From Clostridiaceae bacterium (GTDB lineage Bacteria; Bacillota; Clostridia; Tissierellales; Sporanaerobacteraceae), in NCBI GenBank assembly GCA_019391515.1, contig JAHXQP010000030.1:248001-312000 (forward strand): DNA of 64,000 bases, in the 5' to 3' direction. A program made the position numbers and the translations under genes. The notes under the pieces are model-generated. The model saw only the letters and a list, made by a program, of their open reading frames with translations, was not told where the DNA came from and searched no databases. Below, in pieces: positions 1-64,000 of this stretch; within the stretch, counting starts at the first letter, position 1; every line of letters starts with the position of its first letter.

Positions 1-328
1 GAATCATACCTCCTGTTGGAACATATATACATTCCCCAGGAAATTCTATACTGGAAGAAGGTTCTCTTCCCATCAGTACTTCCCCTTTATACTCCATAAT
101 AGCTGGTATACTCTCACTTGCACCCCTAATATCTTTAGAATTTACTGCATATCCATCTACAGTAGATCTTCTAAAATGGGGCACATCCATTTCAGAAACT
201 ATATCTTGGTATATTATTCTTCCCATACTATCTAAAATGTTCACCTTTTCACTCTTTGGATAAAATTTAAAATAATCATCTATGGCTTTTTTTGCCTCTT
301 CAACAGATAATACATCAAATAAATTCAA
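1..328 (-). CDS. moeA: Molybdopterin molybdotransferase MoeA, N-terminal part (cut by left window edge)
   Basis: This gene is cut by the left edge, so only about 109 N-terminal codons are visible. MoeA inserts molybdate or tungstate into adenylylated molybdopterin to finish the cofactor. The frame reads MNLFDVLSVEEAKKAI and then RSTVDGYAV, a hallmark MoeA N-terminal motif, followed by a PTGGM stretch. No ATG is available. I chose TTG at 328 because GGAG lies 8 nt upstream; in-frame GTG codons at 331 and 337 are alternatives. It lies 27 nt after the Mog-type gene in the same operon. The family call is firm, the exact start is not. Confidence 0.85.
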   Translation of the reverse strand, partial: MNLFDVLSVEEAKKAIDDYFKFYPKSEKVNILDSMGRIIYQDIVSEMDVPHFRRSTVDGYAVNSKDIRGASESIPAIMEYKGEVLMGREPSSSIEFPGECIYVPTGGMI

Positions 329-355
329 CACAATCACTCCTATCTTCCATAAATA

Positions 356-844
356 CTACCTTGCACATTCAGATCCTTTTCCTAATAATATTTCAATACC
401 ATGAGGTATAGCCGGCAATATAGCTCTTAAATTTTCTATAGCAGCTTTAGGACCTCCTGGAAGATTAATTATAAGGGTATCTTTTCTAATTCCTGCAATT
501 CCTCTTGAAAGCATAGCCATAGGTGTTATATTCAATGAACTAGCTCTCATTGCTTCACCAAAACCTGGTACATGTTTTTCAATAACCTTTTCTGTAGCTT
601 CTGGAGTTACATCTCTTTTTGAAAATCCCGTTCCTCCATTTGTAATAATAAGATTTACTTTTTTAAAATCACATAATTCAACAAACTCGTTACTTATATC
701 TTCTATTTCATCCGGTATTATTTTATAATGTTCTATACTGTATCCTTCGTTTTCCAAAAGCTTTTTCAATTCCTTACCTGTTTTATCTTCCCTTTCTCCC
801 TTAGATCCCTTATCACTTATTGTTATAACAGCAGTCTTAATCAT
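356..844 (-). CDS. mog: MogA/MoaB-family molybdopterin adenylyltransferase
   Basis: This 162-residue protein is the usual length for the MogA/MoaB family, which adenylylates molybdopterin before MoeA inserts the metal. Visible motifs are TNGGTG (residues 68-73), RDVTPEAT (77-84) and LPGGPKA (128-134), which form the nucleotide and pterin binding site. The start has a clear AGGAGG ribosome site. It sits 10 nt after the tungstate ATPase gene and just before moeA, so metal uptake and cofactor completion are probably co-transcribed. With tungstate transport next door the product may be a tungsto- rather than a molybdo-cofactor; that is inference. MogA and MoaB cannot be separated by eye. Confidence 0.9.
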   Translation of the reverse strand: MIKTAVITISDKGSKGEREDKTGKELKKLLENEGYSIEHYKIIPDEIEDISNEFVELCDFKKVNLIITNGGTGFSKRDVTPEATEKVIEKHVPGFGEAMRASSLNITPMAMLSRGIAGIRKDTLIINLPGGPKAAIENLRAILPAIPHGIEILLGKGSECAR

Positions 845-854
845 ATTTAACCTC

Positions 855-1547
855 CTATTTGTTTAGCAATAATTTTAATTTATGATTTTTAGGGTCTTTA
901 AATACTTTTTCCTTTTCTCCCATTTCTATTATCTTTCCCTTATCCATAAATACTACATAATCCGCTATTCTCTCTGCCTGATATAGATCATGGGTAACGA
1001 CTATCAAAATTCTATTTTCATTCATTATATCTTTCATTAAACCTTCAGCTGATATTGTACTCTCCACATCCATACTAGCTGTTGGTTCATCAAGTAAAAC
1101 AATATCCGTTTCCATTATCAATGTCCGAAGCAATGCAACCTTTGCTAATTCTCCACCTGATAGTTTTTTGCTATTCTGATTTATTATTTCATCTATGTCA
1201 AAATATTTAATATAGGATTTCATTCTAGATCGAACAATATCTTTGTCCAGTTTTCTAAATTTTAATCCCATTATAATATTTTCTTTTACAGAACAATCAA
1301 ATAAATAAGGTTGTTGCATCATCATGGTTATTCTATCTTTTATATATTTAAAATCTTTCCCATCATACAATATCTCACCATTTGTCAATTTATTTATACC
1401 TGCTATAGACTGAAGCAATGTAGTTTTCCCGCTACCATTTAAACCCATTACTGCATATATATATCCAGGTTTAAATTCAATATAATCTACATCTAGTACT
1501 TTCCTATTATGATAATTTTTTATTGCATTTATAACCTGTATTTTCAT
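855..1547 (-). CDS. tupC: Tungstate ABC transporter ATP-binding protein
   Basis: This is a 230-residue ABC ATPase that drives tungstate import. The Walker A motif GLNGSGKTT is at residues 35-43, the signature LSGGE at 129-133 and the Walker B plus DEPTASMD at about 149-160. Its start codon overlaps the permease stop codon (ATGA), a typical translational coupling. No C-terminal molybdate-binding (MOP) domain is present, which fits TupC rather than ModC. It lies between the TupB permease and the cofactor genes. Confidence 0.88.
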   Translation of the reverse strand: MKIQVINAIKNYHNRKVLDVDYIEFKPGYIYAVMGLNGSGKTTLLQSIAGINKLTNGEILYDGKDFKYIKDRITMMMQQPYLFDCSVKENIIMGLKFRKLDKDIVRSRMKSYIKYFDIDEIINQNSKKLSGGELAKVALLRTLIMETDIVLLDEPTASMDVESTISAEGLMKDIMNENRILIVVTHDLYQAERIADYVVFMDKGKIIEMGEKEKVFKDPKNHKLKLLLNK

Positions 1548-2197
1548 CTATTTTCTCTCCCTTGAAATAAATGAAGTAGATAATTAATAACAAAAGATAT
1601 AATAAGGAGTATGATTCCAATAAAAATAGCCTCATTAAAATTTCCTTTCCCAGTCTCAAGGGCAATATAAGTAGTCATAACCCTTGTAAAACCTTTAATA
1701 TTTCCACCTACCATCATAACTGCACCAACTTCAGAAATAGCCCTTCCAAAACCCATAGTTATAATAGATAATAATTGAGCCCTATTTTCCTTTATAATAG
1801 CAAAAAAAGTTTCTTTCCTATTTGCTCCTAAAGTTATACAAGTATTTATTATAGGTTTACCAGTTTTAGATATAATGGAAACTGTAAGTCCGAAAACTAT
1901 AGGAAATACTAAAAGTGTCTGAGCTACTATCATAGCAGTAGGAGTAAATAATAATTTAAACTTACCGAGTGGTCCTTTCCTAGACAATAATAAATATACT
2001 AATAGTCCCATTAACACCGGAGGAGTACTCATTAGAGTATCTGCTATATGAACTATTAATCTTTTACCTTTAAATTTAAATAAAGCAGTGGGAATGCCAA
2101 ATAGCATTCCCAATATTGAAGCAATACAAGTAGAAGATATAGATATATATAAAGATAATAATATAACTGGTGTAACTTCACTAAAATTTAATTCCAT
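1544..2197 (-). CDS. tupB: Tungstate ABC transporter permease
   Basis: This 217-residue membrane protein has about five hydrophobic segments and a cytoplasmic EAA-type loop (GANRKETFFAIIKENRAQ, then the GRAISEVGAVMMVGG segment) that contacts the ATPase. The GRAISEVGA form is typical of the Tup/Wtp/Mod permease family. It lies 10 nt after tupA and overlaps tupC by 4 nt. Tungstate is the preferred substrate call because of the TupA-type binding protein next to it. Confidence 0.88.
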   Translation of the reverse strand: MELNFSEVTPVILLSLYISISSTCIASILGMLFGIPTALFKFKGKRLIVHIADTLMSTPPVLMGLLVYLLLSRKGPLGKFKLLFTPTAMIVAQTLLVFPIVFGLTVSIISKTGKPIINTCITLGANRKETFFAIIKENRAQLLSIITMGFGRAISEVGAVMMVGGNIKGFTRVMTTYIALETGKGNFNEAIFIGIILLIISFVINYLLHLFQGRENR

Positions 2198-2207
2198 AGT
2201 TAATCAC

Positions 2208-3068
2208 CTATTTCTCTGCATTAGGTATAAATAAAGCTTGTCCATACTCTTCTTTTCCATATTCACCTATAAGTTTCTGTCCTTTTTCTGAAAGCATCCA
2301 GTCTATAAATTCCTTCGACTCTTCTTCCTTAATATCATGTTTTTCTGTATTTAACATTATAACCCCATATTGGTTATATAATCTCTCATCTTTTTCGGTT
2401 ACAATGACTAGGTCAAGATCATCTTCCATTGACAAATATGTTGCTCTATCAGTCAATGTATAGGCCTTCTTCTCATCTGCCATTTGTAAAACAGCTCCCA
2501 TTCCTTTTCCAGCTGAAATATACCAATCTCCAGTCGGTTCTATTTCCGCTATTTCCCAGATACCATTTTCTTTTACATGGGTACCAGATTCATCCCCTCT
2601 TGAAACAAAATCTGCTTCATTTTCACTAATAGCTTTAAATGCTTCAACTACATCATTTGGAGCATTTTCCTCTACCTTTGCAGGATCTTCTTCTGGCCCT
2701 ACTATTATAAAGTCATTATACATAACATCATGTCTTTCTACACCATAACCATTTTTAATAAATTCTTCTTCCTTTTCCTTTGCATGAACTAATAAACAAT
2801 CGGCATCTCCATTTTCTCCAAGTTTAAGAGCTTCACCAGTACCTACTGCAACAACTTTAACATCTATTCCTGTGTCTTCTTTAAATATTGGCAGTAAATA
2901 ATCCAAAAGACCTGAATCTTGAGTACTTGTAGTTGTAGCAAGTGTCATCTCTCTGCCTTCTTTAGGAGCTTCTGTTTCTACAGGTTCTGAAGACTCATTA
3001 TTATTCCCACAACCCGCTAAACTTAAAGCAAGTACCAAAACAAATAAAATTAAAGTTTTTTTCTTCAT
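2208..3068 (-). CDS. tupA: Tungstate-binding lipoprotein TupA
   Basis: This is the extracellular solute-binding protein of the tungstate importer. It starts with a lipoprotein signal ending in LSLAGC (Cys20), so it is anchored to the outer face of the membrane. The TTTSTQDSG motif at residues 45-53 and the downstream GTGEALKLGENGDADCLLVH segment are characteristic of TupA oxyanion-binding proteins. It is the first gene of the tup-mog-moeA operon. Its start is preceded by a GGGGGGAGAG ribosome site. Molybdate binding cannot be excluded from sequence alone. Confidence 0.9.
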   Translation of the reverse strand: MKKKTLILFVLVLALSLAGCGNNNESSEPVETEAPKEGREMTLATTTSTQDSGLLDYLLPIFKEDTGIDVKVVAVGTGEALKLGENGDADCLLVHAKEKEEEFIKNGYGVERHDVMYNDFIIVGPEEDPAKVEENAPNDVVEAFKAISENEADFVSRGDESGTHVKENGIWEIAEIEPTGDWYISAGKGMGAVLQMADEKKAYTLTDRATYLSMEDDLDLVIVTEKDERLYNQYGVIMLNTEKHDIKEEESKEFIDWMLSEKGQKLIGEYGKEEYGQALFIPNAEK

Positions 3069-3120
3069 AACTCTCCCCCCAATGATATAATATATACCTT
3101 TTAGTTGCTAATACAGTTTT

Positions 3121-3144
3121 AAAGATTAAATTTTCAAAATCTTT
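3121..3144. promoter_or_regulatory. Inverted repeat upstream of the tup operon
   Basis: Arms AAAGATT and AATCTTT are separated by 10 nt and lie about 55-75 nt upstream of the tupA start. This could be an operator for a tungstate-responsive regulator, but the region is so AT-rich that chance is possible. No consensus promoter stands out between it and the gene. Confidence 0.25.
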
Positions 3145-3223
3145 CCTATAATGCAATAATACCATTAGTTATTTATTGGGTCAAGTTGATACAATAGTTG
3201 GTTTCAAATTGCCATTATATATA

Positions 3224-3268
3224 AAACCCCCTTAGATTGTTTCATTATAGAACAATTTAAGAGGGTTT
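3224..3268 (-). terminator. Terminator of the MATE gene
   Basis: The arms AAACCCCCTTA and TAAGAGGGTTT pair with one mismatch, the stem is extended by ATTGTT/AACAAT, and a T-rich run follows on the minus strand. It starts 4 nt after the MATE stop codon. Confidence 0.85.
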
Positions 3269-3271
3269 GTA

Positions 3272-4642
3272 TTAAGCTATTATATATTCGTCTTCTACAA
3301 CATTTCTAATCCATTTCTTTGAACGGAGACGTTTTGCTTCAAATCCTATTTTAATTACTTCTTCTAAACAAATTATAAAATATACTTTATTAAGAGGTAA
3401 TTTAAAATATGCAGCAGCTATAAAACCAGCTGGTATGGCAAAACACCATACTGTTCCAAGTTGTACTAACATGGAATACATAGTATCTCCCCCACCTCTA
3501 AATACCCCTACAATCATGAGTACATTAAAAAATCTAAGGGGTGCAAATACAGCCATCATTCTAAGTATAGTTATTGTAATATTGAGAGTGTCCTTGCTTA
3601 TATTGAATGCTCTTACAATTATTGGAGAACTAATCCATAGTGCTACACCTGTTACTAATCCTACCAACGGAGCTAATACACCTAATTTAGTTGCATACTC
3701 AATGGCTAAATCTTTTTCATCAGCCCCTATTTTATTACCTATAATAATGGAAGCAGCTGTAGCAAGACCTATGCATAGAACCATGAACATATTGTTGATA
3801 GTGGTTGCTATTTGCATACTGGCCACTGCGCTAATTCCGATTTTAGCATATATTACTGAATATGCAGTCATACCTAGCGCCCATACTATTTCATTTATTA
3901 TTACAGATAAAGATGTTTTAAAATAAACTTTAACAAAATCATTGCTAAAACTTAGCATTTCTTTAAGTTTAGCTGAAATAATATCATTAAAACCATAAGA
4001 GTAAACAAGTACAAATAACATTTCAATAAATCTTGCTATACTAGTAGCTATAGCAGCACCTACTACTCCCATAGGCTTTAAGCCAAAATGTCCAAATATA
4101 AGTATCCAATTTAAAAAGCCATTTACTAGTACCCCAATAAGGCTGGCAAACATAGGCGGCTTAGCTATTCCTGTACATCTTAGGGCTGTAGAATAACCCT
4201 GAGTAATCCCAGTAAATATGAAAGTTATACCAATAATTCTAAGATACTGACTACCTAAACCTATAACAGTAGTATCTTTAGTAAATATTTTCATTATACC
4301 TTGAGGAAATATAAATGCTGTAAAAGAAAATATAATTGACGCTATAATACTAAGTATAAGGTCTAATCCAAGCATTCTACGTATATTTAGAGTGTCTTTT
4401 CTGCCCCAAAATTGGGACATAAATATACCTGCACCAGCATTGATACCAGATAAACATAACATAAATATGAAAAAATATTGATTAACTAATCCCACAGCTG
4501 CAATTGCATTCTCTCCTAGTTTTCCTATCATTAAATTATCAACCATATTAAGGGATGAACTAATTAAGTTCTGTAAAGTTATAGGAATAACTAATGTAAG
4601 AATAGTAAGAAAAAATTCCTTATCCCTAAATAACTTCTTCAT
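3272..4642 (-). CDS. MATE-family multidrug/Na+ efflux protein
   Basis: This 456-residue protein has about 12 hydrophobic segments and the two-fold repeat of MATE transporters, which export drugs or metabolites in exchange for H+ or Na+. The N-terminal stretch LVIPITLQNLISSSLNMVDN is typical of the family, and the GGGDTMYSM segment is a common MATE feature. I chose ATG 4642 because GGAGGAGG lies 7 nt upstream; an in-frame ATG at 4669 would place that ribosome site inside the coding region. It is a single-gene unit with its own consensus promoter, a leader hairpin and a terminator. Substrate unknown. Confidence 0.9.
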   Translation of the reverse strand: MKKLFRDKEFFLTILTLVIPITLQNLISSSLNMVDNLMIGKLGENAIAAVGLVNQYFFIFMLCLSGINAGAGIFMSQFWGRKDTLNIRRMLGLDLILSIIASIIFSFTAFIFPQGIMKIFTKDTTVIGLGSQYLRIIGITFIFTGITQGYSTALRCTGIAKPPMFASLIGVLVNGFLNWILIFGHFGLKPMGVVGAAIATSIARFIEMLFVLVYSYGFNDIISAKLKEMLSFSNDFVKVYFKTSLSVIINEIVWALGMTAYSVIYAKIGISAVASMQIATTINNMFMVLCIGLATAASIIIGNKIGADEKDLAIEYATKLGVLAPLVGLVTGVALWISSPIIVRAFNISKDTLNITITILRMMAVFAPLRFFNVLMIVGVFRGGGDTMYSMLVQLGTVWCFAIPAGFIAAAYFKLPLNKVYFIICLEEVIKIGFEAKRLRSKKWIRNVVEDEYIIA

Positions 4643-4671
4643 TTTATACCTCCTCCTATTTTTACACATAA

Positions 4672-4708
4672 AAAAGCAAATGGGTTGTAAAGCCGCCCAT
4701 CTGCTTTT
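4672..4708 (-). terminator. Leader hairpin with T-run (possible attenuator) before the MATE gene
   Basis: The 13-nt arms AAAAGCAAATGGG and CCCATCTGCTTTT pair with one mismatch, and on the minus strand the hairpin runs into TTTTTT. It lies about 38 nt after the predicted transcription start and 30 nt before the MATE start codon. An outer ACACA/TGTGT pairing can extend it. A 12-codon ORF (ATG GGC GGC...) lies inside the hairpin but has no good ribosome site. It looks like a terminator that must be bypassed for MATE expression. Confidence 0.6.
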
Positions 4709-4752
4709 AGACTGTGTTTTTTTATATATTTAATTTTTAATTCCAATACTTA

Positions 4753-4781
4753 ATTATATATAAAAAATATGCGGTAGTCAA
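4753..4781 (-). promoter_or_regulatory. Promoter of the MATE gene
   Basis: On the minus strand TTGACT (4781-4776) is followed by 17 nt and a perfect TATAAT (4758-4753). The predicted start near 4746 gives a leader of about 100 nt that contains the attenuator-like hairpin. Confidence 0.75.
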
Positions 4782-4919
4782 TATTTTCTTAAAGCATAAT
4801 TGTGATTATCTTAAGCGATTCCCTAAATATCTATGTGTAATAAAAAACGAAAAAATATTAAAATATAGATAATCTAATAAAAAGAGAATATTCGTGAATT
4901 TTTGTCCAAAATTCCTATT

Positions 4920-5762
4920 TTACAAGAAGCTGAGTGTTATTAGAAAGGTTTCAATTAACAGCAAGGATATATACGATCGTTGGAACCGTATCCTGTATGT
5001 ATAACCAATGACACAGTATATTAACCACATTCTTAAAATATTAATGGCTATGACTTCATCCTTTATATTTAACAAAAGCATAATGCTAATGCAAATACTT
5101 CCTAATAATATTCCAAATTTAAGTATATCACCGATGTGAAACAATATATCTTTGAATTTTGTACGACTAGAAAAATACATTTTTCCATCTATATATATTG
5201 CATTACCTGCAATAATATCGTGTATATCACCTGTAAAATAAAAAAGGAAAGTAATAATTAAAGCCAAGTAGAGTCCTAAACTTAAAAGATTAAAATGTAA
5301 ATTTCCGTCTTCTATCAATAATATTTTCAGAGCCAAACTAATTACAGAAACCACAAATAACATGGAAACGAAAGCTATAGATTTTTTTATGGGAACACTA
5401 AGTAAAATATTTTGCTTTTTTTCCATCGTTTCTGATTTCGTTTTATTAACTTCGCCAGAAGTATTCTCAAATACAATATACAGATTATTTTGGGATATAA
5501 TTTTACCATTGCGTGTTTTCATGTTTTCAATCTTTTCATCTATCTCTTTGTCTAAATACTTGTGAAAAATAGCGTATGACTTCGGCGCCTTATCTTTTGC
5601 ATAACAAAATTTTAGCATACTTAAAAATTTTCCCATTGTACCACAAAGACTATAGCCTTCTGTCGCCTGTTTTTTTATAAATCCAGTCAATGCAGCATTT
5701 TCATAAAACTGATAATTATTGTATACTATTTTATTTTTATAATTCTTTTTTTTGATCATCAT
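4920..5762 (-). CDS. DUF2812-like membrane protein, function unknown
   Basis: This 280-residue protein has a soluble N-terminal domain (residues about 1-115) and five or six hydrophobic segments in the C-terminal half. The N-terminal pattern (ENAALTGFIKKQATEGYSLC followed by a short beta-rich stretch and YAIF) resembles DUF2812 domains, which often accompany PadR-type regulators. No PadR gene is visible next to it. Start choice: GGAG lies 4-7 nt before two consecutive ATG codons. It stands alone between the MATE promoter region and a 430-nt gap. Function not known. Confidence 0.6.
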   Translation of the reverse strand: MMIKKKNYKNKIVYNNYQFYENAALTGFIKKQATEGYSLCGTMGKFLSMLKFCYAKDKAPKSYAIFHKYLDKEIDEKIENMKTRNGKIISQNNLYIVFENTSGEVNKTKSETMEKKQNILLSVPIKKSIAFVSMLFVVSVISLALKILLIEDGNLHFNLLSLGLYLALIITFLFYFTGDIHDIIAGNAIYIDGKMYFSSRTKFKDILFHIGDILKFGILLGSICISIMLLLNIKDEVIAINILRMWLIYCVIGYTYRIRFQRSYISLLLIETFLITLSFL

Positions 5763-6195
5763 TTTTCTCCAATTCTTCTCCTATTTTTTAAATAAAAAAT
5801 GATAGTGTTGAATAATGTATACTGAAACTGTAAAAACCTAATTTGAGGCTATATAACTTCTTCTTGTCTACCCCCTAAAATTGAATAAATATAGAGTACT
5901 CTAAAGGTAAATAGACTACCTTTTTTATGTTTTTAATATATTATAGCGCACATATTTTGAAAATGTTGTTGAACATTGTCTTAGAAAACAGATTTTAAAA
6001 ATACTTATATCTTTGTCGCCTTCGCCTAGTTTGAAAAAAGTATGTGAAATTTTGATACTCAAGGTGGAGTTTTTTTCAACACATTCTATGCTCCCAACCA
6101 TTTTGGGCAATCACACACGATTATAATAAAATATAAGGGCTTACCATCCTACAAAATTTCAAATGATAAATCTCTGTAATTAGAGTGTGATTTTC
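5763..6195. other. Gap of about 430 nt without a supported gene
   Basis: I see no convincing gene here. A 61-codon minus frame exists (5925-6110) but lacks a ribosome site and recognisable family features. A short AAAGGTA/TACCTTT hairpin with a T-run lies near 5903-5928 on the plus strand without a gene to serve. The stretch may hold decayed sequence. Confidence 0.4.
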
Positions 6196-7626
6196 TTAAA
6201 GCATATAATCAAATAAATAAGTAATTATAGATAAAATCCTTATCTTAATAACCTTATTAAGAGGAACTTCCCCTTCTTCAACTGCTGAATTATATTCATA
6301 GGAATAATCCTCCAGTACCTTTAAACTATTGTTAGAATTATCCTTGATTACCTTTTTTAAATGATTGGCAAACTCTTTGCTGTCAATAACAACCATAGTT
6401 TCTGTGCTGAGATAAGTGCTCCTTGAATCCATATTAAAAGAACCTACCAAACTAATCCTACCATCAAATATATAGGACTTCGCATGAATAGAACCTGGTC
6501 CTTGAAATTCATATACATTGGCTCCAAAGTCTACCATTTTCTTTCTGTGCCTTGTATGTCCTGAATAAGCCATAGCATTTGGAGTAGAAGCAAGGGAATT
6601 CGTCAGTATATCTATATTTTCCCTTGGAACATCTATAGTTCCTATATGCCTTAACATATCTTTTGTGGGAATAATATAAGGACTTTGAATGAAAATAGAC
6701 TCTTTAGCCCTTTCTGCTAAATTTATAATCTCATACCAACACCAAGGTTCCTTATTGAAGCGTTCAATAGGATTATGTATTAGTGTTACTTTATTAGTTG
6801 GTAAGGATATAGCTAACCAATCAATAGACTGATTAAACATCTCAGGATTGTCTTTTCTTACTTTTTCAATATTTTTATTTAAATATTCAGCTTTTGCTTG
6901 TCCTTTTCTCTCTTGCCTTTGAGTAAGTTTCTTCACCGGACATTTTGAATATTTATGATTCCAAACATAATTAAAATACTCCTTCATTTGATAAATAGCA
7001 CTATTAGAAGTGTTTTGACTATCTGTATTGATAATTACTACATCCCTATCATTTACTATATCTCCATTTTTCCTTTCTTTAGCAAAATATCTATCCCCTA
7101 TATTTCTACCACCAATCATAGCTATATGATTGTCTGCAATAATATATTTATCATGAAGCCTATTATTCCATGACCATGGTCGGAAAAAACCAGAGGTATC
7201 ATAAAATTTAAGCTCAATATTAGGATGTTGAAATATAGTATATTTAGCTTCTTTCATTTCTATTATATTCTGTAAAGAACCATCTAGAAGTAGACGAACT
7301 TTTACACCTCTATCTGCTGCATTTAAAACACATCCTAAAAATATATCTGAAGATATTCCGTTATCTATTCGATAATAAGAGATATCTAAAGTTTCTTTAG
7401 CATTTTCTATGAAATCAATACGAGCAATACCTGAATTATATCTATCCTCTACTAATACCACCCTATCTTGACCTGTTTTTTCTCCCCAAAACCTTTCCAC
7501 TGGATGGGTCTCTAAATAATTGCTAATATTGTGCTTATAAAAACCCAATATGATACCACCAAATATTATTATATATATAATATAAGCCCCCAGTGCATAA
7601 TTTAAAGTTTTTATTATGTTTTTCAT
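6196..7626 (-). CDS. Phospholipase D-family protein (cardiolipin synthase-like)
   Basis: This 476-residue protein has one N-terminal membrane segment and two HKD motifs: HDKYIIADNHIAMIGGRN (His at about 158) and IHAKSYIFDGRISLVGSFN (His at about 381). Paired HKD motifs form one active site in phospholipase D and cardiolipin synthases. The layout, with a single anchor and a divergent N-half, is closer to ClsC/YmdC-type enzymes than to ClsA. I chose the third of three close ATG codons (7626), 9 nt after GAGGGGG. A phosphatidyl-transfer role in the membrane is likely; the exact reaction is inferred. Confidence 0.8.
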   Translation of the reverse strand: MKNIIKTLNYALGAYIIYIIIFGGIILGFYKHNISNYLETHPVERFWGEKTGQDRVVLVEDRYNSGIARIDFIENAKETLDISYYRIDNGISSDIFLGCVLNAADRGVKVRLLLDGSLQNIIEMKEAKYTIFQHPNIELKFYDTSGFFRPWSWNNRLHDKYIIADNHIAMIGGRNIGDRYFAKERKNGDIVNDRDVVIINTDSQNTSNSAIYQMKEYFNYVWNHKYSKCPVKKLTQRQERKGQAKAEYLNKNIEKVRKDNPEMFNQSIDWLAISLPTNKVTLIHNPIERFNKEPWCWYEIINLAERAKESIFIQSPYIIPTKDMLRHIGTIDVPRENIDILTNSLASTPNAMAYSGHTRHRKKMVDFGANVYEFQGPGSIHAKSYIFDGRISLVGSFNMDSRSTYLSTETMVVIDSKEFANHLKKVIKDNSNNSLKVLEDYSYEYNSAVEEGEVPLNKVIKIRILSIITYLFDYML

Positions 7627-7797
7627 ATACATCATCCCCCTCAATACAAAAACTTTAGGCTCTTATATTATTTTATGTTCCTAGGTTTCAATATTGTCAC
7701 TAATAAATATTTATTACATAATTAGACCCTATTCTACATTAATTATATTATAATATTATTCTTATACCCGTCTATTTTGTTATAAATACAAAAATAA

Positions 7798-7825
7798 AAG
7801 AGCTAGGAAAAATCTCCTAACTCTT
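7798..7825 (-). terminator. Terminator after the DUF4825-like gene
   Basis: The arms AAGAGCTAGGA and TCCTAACTCTT form an 11-nt stem with one mismatch around a 6-nt loop, followed on the minus strand by TTTTATTTTTG. Confidence 0.8.
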
Positions 7826-7831
7826 AAAAAT

Positions 7832-8386
7832 TTATTTATTTTTTATTTCTACATTTTCTTTTATAAATTTATCTATATACTCCGTATCTGATAGCCTCTC
7901 TGCAACTTCTTTTTTCCACTGTTCATAGTCTTGTAATGATGAAAGCTCTTTTCCATACCATTTTTCTAACTTTTCCCTAGATATAGTATATGAGACTTCC
8001 TCAAAGTTTAGTTTCAATACCTTTAGATTATCTATTAATACAAAATTTGCTGTTGAATTGTAAAACAATCCCCTTTTTATCTTACTCTCATCAATATTTG
8101 AAGCTGCTTCTTCATAATTAATCTCAGCCATTAACTCATCAGGATATAACTGAAATGTCTTTGGAATATCATAAAGGGCAAGCCTATTATTAAGATTTAA
8201 AAAATTAGATGCATCCCCCATATATTTACTCTTATATTTTGAAAGATTTTCAATATCGCTTTTTAAAGCTTCTTCTTGTTTAAAATTGTTCTCCTGACTA
8301 TTTGTTGTGAACATATTTCTAATAAATATAATTAAAATAATAGCAACTACAACTAATAAAATTATTAAAATACTATTCTTTTTCAT
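7832..8386 (-). CDS. Membrane-anchored DUF4825-like protein
   Basis: This 184-residue protein has one N-terminal membrane segment (residues about 5-25) and an extracellular domain. The stretch LSKYKSKYMGDASNFLNLNN matches the start of DUF4825 domains, found in Firmicute sensor-like or anti-sigma-like surface proteins. No cysteine lipobox is visible. It follows topB by about 34 nt in the same direction and is closed by a terminator, so it may be read from the topB transcript. Function not known. Confidence 0.6.
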   Translation of the reverse strand: MKKNSILIILLVVVAIILIIFIRNMFTTNSQENNFKQEEALKSDIENLSKYKSKYMGDASNFLNLNNRLALYDIPKTFQLYPDELMAEINYEEAASNIDESKIKRGLFYNSTANFVLIDNLKVLKLNFEEVSYTISREKLEKWYGKELSSLQDYEQWKKEVAERLSDTEYIDKFIKENVEIKNK

Positions 8387-8419
8387 ATTAATTTTTCACC
8401 ACCAAGTATATAGTTAATC

Positions 8420-10609
8420 TTAATCAAGTTTAAGTTTTGCAAGAGCATCTGCTAATTCTGTATTGATTGATTCATTATTTTCATTCTTTTGCTTCTTGAG
8501 ATATCTAGATACATCTTTTTTAGAAACTTGGTTTCTATACTTTTTCTTTCTCTCATTGAATGATGAAAGTTTCTCCCTATATCCACAACTACAAGTAAAT
8601 ATTTGACCTTCCCCTTCTCCTCGTAATTCTAATCTTTTATGACAATTAGGACATCTAGCATTAGTGATCTTAGAGATATTTCTCCTATAGCCACATTCCC
8701 TATCTTGACAAATATACATCTTACCTTTTTTGCCCTTAACTTCAAGCATATACTTGCCACATTCAGGGCATCTGCTCCTTGTTAAATTGTCATGTCTAAA
8801 CTCTGCATCACTACTCTTTATTCCTTTTACAATAGCCTTTGAATATCCTTTCATTTCATTTATGAAAGCCTTCTTATTTAATTTACCTTTAGCTATAGCT
8901 CCTAGCTTTTGTTCCCACTCTGCTGTTAGAGCTGGTGATTTCAAGTCTTTTGGTACTAGTTCAAGAAGTTGTTTTCCCTTAGATGTTATAAAAATATCTT
9001 TGCCTTTCTTCTCGATTAAAAAAGTATTAAAAAGCTTTTCAATAATATCTGCCCTTGTAGCTACTGTACCAATGCCACCTGCCTCTCCGATTATTTCAAT
9101 TAAATCCTTGTTTTCACCTTCCATATACCTTTTTGGGTTTTCCATAGCGGACAATAGGCTGCCTTCATTAAAAGGTGTTGGGGCTTTAGTTGTCCCTTTG
9201 GTCTGTACAATAGAAGATATTTTTAGAATACCACCTTTATTTACCTCTGGCAATACCTGTTCTGAAATATCATTGTTTTCCTCATCTTCCTGAAAATGAT
9301 CGGAATAAACTTCTTTCCATCCTTTAGATACAACCCTTTTTCCTTTAGCAATAAATCTTTCATTATCTATTTTAGCTTTTATAATTGTTTGCTCATATTC
9401 AAAAGGAGGATATAGTACTGCTAAAAATCGTCTAACTACTAAATCATATATTTTTTTCTCTTCGTAATTTAACTCACTCAACAATGCTCTTTCTTCTGTT
9501 GGAATAATAGCATGGTGATCTGATACTTTTTTATTATCTACAAAAGATTTGTTCCCTCTTATTGGTTTCCTTAAAATCTTTGAAGTTATCTTGCTATACA
9601 TTCCAATATTACAAGCTTTCACCCTATCATCCAAAGTACCTACTATATCCTCAGAAATATATCTAGAATCTGTTCTTGGATATGTTAGTAACTTATGTCT
9701 TTCATACAATCTTTGCATAATAGAAAGGGTCTTTTTAGCAGAATAGCCAAATATTCTATTTGCATCTCTTTGTAGTTCAGTTAAATCATATAATTTAGGT
9801 GGAAAACTTTTTCTATCTACTTTATTTATGTCTATAACTTGGGCATCCTTTCCTTTTATGTCTTTAAAAATTTTATCAGATTTGGTCTTATCAAAAGTTT
9901 TTATATCTTTAGTTTTTCCATCCTGCCATACTAGCTTTAAATTATTAGTAGAAGCAATTATTCCATAATACTCTTTTCCTTTAAAATTTTGTATTTCTTC
10001 TTCTCGCTTTGCAATCATAGCTAATGTAGGGGTCTGCACCCTGCCACAAGAGAGTTGGGCATTGTACTTACACGTAAGAGCACGAGTAGCATTGATTCCT
10101 ACTATCCAATCTGCTTCCGCCCTAGCAACAGCAGATTCATAAAGATTTTCATAGGATTTGCCAGGTTTTAAGTTGTTAAACCCATCTCTAATAGCCTTAT
10201 CTGTAACAGAAGAAATCCAAAGTCGCTTAAGAGGTTTCTTCACATAAGCTTTTTCTATAATCCATCTAGCTACAAGCTCCCCTTCTCTACCTGCATCTGT
10301 AGCAATTACAATTTCAGATACATCTTTTCTGTTCATAAGTTTTTTAACTGTATAAAATTGTTTGCTACTCTTCTTTATAACTACAAGTTTTAAATACTTA
10401 GGAAGTATTGGTAAATCTTCAATTTCCCAAGATTTATATTTTTTATCATAGGTTTCAGGGTCAGCTAAAGTTACTAAATGGCCTAAAGCCCAAGTTACAA
10501 TATATTTATTTCCTTCCAAATAACCATTCCCTTTTTTATTGCATCCTAAAACCCTGCCTATGTCCCTACCTACAGAGGGTTTCTCTGCTAATACCATTAT
10601 TTTATTCAT
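8420..10609 (-). CDS. topB: DNA topoisomerase III
   Basis: This type IA topoisomerase of about 729 residues relaxes or decatenates DNA by single-strand passage. It begins with the Toprim-type MVLAEKPSVGRDIG, carries ATDAGREGEL and has the active-site block LLTYPRTDSRYIS with Tyr at about 310. Two C-terminal zinc ribbons (CPECGKYM...CQDRECGY and CPNCHKRL...CSCGYRE) follow. I chose ATG 10609, 7 nt after AAAGGA, over an upstream in-frame ATG that would overlap the ABC-F gene. Chromosomal topB genes have four or fewer zinc cysteine pairs, so nothing here points to a plasmid origin. Confidence 0.93.
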   Translation of the reverse strand: MNKIMVLAEKPSVGRDIGRVLGCNKKGNGYLEGNKYIVTWALGHLVTLADPETYDKKYKSWEIEDLPILPKYLKLVVIKKSSKQFYTVKKLMNRKDVSEIVIATDAGREGELVARWIIEKAYVKKPLKRLWISSVTDKAIRDGFNNLKPGKSYENLYESAVARAEADWIVGINATRALTCKYNAQLSCGRVQTPTLAMIAKREEEIQNFKGKEYYGIIASTNNLKLVWQDGKTKDIKTFDKTKSDKIFKDIKGKDAQVIDINKVDRKSFPPKLYDLTELQRDANRIFGYSAKKTLSIMQRLYERHKLLTYPRTDSRYISEDIVGTLDDRVKACNIGMYSKITSKILRKPIRGNKSFVDNKKVSDHHAIIPTEERALLSELNYEEKKIYDLVVRRFLAVLYPPFEYEQTIIKAKIDNERFIAKGKRVVSKGWKEVYSDHFQEDEENNDISEQVLPEVNKGGILKISSIVQTKGTTKAPTPFNEGSLLSAMENPKRYMEGENKDLIEIIGEAGGIGTVATRADIIEKLFNTFLIEKKGKDIFITSKGKQLLELVPKDLKSPALTAEWEQKLGAIAKGKLNKKAFINEMKGYSKAIVKGIKSSDAEFRHDNLTRSRCPECGKYMLEVKGKKGKMYICQDRECGYRRNISKITNARCPNCHKRLELRGEGEGQIFTCSCGYREKLSSFNERKKKYRNQVSKKDVSRYLKKQKNENNESINTELADALAKLKLD

Positions 10610-10610
10610 T

Positions 10611-12506
10611 TCAACATCCTTTCCCACTTCCATTTTTGATTTTTTCAGCTAACTCATTGAGATAGACCCATCTTTCCATTTTTTCATCTAGTTTTTTCTC
10701 TAGCTCTTTTTTTTCTCCTAATAGCTCTTGTAATAGAACATAATCTGTAGAAGCCTTATCTATTTTTATATCTATACTTTCTATTTCCTCTTCCAGTTTA
10801 GCAATTACACTATCTATTTCTTCATATTCTCTTTTCTCGTTGTATGAAAATTTCAAAGTCTTATTATTAGATTTTGGCTTTTCTTTTTTATAAGTTTTTT
10901 TAACCTTAGGTATACTCTCTTCTAACATTTTATCCCTTTTCTCTTTAAATTCAGTATAATTTCCTATATACTGAGTAATTTTCCCCTTACCTTCGAAAAC
11001 AAATACCTTATCTACTACCCTATCTAAAAAATATCTATCATGAGAAACCACTATTACTGCACCTAAGAAATCATCTAAATAATCCTCTAAAATTGTAAGG
11101 GTTTCTATATCTAAATCATTGGTAGGCTCGTCTAAAAATAATACATTAGGCGCTTCCATAAGTACTCTCAATAAGTACAATCTCCTCTTTTCTCCTCCTG
11201 AAAGTTCTCTTATTAGAGTCCATTGTAAATCTGGTGGAAATAAAAATCTCTCTAACATTTGAGAGGCAGTTATCTTATTTCCCTCAGCTGTTGTTAAAAA
11301 CTCTGCACCTTCTCTAATATATTCTATAACCCTCATATCATCATCTATATGGTAATTCTCTTGAGAATAAATGGCTATCTTCACAGTCTCACCAATATCA
11401 ACTATGCCTGAATCTGGCTCAATTCTCTTCGACATTATATTGATAAGGGTAGACTTACCACTACCATTAGGCCCTAATATTCCTATTCTGTCATTCCTCA
11501 ACACAATATAATTAAAATCATCTATTACATTCTTATCTCCAAAGGACTTTACTATATTTTCTAATTCAATTACCTTCTTACCTAAACGCCTACTGGCTAC
11601 AGATATTTCAAGCTTTTCATTAGGTAAATCTAAAGGTTTCTCACTTAATTCATTAAAACGCTCTATTCTAGCCTTTTGTTTAGTAGAACGTGCCTTTGCT
11701 CCTTGTTTCATCCATGCTAATTCTTTCCTAAATAAACTTTGCCTCTTTCTCTCACTAGCTGCTATTACTTCTTCTCTTGCAACTTTGCTTTCTAGATAAT
11801 CATTATAATTTCCATTATAGGTATAAAGAAAACCTTTATCTAATTCAATAATTTGATTAACAACCCTATCTAAGAAATATCTATCATGTGTAATCATGAG
11901 TAAAGCACCTTTTCTATTGGCCAAATACTCTTCTAGCCAATCTATGGTCTCATTATCAAGATGATTAGTAGGTTCATCAAGTATCAGAAGTTCCGATGGG
12001 TTTATTAATGCTCCTGCTAAAGCTATCCTTTTCCTTTGACCACCTGATAGTGAACCTATTTTTTCATCAAAATTTGTAATTCCCAATTTAGTCAATACAG
12101 CTTTTGCTTCATTTTCTAAGTTCCAAGCATCTGCAATATCCATTTTTTGAGTTAAACTTATGATTTTTTCATTTGATGTATTAGGATTATTTATAGCTTC
12201 TTCATATTCCCTAACCAATATCATATTCTCAGAGTTTCCTTTAAAAACCTGTTCTTTAACAGTTGTATCTGGATCAAATGGAATACTTTGAGGAAGATAC
12301 TCTATTCTAACAGAGTTACCTTTAATTACTCTACCATTGTCCGGCTCCTCTAATCCTGCAATTATTTTTAATAAAGTAGTTTTCCCCGTTCCATTTATAC
12401 CAATAAGACCTATTTTATTACCTTCATTTATACCTAGATTTATATTCTTAAATAATTCCTTCTCACCATAATTTTTTGATATATTTTCTAAATTTAAAAG
12501 ATTCAT
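10611..12506 (-). CDS. ABC-F ATPase, Uup/YfmR type
   Basis: This 631-residue protein has two ABC domains and no membrane segments. Each half has Walker A (GINGTGKTT, GPNGSGKST), a signature (LSGGQRKR, LSGGEKRR) and DEPTNHLD/DEPTNDLD. The linker AWMKQGAKARSTKQKARIER and the C-terminal coiled coil (about 560-631) match the Uup/YfmR group, which acts on the ribosome to relieve stalled translation. Its stop codon lies 1 nt before the chosen topB start. The function is family knowledge, not shown here. Confidence 0.88.
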   Translation of the reverse strand: MNLLNLENISKNYGEKELFKNINLGINEGNKIGLIGINGTGKTTLLKIIAGLEEPDNGRVIKGNSVRIEYLPQSIPFDPDTTVKEQVFKGNSENMILVREYEEAINNPNTSNEKIISLTQKMDIADAWNLENEAKAVLTKLGITNFDEKIGSLSGGQRKRIALAGALINPSELLILDEPTNHLDNETIDWLEEYLANRKGALLMITHDRYFLDRVVNQIIELDKGFLYTYNGNYNDYLESKVAREEVIAASERKRQSLFRKELAWMKQGAKARSTKQKARIERFNELSEKPLDLPNEKLEISVASRRLGKKVIELENIVKSFGDKNVIDDFNYIVLRNDRIGILGPNGSGKSTLINIMSKRIEPDSGIVDIGETVKIAIYSQENYHIDDDMRVIEYIREGAEFLTTAEGNKITASQMLERFLFPPDLQWTLIRELSGGEKRRLYLLRVLMEAPNVLFLDEPTNDLDIETLTILEDYLDDFLGAVIVVSHDRYFLDRVVDKVFVFEGKGKITQYIGNYTEFKEKRDKMLEESIPKVKKTYKKEKPKSNNKTLKFSYNEKREYEEIDSVIAKLEEEIESIDIKIDKASTDYVLLQELLGEKKELEKKLDEKMERWVYLNELAEKIKNGSGKGC

Positions 12507-12608
12507 ATAGCATCCTTCCTACATAGTCTTTTATTTTCTTACAGAAAACATTATAACACAATATAACCAATATATTTTGATATCAATCCTCAAAAGTATT
12601 AAAAATGA

Positions 12609-12648
12609 AAAATTAGCTATCTATTTTATAGAATAGATAGCTAATTTT
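12609..12648 (-). terminator. Terminator of the glycine-betaine transporter operon
   Basis: The near-perfect arms AAAATTAGCTATCTATT and AATAGATAGCTAATTTT form a 17-nt stem directly after the ATPase stop codon. AT-rich sequence follows on both sides, so it may work in both directions. Confidence 0.85.
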
Positions 12649-12651
12649 AGC

Positions 12652-13842
12652 TTAATCCCCATTTGTTGTTAAAAGGCCAGTTAGAATAGAAGTTCGTACA
12701 ATTATACCTAACATTCTGCCTTCATTATTTACTACTACTATAGGATACTTAGTCTTTGCACCTTTATCAATTAAATCTTCAATATAAACATCTTCTTTAG
12801 TAGTATAATAATCTTGTTTTAATATTTCCTTCAATGAAGACTTGTTATTTTTAGCTGATTTTATACAATCATCTATAGTTACAATCCCTTGTATTTTTCT
12901 ATCTTTATCCACTACGAAAACACTTGATATATCATTTAATTGCATTTCTTTTATTGCTACCCTGACACCAGCATTTAAAGATACTACAGCATTTGGTCGT
13001 TTCATAATATCTTTAGCACGAACTACTTTTGTACGATCTATATCCTTTACAAAATCCTCTATATATTCATCAGAAGGATTGTTGAGTATCTCCTCTGGTG
13101 TACCTATCTGAACTATTGAGCCATCTCTCATAACAGCTACTCTATCTCCTAACTTAAAAGCTTCATTGATATCGTGGGTAATAAAGACAATGGTCTTTTT
13201 CAATTTAGATTGTAGCTCTAAAAGTTCAAGTTGCATATCCCTTCTTATAAGGGGATCGAGAGCACTGAAAGGCTCATCCATAAGAAGAATATCAGGATCA
13301 TTGGCCAAAGCCCTAGCAAGTCCTACCCTTTGTTGCATACCACCACTGAGCTCGTTAGGCATCTTCTCTTCCCAACCTTTAAGCCCTACTTCTTCAATAG
13401 CTTTCATAGCAATTTTTTGTCTCTTATCTTTATCTACTTTCTTAATTTCTAAACCATATTCTACATTTTCCAATACTGTCATATGAGTAAAAAGACCAAA
13501 CTGTTGAAAAACCATAGCCATTTTTTCTTGTCTAAATTCTCTTAGTTGATTTTTATCATAATTAACAATATTTTCTCCATCTACTATTACCTCTCCTGAA
13601 GTAGGCTTGTTTAAAAGATTAAGACATCTTATTAAAGTGGATTTTCCACTACCTGATAAACCTATTATTACGAATATCTCTCCTTCATCTACTGAGAAAG
13701 ATACATTGTTCAATCCTATGGTTTGACCTGTTTTTTCTAATATCTCTTTCTTAGTCCAACCCGTTTTTAGTTTTTCCAAAGCTAGTTTTGGTCTTAAACC
13801 AAAAGATTTTACTAGATTTTTAACAATAATTTTTTCCGTCAT
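12652..13842 (-). CDS. opuAA: Glycine betaine/proline ABC transporter ATP-binding protein with CBS domains
   Basis: This 396-residue ATPase powers compatible-solute uptake. The N-terminus (KSFGLRPKLALEKLKTGWTK) is typical of OpuAA/ProV. Walker A GLSGSGKST is at residues 61-69, the signature LSGGMQQR near 165 and the Walker B LLMDEPFSALDP follows. A tandem CBS pair fills about residues 275-396; in OpuA this pair senses ionic strength or c-di-AMP. It lies about 22 nt after the fused binding-protein/permease gene, so the two form one transporter. Confidence 0.92.
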   Translation of the reverse strand: MTEKIIVKNLVKSFGLRPKLALEKLKTGWTKKEILEKTGQTIGLNNVSFSVDEGEIFVIIGLSGSGKSTLIRCLNLLNKPTSGEVIVDGENIVNYDKNQLREFRQEKMAMVFQQFGLFTHMTVLENVEYGLEIKKVDKDKRQKIAMKAIEEVGLKGWEEKMPNELSGGMQQRVGLARALANDPDILLMDEPFSALDPLIRRDMQLELLELQSKLKKTIVFITHDINEAFKLGDRVAVMRDGSIVQIGTPEEILNNPSDEYIEDFVKDIDRTKVVRAKDIMKRPNAVVSLNAGVRVAIKEMQLNDISSVFVVDKDRKIQGIVTIDDCIKSAKNNKSSLKEILKQDYYTTKEDVYIEDLIDKGAKTKYPIVVVNNEGRMLGIIVRTSILTGLLTTNGD

Positions 13843-13864
13843 ATTTTCACTTCCTTACTCCGTA

Positions 13865-15769
13865 TTAAATATCTTTATTTTTATCAGATATTTTTTGAGT
13901 AATTCTATCAATTATTATAGCAAGGAATACTATGCTTATTCCTGAATCAAATCCCATTGCAATATCTGTCCTATTTATAGCTATGAGCACATTTTCCCCA
14001 AGACCTTTGGAACCTATCATAGAGGATATTACTACCATGGACATTGCTGCCATTGTAGTCTGATTGATACCAGCCATAATAGTAGGCATTGCTTGAGGTA
14101 GTTCTATCTTTGTAAGAACTTGCCAAGAAGATGAACCATAAGAATATGCAGCCTCTGTCATTTCTTTTGGTACTTCCCTAATACCTAAATTTGTGAATCT
14201 TATGCATGGTGCAGTGGAATAGATAATTGTTGCAAATACTGCTGGAACAGTACCTAGTCCAAAGAATATCATTGCAGGTATTAGGTGTACGAAACTTGGC
14301 ATAGTCTGAGCTCCATCTAATATAGGCTTCATAAAGGCTTCTACCTTATCATTATAAGACATATGGATGCCTATAGGGATTCCAATTATTATAGATATTA
14401 ACACTCCTGTTATTACTATTGATAGAGTAAATATCATCTCATTCCAAAGGCCTAATCCACCTATTAAAAACATCATTAAGGCATATATAAAACCTGATTT
14501 CCAGTTTATCATCTTCCATCCCAATAAGAATATTAGTAGTATAAATATAAACCAAGGAATAGCTGCCAATATGCCTCTTATACCACTAACAATCCAATTA
14601 ATAATTGCTGCTAATCCATCAAAAAAACCTTGGAAGTGCTTTGTCAACCAAGACACAAGTTTTTCTACATATATTCCAAATTTTATATTAATGTTTTCAG
14701 GAAATTTACTTAAGCTAAAACCAAACTTCCCACCTTCAGAATCTATAGATTTTTTAACTTCATTTGCTATTTCTTCTGGAACCCATTGAGTCCAAAGGTC
14801 TTCATACTCAACAAAAAACCATTGTACAGTCTTATCTAAATCTCCATCATTATCTTGCATATATGCTAACAATTCACTGTTTATCTGAGTATTAGTTTCA
14901 TATTTTTTCAAAAACTCTACAACATCTGGTGCTTTTTCAAGCATATCTTTATTTACTGCTACTGTTACATTAACACCTGGAAATTCACATGCATATCCAT
15001 TTTCCCATTTCGCCTCGTCATAAGGCTCGTCCTCAAGAAGGGTCATATCATATTTACCTATTATCCAAGTAGGATCCCAATAATAACCTACCCAAGGCTC
15101 TCCTTTTTCATATGCAGATACAATGGAAGTATTCAATGATGTATCTGAACCAGGATTAAAATATTCATAATCTTCTTTTAGATTATAAGTATCCATTTTA
15201 CCACGGAGTACTTCATCAGAAAACCAGTTAGGAGGTGCCCCATATATTCTTCCTTTACTTGGATTATCTGGGTCTTTAAAGACGTCCTTGTATTTTGGAA
15301 GATCTTTTATTGATTTTAAATCTGGTGCCATAGGTTCTATACCTCGTTCACTATCTCCCTTTATTACATAGGTAGGTACATATAAACCTTGAGCATTGTC
15401 GTCATAGTTAGTTGACAGTTCTACAATTTCACCTTTCTCTATTCCTGGTTCGTAGACATCTGCAATATTATCAGTCCATGACTCCATGGATATATCAATA
15501 TCACCTTGTCTAAGTCCCTTTATAACAATTGGAGACGAACCTGTGATTTCATCGGTTTTGTACCCATATCCATTTTCAATTATAATTGCTGCTATTTTAT
15601 TATGAATCCTTATACTGTCCCAACCTGCATCACCAAAAACAAGTTTTGGTTTCTCACTTGCAGCTAAACTACTTTTATCAGCATAAGAATATATATTAAA
15701 ATTAGATTGTAATATTAACATTACAACTAGAAATGATAAAATAAACTTTGTTTTTTTTGTTGGTTGAAT
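13865..15769 (-). CDS. Glycine betaine substrate-binding protein/permease fusion, apparent AUU start
   Basis: One polypeptide holds a ProX/OpuAC-type binding domain (about residues 30-340, GDAGWDSIRIHNKIA) followed by an OpuAB/ProW-type permease with about six or seven membrane segments and the GIREVPKEMTEAAYSYG loop. The order is binding domain first, the reverse of lactococcal OpuABC. The first ATG (15721) has no ribosome site and falls inside a hydrophobic stretch. From ATT at 15769, 7 nt after AGGGGAG, the frame gives a proper signal peptide (KKTK, then FILSFLVVMLILQ). No ATG, GTG, TTG or CTG lies between the upstream stop at 15793 and 15721. About 634 residues. Confidence 0.85.
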   Translation of the reverse strand: MQPTKKTKFILSFLVVMLILQSNFNIYSYADKSSLAASEKPKLVFGDAGWDSIRIHNKIAAIIIENGYGYKTDEITGSSPIVIKGLRQGDIDISMESWTDNIADVYEPGIEKGEIVELSTNYDDNAQGLYVPTYVIKGDSERGIEPMAPDLKSIKDLPKYKDVFKDPDNPSKGRIYGAPPNWFSDEVLRGKMDTYNLKEDYEYFNPGSDTSLNTSIVSAYEKGEPWVGYYWDPTWIIGKYDMTLLEDEPYDEAKWENGYACEFPGVNVTVAVNKDMLEKAPDVVEFLKKYETNTQINSELLAYMQDNDGDLDKTVQWFFVEYEDLWTQWVPEEIANEVKKSIDSEGGKFGFSLSKFPENINIKFGIYVEKLVSWLTKHFQGFFDGLAAIINWIVSGIRGILAAIPWFIFILLIFLLGWKMINWKSGFIYALMMFLIGGLGLWNEMIFTLSIVITGVLISIIIGIPIGIHMSYNDKVEAFMKPILDGAQTMPSFVHLIPAMIFFGLGTVPAVFATIIYSTAPCIRFTNLGIREVPKEMTEAAYSYGSSSWQVLTKIELPQAMPTIMAGINQTTMAAMSMVVISSMIGSKGLGENVLIAINRTDIAMGFDSGISIVFLAIIIDRITQKISDKNKDI

Positions 15770-15943
15770 AGCGAATCTCCCCTTTACTCTTTATATTTTT
15801 ATAATTATTTTTTAAATATTCAAGAAATTATAATTAAACTAAATTTAGGCATAGTATGTTTTTTATTATAACCTATGATATATTTCATGTCAAACTTGAA
15901 AGCTTGTAAAATACAGTATTGAGCTGTAGCTCGTCCTTTAAAG

Positions 15944-15981
15944 CACAAGAATACCTATAGAAAACCATGGGTATTCTTGTG
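15944..15981 (-). terminator. Terminator of the FtsX-type ABC operon
   Basis: The arms CACAAGAATACC and GGTATTCTTGTG pair perfectly over 12 bp around a 14-nt loop. It lies 26 nt downstream of the permease stop codon. The T-run on the minus strand is weak (CTTTAAAG). Confidence 0.6.
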
Positions 15982-16006
15982 TACAATAACATATTATATA
16001 CCCGCT

Positions 16007-19000
16007 CTATTCAACTGATTTCAAGGATTCTACCATTTTTATACCTTTAAGTTTAAAATGCATTGCAAAACTTACTAAAACTGCAAATATTATAGTTAAT
16101 ATAGTAGAATATATATAACTAATAGGTTTAATATTTCTAGCAAACATCATATAGTCTATTTCACCAGTAATAATAATAAATCTATGGAGAAAAACTCCCA
16201 TGACCAATCCCACTACTATGCCTATGATAGTAAGGATTGTATTCTCCCTATATACATAAGCAGATACTTCATTGTCATAAAATCCAAGTACTTTTATAGT
16301 AGCAATTTCTCTAAGCCGTTCACTTACATTTACGTTGGTCAGATTATATAGCACTACAAAAGCCAAAGCTCCTGCTGAAATGATCAATACTAATACTACA
16401 TAATTTAAACTGCCTATTGTATCTTTAAAGCTGTTACTTGTGCCTGTAATGAAAGTTGTAGAACTAACTTCAGAATTCTTTAATAATCTTTTAGAAAGTT
16501 TGTTTTCAAATTCTTCTGAGCTATCTCTAGTATTGGTTAAAAATTCTTTATACCTAACCTTTTCACCATAGACTTTTTCAAAAAGCTTTGGTGACATATA
16601 TACATAGTGTGATACATAATTTTCTGCAATACCCTTTACCTTTACATTTATTTTATTATTCTCTTCATCTATAATAGATATCTCATCCCCAATGTCAATT
16701 TGTAACATTTTAGCTAACTTTTCAGTTAAAATAACACCATCATTGGTTAAAGGAACTTTTTCCTGAGTTATACGTGACTTTAAAATAATAAAATCTTCTA
16801 GCTTCTTAATATCTTCAGGAACAACAAGAAAAGCATTTTTCTTTTCATTTTTTACAGCTACATCAATATTTTGTTCTTTTATAAGCATGAAATCAGTAAT
16901 ATCCTTATCTTTTTCCATAGTATCCACAAGTTTTACTAATTTTCTTGATTCTACACCTTTTTTAAGTCCTAGAACCATATCGTACTGGTATATTTCATCA
17001 AACTGTTTAGTAGCAATGTCCACTGTAGAGTCCTTTAGGCCAAAGCCTGCCAACATCAATGCTGTACAACCTCCAACACCAAGAACGGTCATAAATAACC
17101 TCTTTTTATATCTAATTAAATTTCTAGCTGTAACCTTCTGTGAAAAATTCATTCTAGACCATATGCACTTTATTCTTTCCAAAAATATTCTCTTACCTGA
17201 TTTTTGAACTTTAGGCCGCATAAGTAGTGCTGGTGTCTCTTTAAGTTCCCTATAGCAGGATATCCAAGCAGCTAATGTAGTTGTAAGTACTGCAAAAGCA
17301 ATTGAAATAAATGCATAGTACCAATTAAAAGTGGTAACTATAGGAGACATCGTGTACATAATCCTATAAGCATTGAAGATTATAGTAGGAAATACTTTAA
17401 ATCCTATTAGAACACCAACTATACTTCCACTGATACTGGCAAAACCTGCATACAATATATATTTTAATGATATGGAAAACTTCCCATATCCTAAGGCCTT
17501 AAGTGTACCTATATAGGTCCTCTGCTCATCAACCATTCTAGTCATAGTAGTCAAAGATACCAATGCTGCTATAAGGAAGAAAAATACTGGAAACACTTGA
17601 GCTATAGCATCTATTCTATCTGCAGCCATACCATAATCTATGAACTCAAGGGTTTGATTTCTATTGATTACATACCAAGCTGGATCCTTAATATTTTTTA
17701 ATTCTTCTTCTCCCTCTCCTATTTTCTTACGAGCATCTGCTAATTTTTCCTCAGCTTCTTTTTTACCCTTTTCATAATCTATTTTACCCTTTTCAAGTCC
17801 TCTTCTAGAATCATCTAATTTTTTACGTCCAGCAACAAATTCAGATTCAGCCTTTTTCTTGGCTTCTTGAAGTTTTTTCTCCTCCGATACAATTTGCTCT
17901 TTTGAATCATCTAGCTTTTTTCTAGCTGTAATAAGTTCATTCTCCGCTGTAAACAATTCTCTTTTCTTATCTTCTAATTGTTTTTTAGCACTTTCTAACT
18001 CTTTTATCTTATACTCTAACTTCTGCCTATCTTTCCTATATTTTTCTTCTAAAACTATCCTTTGTTCTTCCGGCATATTAGAATTTGTTTCTAAAATAAT
18101 CTTAATTTCATTAAGCTTAGCTTCATTTTCTTCTAATGTCTTTTGCCCGTCCTTTATCTTTTTTTCTCCCTCAATAAATCTACTTTCTGCTTCTATTTTT
18201 AATCGATTGAAATTCTCAAGATTTTTCTTATATTCCCTTTCCCCATTTTCTAAGTCCCTTTTTCCACTAGCTATTTTTGTCTCTGCTTCTTTTATACTTT
18301 GATGGAATTCTTTTTCTTTATTGGCTAGCTCCTTTTCACCATTGGATATTTCTTTTTCGCCTTTTGCAATCTTTTCGTAAGCCTCTTTCAATTCTTTATT
18401 TGATTTTTCTTCCGCCTCTTCAAGCTCTTTTTTACTGTCTTCTATTTTTTCCTTCCCTTCAGATATTATTTCATCATAGCGTTTTTGAGATCTTTCCTTC
18501 CCTATATTGTCAAGTTTCTTCCTTATAGGTTCAAGTATATTATCATATTCATCATCGTAGGAAAAAACTTTTCGAGCTTCTTTAAAAGTTAAAAACATAT
18601 CAGTATAGGCAGGTATTTTAAAATTTTCTTCAGGAATCATAATGAAGCTATCTATCTTCCCATTTCCAATATTGGTTGTACCTCTTTCAGTAGATATATA
18701 ATAAGGGGTTTCTACTATTCCCACAATAGTAAACTCATCGTTTTTAAGGTTCTCGCTAATATCTGTATCAGTTCCTGATGAAAGTTTTATTTTGGAACCT
18801 ATAGAAAGTGCCAAGTCCGCCATCTTACTTTTTTCAGTTACAGCTTCTCCTGGATTTTTAGGATATCTTCCCTTGATTAATTTAGTCCTATTAATATAAG
18901 ATTCATCAGGATTATTTATCTTATCCATGGGTAGTGGAAGAACATTTAAAACTAAATTCTTATCCTCTATATTGACCAATGCATCTATTGAATAACTAGG

Positions 19001-19258
19001 CATAACCCCTTCAGCCCCTGATAGTTCTTTTATAATATCTACATCCTCATCAGTAAATCCTACCGTTGAAACAAGCCTCATATCCATTAAACGATATTTA
19101 TCAAAATATTCATCTGCTGTAATTTTCATATCTGGAGATGTCGCCTTGATTCCAGCAAAAAACGCTACTCCTAAAACTACTATTGCAAAGATAGAGAAAA
19201 ATTTACTCTTTGTCTTTTTTATCTCCCTAAATGTATCTTTAAATAATGCATTTTTCAT
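16007..19258 (-). CDS. FtsX/MacB-type ABC transporter permease with long coiled coil
   Basis: This 1083-residue protein has one membrane segment near residues 20-40, a large extracellular part, then two FtsX modules (membrane segments about 560-680 and again in the last 150 residues). Residues about 255-525 are a highly charged Lys/Glu heptad-like region, rich in repeated KKLDDSKE-type sequence, that should form a long coiled coil. The start ATG directly follows the stop of the ATPase gene (TAGATG). Such LolCE/MacB-type exporters act on lipids, peptides or envelope stress rather than importing solutes. Substrate unknown. Confidence 0.85.
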   Translation of the reverse strand: MKNALFKDTFREIKKTKSKFFSIFAIVVLGVAFFAGIKATSPDMKITADEYFDKYRLMDMRLVSTVGFTDEDVDIIKELSGAEGVMPSYSIDALVNIEDKNLVLNVLPLPMDKINNPDESYINRTKLIKGRYPKNPGEAVTEKSKMADLALSIGSKIKLSSGTDTDISENLKNDEFTIVGIVETPYYISTERGTTNIGNGKIDSFIMIPEENFKIPAYTDMFLTFKEARKVFSYDDEYDNILEPIRKKLDNIGKERSQKRYDEIISEGKEKIEDSKKELEEAEEKSNKELKEAYEKIAKGEKEISNGEKELANKEKEFHQSIKEAETKIASGKRDLENGEREYKKNLENFNRLKIEAESRFIEGEKKIKDGQKTLEENEAKLNEIKIILETNSNMPEEQRIVLEEKYRKDRQKLEYKIKELESAKKQLEDKKRELFTAENELITARKKLDDSKEQIVSEEKKLQEAKKKAESEFVAGRKKLDDSRRGLEKGKIDYEKGKKEAEEKLADARKKIGEGEEELKNIKDPAWYVINRNQTLEFIDYGMAADRIDAIAQVFPVFFFLIAALVSLTTMTRMVDEQRTYIGTLKALGYGKFSISLKYILYAGFASISGSIVGVLIGFKVFPTIIFNAYRIMYTMSPIVTTFNWYYAFISIAFAVLTTTLAAWISCYRELKETPALLMRPKVQKSGKRIFLERIKCIWSRMNFSQKVTARNLIRYKKRLFMTVLGVGGCTALMLAGFGLKDSTVDIATKQFDEIYQYDMVLGLKKGVESRKLVKLVDTMEKDKDITDFMLIKEQNIDVAVKNEKKNAFLVVPEDIKKLEDFIILKSRITQEKVPLTNDGVILTEKLAKMLQIDIGDEISIIDEENNKINVKVKGIAENYVSHYVYMSPKLFEKVYGEKVRYKEFLTNTRDSSEEFENKLSKRLLKNSEVSSTTFITGTSNSFKDTIGSLNYVVLVLIISAGALAFVVLYNLTNVNVSERLREIATIKVLGFYDNEVSAYVYRENTILTIIGIVVGLVMGVFLHRFIIITGEIDYMMFARNIKPISYIYSTILTIIFAVLVSFAMHFKLKGIKMVESLKSVE

Positions 19259-19972
19259 CTACCACTCAATCCTTTCTACGGGAATTGGTTTCTCATTGAT
19301 GGAGATACTTTCTACCTTGCCATTTCTAATTTTAATTATCTTATCCGCCATAGGAACAATAGCTGTATTGTGAGTAACAACAACTACTGTCATTCCCATT
19401 TCTCTACAGGTATCTTGGAGTAATTTTAAGATAGACTTCCCTGTATTATAATCTAAAGCTCCTGTAGGCTCATCACATAATAGAAGTTTTGGATTTTTAG
19501 CCAGTGCCCTTGCAATAGCTACCCTTTGCTGTTCCCCACCTGAAAGTTGGGCTGGAAAATTATCCATTCTGTCTTCAAGACCTACTTGTTTTAAAACTGT
19601 TTCCGCATCAAGGGGATTTTTACATATCTGTGTAGCCAATTCTACATTTTCAAGGGTAGTTAGATTTTGAACTAAATTATAAAATTGGAAGACAAACCCT
19701 ATATCATACCTTCTATAGGAAACTAATTGTTTTCCACTATATCTGCTTATCTCATTCCCATCTACTATTAACTTTCCACTAGTTGGGGTATCCATTCCTC
19801 CTAATATGTTTAAAACAGTACTCTTGCCTGCACCACTTGATCCTACTATTATTACAAATTCTCCCTTATCTATAGAAAAACTCATACCATCTAAAGCTAA
19901 TATTTCCACTTCTCCCATTTCATATATCTTCTTGATTTCATTTAATTCTATATATTTAGACAATTGATTCAC
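19259..19972 (-). CDS. MacB/LolD-type ABC transporter ATP-binding protein
   Basis: This 237-residue ATPase pairs with the FtsX-type permease that follows it without a gap. Walker [10 protein letters not shown], signature [15 protein letters not shown] and [11 protein letters not shown] are present; the last two forms are typical of the MacB/LolD/BceA group. It is the first gene of a two-gene operon, divergent from the ABC-F gene to its right. Confidence 0.9.
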
Positions 19973-20043
19973 TCCTAAAATTAAGTTAATACTATTATAT
20001 CATCTTATAGCTGTTTCAATAAGATGCAGTTGTTATATTTTTA

Positions 20044-20052
20044 TGATATAAT
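20044..20052 (+). promoter_or_regulatory. Extended -10 promoter of the YkpA-type ABC-F gene
   Basis: TGATATAAT matches the extended -10 consensus TGNTATAAT and lies 35 nt before the start codon. No good -35 hexamer is seen, as is common for extended -10 promoters. Confidence 0.55.
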
Positions 20053-20087
20053 GACTAGTGTTTTATAAATTTTAAGTAAGGGAAGGT

Positions 20088-21695
20088 ATGGATTTGATAA
20101 CTGTAAATAACGTAAGTTTAAGATATGGTGGGCAAAAGCTCTTCCAAGATGTAAATCTAAAATTTAACTCAAATAACTGCTATGGTGTCATCGGGGGAAA
20201 TGGTGCTGGAAAAAGTACTTTCCTGAAGATTTTATCTGGCGAAATACAACCAAATGAAGGGGATATAAGTATTCTTCCTGGAGCTAGAATATCAGTTCTA
20301 AAACAAGATCATTTTCAATATGATGAATATCCTGTTATAGAAACAGTTATAATGGGAAATAAAAGACTTTATGAAATCATGAAAGAAAAAGATGCAATCT
20401 ATGCAAAGCCAGATTTTTCAGATGCGGATGGAATCAAAACTGCAGAGTTAGAATGTGAATTTGCAGAACTTAATGGTTGGAATGCTGAATCTGAAGCATC
20501 TTCACTACTTCAAGGTCTAGGTATCGGAACTGAATTGCATGATAAAATATTGGCAGAACTAAATGGTAGTGAAAAGGTAAAAGTCCTTCTAGCTCAAGCT
20601 TTATTTGGAAAACCTGAAATATTGATTCTAGATGAGCCTACCAATAACTTAGATGTTAACTCCATCAATTGGCTACAAGAATTTTTGATAGAATTTGAAG
20701 GTACTGTCATTTTGGTATCCCATGATAGACATTTCCTAAATAGAGTTTGTACTCATATGGCAGATGTAGATAGAGGTACTATTAAACTATATGTTGGCAA
20801 CTATGATTTTTGGTATGAATCAAGCCAATTGGCTCTTCAAATGACTAAGGATCAGAATAAAAAGAAGGAACAAAAAATTAAAGAATTGCAAGGATTTATT
20901 GCTCGTTTTAGTGCCAATGCTTCTAAATCAAGACAAGCTACTTCTCGTAAAAAACTTTTAGAGAAAATATCCATAGATGATATTCAACCTTCTACCAGAA
21001 GATATCCTTTTGTTCATTTTGAAATGAATAGAGAAGTAGGGAACGATATCTTAGTAGTTGAAAACTTAAGCAAAACTATAGATGGTGTTAAAGTTTTAAA
21101 TAATGTAAGTTTCATTGTTAACAAAGGTGACAAAATAGCCTTTGTAGGTGATAATGAAATAGCAAATACAACACTTTTTAATATAATTATGGGTGAACTA
21201 GCGCCCGATAGCGGAAGCTACAAATGGGGAACTACTGTTACAAATTCTTATTTCCCAAAAGATAATTCTAAATTCTTTAATGATGTTGATTTAAGTCTTA
21301 TAAACTGGCTAAGCCAATTTTCAGAGGAAAAATCCGAAATATTTTTGCGCGGTTTTTTAGGTAAAATGTTGTTTTCCGGAGAGGAAACCTTAAAACAAGC
21401 TAAAGTACTATCTGGTGGCGAAAAAGTAAGGTGTATGATTGCAAGAATGATGTTAAGTGGAGCCAATGTTTTGGTATTAGATCAACCTACAAATCATTTA
21501 GATCTTGAGTCTATCACTGCATTAAATAATGGTCTTCGTGACTATAAGAGCAATGTATTGTTTACTTCCCATGACTATGAATTTGTACAAACTATAGCAA
21601 ATAGAATTATTGAAATCGTTCCTGATGGATTAATTGATAAACAAACAACTTATGAAGAATATGTAGAAAGTTCAATATTAAATAAAAGTATTTAA
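20088..21695 (+). CDS. ABC-F ATPase, YkpA/YbiT type
   Basis: This 535-residue protein has two ABC domains and no membrane segments. The first domain has Walker A GGNGAGKST, but its signature reads LNGSEKVK instead of LSGGE. The second domain has a degenerate Walker A (GDNEIANTT, no Lys), a good LSGGEKVR signature and LDQPTNHLD in place of LDEPTNHLD. As I recall, degenerate second Walker A motifs are normal in the YkpA branch, so this is probably not decay. ABC-F proteins act on the ribosome. A GGGAAGG site precedes ATG 20088. Confidence 0.87.
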   Translation: MDLITVNNVSLRYGGQKLFQDVNLKFNSNNCYGVIGGNGAGKSTFLKILSGEIQPNEGDISILPGARISVLKQDHFQYDEYPVIETVIMGNKRLYEIMKEKDAIYAKPDFSDADGIKTAELECEFAELNGWNAESEASSLLQGLGIGTELHDKILAELNGSEKVKVLLAQALFGKPEILILDEPTNNLDVNSINWLQEFLIEFEGTVILVSHDRHFLNRVCTHMADVDRGTIKLYVGNYDFWYESSQLALQMTKDQNKKKEQKIKELQGFIARFSANASKSRQATSRKKLLEKISIDDIQPSTRRYPFVHFEMNREVGNDILVVENLSKTIDGVKVLNNVSFIVNKGDKIAFVGDNEIANTTLFNIIMGELAPDSGSYKWGTTVTNSYFPKDNSKFFNDVDLSLINWLSQFSEEKSEIFLRGFLGKMLFSGEETLKQAKVLSGGEKVRCMIARMMLSGANVLVLDQPTNHLDLESITALNNGLRDYKSNVLFTSHDYEFVQTIANRIIEIVPDGLIDKQTTYEEYVESSILNKSI

Positions 21696-21701
21696 CACTA
21701 T

Positions 21702-21741
21702 AAAAAATAGCTCTTACCTTTGTTGGTAAGGGCTATTTTTT
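21702..21741. terminator. Bidirectional terminator between the ABC-F and DEAD-box genes
   Basis: The arms AAAAAATAGCTCTTACC and GGTAAGGGCTATTTTTT flank a 6-nt loop, with T-runs on both strands. It serves the two convergent genes. Confidence 0.9.
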
Positions 21742-22976
21742 TATCTTTTTCCTCTTTTTTTATTCCTATTATTATACTTTTTTCCCCTTGTATTTTGTGG
21801 CTTAAAGCTATTTCGCCTTTCATAGCTTTTATTTTTAGGGTTGTTATCTTTTTTCCCTTTTTCCGTTTCAATCTTTTTTCTTTTTAGAGTCATCCTTATC
21901 TTTCTTTCAATTGTTTCTAATCCTTGTCGATCTTTTGGTGCAATGAAAGTAACTGCCATACCAGTTTTCCCTGCTCTTCCCGTACGCCCTATACGATGAA
22001 TATAGCTTTCAGCATCTTCAGGTATATCATAGTTAAAAATATGGGTTATTCCTTCAATATCTAGCCCACGAGCAGCTACATCTGTTGCCACAAGAAATTG
22101 TGTTTCTGCATTTCTAAAAGATTTCATCGCCTTTTCTCGTTTTGCCTGACTAAGATCTCCATGTATTTCATCTGATTTATATCCTCGCTGTTTCAAAGCA
22201 TTGTTTAAAGTTTTTACACGACGTTTCGTTCTACAAAATATAATTGCCATAAAAGGTCTCTCTTCATCTATTATTTGGCATAGGGCATCTTGCTTCCTCC
22301 TATCTGTAGTCTCAACTACTATTTGTTTTATTTCGTCTAAAGTTATCTTTTCACCTTGTATCTGTACCTGACTAGGTTCCTTCATATATCTAGTAGCTAG
22401 AGATCGAAGTCCTTTAGGGATTGTAGCAGAAAACAGCATTGTTTGACGTGTTTTAGGTGTTTCACGAATAATACTCTCTATATCTTTTAAAAATCCCATA
22501 TTCAACATTTCATCCGCTTCATCTAATACAAGCATTTTAAGTTTACTTAAATCGATGCTTTTTCTTCTAATATGATCTAACAATCTACCTGGTGTGCCAA
22601 TGACTATATGGATGCCTCTCTTTAACTTTCTCAATTGTTTCTCCACATCTTGCCCACCATAGGCTGCTAGTATATTTACATCTTTAAATGAATTTAATTT
22701 TTTAGCCTCATTAGTCACTTGAATTGCCAACTCTCTAGTAGGAGTGATGATCAATGCTTGTATGTAAGGCTTGTTTTCATCAATATTTTCCATAATAGGA
22801 ATCATGAACCCAAGAGTCTTTCCTGTTCCTGTCTGAGCTTGAGCTATAATATCTTTTCCATTTAATAATTCAGGTATAGCCTCCTGTTGAACAGGTGTTG
22901 GTTTTGTTATACCATTTTGCCTCAATATATTTTCTAATTCACTACTAATTCCAATGGTCTTAAAATTATTTGCCAT
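21741..22976 (-). CDS. DEAD-box ATP-dependent RNA helicase
   Basis: This 411-residue helicase unwinds RNA during ribosome assembly, decay or cold adaptation. Motifs in order: Q motif (GITKPTPVQ), [25 protein letters not shown], and in the second domain ARGLDIEG and [10 protein letters not shown]. The last 45 residues are strongly basic (Lys, Arg, Asn) and probably bind RNA. It is short for CshA, so I do not give a symbol. It is transcribed alone, convergent with the ABC-F gene. Confidence 0.92.
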
Positions 22977-23127
22977 AATATCTGCTACCTCTCTTTTTCC
23001 TTTATTTTTGCCAATGATTATTCAATATATTCTATCATATATAGTATAAGAATATATAGTTTTGTTTATCCTATCTTGACTCTTTAAATAATATAACTTT
23101 TCCTTGTAAATATTCTTATATATGATA

Positions 23128-23346
23128 CACTATAAAAGTTAGTTAGTTTTAAGATATAAGTTTTTGGTTCGGTATAAATAAGTATTTTGGGCAATGGCCT
23201 ATCATTCTTTCCAAATATTATTGAAGTGTTTCTTTTCTTATATGAGATTTATCATAAGAATCTAGATATCTTTCTTGTTTTGTACTAAAACCCAATAATT
23301 TAAATAAATAACCATTTACTAACATAATACTATGTTAGTTTTTTTA
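23128..23346 (+). ncRNA. Candidate leader RNA or small RNA before the UPF0316 gene
   Basis: A promoter-like TTGTAA, 16-nt spacer and TGATACACT precede about 215 nt of non-coding sequence that ends in an intrinsic terminator at 23318-23346, 27 nt before the UPF0316 start. A 5' GTTAGT near 23140 could pair with ACTAAC of the terminator arm, giving two alternative folds. That fits a riboswitch or attenuator. The length would also fit a free small RNA of the 6S class. I recognise no known aptamer. Confidence 0.35.
23318..23346 (+). terminator. Terminator just upstream of the UPF0316 ribosome site
   Basis: The perfect 9-bp stem ACTAACATA/TATGTTAGT has a 4-nt loop and is followed by TTTTTTT. It ends about 12 nt before the AAAAGGAGG ribosome site, so it must be bypassed if the gene is transcribed from upstream. 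Confidence 0.75.
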
Positions 23347-23372
23347 TATTGATTAAAAGGAGGTGTTTTTTT

Positions 23373-23912
23373 ATGACACAAAATATTTTGATTCCGCTTA
23401 TTGTCTTGTTTCTTATAACAGCCTTTACAAATGTTTTATCAACGTTGAAAACAATATTGATATCTAAAAAAATTATGAATCCAGTATATCTTTTAGTATT
23501 TGTAGATGCTATAATATTTGCAAATATAGTCGGCAAAGTCACCAGTTCTGATGATTTACATTTTACTATTGCATATGCTTTAGGTAGATCTGCTGGAGTT
23601 TTTATAGGGAATAAAATTGAGGAAAGATTGGCCCTTGGCATATTAGAAGTAGATTTATTTTTAAATAATAAATCTAAAATGATAAAAATTGCAGAAGAAC
23701 TTAGAGATGCAGGATATACAGTCAATAACTATTCCGTTAGTGGGAATAATGGGGATAAAAGATATAAAGTTGAAACTGTAATTAAAAGAAAAGAATTTAA
23801 AATCTTTGAAGATATAGTTGATGATTGTGGAGTTAGTAAGCCAACTTTAAAGATTAAAAATTTAAGTAAAGTAGATGGAAAAATAACTACAACAAAAATT
23901 AGTGGTGCGTAA
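23373..23912 (+). CDS. UPF0316 membrane protein (DUF5698/DUF2179)
   Basis: This 179-residue protein has three N-terminal membrane segments (about residues 5-80, with the conserved GRSAGVFIGNKIEERLALG) and a soluble C-terminal DUF2179-type domain. This layout is UPF0316. The start has a strong AAAAGGAGG site 8 nt upstream; an earlier in-frame ATG at 23349 would overlap it. Function is not established. It lies behind a leader RNA candidate and is convergent with the pseudouridine synthase gene. Confidence 0.85.
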   Translation: MTQNILIPLIVLFLITAFTNVLSTLKTILISKKIMNPVYLLVFVDAIIFANIVGKVTSSDDLHFTIAYALGRSAGVFIGNKIEERLALGILEVDLFLNNKSKMIKIAEELRDAGYTVNNYSVSGNNGDKRYKVETVIKRKEFKIFEDIVDDCGVSKPTLKIKNLSKVDGKITTTKISGA

Positions 23913-23932
23913 ATACCACTGATTCTAAAGTA

Positions 23933-24634
23933 CTATTCTCGTCCAATATATTTCAGTTCTTCTTTTGTTAAATATCTCCACTTTCCTACTGGCAAATCCT
24001 TCAATGTAATATTCATGATACGGATACGTTTCAATTTTACAACCTTATAGTTAAACTTTGCACACATTCTCCTAATTTGCCGATTCAATCCTTGGGATAA
24101 GATGATTTTAAAAGTTCTGTTGTTTAATTTTATTACTTCACATTTTTTAGTTATTGTATATTCATTCCTAACAGGATTGTAGATTTTTACACCATTGGCC
24201 ATTCCACTTATAAAAGGGGGAGTAATATTTTTATCTACCGTTACTATATATTCTTTTTTATGGTTGTTTTCTTCTCTTAAAATTTCATTGACTACGCTAC
24301 CATCATTGGTAAGTAGTATTAGCCCTTCTGAATCTTTGTCTAGTCTACCTATTGGAAAAATTCTTTCAGGATAGTTTACAAAATCAATTATATTCCCTTT
24401 TACATGTCTTTCTGTTGTGCAAGTAATACCTACAGGTTTGTTTAATGCAATGTAAACAAAGTCCTTTTTCTTTTCTAATACTTTACCATCTACTTCTACT
24501 ATATCTTCTGGTTTCACTGTATATCCTATAGTCGGAATCCTCCCATTGACTTTTACTTTATTTTGTTTAATTAATTTGTCAGCTTCTCTTCTTGAGCAAA
24601 GCCCAGTTGAACTAATAAATTTATTAAGTCTCAT
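23933..24634 (-). CDS. Pseudouridine synthase, RluF/RsuA family
   Basis: This 233-residue enzyme isomerises a specific uridine in rRNA to pseudouridine. It has an N-terminal S4 RNA-binding domain (MRLNKFISSTGLCSRREAD) and the catalytic motif GRLDKDSEGLILLTNDG with Asp at about 99. The C-terminal RQIRRMCAKFNYKVVKLKRIRI segment is typical of the RluB/E/F-RsuA group. RluF is the best guess, from the short length and KPVGITCTTE. It stands alone and is divergent from the next gene. Confidence 0.87.
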   Translation of the reverse strand: MRLNKFISSTGLCSRREADKLIKQNKVKVNGRIPTIGYTVKPEDIVEVDGKVLEKKKDFVYIALNKPVGITCTTERHVKGNIIDFVNYPERIFPIGRLDKDSEGLILLTNDGSVVNEILREENNHKKEYIVTVDKNITPPFISGMANGVKIYNPVRNEYTITKKCEVIKLNNRTFKIILSQGLNRQIRRMCAKFNYKVVKLKRIRIMNITLKDLPVGKWRYLTKEELKYIGRE

Positions 24635-24750
24635 AAAAATCTCCTTTTACATCCTTGATTTTGCCTATTTTATAATATATTATACCACAATGACCATTTT
24701 CTTTTTCGTAGTATAATAGATATAATTAATATATTGATTTTTAAAAGGAG

Positions 24751-25770
24751 ATGATTATAATCGATAGAATAAATATTGAAAAAATGATATTGCATATATT
24801 AGATAGTTCTGTAGGAATACCTGCACTATCAGAGGCTGAACATCCATATAGTGGCGATATAATAGAATTCTTAGAAATTCATATAGAAAAAGTTTTTAAT
24901 GATATAAATATTAAAAAGGCTTTCTTTGATACTGAGGAAAATCCAGTGAAAAATATATGTATGGAAATTGCAGAAAACAACGATACATTTATAGAAAAAA
25001 CTAAGGAGTTTGCCCAACTTATGTATGATATAATGGCTGAAAATGCCTCTATACCTCCTTGTGATTTGATTTGCTCACTATTTAATGGAGATGGCAAAAA
25101 ATACTTAGGACTTTTCGTACTAAATTATAAATCTTCTTATATACATTATGTAGAGGAATCAGAGGATAAACGTATTAACAAAGTGATAAAACAAAAAACA
25201 ACCCTTCCAAATATAAATCAAAAAATAGATGAATGTATAATAATAGATTTAGAGGATTTTTCTATACTGTTAAAAGAAAAGAAATATGAGATTAATGGTC
25301 AGAAAGAATACTATATATCTAAATATTTATTGCAATCAAAAGATACTTTGTCGGATAAAGAAAAGATAGATATAGTAAACAAGGTGTCTAAGAAAATAGT
25401 ACAAGATTATTATGAAGATGATGTGAAAAAGATAGCAGAAATAAAAAATGCTATAGTAGAATCTGTGGAAGAAACAGATACTATAGATATAGATCATGTA
25501 AAGACTAAAGTCTTTAATGAAAATTTAGAACTTCAAAATATATATGAAGAAGAGATAGAAAGAAGAGGATTAAAGGAAAAGACTATAGAAGTAAATGAAC
25601 CACTGTATAAAAAAATACCTAAAACCCAAAAGTTTGTAACAGATGATGGCATAGAGATAAAAGTCCCTATATCCCTCTTAACAGGCGATGATAAAATAGA
25701 ATTTTTTAATAATACTGATGGAACTATATCTATATTGCTTAAAAGTATCAAAGAAATTCAAGGAAAATAG
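24751..25770 (+). CDS. Nucleoid-associated protein (NdpA/YejK family)
   Basis: This 339-residue protein belongs to the 37-kDa nucleoid-associated family. The N-terminal KMILHILDSSVGIPALSEAE is the family hallmark (HILD...G.P.LS). The C-terminal third is acidic. The start is uncertain: AAAGGAG touches ATG 24751 directly, while the usual 5-9 nt spacing would point to the ATA (24757) or ATC (24760) codons. I keep the ATG. It ends in a strong terminator. Its role in nucleoid structure in Firmicutes is not well studied. Confidence 0.8.
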   Translation: MIIIDRINIEKMILHILDSSVGIPALSEAEHPYSGDIIEFLEIHIEKVFNDINIKKAFFDTEENPVKNICMEIAENNDTFIEKTKEFAQLMYDIMAENASIPPCDLICSLFNGDGKKYLGLFVLNYKSSYIHYVEESEDKRINKVIKQKTTLPNINQKIDECIIIDLEDFSILLKEKKYEINGQKEYYISKYLLQSKDTLSDKEKIDIVNKVSKKIVQDYYEDDVKKIAEIKNAIVESVEETDTIDIDHVKTKVFNENLELQNIYEEEIERRGLKEKTIEVNEPLYKKIPKTQKFVTDDGIEIKVPISLLTGDDKIEFFNNTDGTISILLKSIKEIQGK

Positions 25771-25783
25771 ATGGATATTAACA

Positions 25784-25822
25784 ACAAATAAACTATTTCA
25801 AGTTTTTGAAATAGTTTATTTG
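25784..25822. terminator. Bidirectional terminator between the nucleoid protein and DeoR genes
   Basis: A perfect 17-18 bp stem (ACAAATAAACTATTTCAA and its complement) surrounds a short T-rich loop. The two convergent genes end on either side. Confidence 0.88.
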
Positions 25823-25834
25823 TATTTAATATAA

Positions 25835-26602
25835 TTAAACTCTTACAATTTTTGTATACTTATTATAAGTCTCAAATTGTTTATCTGTTAATTTATCATC
25901 TGTAATAATTGCATTTACTTGACTAAAATCAGCTATTTTATAAAAAGATGCTTTATCAAATTTAGTACTTTCACATAAAAAATAAATTTCTTTCCCACAA
26001 TCAACCATTGCTTGTTTACTGCTTGCTTCTATTGATCCTGCTGTTGATAAGCCCAGTTTTAAATCTACTCCATTAGCACCTAGGAAAACTTTATCAAAAT
26101 GCATTTTGCTAATTTGTTCTACGGTGGTAGTACCTTCTATTGTTTTTGCTGAATGTAAATAAATTCCTCCAAGAACTATAATACTATAATCTCTTTTATC
26201 TGATAGTTGGTTTACTACCCCAACAGAATTAGTAATAATACTGATATTCTTAGCGTCTAATTCTGCTGCCATTAAATAGGTTAGTGTACTAGAATTTAGA
26301 GCTATAATTTCACCATCCTCTACAAGAGAAGCGGCATATTTAGCGATAGATTTTTTTTCGCTAACATTCTTACCTTGTTTGCTTAAAAAATCATATTCAT
26401 TCCCAACCTGCTCAACTAATATTGCTCCGCCATGAGTTCTCTTAACTACCCCAGCCTCTTCTAATTCAGTTAAATCTCTACGTATAGTTGAAGGAGATAC
26501 ATTAAAAGCTTCAGATAACTCTTTAATGGTAATACCCTTATTAATTCCCTTGTCACTATTTATTTTATTTATTATTTTTAATAACCTTTCTTCTTTAAAC
26601 AT
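25835..26602 (-). CDS. DeoR-family sugar-response repressor
   Basis: This regulator of about 255 residues has a DeoR-type N-terminal helix-turn-helix (LSEAFNVSPSTIRRDLTELEE) and a DeoRC phosphosugar-sensing domain (GGIYLHSAKTIEGTTTV, FLGANGVD). I chose ATG 26602, 8 nt after AAAGGA; an ATG three codons upstream is too close to it. It is divergent from the aldolase/PTS operon, which it probably represses until the phosphorylated sugar appears. Confidence 0.9.
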   Translation of the reverse strand: MFKEERLLKIINKINSDKGINKGITIKELSEAFNVSPSTIRRDLTELEEAGVVKRTHGGAILVEQVGNEYDFLSKQGKNVSEKKSIAKYAASLVEDGEIIALNSSTLTYLMAAELDAKNISIITNSVGVVNQLSDKRDYSIIVLGGIYLHSAKTIEGTTTVEQISKMHFDKVFLGANGVDLKLGLSTAGSIEASSKQAMVDCGKEIYFLCESTKFDKASFYKIADFSQVNAIITDDKLTDKQFETYNKYTKIVRV

Positions 26603-26677
26603 AAGCCCCATCCTTTAAATGATTTTATAAATTTAGTTTAACAAGAAAAGCAAGCAAAGTCAAATTTATATGCTTAA

Positions 26678-26687
26678 TTGTGCTCAT
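26678..26687 (-). promoter_or_regulatory. Putative DeoR operator, distal copy
   Basis: On the minus strand this reads ATGAGCACAA, matching ATGAGCAAAA at 26783-26792 on the plus strand in 9 of 10 positions. The two copies face opposite ways on either side of the sugar operon promoter. Confidence 0.4.
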
Positions 26688-26734
26688 ATATGGTAACATG
26701 TGTTGTGTATGGTGATAATTTATGATAGATTTCA

Positions 26735-26763
26735 TTGACACAATACAGGAAATCGTTTATAAT
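26735..26763 (+). promoter_or_regulatory. Promoter of the aldolase/PTS operon
   Basis: Perfect TTGACA (26735-26740), 17-nt spacer and perfect TATAAT (26758-26763). The predicted start lies about 40 nt before the aldolase ATG. A promoter this strong needs repression, which fits the divergent DeoR gene. Confidence 0.85.
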
Positions 26764-26782
26764 CAAATTATAATTATCACAA

Positions 26783-26792
26783 ATGAGCAAAA
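26783..26792 (+). promoter_or_regulatory. Putative DeoR operator, proximal copy
   Basis: ATGAGCAAAA lies just downstream of the predicted transcription start, where a bound repressor would block elongation. It pairs with the inverted copy at 26678-26687. Confidence 0.4.
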
Positions 26793-26810
26793 ATGATTGG
26801 AGGAAATAAA

Positions 26811-27650
26811 ATGTTAGTAAATAGTAAACAATTGTTATTAGATGCAAAGAAAAGTGGATACGCAATACCCTCAACAAATATATTCAATCTAAATTCTTTG
26901 CGAGGAGTTTTAAGAGCTGCAGAAGAAAATCGTAGTCCATTAATTGTTAGCTTAGCAGAGGTGCATACTAAATCATTATCTATTGAAGAAGCTGCAAGTA
27001 TAGTTAAATACTATGCTAATAAAATAGACTTACCAATAGTACTACATTTTGATCATGGATTTACTCCATCTTTAGTAAAGGAAGCTATAGATAGCGGATT
27101 TACATCTGTTATGATAGATGGCTCTAGTTTGCCTTTTGATGAAAATGTAGAAAAAACAAAAGAAATTGTGGCATTAGCCCATGAAAAAAATATAACAGTG
27201 GAGGCAGAGATTGGTCATGTTGGTGGTGGGGAATCCTATATTAATCCTGAATATGATCATTCACAACTTACAACTGTAGAAGAAGCAAAGCGTTTTGCAG
27301 AATTAACAAATGTAGATTCATTAGCAGTATCTATTGGTACAGCACATGGTGCATATAAAGGTACTCCTAAAATTGATTTTAAACGTTTGTCCCAAATTAA
27401 TCAGGAAGTAAATATTCCTTTAGTTCTTCATGGTGGATCAGGCTCTGGAGATGAAAATTTGCAGAAAGCTGTAGAATTAGGTATTTGTAAAGTAAACATT
27501 TTTACAGATCTTACTGTTGCCGCTCATGATAAATTAGTAGATAATTTTAAAGATATGAATTATTATGATGCGTGTTTACTTGCAGAAGAAGGAATCAAAG
27601 AATGCCTTTTAAAATATTATTCAATTTTTAAAACGAAGAGAGGGATGTAA
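26811..27650 (+). CDS. Class II ketose-bisphosphate aldolase
   Basis: This 279-residue zinc aldolase cleaves fructose-, tagatose- or a related ketose-bisphosphate to two triose units. Metal and substrate motifs are HFDHGF (near 83), EAEIGHVGG, GTAHGAYKG and HGGSGSGDE. ATG 26811 follows GGAGG by 7 nt. It is the first gene of an operon with PTS IIA and IIBC genes. The sugar is probably taken up as a 1-phosphate and cleaved after a second phosphorylation, or cleaved directly; no kinase is present in the operon. Substrate not determinable by eye. Confidence 0.9.
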   Translation: MLVNSKQLLLDAKKSGYAIPSTNIFNLNSLRGVLRAAEENRSPLIVSLAEVHTKSLSIEEAASIVKYYANKIDLPIVLHFDHGFTPSLVKEAIDSGFTSVMIDGSSLPFDENVEKTKEIVALAHEKNITVEAEIGHVGGGESYINPEYDHSQLTTVEEAKRFAELTNVDSLAVSIGTAHGAYKGTPKIDFKRLSQINQEVNIPLVLHGGSGSGDENLQKAVELGICKVNIFTDLTVAAHDKLVDNFKDMNYYDACLLAEEGIKECLLKYYSIFKTKRGM

Positions 27651-27651
27651 A

Positions 27652-28092
27652 ATGGATTTAAAAGATGTTTTCTTTAAAGAAGGCTTTATATTTAATCTGA
27701 AAGGCAATGATAAGTTGGAAGTCTTTGATGAAATGATTGAAGTCTTATATGAAAATAATAGGATCAAAGATAAAGAAAATTTCAAATATGCTATTTTAAA
27801 AAGAGAAGAAGAAGGTCCAACTGGGATTGGAAATGGAATTGCAATACCTCATGGAGTATCTGATTCCGTAAATATTCCTACAATTATATATGGCTATAAA
27901 GAAAGTGGTTTAAAATATGAATCATTAGATAATACAGATGTAAACATAATATTTATGATTGCTGTACCAAAGGGTTCTAATAATGAGCATTTGAAAATTT
28001 TAAGCCAGTTAGCTAGAGCTCTAGTTCACAAAGAAGTTGTAGAAGGTATCAGAAATGCCAAAAGTCCAGAAGAAATATTGAAAGTTTTTTAA
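27652..28092 (+). CDS. PTS fructose-type EIIA component
   Basis: This 146-residue protein is the phosphoryl carrier between HPr and EIIB. It matches the fructose/mannitol EIIA fold, with the active-site His at about 67 in NGIAIPHGVSD. It begins 1 nt after the aldolase stop codon and is followed after 15 nt by EIIBC, so all three are co-translated. Confidence 0.9.
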   Translation: MDLKDVFFKEGFIFNLKGNDKLEVFDEMIEVLYENNRIKDKENFKYAILKREEEGPTGIGNGIAIPHGVSDSVNIPTIIYGYKESGLKYESLDNTDVNIIFMIAVPKGSNNEHLKILSQLARALVHKEVVEGIRNAKSPEEILKVF

Positions 28093-28107
28093 AAGGGGGT
28101 ATATAAG

Positions 28108-29493
28108 GTGGCTAAAAAAATTGTAGCAATAACATCTTGTCCAACTGGGATTGCACACACTTATATGGCTGCTGAAGCTTTAGAGGAAGCTGCTAAAAAG
28201 GATAATATTGAAATCAAAGTGGAAACTCAGGGAGCAAGTGGTGCTGAAAATATTTTAACAAAAGAAGATATTAGAGAAGCAGATGTGGTTATTTTTGCAG
28301 TAGATAAAAATATTGACACATCTCGTTTTGTAGGTAAACAAGCTATTACCGTTCCAGCAAATAAAGCTATTAAAGAACCTTCAGAACTTATGAAGAAAGC
28401 TCTAAGTTATGAAGGAACAGAAATAGTGAAGGGAAAATCCGTAGATAATAATGAAAAAAGTATAGATTCTGCTACAGGAATATATAAACATATTATGACT
28501 GGTGTTTCCTACATGTTACCATTAGTTGTAGCAGGAGGTATCTTAATTGCTTTATCCTTTGCTTTTGGTATATATGCATTTGAAGAAGAAGGAACTATTC
28601 CATGGGCCTTATACCAAATTGGTGCAGGTTCAGCCTTTAGTTTAATGGTAGCTGTAATGTCTGGTTTTATAGCTCATTCTATAGGAGATAAATCAGCTTT
28701 TGCTCCAGGTATTATAGGAGGATTTATAGCTAATTCAATTGGTGCTGGATTTTTAGGCGGAATACTTGCTGGTTTAATTGCAGGATATTTAGTAGTCTTT
28801 TTAAATAAAAATATTAAACTTCCAAAATCCTTAAAAGGGTTAAAATCAATTATGATCATACCTGTATTATCTACTTTAATTATTGGATTGTTAATGTACT
28901 ATGTAATAGGAAAACCAATTCACATAGCAACGGTTCATATTACAGAGTTCTTAAGTAGGTTGTCAGGTAGCGGAGCAATTATACTTGGTCTTATATTTGG
29001 ATTGTTCTATTTTGATTTAGGTGGTCCAATGTCAAAAATCGTATATACTTTTGGAGTAGGAGCTTTAGCAGAAGGAGTATATGGTCCAATGGGAGCTGCT
29101 ATGGTTTGTGGTATGGTTCCTCCAATTGGAATTGCATTGTCTACCTTTGTCCGTCCAAATCTTTGGAATAAGGATCAGAAAGAAGCAGGTAAGGCTGCCC
29201 TTTTCCTAGGGTTAAGCTTTATTACAGAAGGAGCTATTCCTTTTGCGGCAACAAATCCTAAAATAGTATTGCCTTCTTGTATGGCTGGATCTGCAGTAGG
29301 ATCTATTGTAGCACTACTGTTAAATGTTGAAATAAAAGCTCCTCATGGTGGATTCTTCTTAATGTTTATACCAAATGCTATAGGTAATTTATTAGGATTT
29401 ATTATTGCATTAATTGCAGGATCCTTGACTACAGCTGTATTAGTTACCATACTAAAGCAAATTCAAATTAAAAATGAGGAAACTGCTAATTAA
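28108..29493 (+). CDS. PTS fructose-type EIIBC component
   Basis: This 461-residue protein imports and phosphorylates a sugar. EIIB is at about residues 1-100 with the active Cys in SCPTGIAHTYMAAEAL (Cys11). EIIC is at about 120-455, with 8-10 membrane segments including DLGGPMSKIVYTFGVG and PFAATNPK. The start is GTG 28108 (GGGGG site upstream). The IIA is a separate gene, unlike single-chain FruA. The sugar may be fructose or a similar ketose. Confidence 0.92.
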   Translation: MAKKIVAITSCPTGIAHTYMAAEALEEAAKKDNIEIKVETQGASGAENILTKEDIREADVVIFAVDKNIDTSRFVGKQAITVPANKAIKEPSELMKKALSYEGTEIVKGKSVDNNEKSIDSATGIYKHIMTGVSYMLPLVVAGGILIALSFAFGIYAFEEEGTIPWALYQIGAGSAFSLMVAVMSGFIAHSIGDKSAFAPGIIGGFIANSIGAGFLGGILAGLIAGYLVVFLNKNIKLPKSLKGLKSIMIIPVLSTLIIGLLMYYVIGKPIHIATVHITEFLSRLSGSGAIILGLIFGLFYFDLGGPMSKIVYTFGVGALAEGVYGPMGAAMVCGMVPPIGIALSTFVRPNLWNKDQKEAGKAALFLGLSFITEGAIPFAATNPKIVLPSCMAGSAVGSIVALLLNVEIKAPHGGFFLMFIPNAIGNLLGFIIALIAGSLTTAVLVTILKQIQIKNEETAN

Positions 29494-29516
29494 AATAATT
29501 ATTAAATAAAATTTAT

Positions 29517-29576
29517 ATACTCCCCTTATGGTAGACAGATTAAATAAAAACTCTGAATATCATATAAGGGGGGTAT
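29517..29576 (+). terminator. Probable terminator of the aldolase/PTS operon
   Basis: The arms ATACTCCCCTTATG and CATATAAGGGGGGTAT pair with one bulge around a loop of about 30 nt, 24 nt after the EIIBC stop. The following T-run is short. Confidence 0.6.
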
Positions 29577-29636
29577 TTAGTGTTAATTCAATATGGTTAA
29601 ATTTTATAGTAAACCTAGATTAATTTCTACATAACC

Positions 29637-30521
29637 CTATCTCTTCTCCAAATCCTCAACAAATTTAGTTGCAGCAGGAGACAAGGATACGTTCTTCAAA
29701 AAACAAACGCCTATACCCCTTTTTGGTATTTTCTCAGCTAACTCTACCTCATATAGTATTTCTTTCTCTAAATAATCCTCTGAAAATTCTTTTACAACAC
29801 AAGATATGCCCAAATTTATCCTTGCAAATTCTAATAATAAATCATGGGAACCAAGCTCAATCTCTGGCTCAATTCTAACCCCTTTTGATAGTATGTATTT
29901 TTCAACATATCGTCTTGAGTTCGATTTAGCTTCAAGTAATATTAATGGTAGTTTTGTTATTTCACTAAAGCTTAAAGGAACAGAAATCTTATCTTTATAC
30001 TTTTCTCCACAAACAAATATATCATGAGTATCCATTAATTTTCTTACTTTTAAAGTAGAATCTTCGATAGGTAAATTGCAAATTGCCATATCTACGTGTC
30101 CTGATTTAATTAGACTACATAATTCTAAACTTGTACGGTTTATAATCCTTAGATTAATATTTGGATATTCATTATGGAATTCCTCTAAATAAGGTAATAA
30201 AAAATAACGTGAAATAGTATCACCAACACCTATTCTTAGTTCTCCTACCATTAAATTTCTAGATTCCTCAATCTTTTTTTCACCTACATCAATTAAATTA
30301 AGAGCTGAGTTTGCATATTCAAATAATATTTGTCCTTCCTTCGTTGGTATCACACCTTTAGGTGTTCGCGTGAAAAGTCGTATCTTTAGTTCTTCTTCAA
30401 GCTGCATAATTGATTGACTAATAGCTGGCTGTGTCATATAAAGAGATTTTGCAGCGTTAGAAAAACTTCTATATTTCACTACTTCACAAAAAACTTTATA
30501 CAAATCTAATTTAATAGACAT
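29637..30521 (-). CDS. LysR-family transcriptional regulator
   Basis: This 294-residue regulator has the LysR winged helix at residues about 5-62 (FSNAAKSLYMTQPAISQSIMQLEEELKIRLFTRT) and an effector-binding domain. It is divergent from the CofE-like ligase gene, so that gene is the likely target. TATAAGCAC at the LysR start codon and GTGCTTATA near the ligase gene form a 9-bp inverted repeat across the intergenic region. Confidence 0.9.
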   Translation of the reverse strand: MSIKLDLYKVFCEVVKYRSFSNAAKSLYMTQPAISQSIMQLEEELKIRLFTRTPKGVIPTKEGQILFEYANSALNLIDVGEKKIEESRNLMVGELRIGVGDTISRYFLLPYLEEFHNEYPNINLRIINRTSLELCSLIKSGHVDMAICNLPIEDSTLKVRKLMDTHDIFVCGEKYKDKISVPLSFSEITKLPLILLEAKSNSRRYVEKYILSKGVRIEPEIELGSHDLLLEFARINLGISCVVKEFSEDYLEKEILYEVELAEKIPKRGIGVCFLKNVSLSPAATKFVEDLEKR

Positions 30522-30638
30522 ATAAGCACCCCTTATATCTAGTATTATGTATATTTATTTTATTTATATCACAAAATAACATATACTAAAAGTGAAAGAT
30601 ATGTGCTTATAAAAATTAAAATTTAAGGGGAGATTATA

Positions 30639-31829
30639 ATGGAAAGAATAGTAGGAACCGTTGTTAGAGGTCTTCGTGCCCCAATTATTAAAGAAGGAGA
30701 CAATATAGCGGAAATTATTTCAAACACTATATTAAAAGCTGCAGATATAGAAAATTTCTCTATAAAAGATAAAGATATAGTTGGTATAACTGAATCTGTA
30801 GTTGCTCGTGCTCAAGGAAACTATGCAAATATCGAGGACATAGAAAAAGATATACATTCAAAGTTTGGAGAAGATACTATCGGTGTTATATTTCCAATTT
30901 TAAGCCGTAATCGTTTTGCAATATGCCTTCGTGGTATAGCAAAGGGAGCTAAAAAAATAGTCCTAATGTTTAGATTTCCTTCTGACGAGGTAGGAAATTC
31001 TCTAGTAAGTATAAATGAACTTGATGAGAAAAATATAAATCCTTGGACGGATACTTTAACAGAAAAGGAATTTCGTAATTACTTTGGATATAATAAACAT
31101 ATTTTTACTGGTATAGATTATATCGATTATTATAAGTCTTTGATTGAAGAATATGGTACTGAATGTGAAATTATATTTTCAAATGACCCAAAAACAATTT
31201 TAAGATACACAGAAAATGTTCTTGCCTGCGATATTCATACAAGATTTAGAACTAAAAAAATATTGAAAGAAAATGGGGGCAATAAGATCTACGGTCTTGA
31301 TGACATATTGTCAGAACCTATTGATGGTAGTGGATACAATAGGGCTTATGGACTTTTAGGTTCAAATAAAGCAACTGAAAAAAGTATAAAACTTTTCCCT
31401 AGAGACTGTCAACCTATTGTAGATAATATTCAAGATATAATTAAAAAGAAGACTGGCAAAACTATCGAAGTTATGATTTATGGAGATGGTGCTTTTAAAG
31501 ATCCAGTGGGTAAAATTTGGGAGCTTGCTGATCCTATTGTGTCTCCTGGTTATACATCGGGACTTGAAGGTAAGCCTAATGAAATTAAATTAAAATATCT
31601 AGCTGATAATGAGTTTGCTAATTTGAAAGGGAAAGAACTCGAGAATGCTATAAGTGAATATATTAAAAACAAGGAAGTAAATCTTGTAGGTAGTATGGAA
31701 TCTCAGGGCACTACTCCTAGAAGGCTCACTGACCTTATAGGTTCTCTCTGTGATTTAACTTCAGGTAGTGGTGATAAAGGTACACCTATTGTATATATAC
31801 AAGGTTATTTTGATAACTATATAGAATAA
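30639..31829 (+). CDS. CofE-like (F420-0:gamma-glutamyl ligase family) protein
   Basis: This 396-residue protein resembles the CofE/FbiB fold family: EGDNIAEII, DIVGITESVVARAQGN, LSRNRFAICLRGIAKGAKK and GDGAFKDPVGKIWELADP. CofE adds glutamates to coenzyme F420-0, but clostridia of this type generally lack F420, and no other F420 gene is visible. The true acceptor is therefore unknown; an amide ligation to another phosphate- or carboxyl-bearing molecule is one possibility. A GGGGAG site precedes ATG 30639. A LysR gene is divergent. Confidence 0.75.
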   Translation: MERIVGTVVRGLRAPIIKEGDNIAEIISNTILKAADIENFSIKDKDIVGITESVVARAQGNYANIEDIEKDIHSKFGEDTIGVIFPILSRNRFAICLRGIAKGAKKIVLMFRFPSDEVGNSLVSINELDEKNINPWTDTLTEKEFRNYFGYNKHIFTGIDYIDYYKSLIEEYGTECEIIFSNDPKTILRYTENVLACDIHTRFRTKKILKENGGNKIYGLDDILSEPIDGSGYNRAYGLLGSNKATEKSIKLFPRDCQPIVDNIQDIIKKKTGKTIEVMIYGDGAFKDPVGKIWELADPIVSPGYTSGLEGKPNEIKLKYLADNEFANLKGKELENAISEYIKNKEVNLVGSMESQGTTPRRLTDLIGSLCDLTSGSGDKGTPIVYIQGYFDNYIE

Positions 31830-31840
31830 TATACCCCAAT

Positions 31841-31882
31841 AAAAACTAACAACCTATCTATATAAATGGGTTGTTAGTTTTT
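31841..31882. terminator. Bidirectional terminator
   Basis: The arms AAAAACTAACAACC and GGGTTGTTAGTTTTT form a 14-bp stem between convergent genes; the right arm overlaps the end of the flippase-like gene. Confidence 0.88.
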
Positions 31883-32905
31883 CATGCTCATTGTAACTTT
31901 ATTGTTTCTTCGATAAATAAAATCAACTAATGTTATTACACCACCGACTATAATTCCAAAATAATAATCTATAAACCTCCACAATACCATTGCAAAAGTT
32001 AGAATACTCTTAGGAAAAATACTACTATATAATATATAAAATCCTCCTTCTGCAGCACCTACAGTACCTGGAGTAGGCATAAGAGAAACTGCCATATAAT
32101 GCAATGATTGAAGTGCAATAATATCTAAATAACGAACTTTAGGTAGTCCAACTGATAAATATACAAAGTAAGTTATTGAAAAATAAAATGTCAACTGAAC
32201 AAAAGTAGTTATAATCAATATTAAAGTAGTTTTTTTGTCTTCTTTCATGCTGTCTATACTAGCTTTATAATCTAAAATATTCATATTTAATTTATCTTCT
32301 GACTTTTTAATATCTTTTATCAAATTTAGTCTATTGCCAAATAGCAAAAGTTTAGATAATATCTTTCTAATTAGCTTTTCATTATAAAAAAGCCCTAATA
32401 TTGTTAGAACTACAATAAAATTAAATAAACAACCAATCATTACAAAAGGAAAAGACAGTTTTGCTTCTTTTAATAAAAAATTAAACTTAATTATAAACAT
32501 AAATATTGAATAAAGTGTAACTACAATTTGATATACTAGGAGTTTGGTTACCATTAATGAAGAAGCAGTTCCTACTTGAACACCTGCATTGTTTAGTAAG
32601 TATATTTGCATAGGTTGTCCACCAGTAGCAAATGGGGTAATAGCACTATAATATTCACCAATCATGGAAAGTTTAATAGACGATTTAAAATTATCCTCAA
32701 TATTTAAAGCTTTTTTCATTTTGTGAATTATATAGGCATCTGATAACCAAAACAATATCATAGATAAAAAAGCTAACAATAAAAAAACTTTATTTGTACC
32801 ATGCATTAATTGTGTAAAATTAGAAAGATCATTATTATGAATTAGTATCCATCCTGTTAATACTATCAAACTTATTAATACAATATAATTTATTAACTTT
32901 TTCAT
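31874..32905 (-). CDS. Flippase-like/lysylphosphatidylglycerol synthase TM-region protein (UPF0104)
   Basis: This 343-residue protein has about eight membrane segments and the family motif GEYYSAITPFATGGQPMQIYLL plus MPTPGTVGAAEGGFY. It matches the flippase-like domain (TIGR00374/UPF0104) found in MprF without the aminoacyl-transferase part. It ends the four-gene lipid operon, overlapping the deacetylase stop by 4 nt. It may move a lipid or lipid-linked sugar across the membrane; that is inference from context. Confidence 0.82.
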   Translation of the reverse strand: MKKLINYIVLISLIVLTGWILIHNNDLSNFTQLMHGTNKVFLLLAFLSMILFWLSDAYIIHKMKKALNIEDNFKSSIKLSMIGEYYSAITPFATGGQPMQIYLLNNAGVQVGTASSLMVTKLLVYQIVVTLYSIFMFIIKFNFLLKEAKLSFPFVMIGCLFNFIVVLTILGLFYNEKLIRKILSKLLLFGNRLNLIKDIKKSEDKLNMNILDYKASIDSMKEDKKTTLILIITTFVQLTFYFSITYFVYLSVGLPKVRYLDIIALQSLHYMAVSLMPTPGTVGAAEGGFYILYSSIFPKSILTFAMVLWRFIDYYFGIIVGGVITLVDFIYRRNNKVTMSMKN

Positions 32906-33633
32906 ATATCTTTACCTACTTTCTTACTGCCTTCCATACCGTCTTCTATAGTTTGAAAACAAAACCCTCTTTCCTTTAAAGCTGGTAAAATAATTTTCAA
33001 TGCCTCTATAGTATTTTTAGGTGCACCTTTATTATCATCAATTTTATGATTGCTATCATGTAAAACTATTATATCCCCTGACTTTGCTCTACTAAGAACA
33101 CTATTTACCGTATTTTCTACTGTAGCATTGGGATCCCAATCTCTGGTTATTATAGTCCAAAATACGGATCGTAAACCATTTTTATTTGAGTAATAATTAG
33201 TAAATAAATTAAATACACCCCAAGGTGGTCTAAAATATTTTATTTTATACCCTAATTTTTCAAGAGCTAGAATAGAATCTCTAAAATCCTTTCTAGTCTG
33301 CCATGGAGTAAATAACCATGCACTTCTATGACTATAAGAATGTATTCCCAAAGTATGACCTTCTTCTACTATTCTATCAAGTATATATTTATGTTTCTCT
33401 GCTTTTTCTGCAATTATAAAAAATGTTGCTTTTACATTATATTCTCTGAGCAAATCTAATATTTGCAGTGTATAGTCTGGATTAGGCCCATCATCAAATG
33501 TTAAATAAATACTATTATCGTTATGAAATCTTTTTATTACAGAAGACGAGCAGTATCTAAAATAGAAACTGGGTAAAATATCATATAAAAATATTATAAA
33601 AATTAATAATTCCATTACTCTATAGGCTTTCAT
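32902..33633 (-). CDS. Polysaccharide deacetylase (NodB family)
   Basis: This 243-residue protein has an N-terminal membrane anchor and the NodB catalytic set: TFDDGP (Asp47/48), HSYSHRS (His98, His102), RPPWG and LHDS. It should remove an acetyl group from an N- or O-acetylated sugar outside the membrane. It lies between the glycosyltransferases and the flippase-like gene with a 4-nt overlap. Its substrate could be a lipid-linked sugar rather than peptidoglycan, given the neighbours. Confidence 0.85.
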   Translation of the reverse strand: MKAYRVMELLIFIIFLYDILPSFYFRYCSSSVIKRFHNDNSIYLTFDDGPNPDYTLQILDLLREYNVKATFFIIAEKAEKHKYILDRIVEEGHTLGIHSYSHRSAWLFTPWQTRKDFRDSILALEKLGYKIKYFRPPWGVFNLFTNYYSNKNGLRSVFWTIITRDWDPNATVENTVNSVLSRAKSGDIIVLHDSNHKIDDNKGAPKNTIEALKIILPALKERGFCFQTIEDGMEGSKKVGKDI

Positions 33634-33647
33634 TCTACCATCTCCTA

Positions 33648-34757
33648 CTATAAATTCTCAACTAATTTAATAGACTCCTTGGATAAAGCCCTCATATCTA
33701 TACTATTTTTAAGTTCTATTATTCTTTTTTTATATTTCATAATTTCACTTTTATCATCAATTAAATCTGTAATTATACCCTGTAAACCATCTATATTAAA
33801 TGCTATTTTGCCTATGGACTTTTCCCGAATAAATTCTGTGTTTTCTAGTTCTTGGCCTAACTCTGGTCTATATATTATGAGAGGCAGTTCAGAAGCAATG
33901 GCTTCAAACAATGTAATTCCTCCTGCTTTAGTTATTAATAAATCTGATTGTTCCATAAGATAAGCAACTTCATTTGTATATCTAAGAGGTATGATATTTT
34001 CAAGTTCTAATTGTGATATAGATTCAAATAGATTGTCATTCTTGCCCGTTAGTACCAATGTTGTAAAATTCTTTAAACTATTAAGCCATTGATAAAAACT
34101 CTTGTCTTCTGGAATCAGCCCCATTCCCCCTCCCATAATCATCAATACAGTATCTTCTTTTGGTAAAGAAAAATTTGATAGAGACTTCTTGCTTTCGAAA
34201 AATTCTGCTCTTATTGGAATACCTGTTACAATGATTTTCTCTTTCTCTATTCCCATATTTATCATATTGTTTTTTATATCTTCTGTCGCAACAAAATACT
34301 TATCGCAATTTGAGGTTATCCATTCCCATCCATTCACTACATCAGTGATACAGGTAACAAATGATGCCGAAAGCCCATAGGTACTTTTTATTTTAGAAAT
34401 ATATTGGGACACTACTGGAAATGTTGAAATAATAAGCTTTGGTTTAATATCCAAAATATATTTATTCAGCTTGTTCAAAATATATTTATTATAGATAATA
34501 CTATTATTAGAACCTAATTTTTCATTATCCTTATAGTGATAATAATTATATAGTCTTGTATTCTTTTTAACTAAAATATTATATCCCTTATACATTATCT
34601 TTGACAATCTAGGTATTAACATTTGAAAAACATCTAAAATTTCTATATTTACCAATGGGTCTATCTTAAGTATATGTTCTTTAATTCCTGAAGATGCTGA
34701 TAAATGTCCTGTACCAAAACCAGCTGTCAAAATCAATATATCTACTTTAGAATCCAT
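33648..34757 (-). CDS. MGDG-synthase-type glycosyltransferase (second of tandem pair)
   Basis: This protein of about 369 residues transfers a sugar to a lipid, as in the UgtP/MGDG synthase family (GT28). It has the N-terminal LTAGFGTGHLSASSGIKEHI, the ISTFPVVSQY block and the C-terminal nucleotide-sugar site (LLITKAGGITLFEAIASELPLI). I chose ATG 34757, 9 nt after AAGGTGG; this gives an 11-nt overlap with the first copy. Sequence similarity to the previous gene is clear but not high, so the pair probably uses different acceptors. Confidence 0.82.
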   Translation of the reverse strand: MDSKVDILILTAGFGTGHLSASSGIKEHILKIDPLVNIEILDVFQMLIPRLSKIMYKGYNILVKKNTRLYNYYHYKDNEKLGSNNSIIYNKYILNKLNKYILDIKPKLIISTFPVVSQYISKIKSTYGLSASFVTCITDVVNGWEWITSNCDKYFVATEDIKNNMINMGIEKEKIIVTGIPIRAEFFESKKSLSNFSLPKEDTVLMIMGGGMGLIPEDKSFYQWLNSLKNFTTLVLTGKNDNLFESISQLELENIIPLRYTNEVAYLMEQSDLLITKAGGITLFEAIASELPLIIYRPELGQELENTEFIREKSIGKIAFNIDGLQGIITDLIDDKSEIMKYKKRIIELKNSIDMRALSKESIKLVENL

Positions 34758-35880
34758 TTCCAACAGCCACCTTACATCCATAATTTTCAATTAAATCCTC
34801 ACCAAGATAAACAACATTATTAGGTCTGAAGCTATTTGACAGCTTCTCCATATTTTTTTTAATATCATCCAACTCCTTTGGATTTTCCATTACAAATTCT
34901 AGTAGTTTTTTTATATTGTCTATTTTATCTACATATATAGCTAGTCCATTTTTAACTAGAAAGTCTAAATTTTCTTTCTCATGACCTGGTATATAATAAG
35001 GTATTATCATAGGAAGTTTCTTTGCTATTGCTTCCGAAACAGTTAGACCTCCTGGTTTTGTTATAATTATATCCGAATTTTCCATAATGTTTGGAATATC
35101 ATTTGTAAATCCATAGAGTATGATTTTATCACATTTTATTAGATTATAGTACTTACTTTGTATAGATTTCTTTAATTCTTTATTTTTACCACAAACCACT
35201 ACAACTCTATAATTTCCTTCCATAGAAACCACCCTTTTTAGTACCTTTTCCATAGATTTATGTCCTAAACTACCTGCCATAAGTAAAATTTGAAAGGGCT
35301 TTTCCTTAATTGGATCCAGAGTTTGCCTACTTAAGAATTCAGTTTTAATTGGTATACCATATGGAAATATTTTGTCTTCAGGTATACCTTGTCCTATCAG
35401 TGTTTCGGCTATATCATTATTGCTAACAATATAAGCATCTACATTTTTATTTATATATATTTGGTGTGCCTCATAATCTGTTACAATAGAAATAAACGGT
35501 ATATCTATTAAACCATTCTTCTTTAAATATCCTATTAAACCCACTGTAAAGCAATGTGTTGAAATGATTAAATCTGGCTTTTCTTCTAAAATAATATTAT
35601 AAATTTTATCTTTGAAAATTTTTAAAAGTAGACCAGTAATTAACTTATTTGTTTTCTTCTTATTACTAATCTCATATAGATTTCCATATACCTTAGGAAA
35701 TTTGTCAATTAGAAACTTATATGAATGGGAAATGAAAATATCTAAACTCTTATTTATTTCTAGTAATACATCAGACTTTTTCACAATAAAGCCATGCTCG
35801 GAAAACTGATTCTCCAAACATGAAGCAGCTTCATTATGACCTCCCCCCATAGAAGCCGTAAATATCAACACTTTTTTCAT
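34747..35880 (-). CDS. MGDG-synthase-type glycosyltransferase (first of tandem pair)
   Basis: This 377-residue glycosyltransferase has the family start MKKVLIFTASMGGGHNEAA, an MGDG synthase N-terminal domain and the C-terminal sugar-nucleotide motif IIITKPGGLTVSEAIAKKLPMI. It is the first gene of the operon. I chose ATG 35880, 9 nt after GAAAGG. A processive diacylglycerol glucosyltransferase-like activity is likely. With its tandem partner it could build a two-sugar glycolipid, the usual anchor for lipoteichoic acid or a membrane lipid; that is inference. Confidence 0.84.
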   Translation of the reverse strand: MKKVLIFTASMGGGHNEAASCLENQFSEHGFIVKKSDVLLEINKSLDIFISHSYKFLIDKFPKVYGNLYEISNKKKTNKLITGLLLKIFKDKIYNIILEEKPDLIISTHCFTVGLIGYLKKNGLIDIPFISIVTDYEAHQIYINKNVDAYIVSNNDIAETLIGQGIPEDKIFPYGIPIKTEFLSRQTLDPIKEKPFQILLMAGSLGHKSMEKVLKRVVSMEGNYRVVVVCGKNKELKKSIQSKYYNLIKCDKIILYGFTNDIPNIMENSDIIITKPGGLTVSEAIAKKLPMIIPYYIPGHEKENLDFLVKNGLAIYVDKIDNIKKLLEFVMENPKELDDIKKNMEKLSNSFRPNNVVYLGEDLIENYGCKVAVGNGF

Positions 35881-36028
35881 ATATCTCATCCTTTCCTAAG
35901 CTAGTGCAAACATTTTAAAATTAATTTTATATTTATAACCTCTATTATCTATAACGAAATATGAAAAAAATTTACTGCAATATAACATTAACTTTTTAAT
36001 TTCACTTCTATAAACATTATAGAAAAAC

Positions 36029-36056
36029 AAGAGAAATCTTTAAATTGATTTCTCTT
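36029..36056 (-). terminator. Terminator of the ABC-2 transporter operon
   Basis: The arms AAGAGAAATC and GATTTCTCTT form a 10-bp stem with an 8-nt loop, followed on the minus strand by GTTTTTC. It lies about 40 nt after the last permease gene. Confidence 0.8.
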
Positions 36057-36097
36057 TCAAAATTCATATTATATCTAACAATTTTGTTAGATTAGTT

Positions 36098-37225
36098 TTA
36101 AGCCTTTTGTGATGTCTTTGAAAAATATAGTCCCATTAACAAGAAAACTACAGCAAATAACAGTTGCATAAAGATTTCAAATTTCATATCTAAAAAAGAA
36201 TTAACTCTCATTTCATTTATTTTTACAAAGTAATAAGTAGGGAAGAATTTTGCTATCATCAAAGTCTTTTCCCCTAAAAACTCTTGTGGCACCATTACCC
36301 CTGATATAAAGGCAGTACCTAAGGATAGTACAGTAGATAATGCATTTATGATAAATTTATTTTTAGTTATATTATTAATTAAAAATGTAAGACATAAGAT
36401 TGAAAATGAGAAAACAATTGTATTTATTACATATTTCCCAAAATTAACTTCCCCTATATATTTACCTTTTAACAATATACTTCCTAAAATAAATACTAGT
36501 GTAATCATACTTGCTAAAATAAGCTGTCCTAGATACATTTCTTTATTGAACTGTAGAAATTTCTTTGAAGATATTTTCCTTCTACTTTGTATATTTTCAT
36601 CTCTAAAATCAGTCATTACCAAACCTATTGATGAAATATAAATAGCCATTATTACATAGGCAGTAAAATTATAATAATATTTGAACCATGCAGCTGCACT
36701 ATTATCACTTGCATTGTTACTGGATTCTACTAATTCCACTTTTGCTTTTTCATCTAATGCAAAACTTACATCTTCTAAGTTATATTCTCCTCTTTCATAA
36801 GTAGCGTTGACAAAGGTAAGAAATTTATTAACCTGATTTTGAATTTGTAGAGATTCTATCTTTCTATCATCATTATAAATCTTAATTGAATTTTCTTTAT
36901 TAATTACCTTTTCATCAAAATCTTCAGGAATTATTATTACAGCATCCGCAATCTCTAAAAATATTTGTTCTTTTATATATTCTTCATCTGACATGGTGTC
37001 AATTATATTATTCCTTTTTCCTAAATAATCCCTTAAGCCATTTGACAATTCACTATTGCAATTATCTATTATTCCTATATTTAATCTCGTTTCAATAAAA
37101 TCATTTTTATTTTGTACAGGATTAGAGCCATTTAATATTGATAAAATAAAAAATATTATTGTGTAGGAAAGGATAACCCCTTTATTTCTCAATGCTATTT
37201 TAATAAAATATTTAAAGACTGTCAT
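36098..37225 (-). CDS. ABC-2-type transporter permease (distal)
   Basis: This 375-residue protein has an N-terminal membrane segment, an extracellular stretch to about residue 180, and then five or six membrane segments with GTAFISGVMVPQEFLG. This is the ABC-2 (YhgE/DrrB-like) pattern. It overlaps the first permease gene by 14 nt; the two should form a heterodimer with the ATPase. Exporters of this type move antibiotics, peptides or lipids. Confidence 0.82.
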   Translation of the reverse strand: MTVFKYFIKIALRNKGVILSYTIIFFILSILNGSNPVQNKNDFIETRLNIGIIDNCNSELSNGLRDYLGKRNNIIDTMSDEEYIKEQIFLEIADAVIIIPEDFDEKVINKENSIKIYNDDRKIESLQIQNQVNKFLTFVNATYERGEYNLEDVSFALDEKAKVELVESSNNASDNSAAAWFKYYYNFTAYVIMAIYISSIGLVMTDFRDENIQSRRKISSKKFLQFNKEMYLGQLILASMITLVFILGSILLKGKYIGEVNFGKYVINTIVFSFSILCLTFLINNITKNKFIINALSTVLSLGTAFISGVMVPQEFLGEKTLMIAKFFPTYYFVKINEMRVNSFLDMKFEIFMQLLFAVVFLLMGLYFSKTSQKA

Positions 37226-38267
37226 AACTTTGCCTCCTTAGAAATATATAGGATGTAAAGATTAAAACTATACAATAAATAGATAATACTATTACCCCTT
37301 CTCCAATACTTTTAGTACTTCCTAAAAGATTTATCCTATATAAATTGTTTGTTATTATAGAAATTGGGTTTATTCTACTTAAAATAGGTACATTTTCGTC
37401 AATCATTACCTTTATTCCTGATCCCATCATTCCTGATAGAAATGATAAAACCAGTGTCATTGCTATTGCCATTATAGTTTTTACATCATTGCTTTTTTTG
37501 TTAGAAGAACCTATAAATATCCCTAGGGCTACTCCAAATAAATTCCCCATTATTATTAAAATAGCACTGTATTTTATTTCTGTGAATAGATTTAACTTTA
37601 AAACATATTTTATAAAAATAAGCAATATTCCATTTGCAAACAGATTCAATGCCAATGCAACTACAACACCAACTAATATAAATTTAGACTTCTTCAATGG
37701 AACTATATTCAATCTTTCACCTATATTAGATAAATTTGCTTGAATCAGACTAACTGCTTCAATACCTGCAAAAACTCCATAAGTTGAGACCATTGCAATT
37801 AATGAATAAAATATAATCACTAATGGATTTGCTTTTTGGTTTCTATCTGCAATATAGTCTACTGAAAAATCATAGTTCTCAATTGGTCTATTTAGTTTTT
37901 TCATTTGTTTTATTTGTTCTACTACCTCTTTAATTATAGTTTGATTTATTCCTGACTCTTTAACTTTTATATCTAAATCACTATCTACAAATCCATCTAT
38001 TTCTTCATCATCTAGCTTTTTGACTACCTCATCTTTGGAAATTTTATGAACATTTAAAAATTCAATTTCTCTTAATATATTTACGATAGAATTTTCACTA
38101 TCTATTCCTACATTTATCTCTTTTAATTCTGTCTCTAACATTCCGCTAAAGGCAGTATAGAAAAAAACTGCCATGATTAGTGGATATAGCAAACTCCAAA
38201 ATGAAAAACCAAAATCCCTGAATAAGTTTTTCCCTTGATATATACAATTTCTAAATAAATTTCTCAT
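37212..38267 (-). CDS. ABC-2-type transporter permease (proximal)
   Basis: This 351-residue permease has the same layout as its neighbour: one N-terminal segment, a soluble part (about 45-150) and a C-terminal block of about six segments including LSFLSGMMGSGIKVMIDENVP. It begins 1 nt after the ATPase stop and overlaps the second permease gene. Confidence 0.83.
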   Translation of the reverse strand: MRNLFRNCIYQGKNLFRDFGFSFWSLLYPLIMAVFFYTAFSGMLETELKEINVGIDSENSIVNILREIEFLNVHKISKDEVVKKLDDEEIDGFVDSDLDIKVKESGINQTIIKEVVEQIKQMKKLNRPIENYDFSVDYIADRNQKANPLVIIFYSLIAMVSTYGVFAGIEAVSLIQANLSNIGERLNIVPLKKSKFILVGVVVALALNLFANGILLIFIKYVLKLNLFTEIKYSAILIIMGNLFGVALGIFIGSSNKKSNDVKTIMAIAMTLVLSFLSGMMGSGIKVMIDENVPILSRINPISIITNNLYRINLLGSTKSIGEGVIVLSIYCIVLIFTSYIFLRRQSYDSL

Positions 38268-38268
38268 A

Positions 38269-39201
38269 TCAATCCCTAAGCTCCTTTCCTGTTAATTCCA
38301 AGAACACATCATTTAGTGATGGTAATTGGCTATGAAGCTTTGTATAGGTTAAGTTATTATCTTTTATAAATTCTAAAAGATTTGATAGATTATTTACTCC
38401 ATTTTCAAATTTTATAATATAATCCTCATCATCTTTTTCTATATCAATTACATGAGGTATGTTTTTCATTTTTTCTATAGTTTTATCATCTATATTTAAA
38501 AATCCAGCTACTATCTTTTCTGATGTAGTTATCATAGCTTTCAATTCTTCTTTTGTTCCTGAAACTAAACTCCTACCTTTATCCATTATAATGATTCTTT
38601 TACAAAGCATTTCTACCTCTTCTAGATAATGGGTTGTATATATGATAGTGCTACCTTCACTATTTAATTTTTTTATTCCATTTAGTATAAAGTTTCTACT
38701 TTGAGCATCTACTGCAACAGTAGGTTCATCTAAAAATATTAACTTAGGTTTATGTGCTATTCCACAAGAAATATTCAATCTTCTCTTTAACCCACCACTT
38801 AATTTTTTAGGATAAAACTTAACATAATCCTTTAGCCCTACAAATTCTATGGCTTCATCTACATATTTCTCTCTTAATTTTTTATCATCTATATATAATC
38901 CACAAAAATAATCTATATTTTCTTTAACTGTTAAATTATTGAAAACTGAAACTTCTTGAGGTACCAGTCCTATTTTCTTTTTTATGTCATAAGAATTTGG
39001 AGTCATTTTCTTTCCAAAGACTTCTATCTCACCTTTATCAAAACTTAATAAGGACAATATACAATTTATAGCTGTAGTTTTTCCACAACCATTAGGACCT
39101 AAAAGACCTAATATCTCTCCTTCCTTAACTTCCATATTAAAATGGTCAAGAGCTATTAGTTCCTTATATCTTTTTACTAAATTATTTACCTTAACTACCA
39201 T
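38269..39201 (-). CDS. ABC transporter ATP-binding protein (ABC-2 exporter)
   Basis: This ATPase of about 310 residues has Walker A GPNGCGKTT, signature LSGGLKRRLNISCGIA and LIFLDEPTVAVD. The form and the C-terminal extension (residues about 215-310) match DrrA/CcmA-type export ATPases. I chose ATG 39201, 6 nt after AGGGGTG; the upstream GTG/TTG codons are too close to that site. It is divergent from a LuxR-type two-component system that probably controls it. Confidence 0.9.
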   Translation of the reverse strand: MVVKVNNLVKRYKELIALDHFNMEVKEGEILGLLGPNGCGKTTAINCILSLLSFDKGEIEVFGKKMTPNSYDIKKKIGLVPQEVSVFNNLTVKENIDYFCGLYIDDKKLREKYVDEAIEFVGLKDYVKFYPKKLSGGLKRRLNISCGIAHKPKLIFLDEPTVAVDAQSRNFILNGIKKLNSEGSTIIYTTHYLEEVEMLCKRIIIMDKGRSLVSGTKEELKAMITTSEKIVAGFLNIDDKTIEKMKNIPHVIDIEKDDEDYIIKFENGVNNLSNLLEFIKDNNLTYTKLHSQLPSLNDVFLELTGKELRD

Positions 39202-39283
39202 CAATATCACCCCTATATTTTATCTTAAAACCATTATATTATTTTAAGGTTTTCTGTTGTAGTGTATAAAGTTATAATATGAT

Positions 39284-39297
39284 ATGACATTTGTCAT
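39284..39297. promoter_or_regulatory. Inverted repeat, candidate response-regulator operator
   Basis: ATGAC and GTCAT flank 4 nt (ATTT). The site lies 9 nt upstream of the -35 of the kinase promoter and between the divergent transporter and two-component genes, where a NarL-type regulator dimer could control both. Confidence 0.45.
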
Positions 39298-39305
39298 TAA
39301 GTGAA

Positions 39306-39334
39306 TTGTATTTGATGAAAAATATTAGTATAAT
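39306..39334 (+). promoter_or_regulatory. Promoter of the histidine kinase/response regulator pair
   Basis: TTGTAT, 17-nt spacer and perfect TATAAT. The predicted start lies about 38 nt before the kinase ATG. Confidence 0.65.
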
Positions 39335-39378
39335 TAGCCTATGGAATAAAAGTTAAGTATATTTACAGGAGGAAAAAT

Positions 39379-40425
39379 ATGCAAAGGTTTTGGGAAAAAT
39401 TTATTATAATATTATTTTGTTTATACGATGCCTTTAAAACAAATCCAAATGGGAATTTAGTCATCTATTTTCTCATAAGCCTTGCTATATCTTTAGCTTT
39501 AGATTTATTGGACAATAAAAAAACAAAAATCATTATCTACTCTTTATTTGTAATAATATATTTTTCCTATCCTCTGTTTGTATCTTATTTACCACTGATT
39601 TTATACAATATGTATTTAGATTTTAAGATATATTCTTTACTCTTAGTGCCTTTAATTTTAATAAAACCTTCAATTATAAATTTACTTTTATCAATTTTGG
39701 CAATTTATCTTTCTGCTAGAACAAAAAAATATAATCTTATTTTGGAAGAAAATAAAATAGTACGGGATGAACTAAAGGAAGATACCTTTTACCTAGAAAA
39801 ATACAATAAACAACTAAAAATAGATAAAGAAAAAAACATTCATATTGCCATACTTACGGAAAGAAATCGAATTGCAAGAGAACTTCATGATTCTATAGGA
39901 CACGCTATAAGTAGTAGCATATTGCAAGTTGAAGCATTGAAAATAATTTCAAATGAAGAAAAGGTAGTAGAAAATTTGGATATTCTTCAAGAAACCTTAA
40001 AAAATGGAATGAACGATATTAGAAAAAGCATACATAATCTATATAATGAATCTTTAGATTTAGAAAATCAGATCGAAAAACTATGTAATGAAATACCTAA
40101 TATTAAAGTGGACCTTGTTTACAAAATTGAGGATAAATTGGACTATGATATTAAATTTGATATTTTATCTGTCATAAAAGAGTCTATAACCAATTGTACT
40201 AAACATTCTAATGCTACGAAATTAAAAATAAGTTTGATAAGTCAACCGAGATTTCATTCTATAATAATAAAAGATAATGGAAGTAATTTTGATGAAAAAA
40301 AATTTATTGACAACAAAGGTATTGGGCTTCTTTCTATGAATGAAATAGCCAATAAATATAACGGCTTTTTAAATTATAGCTTTGATGATGGGTTTAAGAT
40401 ACATTTAACTTTAATGAAAGGATAG
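39379..40425 (+). CDS. Sensor histidine kinase (HisKA_3, NarL-type)
   Basis: This 348-residue kinase has five or six N-terminal membrane segments (to about residue 115), a coiled linker, the phospho-acceptor His170 in RIARELHDSIGHAISS (HisKA_3 family) and a C-terminal ATPase domain with DNGSNFDEKK and GIGLLSM. There is no large extracellular domain, so it probably senses membrane state or the transporter itself, as DesK or LiaS do. An AGGAGG site precedes ATG 39379. It is followed after 5 nt by its response regulator. Confidence 0.9.
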   Translation: MQRFWEKFIIILFCLYDAFKTNPNGNLVIYFLISLAISLALDLLDNKKTKIIIYSLFVIIYFSYPLFVSYLPLILYNMYLDFKIYSLLLVPLILIKPSIINLLLSILAIYLSARTKKYNLILEENKIVRDELKEDTFYLEKYNKQLKIDKEKNIHIAILTERNRIARELHDSIGHAISSSILQVEALKIISNEEKVVENLDILQETLKNGMNDIRKSIHNLYNESLDLENQIEKLCNEIPNIKVDLVYKIEDKLDYDIKFDILSVIKESITNCTKHSNATKLKISLISQPRFHSIIIKDNGSNFDEKKFIDNKGIGLLSMNEIANKYNGFLNYSFDDGFKIHLTLMKG

Positions 40426-40430
40426 TTTAT

Positions 40431-41051
40431 ATGAATATTATAATTATAGATGATGATCCATTAGTAGTGGAATCATTAAAAACAATTATAACTGCTAGTA
40501 GTATAGATATTTTAGCTGTAGGCTATGACGGTTTTCAAGCCATAGAACAATATACTAAATATAATCCTGATTTAGTTCTTATGGATATAAGAATGGAAAA
40601 AATGAACGGAATAGAAGCTACCAGAAAAATTCTAGAAATAGATTCTAATGCTAAAATTTTGTTGCTTACTACCTTCCAAGATGAGGAATATATTGCATCA
40701 GCTCTCTCATTGGGTTGCAAAGGATATATATTAAAACAAAATATTAAAGGTATTATTCCTGCAATAAATGCAATCGTCTCTGGAAATTTAGTCTTTGATT
40801 CAAAAATTATATCAAATTTTCAAAGCTATTCTAAAAAGGATATAGGGATAGAGCTTTCTGATAGGGAACTCGATATTTTGCTCCTAGTGGCAGAAGGATT
40901 AAATAATAAAGAAATAGCTCAAAAACTTTTTTTGAGCGAGGGAACTGTTAGAAACTATATTTCTAACATGCTTGAAAAACTATCTTTAAGGGATAGAACT
41001 CAACTTGCAATCTACTATTATAAGATGAAATTTGGAGTAGAGGAAAATTAA
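40431..41051 (+). CDS. LuxR/NarL-family response regulator
   Basis: This 206-residue regulator has a receiver domain (DDD at the N-terminus, phospho-acceptor Asp52 in LVLMDIRM, Thr and Lys in LLTTFQ and ILKQN) and a LuxR-type helix-turn-helix (ELSDRELDILLLVAEGLNNKEIAQKLFLSEGTVRNYISN). It is the partner of the upstream kinase. Its likely target is the divergent ABC-2 operon. Confidence 0.92.
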   Translation: MNIIIIDDDPLVVESLKTIITASSIDILAVGYDGFQAIEQYTKYNPDLVLMDIRMEKMNGIEATRKILEIDSNAKILLLTTFQDEEYIASALSLGCKGYILKQNIKGIIPAINAIVSGNLVFDSKIISNFQSYSKKDIGIELSDRELDILLLVAEGLNNKEIAQKLFLSEGTVRNYISNMLEKLSLRDRTQLAIYYYKMKFGVEEN

Positions 41052-41063
41052 ATTTCCTCTACT
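41036..41063. terminator. Bidirectional terminator
   Basis: AGTAGAGGAAA and TTTCCTCTACT form a perfect 11-bp stem. It covers the stop codons of the convergent response-regulator and YbjQ genes. Confidence 0.75.
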
Positions 41064-41373
41064 CTTTAAATTTTACTGCTGTTCCATAAGCTATAACTTC
41101 AGCTGCTCCTTGCATTACAGCAGATGAGGCATAACGAATATTTATTATTGCATCTGCTCCTAGCTCTTTGGCTTCTTCTGCCATTCTCTTTGTAGCAAGG
41201 GCTCTTGCTTCATTCATCATTTGAGTATACGCCTTAAGTTCTCCTCCTACAAGAGTTTTAAAGCTTTGGCTTATATCCCTTCCAATGTTTTTACTTTGAA
41301 TTGTGCTACCTTTAACTAATCCAAGCATTTCAAGCTCTTTATCATTATAATAATCAGTATTTACTAAGATCAT
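41059..41373 (-). CDS. YbjQ family protein (UPF0145)
   Basis: This 104-residue protein is of the YbjQ/UPF0145 family, often called a heavy-metal-binding domain. The conserved ADAIINIRYASSAVMQGAAEVIAYGTAV and the N-terminal MILVNTDYYNDKE are clear. I chose ATG 41373, 6 nt after GGAG. It overlaps the end of the small membrane protein gene by 20 nt, so translation is probably coupled. Function not established. Confidence 0.85.
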   Translation of the reverse strand: MILVNTDYYNDKELEMLGLVKGSTIQSKNIGRDISQSFKTLVGGELKAYTQMMNEARALATKRMAEEAKELGADAIINIRYASSAVMQGAAEVIAYGTAVKFKE

Positions 41374-41575
41374 CTTCTTCTCCACTCCTTATCTCATTTA
41401 TTCTTTCAACTAACACAAATATACTAACTCCAATTAAAAATAACGGTACTAAGAGCATTATTATCTTTACCCATAATGGATCAGGAATACTTATAATACC
41501 TAAAACAAAGAATAAAAAATATATTACTAGCAAGCATGTTATTATTAAAGGTGCTATCATCTTTTTAACTTTCAT
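41354..41575 (-). CDS. Small membrane protein, two predicted TM segments
   Basis: This 73-residue protein has two hydrophobic segments (about 7-28 and 36-54) and an acidic tail (EIRSGEEDDLSKY). A GGAAGG site precedes the ATG. It overlaps the YbjQ gene, a pairing that suggests the two proteins work together. I do not recognise its family. Confidence 0.65.
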   Translation of the reverse strand: MKVKKMIAPLIITCLLVIYFLFFVLGIISIPDPLWVKIIMLLVPLFLIGVSIFVLVERINEIRSGEEDDLSKY

Positions 41576-41671
41576 ATGAATTTCCTTCCTCTAATTTTAT
41601 AGAAATAAAACTTTAATTTATTATATCATTATTAATATATGTTTTTCTACATAATGTTACTATAATTTTTT

Positions 41672-41713
41672 AAAAATAACCATAAGAACATTTTTGTTCT
41701 CATGGTTATTTTT
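41672..41713 (-). terminator. Terminator of the Bce-type operon
   Basis: The arms AAAAATAACCAT and ATGGTTATTTTT, with inner GAACA/TGTTC, form a long stem 4 nt after the permease stop codon. T-rich sequence follows on the minus strand. Confidence 0.88.
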
Positions 41714-41717
41714 AAGC

Positions 41718-43583
41718 TTATTGTTGAACTATACTCATAAATTTTCTTATAGTAAAGATATAAAATATTCCATATGCTAATGTAAATATACCTATGCTCA
41801 TGATTGTAGGTATAAGTAAATTAAACTTCATCATATTACTTAATACCAATATAGAGACTATACTGTGAATTGAACCAACTATCAATGGCAATATAAATGA
41901 GATACCTACCTGTTTTGAAACGGATTTATATATTTCTAAATCTGTCATTCCTAATTTCTTTAGTATTTCATATTTCCCTTTATCTCTAAAAGATTCACTC
42001 AATGTTTTGAAATAAATTATACTTCCAGTACCGAATACAAATACTAAAAATAAAAACGAACCTAGAAAATAAATAATTCCTGTAAAATCATAGAATGATG
42101 CATCAGCTACAAAAGAAGTATATAGACTAGATTCTTTAGGTGACAATAACTCTGCCAACTGAAAAGTTAAATCTTTTATATTTTTTGGATTATCTAAGAT
42201 AATACCATTAAACTGATGTTCTATGAAATTAGCTTTCAGAATTTCGTATTCTTTATCATTAACAACTATACATGGAAAATTAAGTCCATTTCCAAAAAGA
42301 GGAACCTTTGTGCTAACCTTTATATCATATTTCTTATCCTTTATCTTAATACCATCTGTTTCTATAAGACTCATCATTGTCTGAGGTCTTTCTATATACC
42401 CTACTTCATTTTTAGACAAATTAAATTGGGAAATTATATCTTCTCTATCTTCCACTCCTAAGCCAGATAATATATCTTTAAAATCAGATAATTTAATTAC
42501 TACAACTTCATTATCAGGGACATAAAAGAAATTTGTTCTTTCTTTAAGCTTTATTGTATTTTTAGACTTTTTAATAATTTCGTCTGCCTTATCTATTTGT
42601 TCTTTATTATCCGAAACATAACTAATAGTATAGGGAACTTCTATTTTACGATTTTTTTCCACATAATATTTTAAAGAACTTACTGTCCCAAAGGAAGTTA
42701 TGCAAGTTGTTATCAATACTGCTACCGCTGTAAGAGTCTTATAGTTATTTTTAATTCTAAAAGCTATATTTGAAAAACTAACAATATTTACACCTTTATA
42801 TAAAAAACTCTTTTTATTTATATAGTGTCTTATTATCATAGAGAAAAAGGATCCAAACAACCAATAAGTACCTAATATAATAAGAAGTATTGTAGTCAAA
42901 AGACTTGTTCCAAAACCAATTTTTTCATAATTTATTGCAACATAATACGCAATACCAATTATTATTATTGAAACAATTCCTTTGAAATAATTAACTTTTG
43001 GAAGTTCTTCTTCTTTTTTTAAAGAATTTATCAAGTCAATTAAATTAGATCTAATAATGCTTATATATCCTTTTAAAAAAGTAAACATCAGTATAATTGA
43101 ATACACAATTATAGTACCAATAATAGCTTTTTTAGATATAAAAAAGTCGATTTTCATATTTAAAAGGGCTACTTTAGCAAGTATCATCATAAATAATTTG
43201 CTAAATAAAATGCCTACACCTAATCCTATGATTAAGGATAACAATCCTAATAATAAACCTTCAGAAGCAAATATAAAACCTACTTTACTATTGTCAATTC
43301 CCATAAAAGCATATACTCCAATTTCTTTTTTTCTTTGATTTAAGAAAAAATTAGTAGAATATACTATAAAAAACACTAAAAATATTACCATAAGTACAGA
43401 AGCACTCATAGCTGTAGATTGTATATATCCTGAAGCTTCTTCATGTTCTAAAAATTGAGGATTATATCTCATTGACAAAAAATTATAATAGGTAGCTACA
43501 GAAAAAATCATTGCCATGACATACAAACCATAAGTTTTTATATTTCTTTTAAAATTAACAATTGCTATCTTAAAAGAGTTCAT
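41718..43583 (-). CDS. BceB-type ABC transporter permease
   Basis: This 621-residue permease has about ten membrane segments and a large extracellular domain of about 200 residues between segments 7 and 8 (about 300-500), the mark of BceB-type peptide-antibiotic detoxification transporters. The N-terminal FKIAIVNFKRNIKTYGLYVM is typical. It overlaps bceA by 14 nt. In known Bce systems the permease also acts as the sensor that activates the kinase. The peptide recognised cannot be predicted. Confidence 0.9.
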   Translation of the reverse strand: MNSFKIAIVNFKRNIKTYGLYVMAMIFSVATYYNFLSMRYNPQFLEHEEASGYIQSTAMSASVLMVIFLVFFIVYSTNFFLNQRKKEIGVYAFMGIDNSKVGFIFASEGLLLGLLSLIIGLGVGILFSKLFMMILAKVALLNMKIDFFISKKAIIGTIIVYSIILMFTFLKGYISIIRSNLIDLINSLKKEEELPKVNYFKGIVSIIIIGIAYYVAINYEKIGFGTSLLTTILLIILGTYWLFGSFFSMIIRHYINKKSFLYKGVNIVSFSNIAFRIKNNYKTLTAVAVLITTCITSFGTVSSLKYYVEKNRKIEVPYTISYVSDNKEQIDKADEIIKKSKNTIKLKERTNFFYVPDNEVVVIKLSDFKDILSGLGVEDREDIISQFNLSKNEVGYIERPQTMMSLIETDGIKIKDKKYDIKVSTKVPLFGNGLNFPCIVVNDKEYEILKANFIEHQFNGIILDNPKNIKDLTFQLAELLSPKESSLYTSFVADASFYDFTGIIYFLGSFLFLVFVFGTGSIIYFKTLSESFRDKGKYEILKKLGMTDLEIYKSVSKQVGISFILPLIVGSIHSIVSILVLSNMMKFNLLIPTIMSIGIFTLAYGIFYIFTIRKFMSIVQQ

Positions 43584-44334
43584 CTACCCCACCTCCCATA
43601 GAACCAAGTAAATCAATGATTCTCTTGAAGAATTCCTTTCTTGATGAATCTTTATCTATCCTTGTATGGATTTTCCCATCTTTTATAAATAAAATTCTTT
43701 TACAATAACTAGCTGAAAATGCATCGTGGGTTACCATTATAATGGTTGTATTGAACTCCTCATTCATCTTAGACAAACATTGTAACAATTCTTGAGAAGA
43801 TTTTGAATCCAATGCTCCAGTAGGCTCATCTGCAAAGACTATAGAAGGCGAAGTAATAAGTGCCCTTGCCGCTGCTACCCTTTGTTTTTGTCCTCCTGAT
43901 AATTGATAAGGATACTTTTTAATTTGATCTTTCAATCCAAAAAAACTACTTAATTTTTCTACTTTACTCTTTATCTCTTTAGAATTCACTTTTGATAAAG
44001 CAAGAGGCAATGCTATATTATCTTCAACAGACATACTATCTAATAGATTAAAATCCTGAAATATAAATCCTATATTATTTCGTCTAAATACTGAAAGTTC
44101 TCTATTCTTCATATTTCCAATATCTTTGTCTTCATAATATATATTCCCAGAAGTAGGTTTATCAATAGTAGATAACATATTTAAAAGTGTTGTCTTACCT
44201 GCTCCAGATGGACCCATTATTCCTAAAAATTCGCCCTCATATACTTTTAAATCTATATTATCTATAGCCTTAAAAATAGAATCCTTAGAGCCATATTCTT
44301 TTTTTAATTTCCTTGTTTCTAGTACTACTTTCAT
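43570..44334 (-). CDS. BceA-type ABC transporter ATP-binding protein
   Basis: This 254-residue ATPase has Walker A GPSGAGKTT, signature LSGGQKQRVAAARAL and [10 protein letters not shown], of the MacB/BceA class. It has a promoter and inverted repeat of its own upstream, separated from the kinase gene by a 91-nt gap, as in known bceRS-bceAB modules. Confidence 0.92.
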   Translation of the reverse strand: MKVVLETRKLKKEYGSKDSIFKAIDNIDLKVYEGEFLGIMGPSGAGKTTLLNMLSTIDKPTSGNIYYEDKDIGNMKNRELSVFRRNNIGFIFQDFNLLDSMSVEDNIALPLALSKVNSKEIKSKVEKLSSFFGLKDQIKKYPYQLSGGQKQRVAAARALITSPSIVFADEPTGALDSKSSQELLQCLSKMNEEFNTTIIMVTHDAFSASYCKRILFIKDGKIHTRIDKDSSRKEFFKRIIDLLGSMGGGVDELF

Positions 44335-44361
44335 ATTGACACCCTCCTATATTAATCTTTA

Positions 44362-44367
44362 ATTATA
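44362..44367 (-). promoter_or_regulatory. -10 box of the BceAB promoter
   Basis: A perfect TATAAT on the minus strand lies 28 nt upstream of the ATPase ATG. No good -35 is seen, as expected for an activator-dependent promoter. Confidence 0.5.
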
Positions 44368-44395
44368 TTTTAATATTTCCCTTGGCTCTCTGCCA

Positions 44396-44408
44396 TCACT
44401 TAGGGTGA
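44396..44408. promoter_or_regulatory. Candidate BceR-type operator
   Basis: TCAC, 5 nt, GTGA forms a short inverted repeat 28 nt upstream of the bceAB -10 box. Position and architecture resemble known BceR-type operators (about TNACA-N4-TGTAA), although the half-sites differ. Confidence 0.45.
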
Positions 44409-44425
44409 CAATATGAATACTAATA

Positions 44426-45457
44426 TTACATCTTTGTCACATTGAAATAATCGGATAACTTATAAAAAACTATTACAAACTCTGTATACTGTGATACTTG
44501 AGAATCAACCTTTATTTCTATATTTATTTTATTTGCAATTTTTTTACATATATAAAGCCCCATACCTGTAGATTTACTAGTTTTACGTCCATTTTCTCCT
44601 GTAAATCCTCTATCAAATATCCTATTAATATCTTTTTTAGAAATACCTATACCATTATCCTTTACTGAAAGCATTATACTTTCATCATCTTCTTTTGCAA
44701 AGATTTTAATTTTTCCGCCTATATCTACATATTTGCAAGCATTATTTATTATCTGTTCCAATATATATGAAGCCCATTTTCTATCTATTAATACTTCAAA
44801 ATTCAAATCATCAATTTCTAGTTCTATTTTTTTAGATATAAAAAGATTAGTATTAGTTTTAATTGCACTTTTAACTAAAGAATCAATATTTATCTCTTCA
44901 ACTATAAAATCTTCTGAATAGCTTGATGATCTACTAGCATATAGTACTTGATTAACAAGAAAATTAGTTCTTTCTAATTCTTGTCTTAGCTGTTCTGATA
45001 TATTGTACATATCTTCTTGTTCAATTTTATCAGCTATAAGCTCACATACTGATAATGGTATCTTAATTTCATGAACCCATTTTGTTATATAGTCATTTAA
45101 CTCATCCAAATTTTCTTTTAGTTGTTCTGTTTCTTTCAGCTTTTCTTCATTTTTTATATCAACTGTTTCCCTTATTAGTTTTTGTTCCAACTTTTCACCT
45201 TCTGGGACATATACATCAATTTCTTTTTTATTATAAAGAGCATTTTTAAACTCTTTATAACTATTTCTCCACCTAAAGTAACCTACAATTAAAAACATAA
45301 AAGAAATAGAAAATATAAGTATATTCATATATAAAATATCATTTAAAGATTTATTTAAATTTGTACTACTTAGTAGTATCAGATTTATAATTAAAACCAC
45401 CAATAAAAAACATATAATTGTCCAAGATAAATCTTTTAAATATTTTAAAAAACTCAT
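44426..45457 (-). CDS. BceS-type (intramembrane-sensing) histidine kinase
   Basis: This 343-residue kinase has two membrane segments (about 12-30 and 42-60) with only a short loop between, so it cannot sense a ligand alone. The H-box is YITKWVHEIKIPLSVCELIA (His129) and the ATPase motifs are DNGIGISKKD and STGMGLYICKKIA. This is the BceS layout, in which the BceAB transporter signals to the kinase. It overlaps the response regulator gene by 4 nt. Confidence 0.9.
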   Translation of the reverse strand: MSFLKYLKDLSWTIICFLLVVLIINLILLSSTNLNKSLNDILYMNILIFSISFMFLIVGYFRWRNSYKEFKNALYNKKEIDVYVPEGEKLEQKLIRETVDIKNEEKLKETEQLKENLDELNDYITKWVHEIKIPLSVCELIADKIEQEDMYNISEQLRQELERTNFLVNQVLYASRSSSYSEDFIVEEINIDSLVKSAIKTNTNLFISKKIELEIDDLNFEVLIDRKWASYILEQIINNACKYVDIGGKIKIFAKEDDESIMLSVKDNGIGISKKDINRIFDRGFTGENGRKTSKSTGMGLYICKKIANKINIEIKVDSQVSQYTEFVIVFYKLSDYFNVTKM

Positions 45458-46128
45458 GGTACCATATATCCTTGTGATCGTTTAGTCAATATAAAATCTT
45501 TTAGTCCTATTTCTTCAAGTTTTTTTCTAAGTCTATTGACATTTACAGTTAAAGTATTCTCACTTATAAAATATTCACTTTCCCATAGCACTCGCATGAT
45601 TCTATCTCTAGATATTATTTTCCCTTTATTTTTCATAAGTAATTGAAGTATTTTGAACTCATTTTTAGTAAGTTCTATTTCCTTATCATTGTAAGTTAGT
45701 GTCCCATCATTTATATTTAAAATAGCCCCATCACATTCTATTATCTGTCCTTCATTCTCGCCATAAGAATAGGTCCTTCTAATTATAGCTTGTATTTTTG
45801 CTAATAAAATATCTATTGAAAAAGGTTTCGTAACAAAATCATCTCCACCCATATTCACTGCCATTATTATATCCATATTGCTATCCCTTGAAGACAAAAA
45901 TATGATTGGAACTTTAGATATATCCCTTATTTTTTTGCACCAATAGAACCCATCAAAACAAGGTAAATTTATATCCATAATCACTAAATGGGGTTTATAT
46001 TTTGCAAATTCTTCTAGTATGTTTTCAAAATTTTCTATGGAAGCTGTATCAAATCCCCATTTCAAAATTACCTCTTCTATATTGTCACAAAGAGATTTAT
46101 CATCTTCTACTATAAGTAGTTTATACAA
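45454..46128 (-). CDS. BceR-type (OmpR-family) response regulator
   Basis: This 224-residue regulator has a receiver domain (phospho-acceptor Asp52 in LVIMDINLPCFDG, KPF at about 101) and an OmpR winged helix ending in NTLTVNVNRLRKKLEEIG and RSQGYMV. It is the first gene of the Bce-type operon and should activate the downstream ABC genes. Confidence 0.92.
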   Translation of the reverse strand: MYKLLIVEDDKSLCDNIEEVILKWGFDTASIENFENILEEFAKYKPHLVIMDINLPCFDGFYWCKKIRDISKVPIIFLSSRDSNMDIIMAVNMGGDDFVTKPFSIDILLAKIQAIIRRTYSYGENEGQIIECDGAILNINDGTLTYNDKEIELTKNEFKILQLLMKNKGKIISRDRIMRVLWESEYFISENTLTVNVNRLRKKLEEIGLKDFILTKRSQGYMVP

Positions 46129-46278
46129 AATATCACCTCATAAATAAAAATTTTCTTTATTTATAGTATACCATTTTATGTTATCTTTTAGCTAAAGTAA
46201 TCTTTTTCACCTTACATTAGTACAAAAAATAAGATTCTAAACCTTATAAATTCCTTAAATCACTAAAGTTTTTAATAA

Positions 46279-46341
46279 AAAATCGTACTTTCTAGTAAAA
46301 TGTTAAGTATAAATCTAGTATTTTACTAAAAAGTACGATTT
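46279..46341 (-). terminator. Terminator of the amino-acid ABC operon
   Basis: The arms AAATCGTACTTT-TAGTAAAAT and ATTTTACTA-AAAGTACGATTT form a stem of about 21 bp with one bulge. The minus-strand T-run GATTTTTTATT follows. It lies 7 nt after the ATPase gene. Confidence 0.9.
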
Positions 46342-46347
46342 AATCAA

Positions 46348-47094
46348 TTATAAAGCTATAAATTTTCTTATTCTATCATCTTCATAATTATTAAAAAACT
46401 CTGCTTTTTTACCTTCATGTACAATTCGTCCATCTTCCATAAATATTATTTTATTAGCAATCCTTTTTGCAAAAACCATGTCATGAGTGATAATTAAAAT
46501 ACTCATACCATTATCTACTAATTTTTCTATTATACCTGCTATTTCTTCCCTTAGCTCTGGATCTAAAGCAGAAGTTGGTTCATCTAAACACATGAGCTTA
46601 GGTTCTAACGCACAAGCCCTAGCAATAGCTACTCTTTGTTTTTGTCCTCCTGAAAGCTCAAAAGGATAAGAGTTTATTTTATCTTCAAGTCCCATAGTAT
46701 TCAATAGTTGTAAAGCTTTATCCTTTGCTTCATTTTTAGATACTCCAAAAACATTTATAGGAGCTTCTACTATATTTTCTATTACTGACATATGAGGAAA
46801 AAGATTATAGTTTTGAAAAACTAAGCCTACTTTTTTCCGTATAAATTTCATTTCTTCAGAACTAGCATATATACTTTTATTATTATAGTCCTTGCATAAA
46901 TAAGAACCATCTATTTTAATTGTGCCATTATCACATTTTTCCAAACTATTTATACATCTGAGCATTGTAGTTTTACCAGCTCCAGATGGCCCTATAATAG
47001 CTAAAATTTCTCCCGTTTCTAATGTAAAACTTATATCCTTTAATACTTGTTTTCTGCCAAAACTTTTATTTAAGCCATCTACCTCTAAAATCAT
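46348..47094 (-). CDS. Polar amino-acid ABC transporter ATP-binding protein
   Basis: This ATPase of about 248 residues has Walker A GPSGAGKTT, signature [19 protein letters not shown] and MCLDEPTSALDPE, the usual polar amino-acid (GlnQ/HisP) form. I chose ATG 47094, 5 nt after GGGGGAG; an in-frame ATG at 47112 would place the site inside the gene. It is the last gene of a binding protein-permease-ATPase operon under a T-box. The T-box specifier suggests histidine (HisXYZ-like). Confidence 0.92.
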   Translation of the reverse strand: MILEVDGLNKSFGRKQVLKDISFTLETGEILAIIGPSGAGKTTMLRCINSLEKCDNGTIKIDGSYLCKDYNNKSIYASSEEMKFIRKKVGLVFQNYNLFPHMSVIENIVEAPINVFGVSKNEAKDKALQLLNTMGLEDKINSYPFELSGGQKQRVAIARACALEPKLMCLDEPTSALDPELREEIAGIIEKLVDNGMSILIITHDMVFAKRIANKIIFMEDGRIVHEGKKAEFFNNYEDDRIRKFIAL

Positions 47095-47104
47095 TTTTCT
47101 CCCC

Positions 47105-47749
47105 CTATTCATAATAAGAATATCTTTTTTCTATTTTATTAAAAATTTCTGTAAATATAGCAGTTAACAATAGATATATTATTCCAACTAGTGCTAATGG
47201 GATTAATGAAACATCTCGATTTGACGCAATTTTCCCAGCCCTTAGTAACTCTCCAATTCCTACTACATATACTAAAGAAGTATCCTTTACAAGGGTTATT
47301 ACTTCATTGGCAATAGAGGGCAATACTACTTTAAACATTTGAGGTAATATTATTCTTATAAATGTTTTATATGAAGTTAATCCTAAAACCTTTGCTGCCT
47401 CATATTGTCCTTTGTCAATGGACTCCATTCCTCCTCTAAATATTTCTCCAAAATATGCACCATAATTTAAAACAAAAGCTATAAGTACAGCTGTGAATCT
47501 GTCAAAAGCTATACCTACTATAGGTAGTCCAAAAAATATAAATACTATCTGCAGCATTAAAGGTGTGCCTCGCATTACCCATATATAAAATTCAGTTATT
47601 TTAAATAAAAATTTTATTTCTGACAACCTACCTATGGAAACAATAATTCCTAATGGAATAGATAGTATAAGGGTTAGAAAAAATATTTCCAAAGTTATAA
47701 TAAGACCATCAGCCATAGATGGTAATAAAGTATATATATAGCTAATCAT
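47105..47749 (-). CDS. Polar amino-acid ABC transporter permease
   Basis: This 214-residue permease has five membrane segments, the conserved RGTPLMLQ motif and an EAA loop (GQYEAAKVLGLTSYKTFIRIILPQ). A single permease gene means it probably acts as a homodimer. It overlaps none of its neighbours: 17 nt from the binding-protein gene and 10 nt from the chosen ATPase start. Confidence 0.92.
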   Translation of the reverse strand: MISYIYTLLPSMADGLIITLEIFFLTLILSIPLGIIVSIGRLSEIKFLFKITEFYIWVMRGTPLMLQIVFIFFGLPIVGIAFDRFTAVLIAFVLNYGAYFGEIFRGGMESIDKGQYEAAKVLGLTSYKTFIRIILPQMFKVVLPSIANEVITLVKDTSLVYVVGIGELLRAGKIASNRDVSLIPLALVGIIYLLLTAIFTEIFNKIEKRYSYYE

Positions 47750-47766
47750 AGTATCATCCTTTTACT

Positions 47767-48579
47767 TTATTTGTTTTCTCCAAACCATTTTTCATAAACC
47801 TTTTGATAACTTCCATCTTTTTTCATTTCATTTAAAGTATTATTAATCTCTTCTATCAATCTTTTATCTTCTTTTCTAATGCCTATGCCATATTCTTCTT
47901 CTCCAAAATTATCTTCTAGGACTTTATACTCTTCAGGGTTTTTTTGTTTAATATAATATCTTGCGAGAACTTCATCTGATACAACAGCATCTACCCTTTT
48001 AGCTTCCAAGTCCATAATTGCCTCATTATTTGTATCAAATAGCACTGGTTCTCCACCTTCAAAAGTTGCTACTATTTCAGGTTGTTTGTTTATAGCTTCA
48101 AGTGTACTTGAACCATTTTGCACTGCTACTTTCTTCCCTTTTAGATCTTCCTTATTGTTTATACTGGAGTCCGCCAATGTAATTATTATTTGCTTGTTTT
48201 TTAAATAAGCTTGAGTAAAATTAACTTTTTCTTTTCTTTCTTCAGTAATAGAATAACCATTCCAAATAACATCAATATTACCTGAATTTAATTCAGTTTC
48301 TTTCATAGACCAATCTATAGGTTGAAATTCTACTTCAAATCCAATTCGATTAAACACTTCTTCTGCTAAATCCACATCAAAGCCCACCAACTCTCCCTTA
48401 TCATCCCTAAACCCCATAGGAGCAAAAGTATCATCAAGACCCATTACTATACTACCTTTTTCTTCTAAGCTTTCATAAGAATCTTTATTTGATACCCTTT
48501 CCTTTGAGCAACCAGTTAAATTAATGATACTTAAAACCAACACAGCTAATAAAATCATAAAGTAATTTTTCTTCTTCAT
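47767..48579 (-). CDS. Polar amino-acid-binding lipoprotein
   Basis: This 270-residue binding protein starts with a lipoprotein signal (INLTGCS, Cys24) and has family 3 solute-binding motifs: GFDVDLAEEVFNRIGFEVEF and KKVAVQNGSSTLEAI. It captures an amino acid outside the membrane. It is the first gene after the T-box. The His specifier favours histidine; arginine, lysine or glutamine cannot be excluded from the protein. Confidence 0.9.
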   Translation of the reverse strand: MKKKNYFMILLAVLVLSIINLTGCSKERVSNKDSYESLEEKGSIVMGLDDTFAPMGFRDDKGELVGFDVDLAEEVFNRIGFEVEFQPIDWSMKETELNSGNIDVIWNGYSITEERKEKVNFTQAYLKNKQIIITLADSSINNKEDLKGKKVAVQNGSSTLEAINKQPEIVATFEGGEPVLFDTNNEAIMDLEAKRVDAVVSDEVLARYYIKQKNPEEYKVLEDNFGEEEYGIGIRKEDKRLIEEINNTLNEMKKDGSYQKVYEKWFGENK

Positions 48580-48622
48580 TTAATATCTCCCCTTTTATTT
48601 CAATTTAAAAATCAAAAATAAA

Positions 48623-48905
48623 AAAACTCTCGCCTCTAGCATTACACTAGAGAACGAGAGTATCACTCCGTGGTCCCATCTCTATTTATTGATACTTCAC
48701 AGTATCAACCTTATCGAGTACGACAATCATATGTTTATACTCTAGCACTGTAACGGGTGCAGGTAATCCGAAGACAGTCTACTACCTAATAGGTTTCGAT
48801 GTCTAGCTCAGAGATGTGTTCAAAATACATTCAAATGCCCCTCTCACCAAACGGGAACTCTCTGTAAAAGAAATGTATCTTTACTATTTCTCATCGAAGC
48901 TTTTA
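48623..48905 (-). promoter_or_regulatory. T-box leader, predicted histidine specifier (CAC)
   Basis: On the minus strand the leader has a Stem I closed by CGATG/CATCG (from 48898), an AGTA motif in the specifier loop, and the T-box antiterminator sequence ATGGGACCACGG (48679-48668). A strong terminator follows. In the specifier loop the sequence is TTTTGAACACATCTCT; the codon after GAA is CAC (48819-48817), decoding histidine. AAC (Asn) is the main alternative register. When uncharged tRNA-His binds, the antiterminator should form and the transporter be expressed. Confidence 0.85.
48625..48657 (-). terminator. T-box regulatory terminator
   Basis: The arms ACTCTCG-CTCTAG and CTAGAG-CGAGAGT pair around a 7-nt loop and are followed by TTTTTT on the minus strand. 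It lies 14 nt downstream of the T-box sequence and about 45 nt before the binding-protein gene. Confidence 0.88.
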
Positions 48906-48931
48906 TTTTGATTTGTTATGATAATACTTTA

Positions 48932-48955
48932 ATATATTAAAGCAATATTGTCAAT
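48932..48955 (-). promoter_or_regulatory. Possible promoter of the T-box leader
   Basis: A perfect TTGACA on the minus strand lies about 55 nt upstream of Stem I. With 17-nt spacing the -10 is TAAAGT, only 4 of 6 matches, so the exact start is uncertain. Confidence 0.45.
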
Positions 48956-49012
48956 ACATTTTAAATAAATTTTTTAATCAGCATCTCCTAATCCTGAAAC
49001 TAGACTTTCTTT

Positions 49013-49196
49013 CTAAAATAATCTTACTAAAATACTAGAAACAACTATTGGTGCCATAGTAATAATAAAAATATACACAATAAAACATCCTATTGGTAAG
49101 CGGTAATTAAGATAGGTTGCTCTAAAATATCTTAATTCTATTATTAATCCATAATCTGTCACTATTCTGGAAAATAAAATAATTATTAAGCCTATA
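49013..49196 (-). pseudogene. Remnant hydrophobic frame without a start
   Basis: A minus frame of about 60 codons encodes two hydrophobic stretches (GLIIILFSRIVTDYG, IGCFIVYIFIITMAPIVV) and ends in a stop at 49013. No ATG with a ribosome site is present and its 5' end runs into the terminator of the upstream lipoprotein gene. It may be the 3' end of a lost membrane protein gene, or chance. Confidence 0.3.
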
Positions 49197-49238
49197 AAAA
49201 AGTAGTAGATTATTGAAATTTAATCTACTACTTTTTTA
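49197..49238 (-). terminator. Terminator of the lipoprotein gene
   Basis: The perfect 17-bp arms AAAAAAGTAGTAGATTA and TAATCTACTACTTTTTT flank an 8-nt loop and overlap the stop codon. Confidence 0.88.
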
Positions 49239-49674
49239 TATCAATATCAATTTTTCCTTTTGCTCTTCTACCTAAAAATTTAATTCTATTTGTTCCTTCT
49301 TCAAGTATAATCTCTTTACTTCCCCTTTCTGTACCATTTAAAACATTGATAATTTTATCATCTGGCGTTACTACTACTACTTTAAAATCCCCTTTATCTA
49401 TTTTAGAATCAAAATGAAATGTAACTTTACTTTCTTTATCAACTCTAATTTTATATACAGTATCTTTCCCTGTGAAAGAAGCAAATTCTAAATTTATTTT
49501 ATCATCTTCTGCTGTTCCATTTTTACTACGATAAGTATAACTATTTGTTTTTTTAACTATTTCATTCTCATCATCAAATATACTACTCTGATAATCAGTA
49601 GGATTACATCCAACAATAGTCATGCTTACTATAATTATTAATATAAACAATATCAGTCTACTATATTTTTTCAT
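49228..49674 (-). CDS. Hypothetical lipoprotein
   Basis: This 148-residue protein has a lipoprotein signal (SMTIVGCNPT, Cys23) and a beta-rich mature domain with many Lys, Asp and Val residues (TFHFDSKIDKGDFKVVVVTP, then IDIDIKK at the end). The pattern suggests an immunoglobulin-like or jelly-roll fold outside the membrane. I do not recognise a family. It is a single-gene unit with a strong terminator. Confidence 0.7.
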   Translation of the reverse strand: MKKYSRLILFILIIIVSMTIVGCNPTDYQSSIFDDENEIVKKTNSYTYRSKNGTAEDDKINLEFASFTGKDTVYKIRVDKESKVTFHFDSKIDKGDFKVVVVTPDDKIINVLNGTERGSKEIILEEGTNRIKFLGRRAKGKIDIDIKK

Positions 49675-49815
49675 TTAAAGATTCCCTTCTATTCAATTTT
49701 AACAAATTATATTTTGATAAAATAATGTTATTATAATCAATGTAATTTGTCAACATAAACTATTATTTCCTTCATTAAACTAATTATATTTTCCATTCTG
49801 TCATCTCAACTATTA

Positions 49816-50622
49816 TTATTTCTTAACAACAATATGTAAATGCTCTGTCGCATCTCTATACTGAGGCAATTCACAACTTTCTACTGCTGCATTCATGAAA
49901 TTTTCATAAACTTGTGGCATATAAGTACATAAATTTTTTATCTGTATATTAAGACCTGATAAAAAACTTTCTGCTCCTGCATACGATACAATATTAAAAC
50001 CAGCCTTTTCTATCTCTGCAATTGCTAATGGTGGTGATGTAAAATATGTTGAAGTAAAGCTCTCTTCTGGCAAAAATTTTAAATCTCCATTTAAATATCT
50101 TTGAAAATGTTCTGTATCCTCAAATACTTTTGGAAACTCACTTACGGCTGATTTCAAACAACCCCATGTATTAATATAAGAAATCAAAGCAATACCTTCT
50201 TTTTTTAAAATCCTATGAGTTTCTCTTAAAACATTTAACCTATCCTTCTTATCATGTAAATGATATAAAGGCCCCATAAGTAAAATACCATCAAATAAAT
50301 CATTATCAAAAATATCTAATTCTAATGCACTTTTACAATAATAATTTTCAGCTTTTAAACCAGCTTCTTCTATCTTTCTCTTTGCAATATCTAGCTCATT
50401 ATTAGAAATATCTAATAGTGAAACATCATAGCCATTTTTTAATAGCATTAGTGAATATCTACCTGGTCCAGAGCCTATATCTAAAATATGCCCTTGTTTT
50501 GGAAAATATTTTTCAATTAAATGAACTGTGCTATTGTATTCTATCTTAGAATATGGATCGTCAAGTCTATTCCATTCATATTCAGCGGCTTCATCATAAT
50601 ATTTTTTAACATCATCAATCAT
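49816..50622 (-). CDS. Class I SAM-dependent methyltransferase
   Basis: This protein of about 268 residues has the SAM-binding motif ILDIGSGPGRYSLML (near residue 45) and FDGILLMGPLYHLHDKKDRL, a UbiE/Methyltransf_11-like pattern. I chose ATG 50622, 6 nt after AAAGGTG; a GTG three codons upstream is an alternative. The substrate is not known. It lies 60 nt after the acetyltransferase gene. Confidence 0.87.
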   Translation of the reverse strand: MIDDVKKYYDEAAEYEWNRLDDPYSKIEYNSTVHLIEKYFPKQGHILDIGSGPGRYSLMLLKNGYDVSLLDISNNELDIAKRKIEEAGLKAENYYCKSALELDIFDNDLFDGILLMGPLYHLHDKKDRLNVLRETHRILKKEGIALISYINTWGCLKSAVSEFPKVFEDTEHFQRYLNGDLKFLPEESFTSTYFTSPPLAIAEIEKAGFNIVSYAGAESFLSGLNIQIKNLCTYMPQVYENFMNAAVESCELPQYRDATEHLHIVVKK

Positions 50623-50681
50623 GTTTATCACCTTTTCTCCATTTATTCTCTCCCTATAAATAGTTTACAATATCTATTACC

Positions 50682-51203
50682 TTATATAGTTATCCAATAT
50701 CTTTGAACAACATTTCCATCATCTTCAACAACCTCATTTTCCAATATACCACCATTTGCAAATATTGTTTTGGCTGATGCTATATTGATTTTATCACAAG
50801 TAATAAGAACCCTTCTTATATTTAACTTAATACATCTTTCCAATGCCATTTTTAACATAATTTTTGCATAACCTTTTCCTCTTTCTGTTGGACGAATTCC
50901 GTAACCAATATGTCCACCGGTACTAAGCAAGTTTTCATTTAAATAATGGCGTATGCTTATTGCACCAAATATTTTTCCATAATCATTTATCAAGAAATAT
51001 GTATCCGAAGGTACTAAATGGGATGGGCAAGTTTCCTTGTCAGTATATGATTTAACTTTATTTAACCATTGAGAATAATTCATACCATTACTTCTTATTG
51101 CACCTGGATAAATATATTCTCCGGTCTTTTCCCATTCAACCATCATATTAATATATGATTGCTCATGATCTTCTGATGGTAATATTAAATACACATTGTC
51201 CAC
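50682..51203 (-). CDS. GNAT-family N-acetyltransferase
   Basis: This 173-residue protein has the acetyl-CoA site in IGYGIRPTERGKGYAKIMLKMAL and the C-terminal NIASAKTIFANGGI element of the GNAT fold. The start appears to be GTG 51203 after GGGGAAGTGAG. The N-terminal half (YIYPGAIRSNGMNYSQW) resembles predicted acetyltransferases of the YjjM/YkkB-like group. Substrate unknown. One of several GNAT genes in this accessory stretch. Confidence 0.85.
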   Translation of the reverse strand: MDNVYLILPSEDHEQSYINMMVEWEKTGEYIYPGAIRSNGMNYSQWLNKVKSYTDKETCPSHLVPSDTYFLINDYGKIFGAISIRHYLNENLLSTGGHIGYGIRPTERGKGYAKIMLKMALERCIKLNIRRVLITCDKINIASAKTIFANGGILENEVVEDDGNVVQRYWITI

Positions 51204-51249
51204 TTTTATCTCACTTCCCCTTTGAAGAAATAATCCATAACATATGTAT

Positions 51250-51612
51250 TCATTTTTTTAGGTTGCCATTTTTATCAAACCTTTTCCGTAAGGCTATTTC
51301 AGTTGGTATTATTGATAACATCATTACTGCTAATTGAATATATATTATCCATGTAAATATTTTTTCATAATTTTTTCTAAATAATAACATAACAATTAAT
51401 GAAACAGTTAACAAAATAATTCCACTATAAAACCAAACTTTAGCATGATAAGCATGAGCAAATCCCCATGTTTCTTTGCTTTTCATAGACATTTTCGTTC
51501 TGTATCCATAGACCCAATTTATACTTTGTGGTGGATACTTCTTCCACAATGCACCAAATCCCAACATTGTAATTGGAATTAAGGAGTTCATAATTATTAA
51601 AAAAATATACAT
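51250..51612 (-). CDS. SdpI/YhfL-family membrane protein
   Basis: This 120-residue protein has three membrane segments and the family signature WKKYPPQSINWVYGYRTKMSMKSKETWGFAH. SdpI confers immunity to a Bacillus cannibalism toxin, but most short homologues have no known role. An extended -10 (TGATATAAT, 51672-51664) lies about 50 nt upstream, identical to the promoters in the repeat elements described below. Confidence 0.78.
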   Translation of the reverse strand: MYIFLIIMNSLIPITMLGFGALWKKYPPQSINWVYGYRTKMSMKSKETWGFAHAYHAKVWFYSGIILLTVSLIVMLLFRKNYEKIFTWIIYIQLAVMMLSIIPTEIALRKRFDKNGNLKK

Positions 51613-51663
51613 TTTAATCTCTCCCTAGAAAAACACTTAAAAATATAATTTATTCTATATAAT

Positions 51664-51672
51664 ATTATATCA
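51664..51672 (-). promoter_or_regulatory. Extended -10 promoter of the SdpI-like gene (repeat-related)
   Basis: TGATATAAT on the minus strand. The plus-strand context TATTATATCATTTAAT is identical over 16 nt to the promoter end of the dispersed repeat at 57741-57756. Confidence 0.55.
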
Positions 51673-51757
51673 TTTAATCATGATTTGTTTCGTTTTTTTG
51701 TAGTTTTCCCAGTATTACCCTAGAAATTGTTATGAACTTCCTTTACTACATTGTTTA

Positions 51758-52027
51758 TTATAAACTGTCTACATAATCTTTTGCTTCTTTTAATTTCATT
51801 CCAGTAACATCTCTTAACTTTTTTATTGCCTTGACTTTTTTATTTTCCTCAACAAGTTTTATTAACTCATCTCTCAACTCATCATTTATATGCCCCTTAG
51901 ATAGTTCAGGTATTTCAAAATGCATAATGATTCTATTTAATTTTGATTCTATTCGTTGTTGATTACTTATTAATATATTAATGCTAGTAAGTAAAATAGT
52001 TATTAAAATTACATATATATATTTCAT
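51758..52027 (-). CDS. Membrane-anchored protein with ribosomal L7/L12 C-terminal-like domain
   Basis: This 89-residue protein has one N-terminal membrane segment (about 3-22) and ends in KVKAIKKLRDVTGMKLKEAK, which closely resembles the C-terminal domain of ribosomal protein L7/L12. That domain recruits GTPase translation factors on the ribosome; here it would face the cytoplasm beside the membrane. I chose ATG 52027, after GGAGGCTGAAA. Similar short proteins occur in other Firmicutes; role unknown. Confidence 0.7.
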   Translation of the reverse strand: MKYIYVILITILLTSINILISNQQRIESKLNRIIMHFEIPELSKGHINDELRDELIKLVEENKKVKAIKKLRDVTGMKLKEAKDYVDSL

Positions 52028-52062
52028 ATTTTCAGCCTCCATTACTAGTTGATTTTATAATA

Positions 52063-52091
52063 AATATATCATTTTGTTTTTCAATTATCAA
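52063..52091 (-). promoter_or_regulatory. Promoter of the L7/L12-like gene
   Basis: On the minus strand TTGATA, 17-nt spacer and TATATT (each 5 of 6 consensus matches). The -35 lies within the decayed reading frame next to it. Confidence 0.6.
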
Positions 52092-52200
52092 ACAAATATA
52101 ATTCTCTATTCCATGAAGACACACCTGAACCCAAAATTGCAGCACTAATATATACTTTCTCAGAATAAAACCTATACTTTTTTAAACCTCTCTTAGCAAG
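52081..52200 (-). pseudogene. Decayed copy of the 73-residue membrane protein gene
   Basis: The minus frame contains VYISAAILGSGVSSWN, nearly identical to YISAAIFGSGVSSWD of the gene at 53944-54165; at DNA level about 40 nt match with one or two changes (52112-52155 against 54061-54104). The flanking parts differ and no start is usable. It is a remnant of a former duplicate. Confidence 0.7.
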
Positions 52201-52206
52201 AATTCT

Positions 52207-52248
52207 CCCATCTTCTATAAGTGGTAGTAGTTCACAATGGAAGATGGG
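52207..52248 (+). promoter_or_regulatory. Hairpin before the XRE gene start
   Basis: CCCATCTTC and GAAGATGGG form a perfect 9-bp stem with a 24-nt loop and end 6 nt before the XRE ATG. The fold would cover the weak ribosome site. Confidence 0.4.
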
Positions 52249-52253
52249 TAAAG

Positions 52254-52496
52254 ATGAAGAATAATATTAAATATCTTCGTAAACAAATGGGCTTAAGGCA
52301 AGAAGATGTTGCAAAAAAACTAGGAGTTACCCGTCAAACAATTAATGCAATAGAGAATGACAAGTATAACCCTACTTTAGAATTAGCCATGAAACTTGCA
52401 AAATTATTTAAAAATACTGCACCCCATGGAGAATATATGGATTACGAGAAAATACAAGATATACAACTCTTCCATCATAATTTAGCATATATCTGA
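52254..52496 (+). CDS. XRE-family regulator with an aberrant C-terminus
   Basis: The first 52 or so residues are a complete XRE helix-turn-helix (LRKQMGLRQEDVAKKLGVTRQTINAIENDKYNPTLELAMKLAKLF). Relatives normally end about 10-15 residues later with a SVEDIF(I/F)-type tail. Here the frame instead continues through KNTAPHGEYMDYEKIQDIQ, which is antisense to the end of the Nudix gene. This suggests a deletion joined the 3' ends of two convergent genes. DNA binding may survive. Total about 80 residues from ATG 52254. Confidence 0.75.
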   Translation: MKNNIKYLRKQMGLRQEDVAKKLGVTRQTINAIENDKYNPTLELAMKLAKLFKNTAPHGEYMDYEKIQDIQLFHHNLAYI

Positions 52497-52887
52497 CTTT
52501 ATCTTTCGTAAATTCTTCATCAATTACATCTAATATTTTTTCTCTATCAAACCAATTTACTTCAAGGCTCTCGTCACTTGTTGTTAATTCACCTGAAATT
52601 GCTTTACCAGTAAATCCAAAACTTACAATTGTTCCAATGGGACTAATCCCATCAGGCTGAAACATCTCCCCTATATTTGAATGAACTGCTATTAATTTCC
52701 CAATTTCTATAATTATCCCCGTTTCTTCTTTTATCTCTCTTTTTAATCCATTGATGAGATTTTCACCTGTTTCAATTTGCCCTCCAGGGATCTCCCATCC
52801 CCTATCAGGACTTTTCACTAGGAGTATTTTTTCCTCATCATTTTCTATTAATCCACTAACAGCAACAATATGTACTGGATAATTCAT
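52408..52887 (-). CDS. Nudix hydrolase
   Basis: This 159-residue enzyme cleaves a nucleoside-diphosphate-linked compound. The Nudix box is intact: GGQIETGENLINGLKREIKEETGI, with the REIKEE metal-binding helix. Its last 30 codons overlap the XRE gene on the other strand (89 nt). Its own ending (YDGRVVYLVFSRNPYILHG) looks normal, so the deletion event probably removed mostly XRE sequence. Substrate not predictable. Confidence 0.85.
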   Translation of the reverse strand: MNYPVHIVAVSGLIENDEEKILLVKSPDRGWEIPGGQIETGENLINGLKREIKEETGIIIEIGKLIAVHSNIGEMFQPDGISPIGTIVSFGFTGKAISGELTTSDESLEVNWFDREKILDVIDEEFTKDKVRYMLNYDGRVVYLVFSRNPYILHGVQYF

Positions 52888-52964
52888 AATACCATCCTCC
52901 TAATCCGTAATATAGAAATACTGAATCTGAACTTCAAATATAAACTATAATCATAATCTTATAA

Positions 52965-53048
52965 TATGGTTCCCCATTGAAAATTAAGATCGGACTGAAA
53001 TAATAAACAAAAGCAGTAGGTTTTACCATAACAAATCCACTGCTTTTA
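52965..53048 (-). repeat. Dispersed repeat element, copy A (partial)
   Basis: The right part holds a hairpin (AAAAGCAGT/ACTGCTTTT, 53009-53047) whose loop shares ATAACAAATCC with copy B. The left part has GGTTCCCCAT, comparable to GGTTCACCAT of copy D. The promoter end is missing. It lies between the Nudix gene and a HepT-like fragment. Confidence 0.6.
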
Positions 53049-53068
53049 TAAAATTAATATATTAGTTT

Positions 53069-53254
53069 TTAAATAAAGTTATCATTGATAGAAATAATGA
53101 ATTTTTTTATATCAACTAGATTGTTTCTTAAAACACTATATATTATCCTTTTATCCATTTTTAGGTGCTCATGAAATAGTACATTTCTAAGGCCTACTAT
53201 TATAGCAACGATATCCCAAATCATGTAACCTCTAAGTAGCATTGCTAGGATATA
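53069..53254 (-). pseudogene. HepT-like (DUF86) gene fragment
   Basis: The minus frame of 61 codons reads GYMIWDIVAIIVGLRNVLFHEH and then NNLVDIKKFIISIND. The R-x4-H catalytic motif (RNVLFH) and its setting match the HepT/DUF86 RNase toxin family. The N-terminal half is missing, with an in-frame stop at 53255-53257, and no MntA antitoxin gene is present. It is a remnant of a HepT/MntA toxin-antitoxin pair. Confidence 0.65.
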
Positions 53255-53304
53255 TTATTTCAATTCCATTGTTATATATTTCATATTTAATGGCAGTAGT
53301 TCAC

Positions 53305-53862
53305 CTATTCTCCCCTTAATAAAAAATCATTCTTGATAAATCCAATGTAATCCTTTAATAATTCTATATCATTTATTTTAGAAATTTTCTTCCGATTTTT
53401 TATCACTAGCATAATTACTATTATCTCGAAAATAGTTAAATAACAATCCTTTAAGTCAAAAACAAAAAAGCCCTTTAATAATATATAGTCTAAGCTTCCA
53501 TTCCAAAAAATTTTATCTATTAATGAACATATAATACCTGAAAATAAAAATACTTTTATGATATCAAGAATTGAATTTTTTGAGATTTTAGCTTCTAAAT
53601 ATTTAAAGGCATAGTAACTAAGAAATAAAACCAATATCACCATAATTATATGAAAAATCCTGCCCCAACCAAGATTAAATAATGAATTTATATATGAATA
53701 ATTGTCATTTAAAATTGGCATAAAATATAGTATGTTTTTTATTATTGGAATCTTTACACCATAATAATTTTTGACTATTATCTTTATTCCTTGCTCTATA
53801 GCAACTAATAGTAAAATAATAATTTTGGTGATTTTATACTTATTTTTTACTAGCTTCTTCAT
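53305..53862 (-). CDS. Signal peptidase II (LspA)-like membrane protein
   Basis: This 185-residue protein has four membrane segments and the LspA elements: EQGIKIIVK near the N-terminus, SGIICSLIDKIFW (first catalytic Asp) and FDLKDCYLTIFEI (second catalytic Asp). The canonical NxxDR and FNxAD are altered to SLIDK and FDLKD. LspA cleaves lipoprotein signal peptides. This is probably a divergent paralogue, with the housekeeping lspA elsewhere. Promoter and terminator not obvious. Confidence 0.7.
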   Translation of the reverse strand: MKKLVKNKYKITKIIILLLVAIEQGIKIIVKNYYGVKIPIIKNILYFMPILNDNYSYINSLFNLGWGRIFHIIMVILVLFLSYYAFKYLEAKISKNSILDIIKVFLFSGIICSLIDKIFWNGSLDYILLKGFFVFDLKDCYLTIFEIIVIMLVIKNRKKISKINDIELLKDYIGFIKNDFLLRGE

Positions 53863-53943
53863 GCTTACCTCCTATTTTTGCATGATATTCTACTTATATA
53901 TGTAATTCTTCACTTCTGGACATTCATTATATACTGAATCACT

Positions 53944-54165
53944 TTATTTTTCCCTTTCTGCCATTATAAGATAAACTATTCCCACTCCTAATGAAATTAC
54001 ACTTAAGATTATAAGTGTGCTACCAGTATAATCAAGCATGGCATTAAATAATCCACCATCCCATGAAGACACACCTGAACCAAAAATTGCAGCACTAATA
54101 TACCTTATGGAAAATAGAATTGTTGCCATAAAGCAAAAAGATACTCCTGCACCTCGTTTGTTCAT
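53944..54165 (-). CDS. Small membrane protein, two or three TM segments
   Basis: This 73-residue protein starts MNKRGAGVSFCFMATILF and has the conserved RYISAAIFGSGVSSWDGGLF stretch between two hydrophobic segments. Similar short proteins are common in Firmicutes without known function. An AAAGGAGAC site precedes the ATG. A decayed second copy lies at 52081-52200. Confidence 0.7.
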   Translation of the reverse strand: MNKRGAGVSFCFMATILFSIRYISAAIFGSGVSSWDGGLFNAMLDYTGSTLIILSVISLGVGIVYLIMAEREK

Positions 54166-54223
54166 TAGAAAAGTCTCCTTTCCTTTATAATAAAACTATT
54201 TATATCACATAATTCTTGCTGAT

Positions 54224-56503
54224 TTAAGCCTTGAAGTTATAAATAGGCTTGATTATATCCAATATATCGACTGTATCTTCTATATTACTTATTATTTCTT
54301 CAATAGGTTTATATGCCATTGGGGCTTCATCCAATGTTGATTCTTTTACTGATGTTGTATAAACCTCTTCCATAGATTTCTGAAATTCTTCTAAGCTAAT
54401 ATTATCTCTCGCTTGTGCTCTGCTCATAATCCTACCAGCTCCATGTGGTGCACTATAGTTCCAGTCTGAATTGCCTTTACCTGTTGCTAAAATAGATCCA
54501 TCACGCATATTAATCGGAATTAATACTTTTTCTCCTTCATAAGCTGATATTGCACCTTTTCTAATTATATTGTCCTTAAAATCAATATAGTTATGAACTG
54601 TATGAAAGTATTCAAAATCATCCAGTGATTTATTAAACATTCTTTGTAGTATAATCTCTGCCATTGTTTCCCTGTTTAATTTTGCATACTCTTGACATAT
54701 GTTCATGTCGTGCAAATACTTGTCCCTAAATTCATTAGTTAGAAAACATAATTCTTTTGGATAGTTTGGTTGCAAATCATCGTATTCCTTTTTTAATTCT
54801 TTCAATACTTTTTGTATTTCTTTTCTTCTGCCTTGTTCTTTATATTTTTTTATAATTTCTTCTCTTTTTATGAAATAGTCCCCTTTTCCACTGCATAAAT
54901 CAACTGCTAAATTTTGATAAAATTCTGCAACTTGTTTACCTAGATTCCTACTTCCAGAATGGATCACAAGATATTTGTTATTATTTTTATCTATATTGAT
55001 TTCTAGAAAGTGGTTACCCCCACCAAGTGTTCCTATGCTTCTTTCTAATCTCTTTGTACCTTTTAAACTTCTATAACAATATAATTCTTGTAACTTTGGA
55101 TATCGGATAATTCTACCTTCATGTGTATTAAATCCTGCTGGAATATACTGATTAATTATACTATCTAATTTTTTCAAGTCAATTTCTATTTGTCCTAAAT
55201 TAACAACTTCCATTCCACAATTATGAACGAACACGCCTGCCGATAAGGCAAAATTATGATATTTATCTACACTTAAGCAATATACATCTTCTTTATAATC
55301 CAGTTTTTCAACAGATATAACTTTATGATTATTATATAATACTTTATTCCAATTTTCTTTATCTATTACTTCTATAATTTTTTTAAATCCATATTCTTTT
55401 ATAGTTTTACAAGCAATGTCATAAGTAGGATAATTATAAAATTTTTTTCTATAAGAGTTAAAGGTATCTGCATTAACATCTTTACCATCTTTTTTAATAG
55501 AAAGTATCACATTTCTTATCCTTCCTAATTTTTGTTTAACTATCATTGTTTCATCTGAATTTTTATTACTAAAAAATTCGCTTCCTCTTTCTGCATTCTT
55601 TTGAACGACTTTTTTAAAGTCCTCCTTATTTTCATTCATGTAATTTGTTATATTCTGTATTGCTATTTCTTTTTTTTTATTATAATATTTATCATCATAA
55701 AATCCTTTTTCTTGTAAGACTTGTAGTCTTTTTTGCTTAAATTCAGGAGATCTTAGTCTTGTTACTTGGTTTGAACTTTTTCCATGAATTGTTGAATGCT
55801 CATCAATTGTTAATAATTTTAAATTTTCAGGTGTGTTATCAAATTGATTTCCATTTTTATGATGAACAACATAACCTTCTGGTATATTACCAAAATACTC
55901 TTCTGCTACAATTCTATGTGTTGGTTGAGTTTTCATATTTTTATTAGGTTGTAGCAAAGATTCATATCCATCCCTAGTCTGATAAGTTCTATACAAGGGC
56001 ATTAAACTATCTTTATATTTTAAATCTTTTGCTTGTTTGTACTTTCCATTTCTTAACATAATCTCATGATCAGGCGTACAAATAATCTCCTCACCACCGC
56101 TTATTGTAACTTTTACTAATTCTGCATTCCTTATTGTTTTTAATGCTTTTGCTTTCCCATTTACAATTTTTTTATCTTTATTGACGGAATAAACCCAAAA
56201 CTCCTTACCTTCTTCATATAATTGTTCTAATGTCTTTTGAGTCCCATTTAATAAGGGTATTTTTGTATCACCAACAAAACATCCTATATCTACCCCAACT
56301 AAATTCGGAATTACTTTATCTCCTAAATCAGCTGTGAATCCTATTACACAACCAGCACCTTTGTGACAATCTGGCATAATTCTTACTTTGGCATTTTCCA
56401 CAAAATCCTGGTTAAGCAAGTTGGTTATTTGGGATATTGTTTCACTCTCAATATTATTGGTAAATACCTTAGCCATACTGTATTTTCCCTGCAATTCAAT
56501 CAT
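54224..56503 (-). CDS. rtcB: RtcB-family RNA ligase interrupted by an intein
   Basis: RtcB joins 2',3'-cyclic phosphate or 3'-phosphate RNA ends to 5'-OH ends using GTP and Mn2+. The precursor has about 759 residues; removing the 354-residue intein leaves about 405, the usual size for the E. coli-type enzyme. Extein motifs are MPDCHKGAGCVIG, GVDIG/CGMEVV, GGGNHFLEI, HSGSRNLGK and SAPHGAGRIMSR, which holds the guanylylated His. I chose ATG 56503, 6 nt after GGTG; ATG 56515 is an alternative. No archease, rtcA or sigma54 regulator is next to it. Splicing is required for activity. Confidence 0.92.
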   Translation of the reverse strand: MIELQGKYSMAKVFTNNIESETISQITNLLNQDFVENAKVRIMPDCHKGAGCVIGFTADLGDKVIPNLVGVDIGCFVGDTKIPLLNGTQKTLEQLYEEGKEFWVYSVNKDKKIVNGKAKALKTIRNAELVKVTISGGEEIICTPDHEIMLRNGKYKQAKDLKYKDSLMPLYRTYQTRDGYESLLQPNKNMKTQPTHRIVAEEYFGNIPEGYVVHHKNGNQFDNTPENLKLLTIDEHSTIHGKSSNQVTRLRSPEFKQKRLQVLQEKGFYDDKYYNKKKEIAIQNITNYMNENKEDFKKVVQKNAERGSEFFSNKNSDETMIVKQKLGRIRNVILSIKKDGKDVNADTFNSYRKKFYNYPTYDIACKTIKEYGFKKIIEVIDKENWNKVLYNNHKVISVEKLDYKEDVYCLSVDKYHNFALSAGVFVHNCGMEVVNLGQIEIDLKKLDSIINQYIPAGFNTHEGRIIRYPKLQELYCYRSLKGTKRLERSIGTLGGGNHFLEINIDKNNNKYLVIHSGSRNLGKQVAEFYQNLAVDLCSGKGDYFIKREEIIKKYKEQGRRKEIQKVLKELKKEYDDLQPNYPKELCFLTNEFRDKYLHDMNICQEYAKLNRETMAEIILQRMFNKSLDDFEYFHTVHNYIDFKDNIIRKGAISAYEGEKVLIPINMRDGSILATGKGNSDWNYSAPHGAGRIMSRAQARDNISLEEFQKSMEEVYTTSVKESTLDEAPMAYKPIEEIISNIEDTVDILDIIKPIYNFKA
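55220..56281 (-). mobile_element. Intein with HNH homing endonuclease inside rtcB
   Basis: The 354-residue intein begins at Cys75 (CFVGDTKIPLLNG) and ends VFVHN before Cys429 of the C-extein. Block B is ICTPDHEI (TxxH) and block F is EDVYCLSVDKYHNFAL, so the splicing elements look complete. In the middle, YVVHHKNGNQFDNTPENLKL is an HNH endonuclease motif. The insertion point GVDIG/CGM is the catalytic metal-binding Cys of RtcB, a site known to carry inteins in archaeal RtcB. Confidence 0.9.
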
Positions 56504-56621
56504 AATTTTCACCATCCCTATTTAGTTAATATTTATTATACTTTTGAAAGTATAATAAATATTATATGCCGTTACTGAAAACTTATTTGATGAGCCATCT
56601 ATTAATCCTATTTAATACAAA

Positions 56622-57086
56622 TTATCTAATGCACTGAATCATTATCAAACAAGGATTTTCTTTTCCCCATAATTCTGGCAAGCACTCCAATGGTTTAAAT
56701 CCCATTGATAAATAAAATTTCCTTGTATCTGCATAATAAATGTCAGGATGAGATTCATCAAGAGTCTTTACTTGCAAGAATTCATATCCATGGTCTTTAG
56801 TAAAGCTCAAAGCTCTATTAAATAAATCTCTACCAATTCCTTGTTTATGATAATCAGGCAAAACCCCCATAACATAAATCTCAGCAGTATATTGATTGTT
56901 TTCTTTAATTGAAATAAAACCTAATGGTTTTATTTCATCCATTGCTGCAAAAAAAGGTAAATTACTACTTTTATTAATGTACTCCTGTGTAGATTCTGGT
57001 ATTCCAAACCAATTAGGGAGTGATTTTAAGATCCACGCCGATATCTCTCTTTTTTCCTGTTTGTCATGTATTTCTTTTATATTCAT
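56622..57086 (-). CDS. GNAT-family N-acetyltransferase
   Basis: This 154-residue protein has the acetyl-CoA motif VMGVLPDYHKQGIGRDLFNRAL and the typical C-terminal FYLSMGFKPLE. The ribosome site AGGTGATG precedes ATG 57086. Substrate unknown. It ends near 56622 with no clear terminator before the rtcB gene. Confidence 0.87.
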   Translation of the reverse strand: MNIKEIHDKQEKREISAWILKSLPNWFGIPESTQEYINKSSNLPFFAAMDEIKPLGFISIKENNQYTAEIYVMGVLPDYHKQGIGRDLFNRALSFTKDHGYEFLQVKTLDESHPDIYYADTRKFYLSMGFKPLECLPELWGKENPCLIMIQCIR

Positions 57087-57195
57087 CTTTTCATCACCTA
57101 ATATAAATTTTCTTTATTACACATTTTTATACTATTATACATTATATGAAAAATGCGACACATAAACCATCAAAGATATTACTCATTTTTTGTCC

Positions 57196-57699
57196 TTATT
57201 TCATTTCAAAATACTTATCTAAATAATTTCCATCGCCTATCTTTTTTGTCTCAATTTTGCCATCAATTGGGCTTAGCAAAATATAATACTTAACATTGTT
57301 TTTTTCACCAGTATAAAGATATGCATTAGGAACTAAACGGGTATTCTTCAATCCAAATGATATAATCGACTTATCCTGTAATTCAGAAAGATTCTTATAC
57401 CCATGTTGAACAACAATACCCTTACCTTCTCTGTAGGAGAAATCAGGTTTATAAGCAATAAAGCTAGCTATTGTAATAACAATCAACAAAACAGTGAACC
57501 AACGCACCTTTGGTTGAACTGTGTTTATTTCCTTTTTCCAATCAATTAGTGTAATAACAATCCAACTAGTCAATAAAGATATAACAAAATTGATACGAAA
57601 TGCATCTGCATAAATAAAGTGAGAAATCAAAAACATACCAATCCCAACTAATATACATAATATGATTTCAAAAATCAAAACTATCTTTTGACTCTTCAT
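57196..57699 (-). CDS. Hypothetical membrane protein
   Basis: This 167-residue protein has three membrane segments in the first 85 residues and a beta-rich soluble C-terminal part (YLYTGEKNNVKYYILLSPIDG). I do not recognise a family. Its promoter end lies in repeat copy B: an extended -10 TGATATAAT is 43 nt upstream of the start codon. Confidence 0.65.
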   Translation of the reverse strand: MKSQKIVLIFEIILCILVGIGMFLISHFIYADAFRINFVISLLTSWIVITLIDWKKEINTVQPKVRWFTVLLIVITIASFIAYKPDFSYREGKGIVVQHGYKNLSELQDKSIISFGLKNTRLVPNAYLYTGEKNNVKYYILLSPIDGKIETKKIGDGNYLDKYFEMK

Positions 57700-57734
57700 T
57701 TATTATAAAACCTCCTACTTCATATAATTTTTCT

Positions 57735-57890
57735 TACACGTATTATATCATTTAATTCTAGCCTATAATGTGATTCACCATATTAATTTAACTCGCAAAA
57801 TAAATAGAATATATCTAATAAAATAACAGATTAACTAAGTATATAAATAAAACTAGTAGATTTTTATTATAACAAATCCACTAGTTTTAT
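57735..57890 (-). repeat. Dispersed repeat element, copy B
   Basis: The element holds TATTATATCATTTAATTCTA, then GATTCACCATATTAATTT, and ends in the hairpin ATAAAACTAGT/ACTAGTTTTAT (57847-57890). On the minus strand it runs from the hairpin (81 nt after the methyltransferase) to an extended -10 (57750-57742) before the next gene. It lacks about 40 nt found in copies D and E. Confidence 0.75.
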
Positions 57891-57970
57891 TTATTTCGTA
57901 TAATCTGGGATAACACCTTTATAAATATGTCCACTCCCGTTTAAAATAAGTTTTTCCCTATAAATACAGA

Positions 57971-58600
57971 CTATGACAATTTTCCAAGTTGAATAATTCC
58001 TGCACAATGAGATACAGTTGTAAAACTAATATCTTCTTTAGGAAAAAATTCTTTTAATTCATCAAATACAAAATATATTTCTTCATCATCCCAATAATTA
58101 TCATACTTTACTTTACACTGCTCTAGTAATTTTCTTGTTTCAAATGCCACATCTCCAATAATAATTTCACCATCATTAGAAAGATACTTATCTAATTTAT
58201 TAATAAAATTTATTTTCTCTTTATCTTCTAAATGATGCATTGCATAAGTACTTATAATATAATCAAACTGTATGTTTTCAAGTGCTTTGGGTAAGCCCTT
58301 AGAAAAATCATATTGAAACAATTTAGCTAATAGCATTTTCTCTTTTGCGATCTTTAGCATTCTTTTGGAAAAATCAATGCCATATACTTCATATCCATCA
58401 TCATATAGTTTTTTTGTTAATACTCCTGTACCAAATCCAATATCCAATACTTTTGCTTTTTCTTTCTTATGAACTATATTGTAAATAGTATTGAGAACAT
58501 CTTTATATCCTGCAAATGGATATTCATTATCCTCTTCACTTAACTGAACACTTTTATCATAACCATCTGCCCATAAATCAAAACCTTTATTGTTTAACAT
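57971..58600 (-). CDS. Class I SAM-dependent methyltransferase
   Basis: This 209-residue protein has the SAM motif VLDIGFGTGVLTKKLYDDG (near residue 50), IDFSKRML and STYAMHHLEDKEKI. AAGGAGGG precedes ATG 58600. It overlaps the end of an unidentified remnant frame upstream. Substrate not known. Confidence 0.87.
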   Translation of the reverse strand: MLNNKGFDLWADGYDKSVQLSEEDNEYPFAGYKDVLNTIYNIVHKKEKAKVLDIGFGTGVLTKKLYDDGYEVYGIDFSKRMLKIAKEKMLLAKLFQYDFSKGLPKALENIQFDYIISTYAMHHLEDKEKINFINKLDKYLSNDGEIIIGDVAFETRKLLEQCKVKYDNYWDDEEIYFVFDELKEFFPKEDISFTTVSHCAGIIQLGKLS

Positions 58601-58766
58601 TAAGAAAGCCCTCCTTGCCTAATTCATAGTCAATAGCAGTTTTCCATTTGCCAATTTGGTCTTTCCAACAGTCTTTTCCTATAGTATCAAATTTAATCTC
58701 TAAGTTATCGTTATAATGTCTGCGTACATAAGATAATGTTGTATATTGTCCTGTTCTAGAACTTTT
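58587..58766 (-). pseudogene. Remnant 3' end of an unidentified gene
   Basis: A minus frame of 59 codons (RTGQYTTLSYVRRHYNDNLE, GKDCWKDQIGKWKTAIDYEL) ends 14 nt inside the methyltransferase gene and carries that gene's ribosome site. Its amino-acid composition looks coding, but it has no start codon and is cut by a stop at 58767-58769. Family not recognised. The rest of this gap (to 58905) shows nothing else. Confidence 0.45.
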
Positions 58767-58905
58767 TCATAATCATCCACCTTATTTCACTTTTTAAAAA
58801 AATAAATAAAATATTTTATTTTTCAACTATTAAACAACTATGATTTTCATTTAGATACAATATAAATAACTTTTTGAACAATAATTAAAATTAATCCTAA
58901 TTTTA

Positions 58906-59331
58906 TTATATGGTTTTAGAATAGTGATTGGATAAAATAATTATAAGTAATAGTTCAAATACAATCAACCCAACTGCTGGTAGTAAATATTCTAATGGTG
59001 CTTTCATAAAACCAAGATAGAGAACAAATCCACATAATATATAGTTCATAATCTGTGCAGTTAAATAACCTGACTTTTCTCTTATTCTGATATTTCTTTC
59101 ATCATTTTTTTCTATAGAATAAAGTTCTTCTATATCTTTACTTTTAGTATCTGAAACTAAAAGAGTCTTAATAAAAGAACCAATACCCAATGCAGCACAA
59201 GCTCCTCCTATACCAAAACATAAACCTCCAAGCATTTCATTAACTCCTAAATTAAATATATAAACCCCAAGTATAATAAGTAGAATACCAACAATCCCTG
59301 CTCCCAAATACAGTATTTTTTTTCTTTTCAT
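58906..59331 (-). CDS. Membrane protein partner of the XRE regulator
   Basis: This 141-residue protein has four membrane segments (two at each end) around a charged middle (DTKSKDIEELYSIEKNDERNIRIREKSG). The NDERNIxIREKSG motif is typical of small DUF2178-like or DUF6442-like proteins that pair with XRE regulators. Its start overlaps the XRE stop codon by 4 nt. Role unknown; probably controlled by its partner. Confidence 0.72.
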   Translation of the reverse strand: MKRKKILYLGAGIVGILLIILGVYIFNLGVNEMLGGLCFGIGGACAALGIGSFIKTLLVSDTKSKDIEELYSIEKNDERNIRIREKSGYLTAQIMNYILCGFVLYLGFMKAPLEYLLPAVGLIVFELLLIIILSNHYSKTI

Positions 59332-59549
59332 TTTTGAACCTCCTCCTTATAAATAAATATTTCTTCAATTTGTTTTCCAAAAAACTCTGCAATATGAAAA
59401 GCCAGCTCTAAAGATGGATTATACTTCCCATTTTCTATTGAGCTAATTGTTTGTCGTGACACCCTCAGCGCCTTTGCTAACTCATCTTGATTGAGATTTT
59501 GTTTTTTTCGTAATTCTTCAACTCTATTTTTCAGTAACATCACCTCCAA
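59328..59549 (-). CDS. XRE-family transcriptional regulator
   Basis: This 73-residue DNA-binding protein has the helix-turn-helix LRKKQNLNQDELAKALRVSRQTISSIENGKYNPSLELAFHIAEFF and the full IEEIFIYKEE tail that the regulator at 52254 lacks. An AGGTGATG site precedes the start. Two operator-like repeats flank its promoter, so it is probably autoregulated. Confidence 0.9.
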   Translation of the reverse strand: MEVMLLKNRVEELRKKQNLNQDELAKALRVSRQTISSIENGKYNPSLELAFHIAEFFGKQIEEIFIYKEEVQK

Positions 59550-59555
59550 ATATAT

Positions 59556-59573
59556 GACAAGGAACCTTTACAT
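59556..59573 (-). promoter_or_regulatory. XRE operator, downstream copy
   Basis: GACAAGGAACCTTTACAT on the plus strand matches the copy at 59600-59617 in 17 of 18 positions. It is a near palindrome around AAGGAACCTT and lies just downstream of the -10 box. Confidence 0.65.
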
Positions 59574-59575
59574 TT

Positions 59576-59604
59576 ATTATATGCTCTCCTTTTAGTTTTG
59601 TCAA
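59576..59604 (-). promoter_or_regulatory. Promoter of the XRE/membrane protein operon
   Basis: Perfect TTGACA (59604-59599), 17-nt spacer and perfect TATAAT (59581-59576) on the minus strand. The -35 hexamer is part of the upstream operator copy. Confidence 0.85.
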
Positions 59605-59617
59605 GGAACCTTTACAT
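59600..59617 (-). promoter_or_regulatory. XRE operator, upstream copy
   Basis: GTCAAGGAACCTTTACAT overlaps the -35 region. Together with the copy at 59556-59573 it brackets the promoter, an arrangement suited to tight autorepression. Confidence 0.65.
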
Positions 59618-59628
59618 GACTAACTTTT

Positions 59629-59659
59629 AAAAAACAAGTTTTTTCTAAACTTGTTTTTT
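59629..59659. terminator. Bidirectional terminator
   Basis: The perfect 12-bp arms AAAAAACAAGTT and AACTTGTTTTTT have a 7-nt loop and T-runs on both strands. It insulates the XRE promoter from the small membrane genes upstream. Confidence 0.8.
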
Positions 59660-59688
59660 AAAAATTATTATTGCTTCATAATAAATCT

Positions 59689-59760
59689 TCTTATACGATT
59701 CGTCGTATTAGTTCTACTGGCAAAACTTGTTTGATAATAAATATACCCAATAAAAAGTAA
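59689..59760 (-). repeat. Dispersed repeat element, copy C (partial)
   Basis: TTATACG is followed directly by ATTCGTCGTATTAGTTCTAC and GGCAAAACTTG, which aligns with CACTAGTTCTATTAGCAAAACTT of copy E. The promoter core and the hairpin are both missing, as if internal deletions had occurred. Confidence 0.5.
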
Positions 59761-59831
59761 CTTTAATTAGTAAAATATATACAAATAAACTTTAGTGCAT
59801 AATATATAAAGATTGTGATACATTATACTAA

Positions 59832-60017
59832 TTAAATCATAGACCTTTTCCATCTTTTTAACTTTGAATAAGGCTCTTGAGGTAAAATACCTATAATAAT
59901 AAAACATATTGCCAACCCTTGTAAAAAACCTAAAAATAAATCAGGTATACTAAAAAAACGTCTTAGAATAATATAGACTGTTTGTGCAAAAATTCCTATG
60001 AATAGTTCTTTTCTCAC
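59832..60017 (-). CDS. Small membrane protein
   Basis: This 61-residue protein has two hydrophobic segments (about 5-20 and 26-46) and a basic C-terminus (KLKRWKRSM). A GGGAGGC site precedes ATG 60017. Family not recognised. It follows another small membrane protein gene after 58 nt, so both may be co-transcribed. Confidence 0.6.
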   Translation of the reverse strand: MRKELFIGIFAQTVYIILRRFFSIPDLFLGFLQGLAICFIIIGILPQEPYSKLKRWKRSMI

Positions 60018-60075
60018 ATTAATGCCTCCCTAAGATTAAATAATATTTACTTCACATAAATCTACTGATATTCAA

Positions 60076-60312
60076 TTAAAATAATAAATTCAAAACTACA
60101 AAAATAATAATGGACAATAAAGTAATAGGAATAAGTAAATGTATTTTCTTTTTTGTCTCTTTATATTCATTCCATTCATCTATTGCCTGATTTATAAGTA
60201 TTATCCCAACTAAAGCAATAAAAACATTACGCGGAATATCAACTTTCATAAGTATAAGTATTAAATATGTAGCTGAAACTATGCCTACAATAATTTGTCT
60301 TGCCTTTTCCAT
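60076..60312 (-). CDS. Small membrane protein, three TM segments
   Basis: This 78-residue protein has three hydrophobic segments separated by DIPRNV and NEYKETKKKIH. An AGGAGATGG site precedes the ATG. The promoter is the extended -10 of repeat copy D (60411-60403), about 90 nt upstream. Function not known. Confidence 0.62.
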   Translation of the reverse strand: MEKARQIIVGIVSATYLILILMKVDIPRNVFIALVGIILINQAIDEWNEYKETKKKIHLLIPITLLSIIIFVVLNLLF

Positions 60313-60391
60313 ATAGCCATCTCCTGATAGTATTTTTAAAAACTTCTTACAAATTCTTTTAGATATTTACAATTTAATACGATATATTTTT

Positions 60392-60609
60392 TACTTATAC
60401 ATATTATATCATTCAATTTTAGTTTATGATAACCCCTTAAACATTATCCTATAACACATAGCTTGTCCACTATTTATAGTATGGTTCAATGGTTCACCAT
60501 ATTAATTTGACTGACAAAACAAATAGGATGTGTTTGATTGTGGATATTCCTAATATATAAGGTATAAGTAAAACCAGTAGACTCTTATCATGCAAACCTG
60601 CTGGTTTTA
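60392..60609 (-). repeat. Dispersed repeat element, copy D
   Basis: This is a full-length copy of about 218 nt: ACTTATACATATTATATCAT, a central part with GGTTCACCATATTAATTTGA, ATATAAGGTATAAGTAAAAC and the hairpin AAAACCAG/CTGGTTTT (60570-60609). On the minus strand the hairpin follows the lipoprotein gene and the extended -10 TGATATAAT precedes the next gene. Confidence 0.8.
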
Positions 60610-60645
60610 TAAAATTGCTATAGCTGTTTCTTCAACTTATTATAC

Positions 60646-61148
60646 TTAACTATCAAATTTACAATAATGCAAAATATTATTTTCAACATCATAGATTCCC
60701 ACAGTATAATTTGAAGAATACCTCTCAAATAACAATCTATCATCGTTAATCTTATCTTTACCCTTAAATCTGTCAATAAATATCCAATATCCATTCAGTA
60801 TTTCTGGCATATCTAATCTTTCAGCCAAATCAGATATATATTCAACGGAACCTTTTTCTCCACCATATAACTTAAGTTTAATATTTTCTGTGAGAGGTAA
60901 ACTTCTCCAATCACCATTATCTTTAATCTCTGATAAAATCTTTTCAGCATTTTTACCCTTAAATTGAATTTTTGCTAATGTTATCCCATCTTCGTAAAAT
61001 CCTTCATGCGTGTTCTCATATTCTATTTTTATGTTCTCAGGCATTTTAATTCCTAAAGAGTTTGAAATTTTTTGTTGATGGACTGTGAAAAACAGCCCGT
61101 TAAAGAAAAAATAATAATTAAAAATATGTAAGTAAATCGCTTTCTCAT
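60646..61148 (-). pseudogene. Lipoprotein gene with a frameshift in an A6 tract
   Basis: From ATG 61148 (6 nt after GGGGTG) the frame encodes a lipoprotein signal, MRKRFTYIFLIIIFSLTGC, then stops after about 32 codons. A second frame continues from just past the A6 tract at 61068-61073 (ISNSLGIKMPENIKIEYENT) to the stop at 60646. One extra A would join them into a protein of about 167 residues. The mature domain, with YWIFIDRFKGK and TVGIYDVENNILHY, resembles small Firmicute lipoproteins of unknown role. Sequencing error, decay or phase variation are all possible. Confidence 0.75.
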
Positions 61149-61284
61149 ATACATCACCCCATGTAAAATAAACTAGAAACCAAAGCCCCTGCATATTCTA
61201 TAATGCTAAAATTTTTAATTTTCTTCTTTTGAATATTCTAAAATATCGCCCGGTTGACAATCTGATGAATTATTATAACTAAAA

Positions 61285-61778
61285 CTATTTATCTGAATAA
61301 TTGTATTTTACATATACATAACTGTTCCATTTTTCTATATATTCTTCTTTAACAAAATTAAGCTTTTACTTGCAATATTCTCTGGATGTACAAGGCAACA
61401 TATTTCATAATCATCGTATTTCTGAAAAAGAAATGGAATTAGTGAGGTTAACAATTCAAAAATATAACCTTTCCTTTGAAAATAAGGAGATATAGTAAAT
61501 CCAAGAGAGATTGTTTTCTCTTTTTTTGAAATATACAAATCACCAATTAATTTATCTGTTCTTTTTAAAGCTATTGCAAATTGCATTTCATCATTATTTA
61601 AATCACGATCAAAATTTGTTTCAATAAGCTTTTTCAAATACTCTTTTGAAGTATCTTTCCACTCTTGATATTTCCCACACTCTTTATTATTTCTATATTC
61701 AAATAAATGCTCTAAATCATCTAACCTAAAATTACGGAGATGTAATCTTTCAGTATATAATATAATTTTCACTCCCAT
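61285..61778 (-). pseudogene. GNAT acetyltransferase with a C-terminal frameshift
   Basis: The frame from 61778 gives 147 residues of a RimJ/RimL-type GNAT (LRNFRLDDLEHLFEY, GFTISPYFQRKGYIFELLTSL, CLVHPENIASKS) and stops early at 61335. A neighbouring frame carries the missing end, KLNFVKEEYIEKWNSYVYVK, to a stop at 61285. The join lies near AAAAGCTTA; a small deletion there would explain the shift. The C-terminal strand is needed for the fold, so activity is doubtful. Confidence 0.7.
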
Positions 61779-61820
61779 CTTAATATTATTGAAATATCAG
61801 TAAAAAGTGGATATTCATTT

Positions 61821-62330
61821 TTAAATTATTTTTTCCATAACTTTAATTTCCCAGTTTCTTTCAGGATGAATTGTACTAATTATTTCTTTTACTACTTTAA
61901 ATCCCATTCTTGTCCAAAACTCAAATCCATTTTTATTTTCCTTTAGTACGCCCAATCTTAATCTGCAATATCCCCTTTTCCTCATATTTATTGCAAACTC
62001 TTCAACAAATGCGCTTCCATATCCTTGTCTATGAAAATCTCCATGAATTATAAATAGTCCTATGTATACTGTATCTTCATCTGGATAATTCATTACATAA
62101 TCTATAATCCCGATATCTTGACCATTTATGGATATTAATTTGTAATTCTTGTTCTGCAAATTTGAACCTGGTGGTATATCATTTTTATCTTCAATAATAG
62201 ATTCTATTGAAGGTTTTCCATTCATGGAGACTTTAAAATACTCTTCATTTGTATCATAAATCTTTAAAACATTTTTAAGTAAATCCTTAGTAACTGTCTT
62301 CAAGACAACCTTGTTTTCAATATATTTCAA
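61821..62330 (-). CDS. GNAT-family N-acetyltransferase
   Basis: This protein of about 169 residues has the acetyl-CoA motif GLFIIHGDFHRQGYGSAFVEEF and ENKNGFEFWTRMGFKVVKE. I prefer TTG 62330, 6 nt after GAGGTG, to the GTG at 62339 that overlaps that site. The same frame is open further upstream to about 62460 (see findings), so an older, longer gene is possible. Substrate unknown. Confidence 0.82.
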   Translation of the reverse strand: MKYIENKVVLKTVTKDLLKNVLKIYDTNEEYFKVSMNGKPSIESIIEDKNDIPPGSNLQNKNYKLISINGQDIGIIDYVMNYPDEDTVYIGLFIIHGDFHRQGYGSAFVEEFAINMRKRGYCRLRLGVLKENKNGFEFWTRMGFKVVKEIISTIHPERNWEIKVMEKII

Positions 62331-62580
62331 CTTCCTCACCTCAAGAATAATTTGTTTTTCAATTTCTTCATTTATCCCAATATTATCTGAAATGATCCAA
62401 GAGTTATTACCTACTATTTTACCATAAACTAGAATACCTTACCCTACTTACGCTCGCAAAAAAATGATTTTACATTAGTATCCTTAAATACATCCATAAT
62501 AATCCCCCATAAAATATAAACTTTATTTTATAATATTCTACTGTTGAGTAATATATAGATATTGTGTTGTAATAATTAAC

Positions 62581-63129
62581 TTAATAGTTATGCTCAATAT
62601 AATGAGATTTAAACATACAATAATATAAAGTAGTAACTTCCTTATTATCTAACAATCTTAATTTTTCATTTTTTTGAAATCTATATTTAAATCCACATTT
62701 CTCGTTTACTCTTTTTGAATTATTATTAAAATCAAAATGCCCACACCAAATTAAATCTAAATTTAGTTCATTAAAACCATATTTAAGTAAACAATTTACT
62801 GCCTCTGGAATAATTCCTCTTCCCCAATATTTAGGATTTAAAACATAACCTATTTCTTTCTGCTTTAATTCGGTAAGACTATCATCTGGTTTTCTATCGT
62901 GAAGCCCTATACCACCAATAACTTTATTTTCTTCCTTTAAAACAATAGCATATGTATTATCATCTCTAATAAACATTTTTATAATTTCTTTACTTTCTTC
63001 TTCATTTTTATGCGGTGGCCAACCAGCATTAGGACCTACTAGTTCACTTTTAGCATATTCATATAAATCCTTACTATCAGTTTCTTTCCATTCTCTTAAT
63101 ATTAGCCTTTCAGTTATTAATGTTTCCAT
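62581..63129 (-). CDS. GNAT-family N-acetyltransferase (RimJ/RimL type)
   Basis: This 182-residue protein starts METLITERLILREWKETD, the classic RimJ/RimL start, and has the acetyl-CoA motif IGYVLNPKYWGRGIIPEAV and NNNSKRVNEKCGF. A GGGGGAAAAC site precedes ATG 63129. Its promoter is the extended -10 TGGTATAAT of repeat copy E (63179-63171). Substrate could be a ribosomal protein, an antibiotic or another amine. Confidence 0.9.
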   Translation of the reverse strand: METLITERLILREWKETDSKDLYEYAKSELVGPNAGWPPHKNEEESKEIIKMFIRDDNTYAIVLKEENKVIGGIGLHDRKPDDSLTELKQKEIGYVLNPKYWGRGIIPEAVNCLLKYGFNELNLDLIWCGHFDFNNNSKRVNEKCGFKYRFQKNEKLRLLDNKEVTTLYYCMFKSHYIEHNY

Positions 63130-63156
63130 ATGTTTTCCCCCTGTTACTTCGTCATA

Positions 63157-63357
63157 TTTTACTTATACGTATTATACCATTTAATTCTAGTTTATGGTGT
63201 CCCCCTGGACATTAGTATATATGAAATACAGCTTATCCTACTTATGATACGGTTCACCGCACTAGTTCTATTAGCAAAACTTATTTAGTAATAGATATTT
63301 ATAAGATATAAGGTATAAATAAAACCAGTAAACTCTTCATGTAAACTTACTGGTTTA
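63157..63357 (-). repeat. Dispersed repeat element, copy E
   Basis: This full-length copy of about 200 nt has ACTTATACGTATTATACCAT, GGTTCACCGCACTAGTTCTA, ATATAAGGTATAAATAAAAC and the hairpin AAACCAGTAA/TTACTGGTTT (63322-63356). It aligns with copy D end to end. On the minus strand the hairpin follows the Fic gene and the extended -10 precedes the GNAT gene. Confidence 0.8.
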
Positions 63358-63436
63358 TAAAGCTATTTATTTAATTATTATAACCATATCCCATTTTCAC
63401 CACAAACTACAACCCTAACCATAATATATTCTTCAA

Positions 63437-64000
63437 TTAATCATTATTGAAATCATTCGCCATTTCTAAAACTGAAATATATCTCTCCAACTCTTCTTCT
63501 ACATATTCTTTAATCATTTCCGTTAGCATCTGAGGATTAGAATTATTTAAGCAAAAGTCCGTAAAACAATCATAGTATCTCTTTCTATCCTTAAACTTGA
63601 TGTTAATAGGAGGATATCCTTTTTTCATAAGTTCAAAGTTTATAATTAAGCGTCCAGTTCTACCATTCCCATCTATGAATGAATGTATAGCTTCAAATTG
63701 CAAATGAAATAATGCAACTCTTTCAATGATATGTTTATCGCTCATATCTTCATTATATTCATTGATTAGCCGTTCCATCAATACTGGTACTAGATATGGT
63801 TGAGGTGGTTCATGTACTGCTCCTAGAATAGTAACTGGTATACGTCTGTATTTTCCCCTATCTTGAGGCTTATCCATCAAAACTATACTATGAATATCCT
63901 TTATAATATTTTCTGATAACGATATTTTTTCCCTTACTAGTTCTTCTATATAAAAAAATGCCTCCTTATGTCCAATTACTTCTAAATGCTCTTTCAGTGG
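63437..64000 (-). CDS. Fic-family protein (5' end beyond right window edge)
   Basis: The visible 187 residues hold the Fic core: GKYRRIPVTILGAVHEPP, then HSFIDGNGRTGRLIINFELM, which is the full HxFxDGNGRxxR active site used to transfer AMP or a related group to a target hydroxyl. The part before 63880 (EHLEVIGHKEAFFYIEELVR) is the usual N-terminal region of class II-type Fic proteins, so the autoinhibitory motif lies outside the window. The gene ends in repeat copy E. Target unknown. Confidence 0.9.
   Translation of the reverse strand, partial: PLKEHLEVIGHKEAFFYIEELVREKISLSENIIKDIHSIVLMDKPQDRGKYRRIPVTILGAVHEPPQPYLVPVLMERLINEYNEDMSDKHIIERVALFHLQFEAIHSFIDGNGRTGRLIINFELMKKGYPPINIKFKDRKRYYDCFTDFCLNNSNPQMLTEMIKEYVEEELERYISVLEMANDFNND

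Follow-up and report, generated by a model that had tools for sequence, protein, structure and literature searches.

The only rtcB gene found in the genome of a Clostridiaceae bacterium is interrupted by an intein, and the reading preferred here, at a probability of about 90%, is that a class 1 HNH intein entered the codon for the metal-binding cysteine of this single-copy, accessory gene, in a host that shares its order with an intein-bearing Tissierella genome. The gene lies in a 64,000-nucleotide stretch of DNA (here referred to as the window) from a genome of 2.84 Mb in 32 contigs, with a completeness of 99.5%; a search of these contigs revealed no second rtcB. Judging from the residues, Cys1 would form the N-terminal thioester, aided by Thr69 and His72; Cys+1, later the metal-binding cysteine of RtcB, would take over the N-extein; and Asn354 would cyclise, a subsequent bond shift giving a scarless ligase of approximately 46 kDa. 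By cutting rtcB alleles that lack the intein at the conserved G-V-D-I-G/C-G-M codons, the HNH domain would presumably allow the intein to be copied in (homing).

Structure of the interrupted rtcB gene

The RtcB precursor is encoded by a 763-aa ORF without internal stop on the minus strand (54224..56515, −), with codon 5 (56503) as the other possible start. Its N-extein (56282..56515, −) ends in V-G-V-D-I-G and its C-extein (54227..55219, −) begins with C-G-M, and the two share 92.7% and 96.4% nucleotide identity, respectively, with the uninterrupted gene of the congener G001. Between them lies an intein of 354 residues (55220..56281, −), Cys1 to Asn354, delimited by Pfam and NCBIfam profiles and by the junction residues. 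It spans Cys79-Asn432 in the longest frame, or Cys75-Asn428 when counted from the Met at codon 5, and the boundaries proposed in the initial annotation, namely Cys75 to Asn428 at GVDIG/CGM, proved exact, with both profile collections and the empty site of G001 in agreement.

The host protein is an RtcB, as indicated by a PF01139 score of 201.2 bits (cut-off 27) and by the Cys at the G-x-D-I-x-C position (GVDIG/CGM). Pfam matches RtcB above cut-off in two stretches of the 763-aa frame, and the C-extein carries the further RtcB motifs GGGNH, HSGSR, and HGAGR. The residue after the intein Asn is a Cys, the first of the C-extein and a predicted metal ligand, and the intein is thus inserted directly before it; we take this Cys+1 position to be the metal-binding cysteine of RtcB. 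The ligase may reasonably be expected not to bind metal before splicing, although in the precursor Cys1 of the intein occupies the same chain position. Predicted masses are 46.4 kDa for the ligase from codon 5 and 46.9 kDa from codon 1, 41.4 kDa for the intein, and 88.3 kDa for the precursor from codon 1.

Splicing and endonuclease residues of the intein

The N-terminal splicing region (residues 1-98; 55988..56281, −) is recognised by the intein_Nterm profile, has high-confidence Hint-fold strands in the predicted model, and holds Cys1, Thr69, and His72. It is followed by an HNH endonuclease motif (residues 121-163; 55793..55921, −), which scores 54.8 bits against Pfam HNH_3, well over the family cut-off of 24.8, and by a C-terminal splicing region (residues 317-354; 55220..55333, −), which matches the intein_Cterm profile and contains Cys335 at position F:4, His342, and His353-Asn354. 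Searches with the whole 763-aa frame gave 100.1 bits for Pfam Intein_splicing (cut-off 35.8, residues 86-432) and 53.6 bits for HNH_3 (cut-off 24.8, residues 199-241), and the NCBIfam models TIGR01445 intein_Nterm (79-153) and TIGR01443 intein_Cterm (410-433) both exceeded their cut-offs. No LAGLIDADG endonuclease, the type of the two long archaeal RtcB inteins tested, was matched in the intein by Pfam at E up to 10. Two relatives of the intein, L083 and L132, fall below the HNH_3 cut-off, at 19.3 and 23.4 bits.

All splicing residues are kept, namely Cys1, Thr69-x-x-His72, His342 in block F, His353-Asn354, and Cys+1. His140, His141, Asn149, and His166 of the HNH part are kept as well. The initial annotation had described splicing blocks and HNH motif as intact, and as far as can be read from the sequence both appear so. 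Class 1 inteins are defined in the passages seen of PMC4031507 by Cys/Ser at position 1, Thr at B:7, His at B:10, a C-terminal Asn, and Cys/Ser/Thr at +1; Cys1, Thr69, His72, His353-Asn354, and Cys+1 of the present intein correspond to this pattern. Assignment to class 3, suggested by Cys335 at F:4, was rejected, for that class combines Cys at F:4 with a position 1 devoid of Cys/Ser, and Cys1 is present here. The predicted model has a mean pLDDT of 76, with the splicing part mostly around 90, and matches solved inteins, the Mtu RecA intein being the best (E 4.5e-7).

A segment of approximately 62 residues between the endonuclease motif and the C-terminal splicing region (residues 245-306; 55364..55549, −) is predicted to be helical at a pLDDT of about 40-70, and alignment places it as missing from the Tissierella copy. 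In the matching region of four relatives (L083, L084, L085, and L132) a CxxC...H pattern occurs, which by eye resembles a zinc finger, and the segment in the window's intein is without cysteine. No match to the segment was obtained in Pfam at E up to 10, in the fetched loci, or in phages, and in a search of the order with E up to 1, matches appeared in 97 of 249 genomes, its own included, the best value apart from its own being 8.3e-4; these matches are taken as noise. The segment may have a DNA-binding role, and we infer that the endonuclease has swapped its DNA-binding part.

The cysteine at F:4 is not itself new, because Cys is reported in the available passages of PMC4031507 as the second commonest residue there in inteins generally. 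Among 28 non-RtcB relatives, three of them read by eye, 27 have Asp and one has Cys at this position. Cys335 would nevertheless place three cysteines in one active site, together with Cys1 and Cys+1, and a class 3 DnaB intein is known to be redox-switched through its cysteine at F:4, according to the part of PMC6195587 consulted. On these grounds the intein could conceivably act as a post-translational switch on RNA repair, in which oxidation or metal binding would hold splicing and the ligase would be armed only under reducing conditions, a notion that is considered very unlikely.

Presence of rtcB and of the empty site in close relatives

In G001, rtcB is a single 411-aa frame without insert, about 96% identical to the window's extein over 408 columns (protein 95.6%), and nothing in its DNA separates the two junction codons, i.e., the site is precisely empty. 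Around the junction, 74 nt are identical between the two genomes, which in DNA that is approximately 96% identical is too little evidence for a co-conversion tract. The congener G002 has a distant RtcB only, and no RtcB was found in three further family members (G003-G005, of which G005 is 88% complete), so that rtcB is regarded as an accessory gene here. In a sample of the class, the C-extein was matched in 87 of 391 genomes, and a frame of more than 500 aa occurred only in the genome of the window.

With a gene that is dispensable in the family, as the lack of a match in G003-G005 implies, the intein might be a relic that splices poorly, so that RtcB is not made. This is judged improbable, since every splicing residue is kept, the frame is open across 763 codons, and the extein still shares 95.6% identity with the uninterrupted protein of G001.

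HNH-type inteins at the RtcB site

Certain scans that used a single intein sequence found nothing, and a three-row alignment of the inteins of the window, G240, and G775 then gave matches. With the intein alone as query, matches came from 11 of the order's 249 genomes and from 19 of 398 genomes in a phylum sample; the splicing region and HNH motif occurred together only in the window and G240 in the former and in the window and G775 in the latter. The remaining matches were partial, covering the N-terminal splicing region in G282, G716, G750, and G950 and the HNH part in the others. The three-row alignment retrieved 50 genome loci and 80 viral loci that were kept. All 50 genome loci were examined, and eight have RtcB as host, interrupted at G-V-D-[IL]-[GA]/C: Tissierella (L082, taken as G240), Thioploca (L083 and L099), Betaproteobacteria (L084), Anaerolinea (L085), Bacillota (L086, taken as G775), Thiotrichaceae (L107), and a Hyellaceae cyanobacterium (L112). 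Three of these are mini-inteins, of 172 (L099), 155 (L107), and 182 (L112) residues. On the viral side, the host gene was examined for 30 of the 80 loci (L132-L160 and L167), and one is an RtcB (L132, GTDIN/C). Most other genome loci have the intein at GQGNFG/C, which we take to be a GyrA site; many such inteins, from bacteria as well as archaea, lie among L088-L126 and have a common splicing domain, those checked being 141-521 residues long. The window's intein thus belongs to a bacterial and viral HNH family at the RtcB site.

The inteins of the window and Tissierella are 72% identical and the exteins 64-70%; for the window and L083 the values are 60% for the intein and 34-36% for the exteins; and for the window and L086 they are 65% over the first 100 intein residues and 30% for the N-extein. 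The extein evidence for L086 amounts to approximately 70 residues, and its contig, whose name gives a coverage of about 2, stops within the intein.

An intein-like insert of 316 residues was also observed at the same codon in an RtcB of the gut phage MT835481.1 (L010 6001-8160), which is related to that of the window; it ends in Gly-Asn, and Pfam at E up to 10 finds RtcB only.

Intein and extein phylogenies

Of the examined loci with a host gene other than RtcB, the first intein tree used 20 of 42 from genomes and eight of 29 from viruses (L132, an RtcB, being the thirtieth); from the second, L010, L127, and L128 were dropped as long branches. Extein trees and tests used 26 of the 49 extein rows. 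On the intein tree, the window groups with Tissierella (98/90) and next with L086 (98/88), and the three remain together when the long rows are omitted (98/86.9). The set of HNH RtcB inteins requires two changes on this tree, against a shuffle mean of 9.2. In the best tree the ten are split by L135, a viral locus outside RtcB, and the tests do not reject their union in one clade (p-AU 0.371, 0.171).

The extein tree is different: the window pairs with G001 (100/100), Tissierella lies inside an otherwise intein-free group (99/99), and L086 groups with Thioploca-type exteins. Extein data reject a clade of the window, G001, L082, and L086 (p-AU 2.1e-6), one of the window, G001, and L082 (p-AU 0.012), and one of the window, L082, and L086 (9.4e-104), the last being a weak form of the test as it leaves G001 outside. 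Conversely, intein data reject the placement of L086 with the Thioploca-type set (p-AU 0.000125). For nine complete taxa, a set that omits L086, each data set conflicts with the tree of the other, the extein tree being rejected by the intein data (p-AU 0.0079) and the intein tree by the extein data (0.0021). Since these rejections agree with the identities of the window to L086 and L083, it is concluded that the intein moved between RtcB subfamilies, and movement among bacteria is supported by the sequences at hand.

Alternatively, the intein may be old in these RtcB genes and inherited, with G001 and others having lost it through replacement by an intein-free allele. The similar identities of inteins (72%) and exteins (64-70%) between the window and Tissierella fit such inheritance, and the saturation of synonymous sites in the intein means that entry need not be recent. 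However, the Tissierella gene lies among intein-free genes (99/99) and a clade of the window, G001, and L082 is rejected (0.012), so that several losses would be needed, and L086 attests to movement between RtcB subfamilies; the inheritance scenario is therefore held to be doubtful, and entry of a class 1 HNH intein into an intein-free rtcB remains preferred. How recently this took place is a separate matter. Third-position identity is 60% in the intein versus 29-45% in the extein pieces, a difference that could suggest recent entry, but the codons shared at identical residues (124 of 202 in the intein, expected 122.4; 82 of 178 in the extein, expected 81.8) equal the expectation from codon usage. 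Recency is thus not supported, because synonymous sites are saturated.

Relation to archaeal RtcB inteins

The initial annotation had pointed out that this insertion point is shared with archaeal RtcB, had contrasted the HNH endonuclease of the present intein with the LAGLIDADG enzymes of many archaeal inteins, and had raised the question of transfer, to be addressed with separate trees of intein and extein. The shared insertion point was borne out: Cys+1 of the window's RtcB corresponds to Cys98 of Pyrococcus horikoshii RtcB, described as a splice junction in the portion of PMC4150793 seen, and four archaeal loci, one in a Nanoarchaeia and three in Thermoplasmatota genomes, have inteins at G-[FY]-D-I-N/C. 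Two of these inteins are 133 residues long and two, of 465 and 469 residues, contain LAGLIDADG_3; the contrast in endonuclease holds for both long ones, in which Pfam found no HNH. RtcB occurs in 237 of 243 Thermoplasmatota genomes, with at least three interrupted frames. The rtcB of the Nanoarchaeia locus (L231, with a LAGLIDADG intein) may be broken, since stops occur in frame upstream of the last 28 residues of its N-extein.

Descent of the bacterial intein from archaeal ones at this codon would account for the identical insertion point, and the tests do not reject trees that hold all RtcB-site inteins together (p-AU 0.201 when the phage row is included and 0.235 when it is dropped). Nonetheless, such an origin appears extremely unlikely, as both long archaeal inteins carry LAGLIDADG_3 and lack HNH; all four archaeal inteins have Asp at F:4 and a Ser-Asn end, whereas all nine bacterial and viral HNH-family RtcB inteins with known C-terminus (L083 by eye; L086, which is without C-terminus, stands outside the count) have Cys at F:4 and a His-Asn end; the two sets lie at opposite ends of a very long branch (100/100 in the tree without the three long rows); and apart from its own members, the HNH set is closest to inteins of GyrA, viral, and other genes. 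The separate trees thus point to horizontal movement among bacteria and a viral contig, and transfer from archaea, although looked for, is not supported.

Genomic surroundings of rtcB

Downstream of rtcB in the window, a pair of 55-nt direct repeats, 91% identical, encloses a segment of approximately 1.95 kb (52098-54102) with HTH, NUDIX, and signal-peptidase-II-like genes; the segment is absent at the matching place in G001 and in G278, a genome of another family. A locus of the latter (L071, G278:C9:74500-81500) has pieces that are 93-98% identical to window positions 49167-49339, 51266-52152, and 54048-54695; it has only a 3' part of rtcB, with an in-frame stop, adjoining an ORF that by eye resembles a transposase. 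Dispersed repeats, 60-89% alike, occur at 53021-53068, 57711-57902, 60386-60629, and 63140-63344, the last three spaced by about 2.7 kb among small accessory genes. Similar DNA is found near rtcB in G001, and Rfam gave no match at the repeat positions. A perfect 17-bp hairpin (56527-56564), also seen in G001, precedes the first rtcB ATG by about a dozen bases; the 131-nt stretch that holds it has a z of -2.46, and it is possibly the terminator of the gene upstream of rtcB. Further away, a T-box leader (48647-48906, −; Rfam 94.9, gathering cut-off 93) lies upstream of genes that by eye resemble an amino-acid ABC transporter.

Comparison with known systems

RtcB proteins with inteins are already known, because NCBI models for them exist (NF052663, NF038162); in the present case, an empty site in a close relative and signs of spread between distant bacteria are visible as well. 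In the titles and abstracts searched, with most subscription journals outside the search, the P. horikoshii case was found and no bacterial RtcB intein; inteins of Thiomargarita are covered in PMC4853749, the available passages of which do not mention RtcB. A pair of genomes in one genus with and without the intein, in a single-copy RNA ligase, makes its cost, the control of splicing, and homing directly testable. Furthermore, one codon of RtcB has been entered by different inteins, namely the bacterial HNH type, the archaeal LAGLIDADG type, and the unclassified gut-phage insert, which fits the known preference of inteins for invariant active sites.

Among the NCBIfam models, the window's protein matches NF052663 (RtcB_rel_intein2) best, with 389.9 bits over intein and extein, far under the cut-off of 1050, so that it is not counted as a member; the same model is the best match of L083, L084, and L107 (673-761 bits, likewise below 1050), and the window's extein represents a different RtcB subfamily. 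Archaeal RtcB inteins, such as that of P. horikoshii and those of NF038162 (RtcB_rel_intein), share with the window's intein the insertion point, residues of the class 1 type, and Cys+1, but differ in LAGLIDADG in the two long ones tested, Asp at F:4, the Ser-Asn end, and a distant position in the tree. Lastly, the HNH inteins of GyrA and viruses (L088-L126, L133-L149) resemble the window's intein in a related splicing domain, a CF.GDTKI start, and an HN end, yet they reside in other host proteins and mostly have Ser at +1 (26 of 28 checked) and Asp at F:4 (27 of 28).
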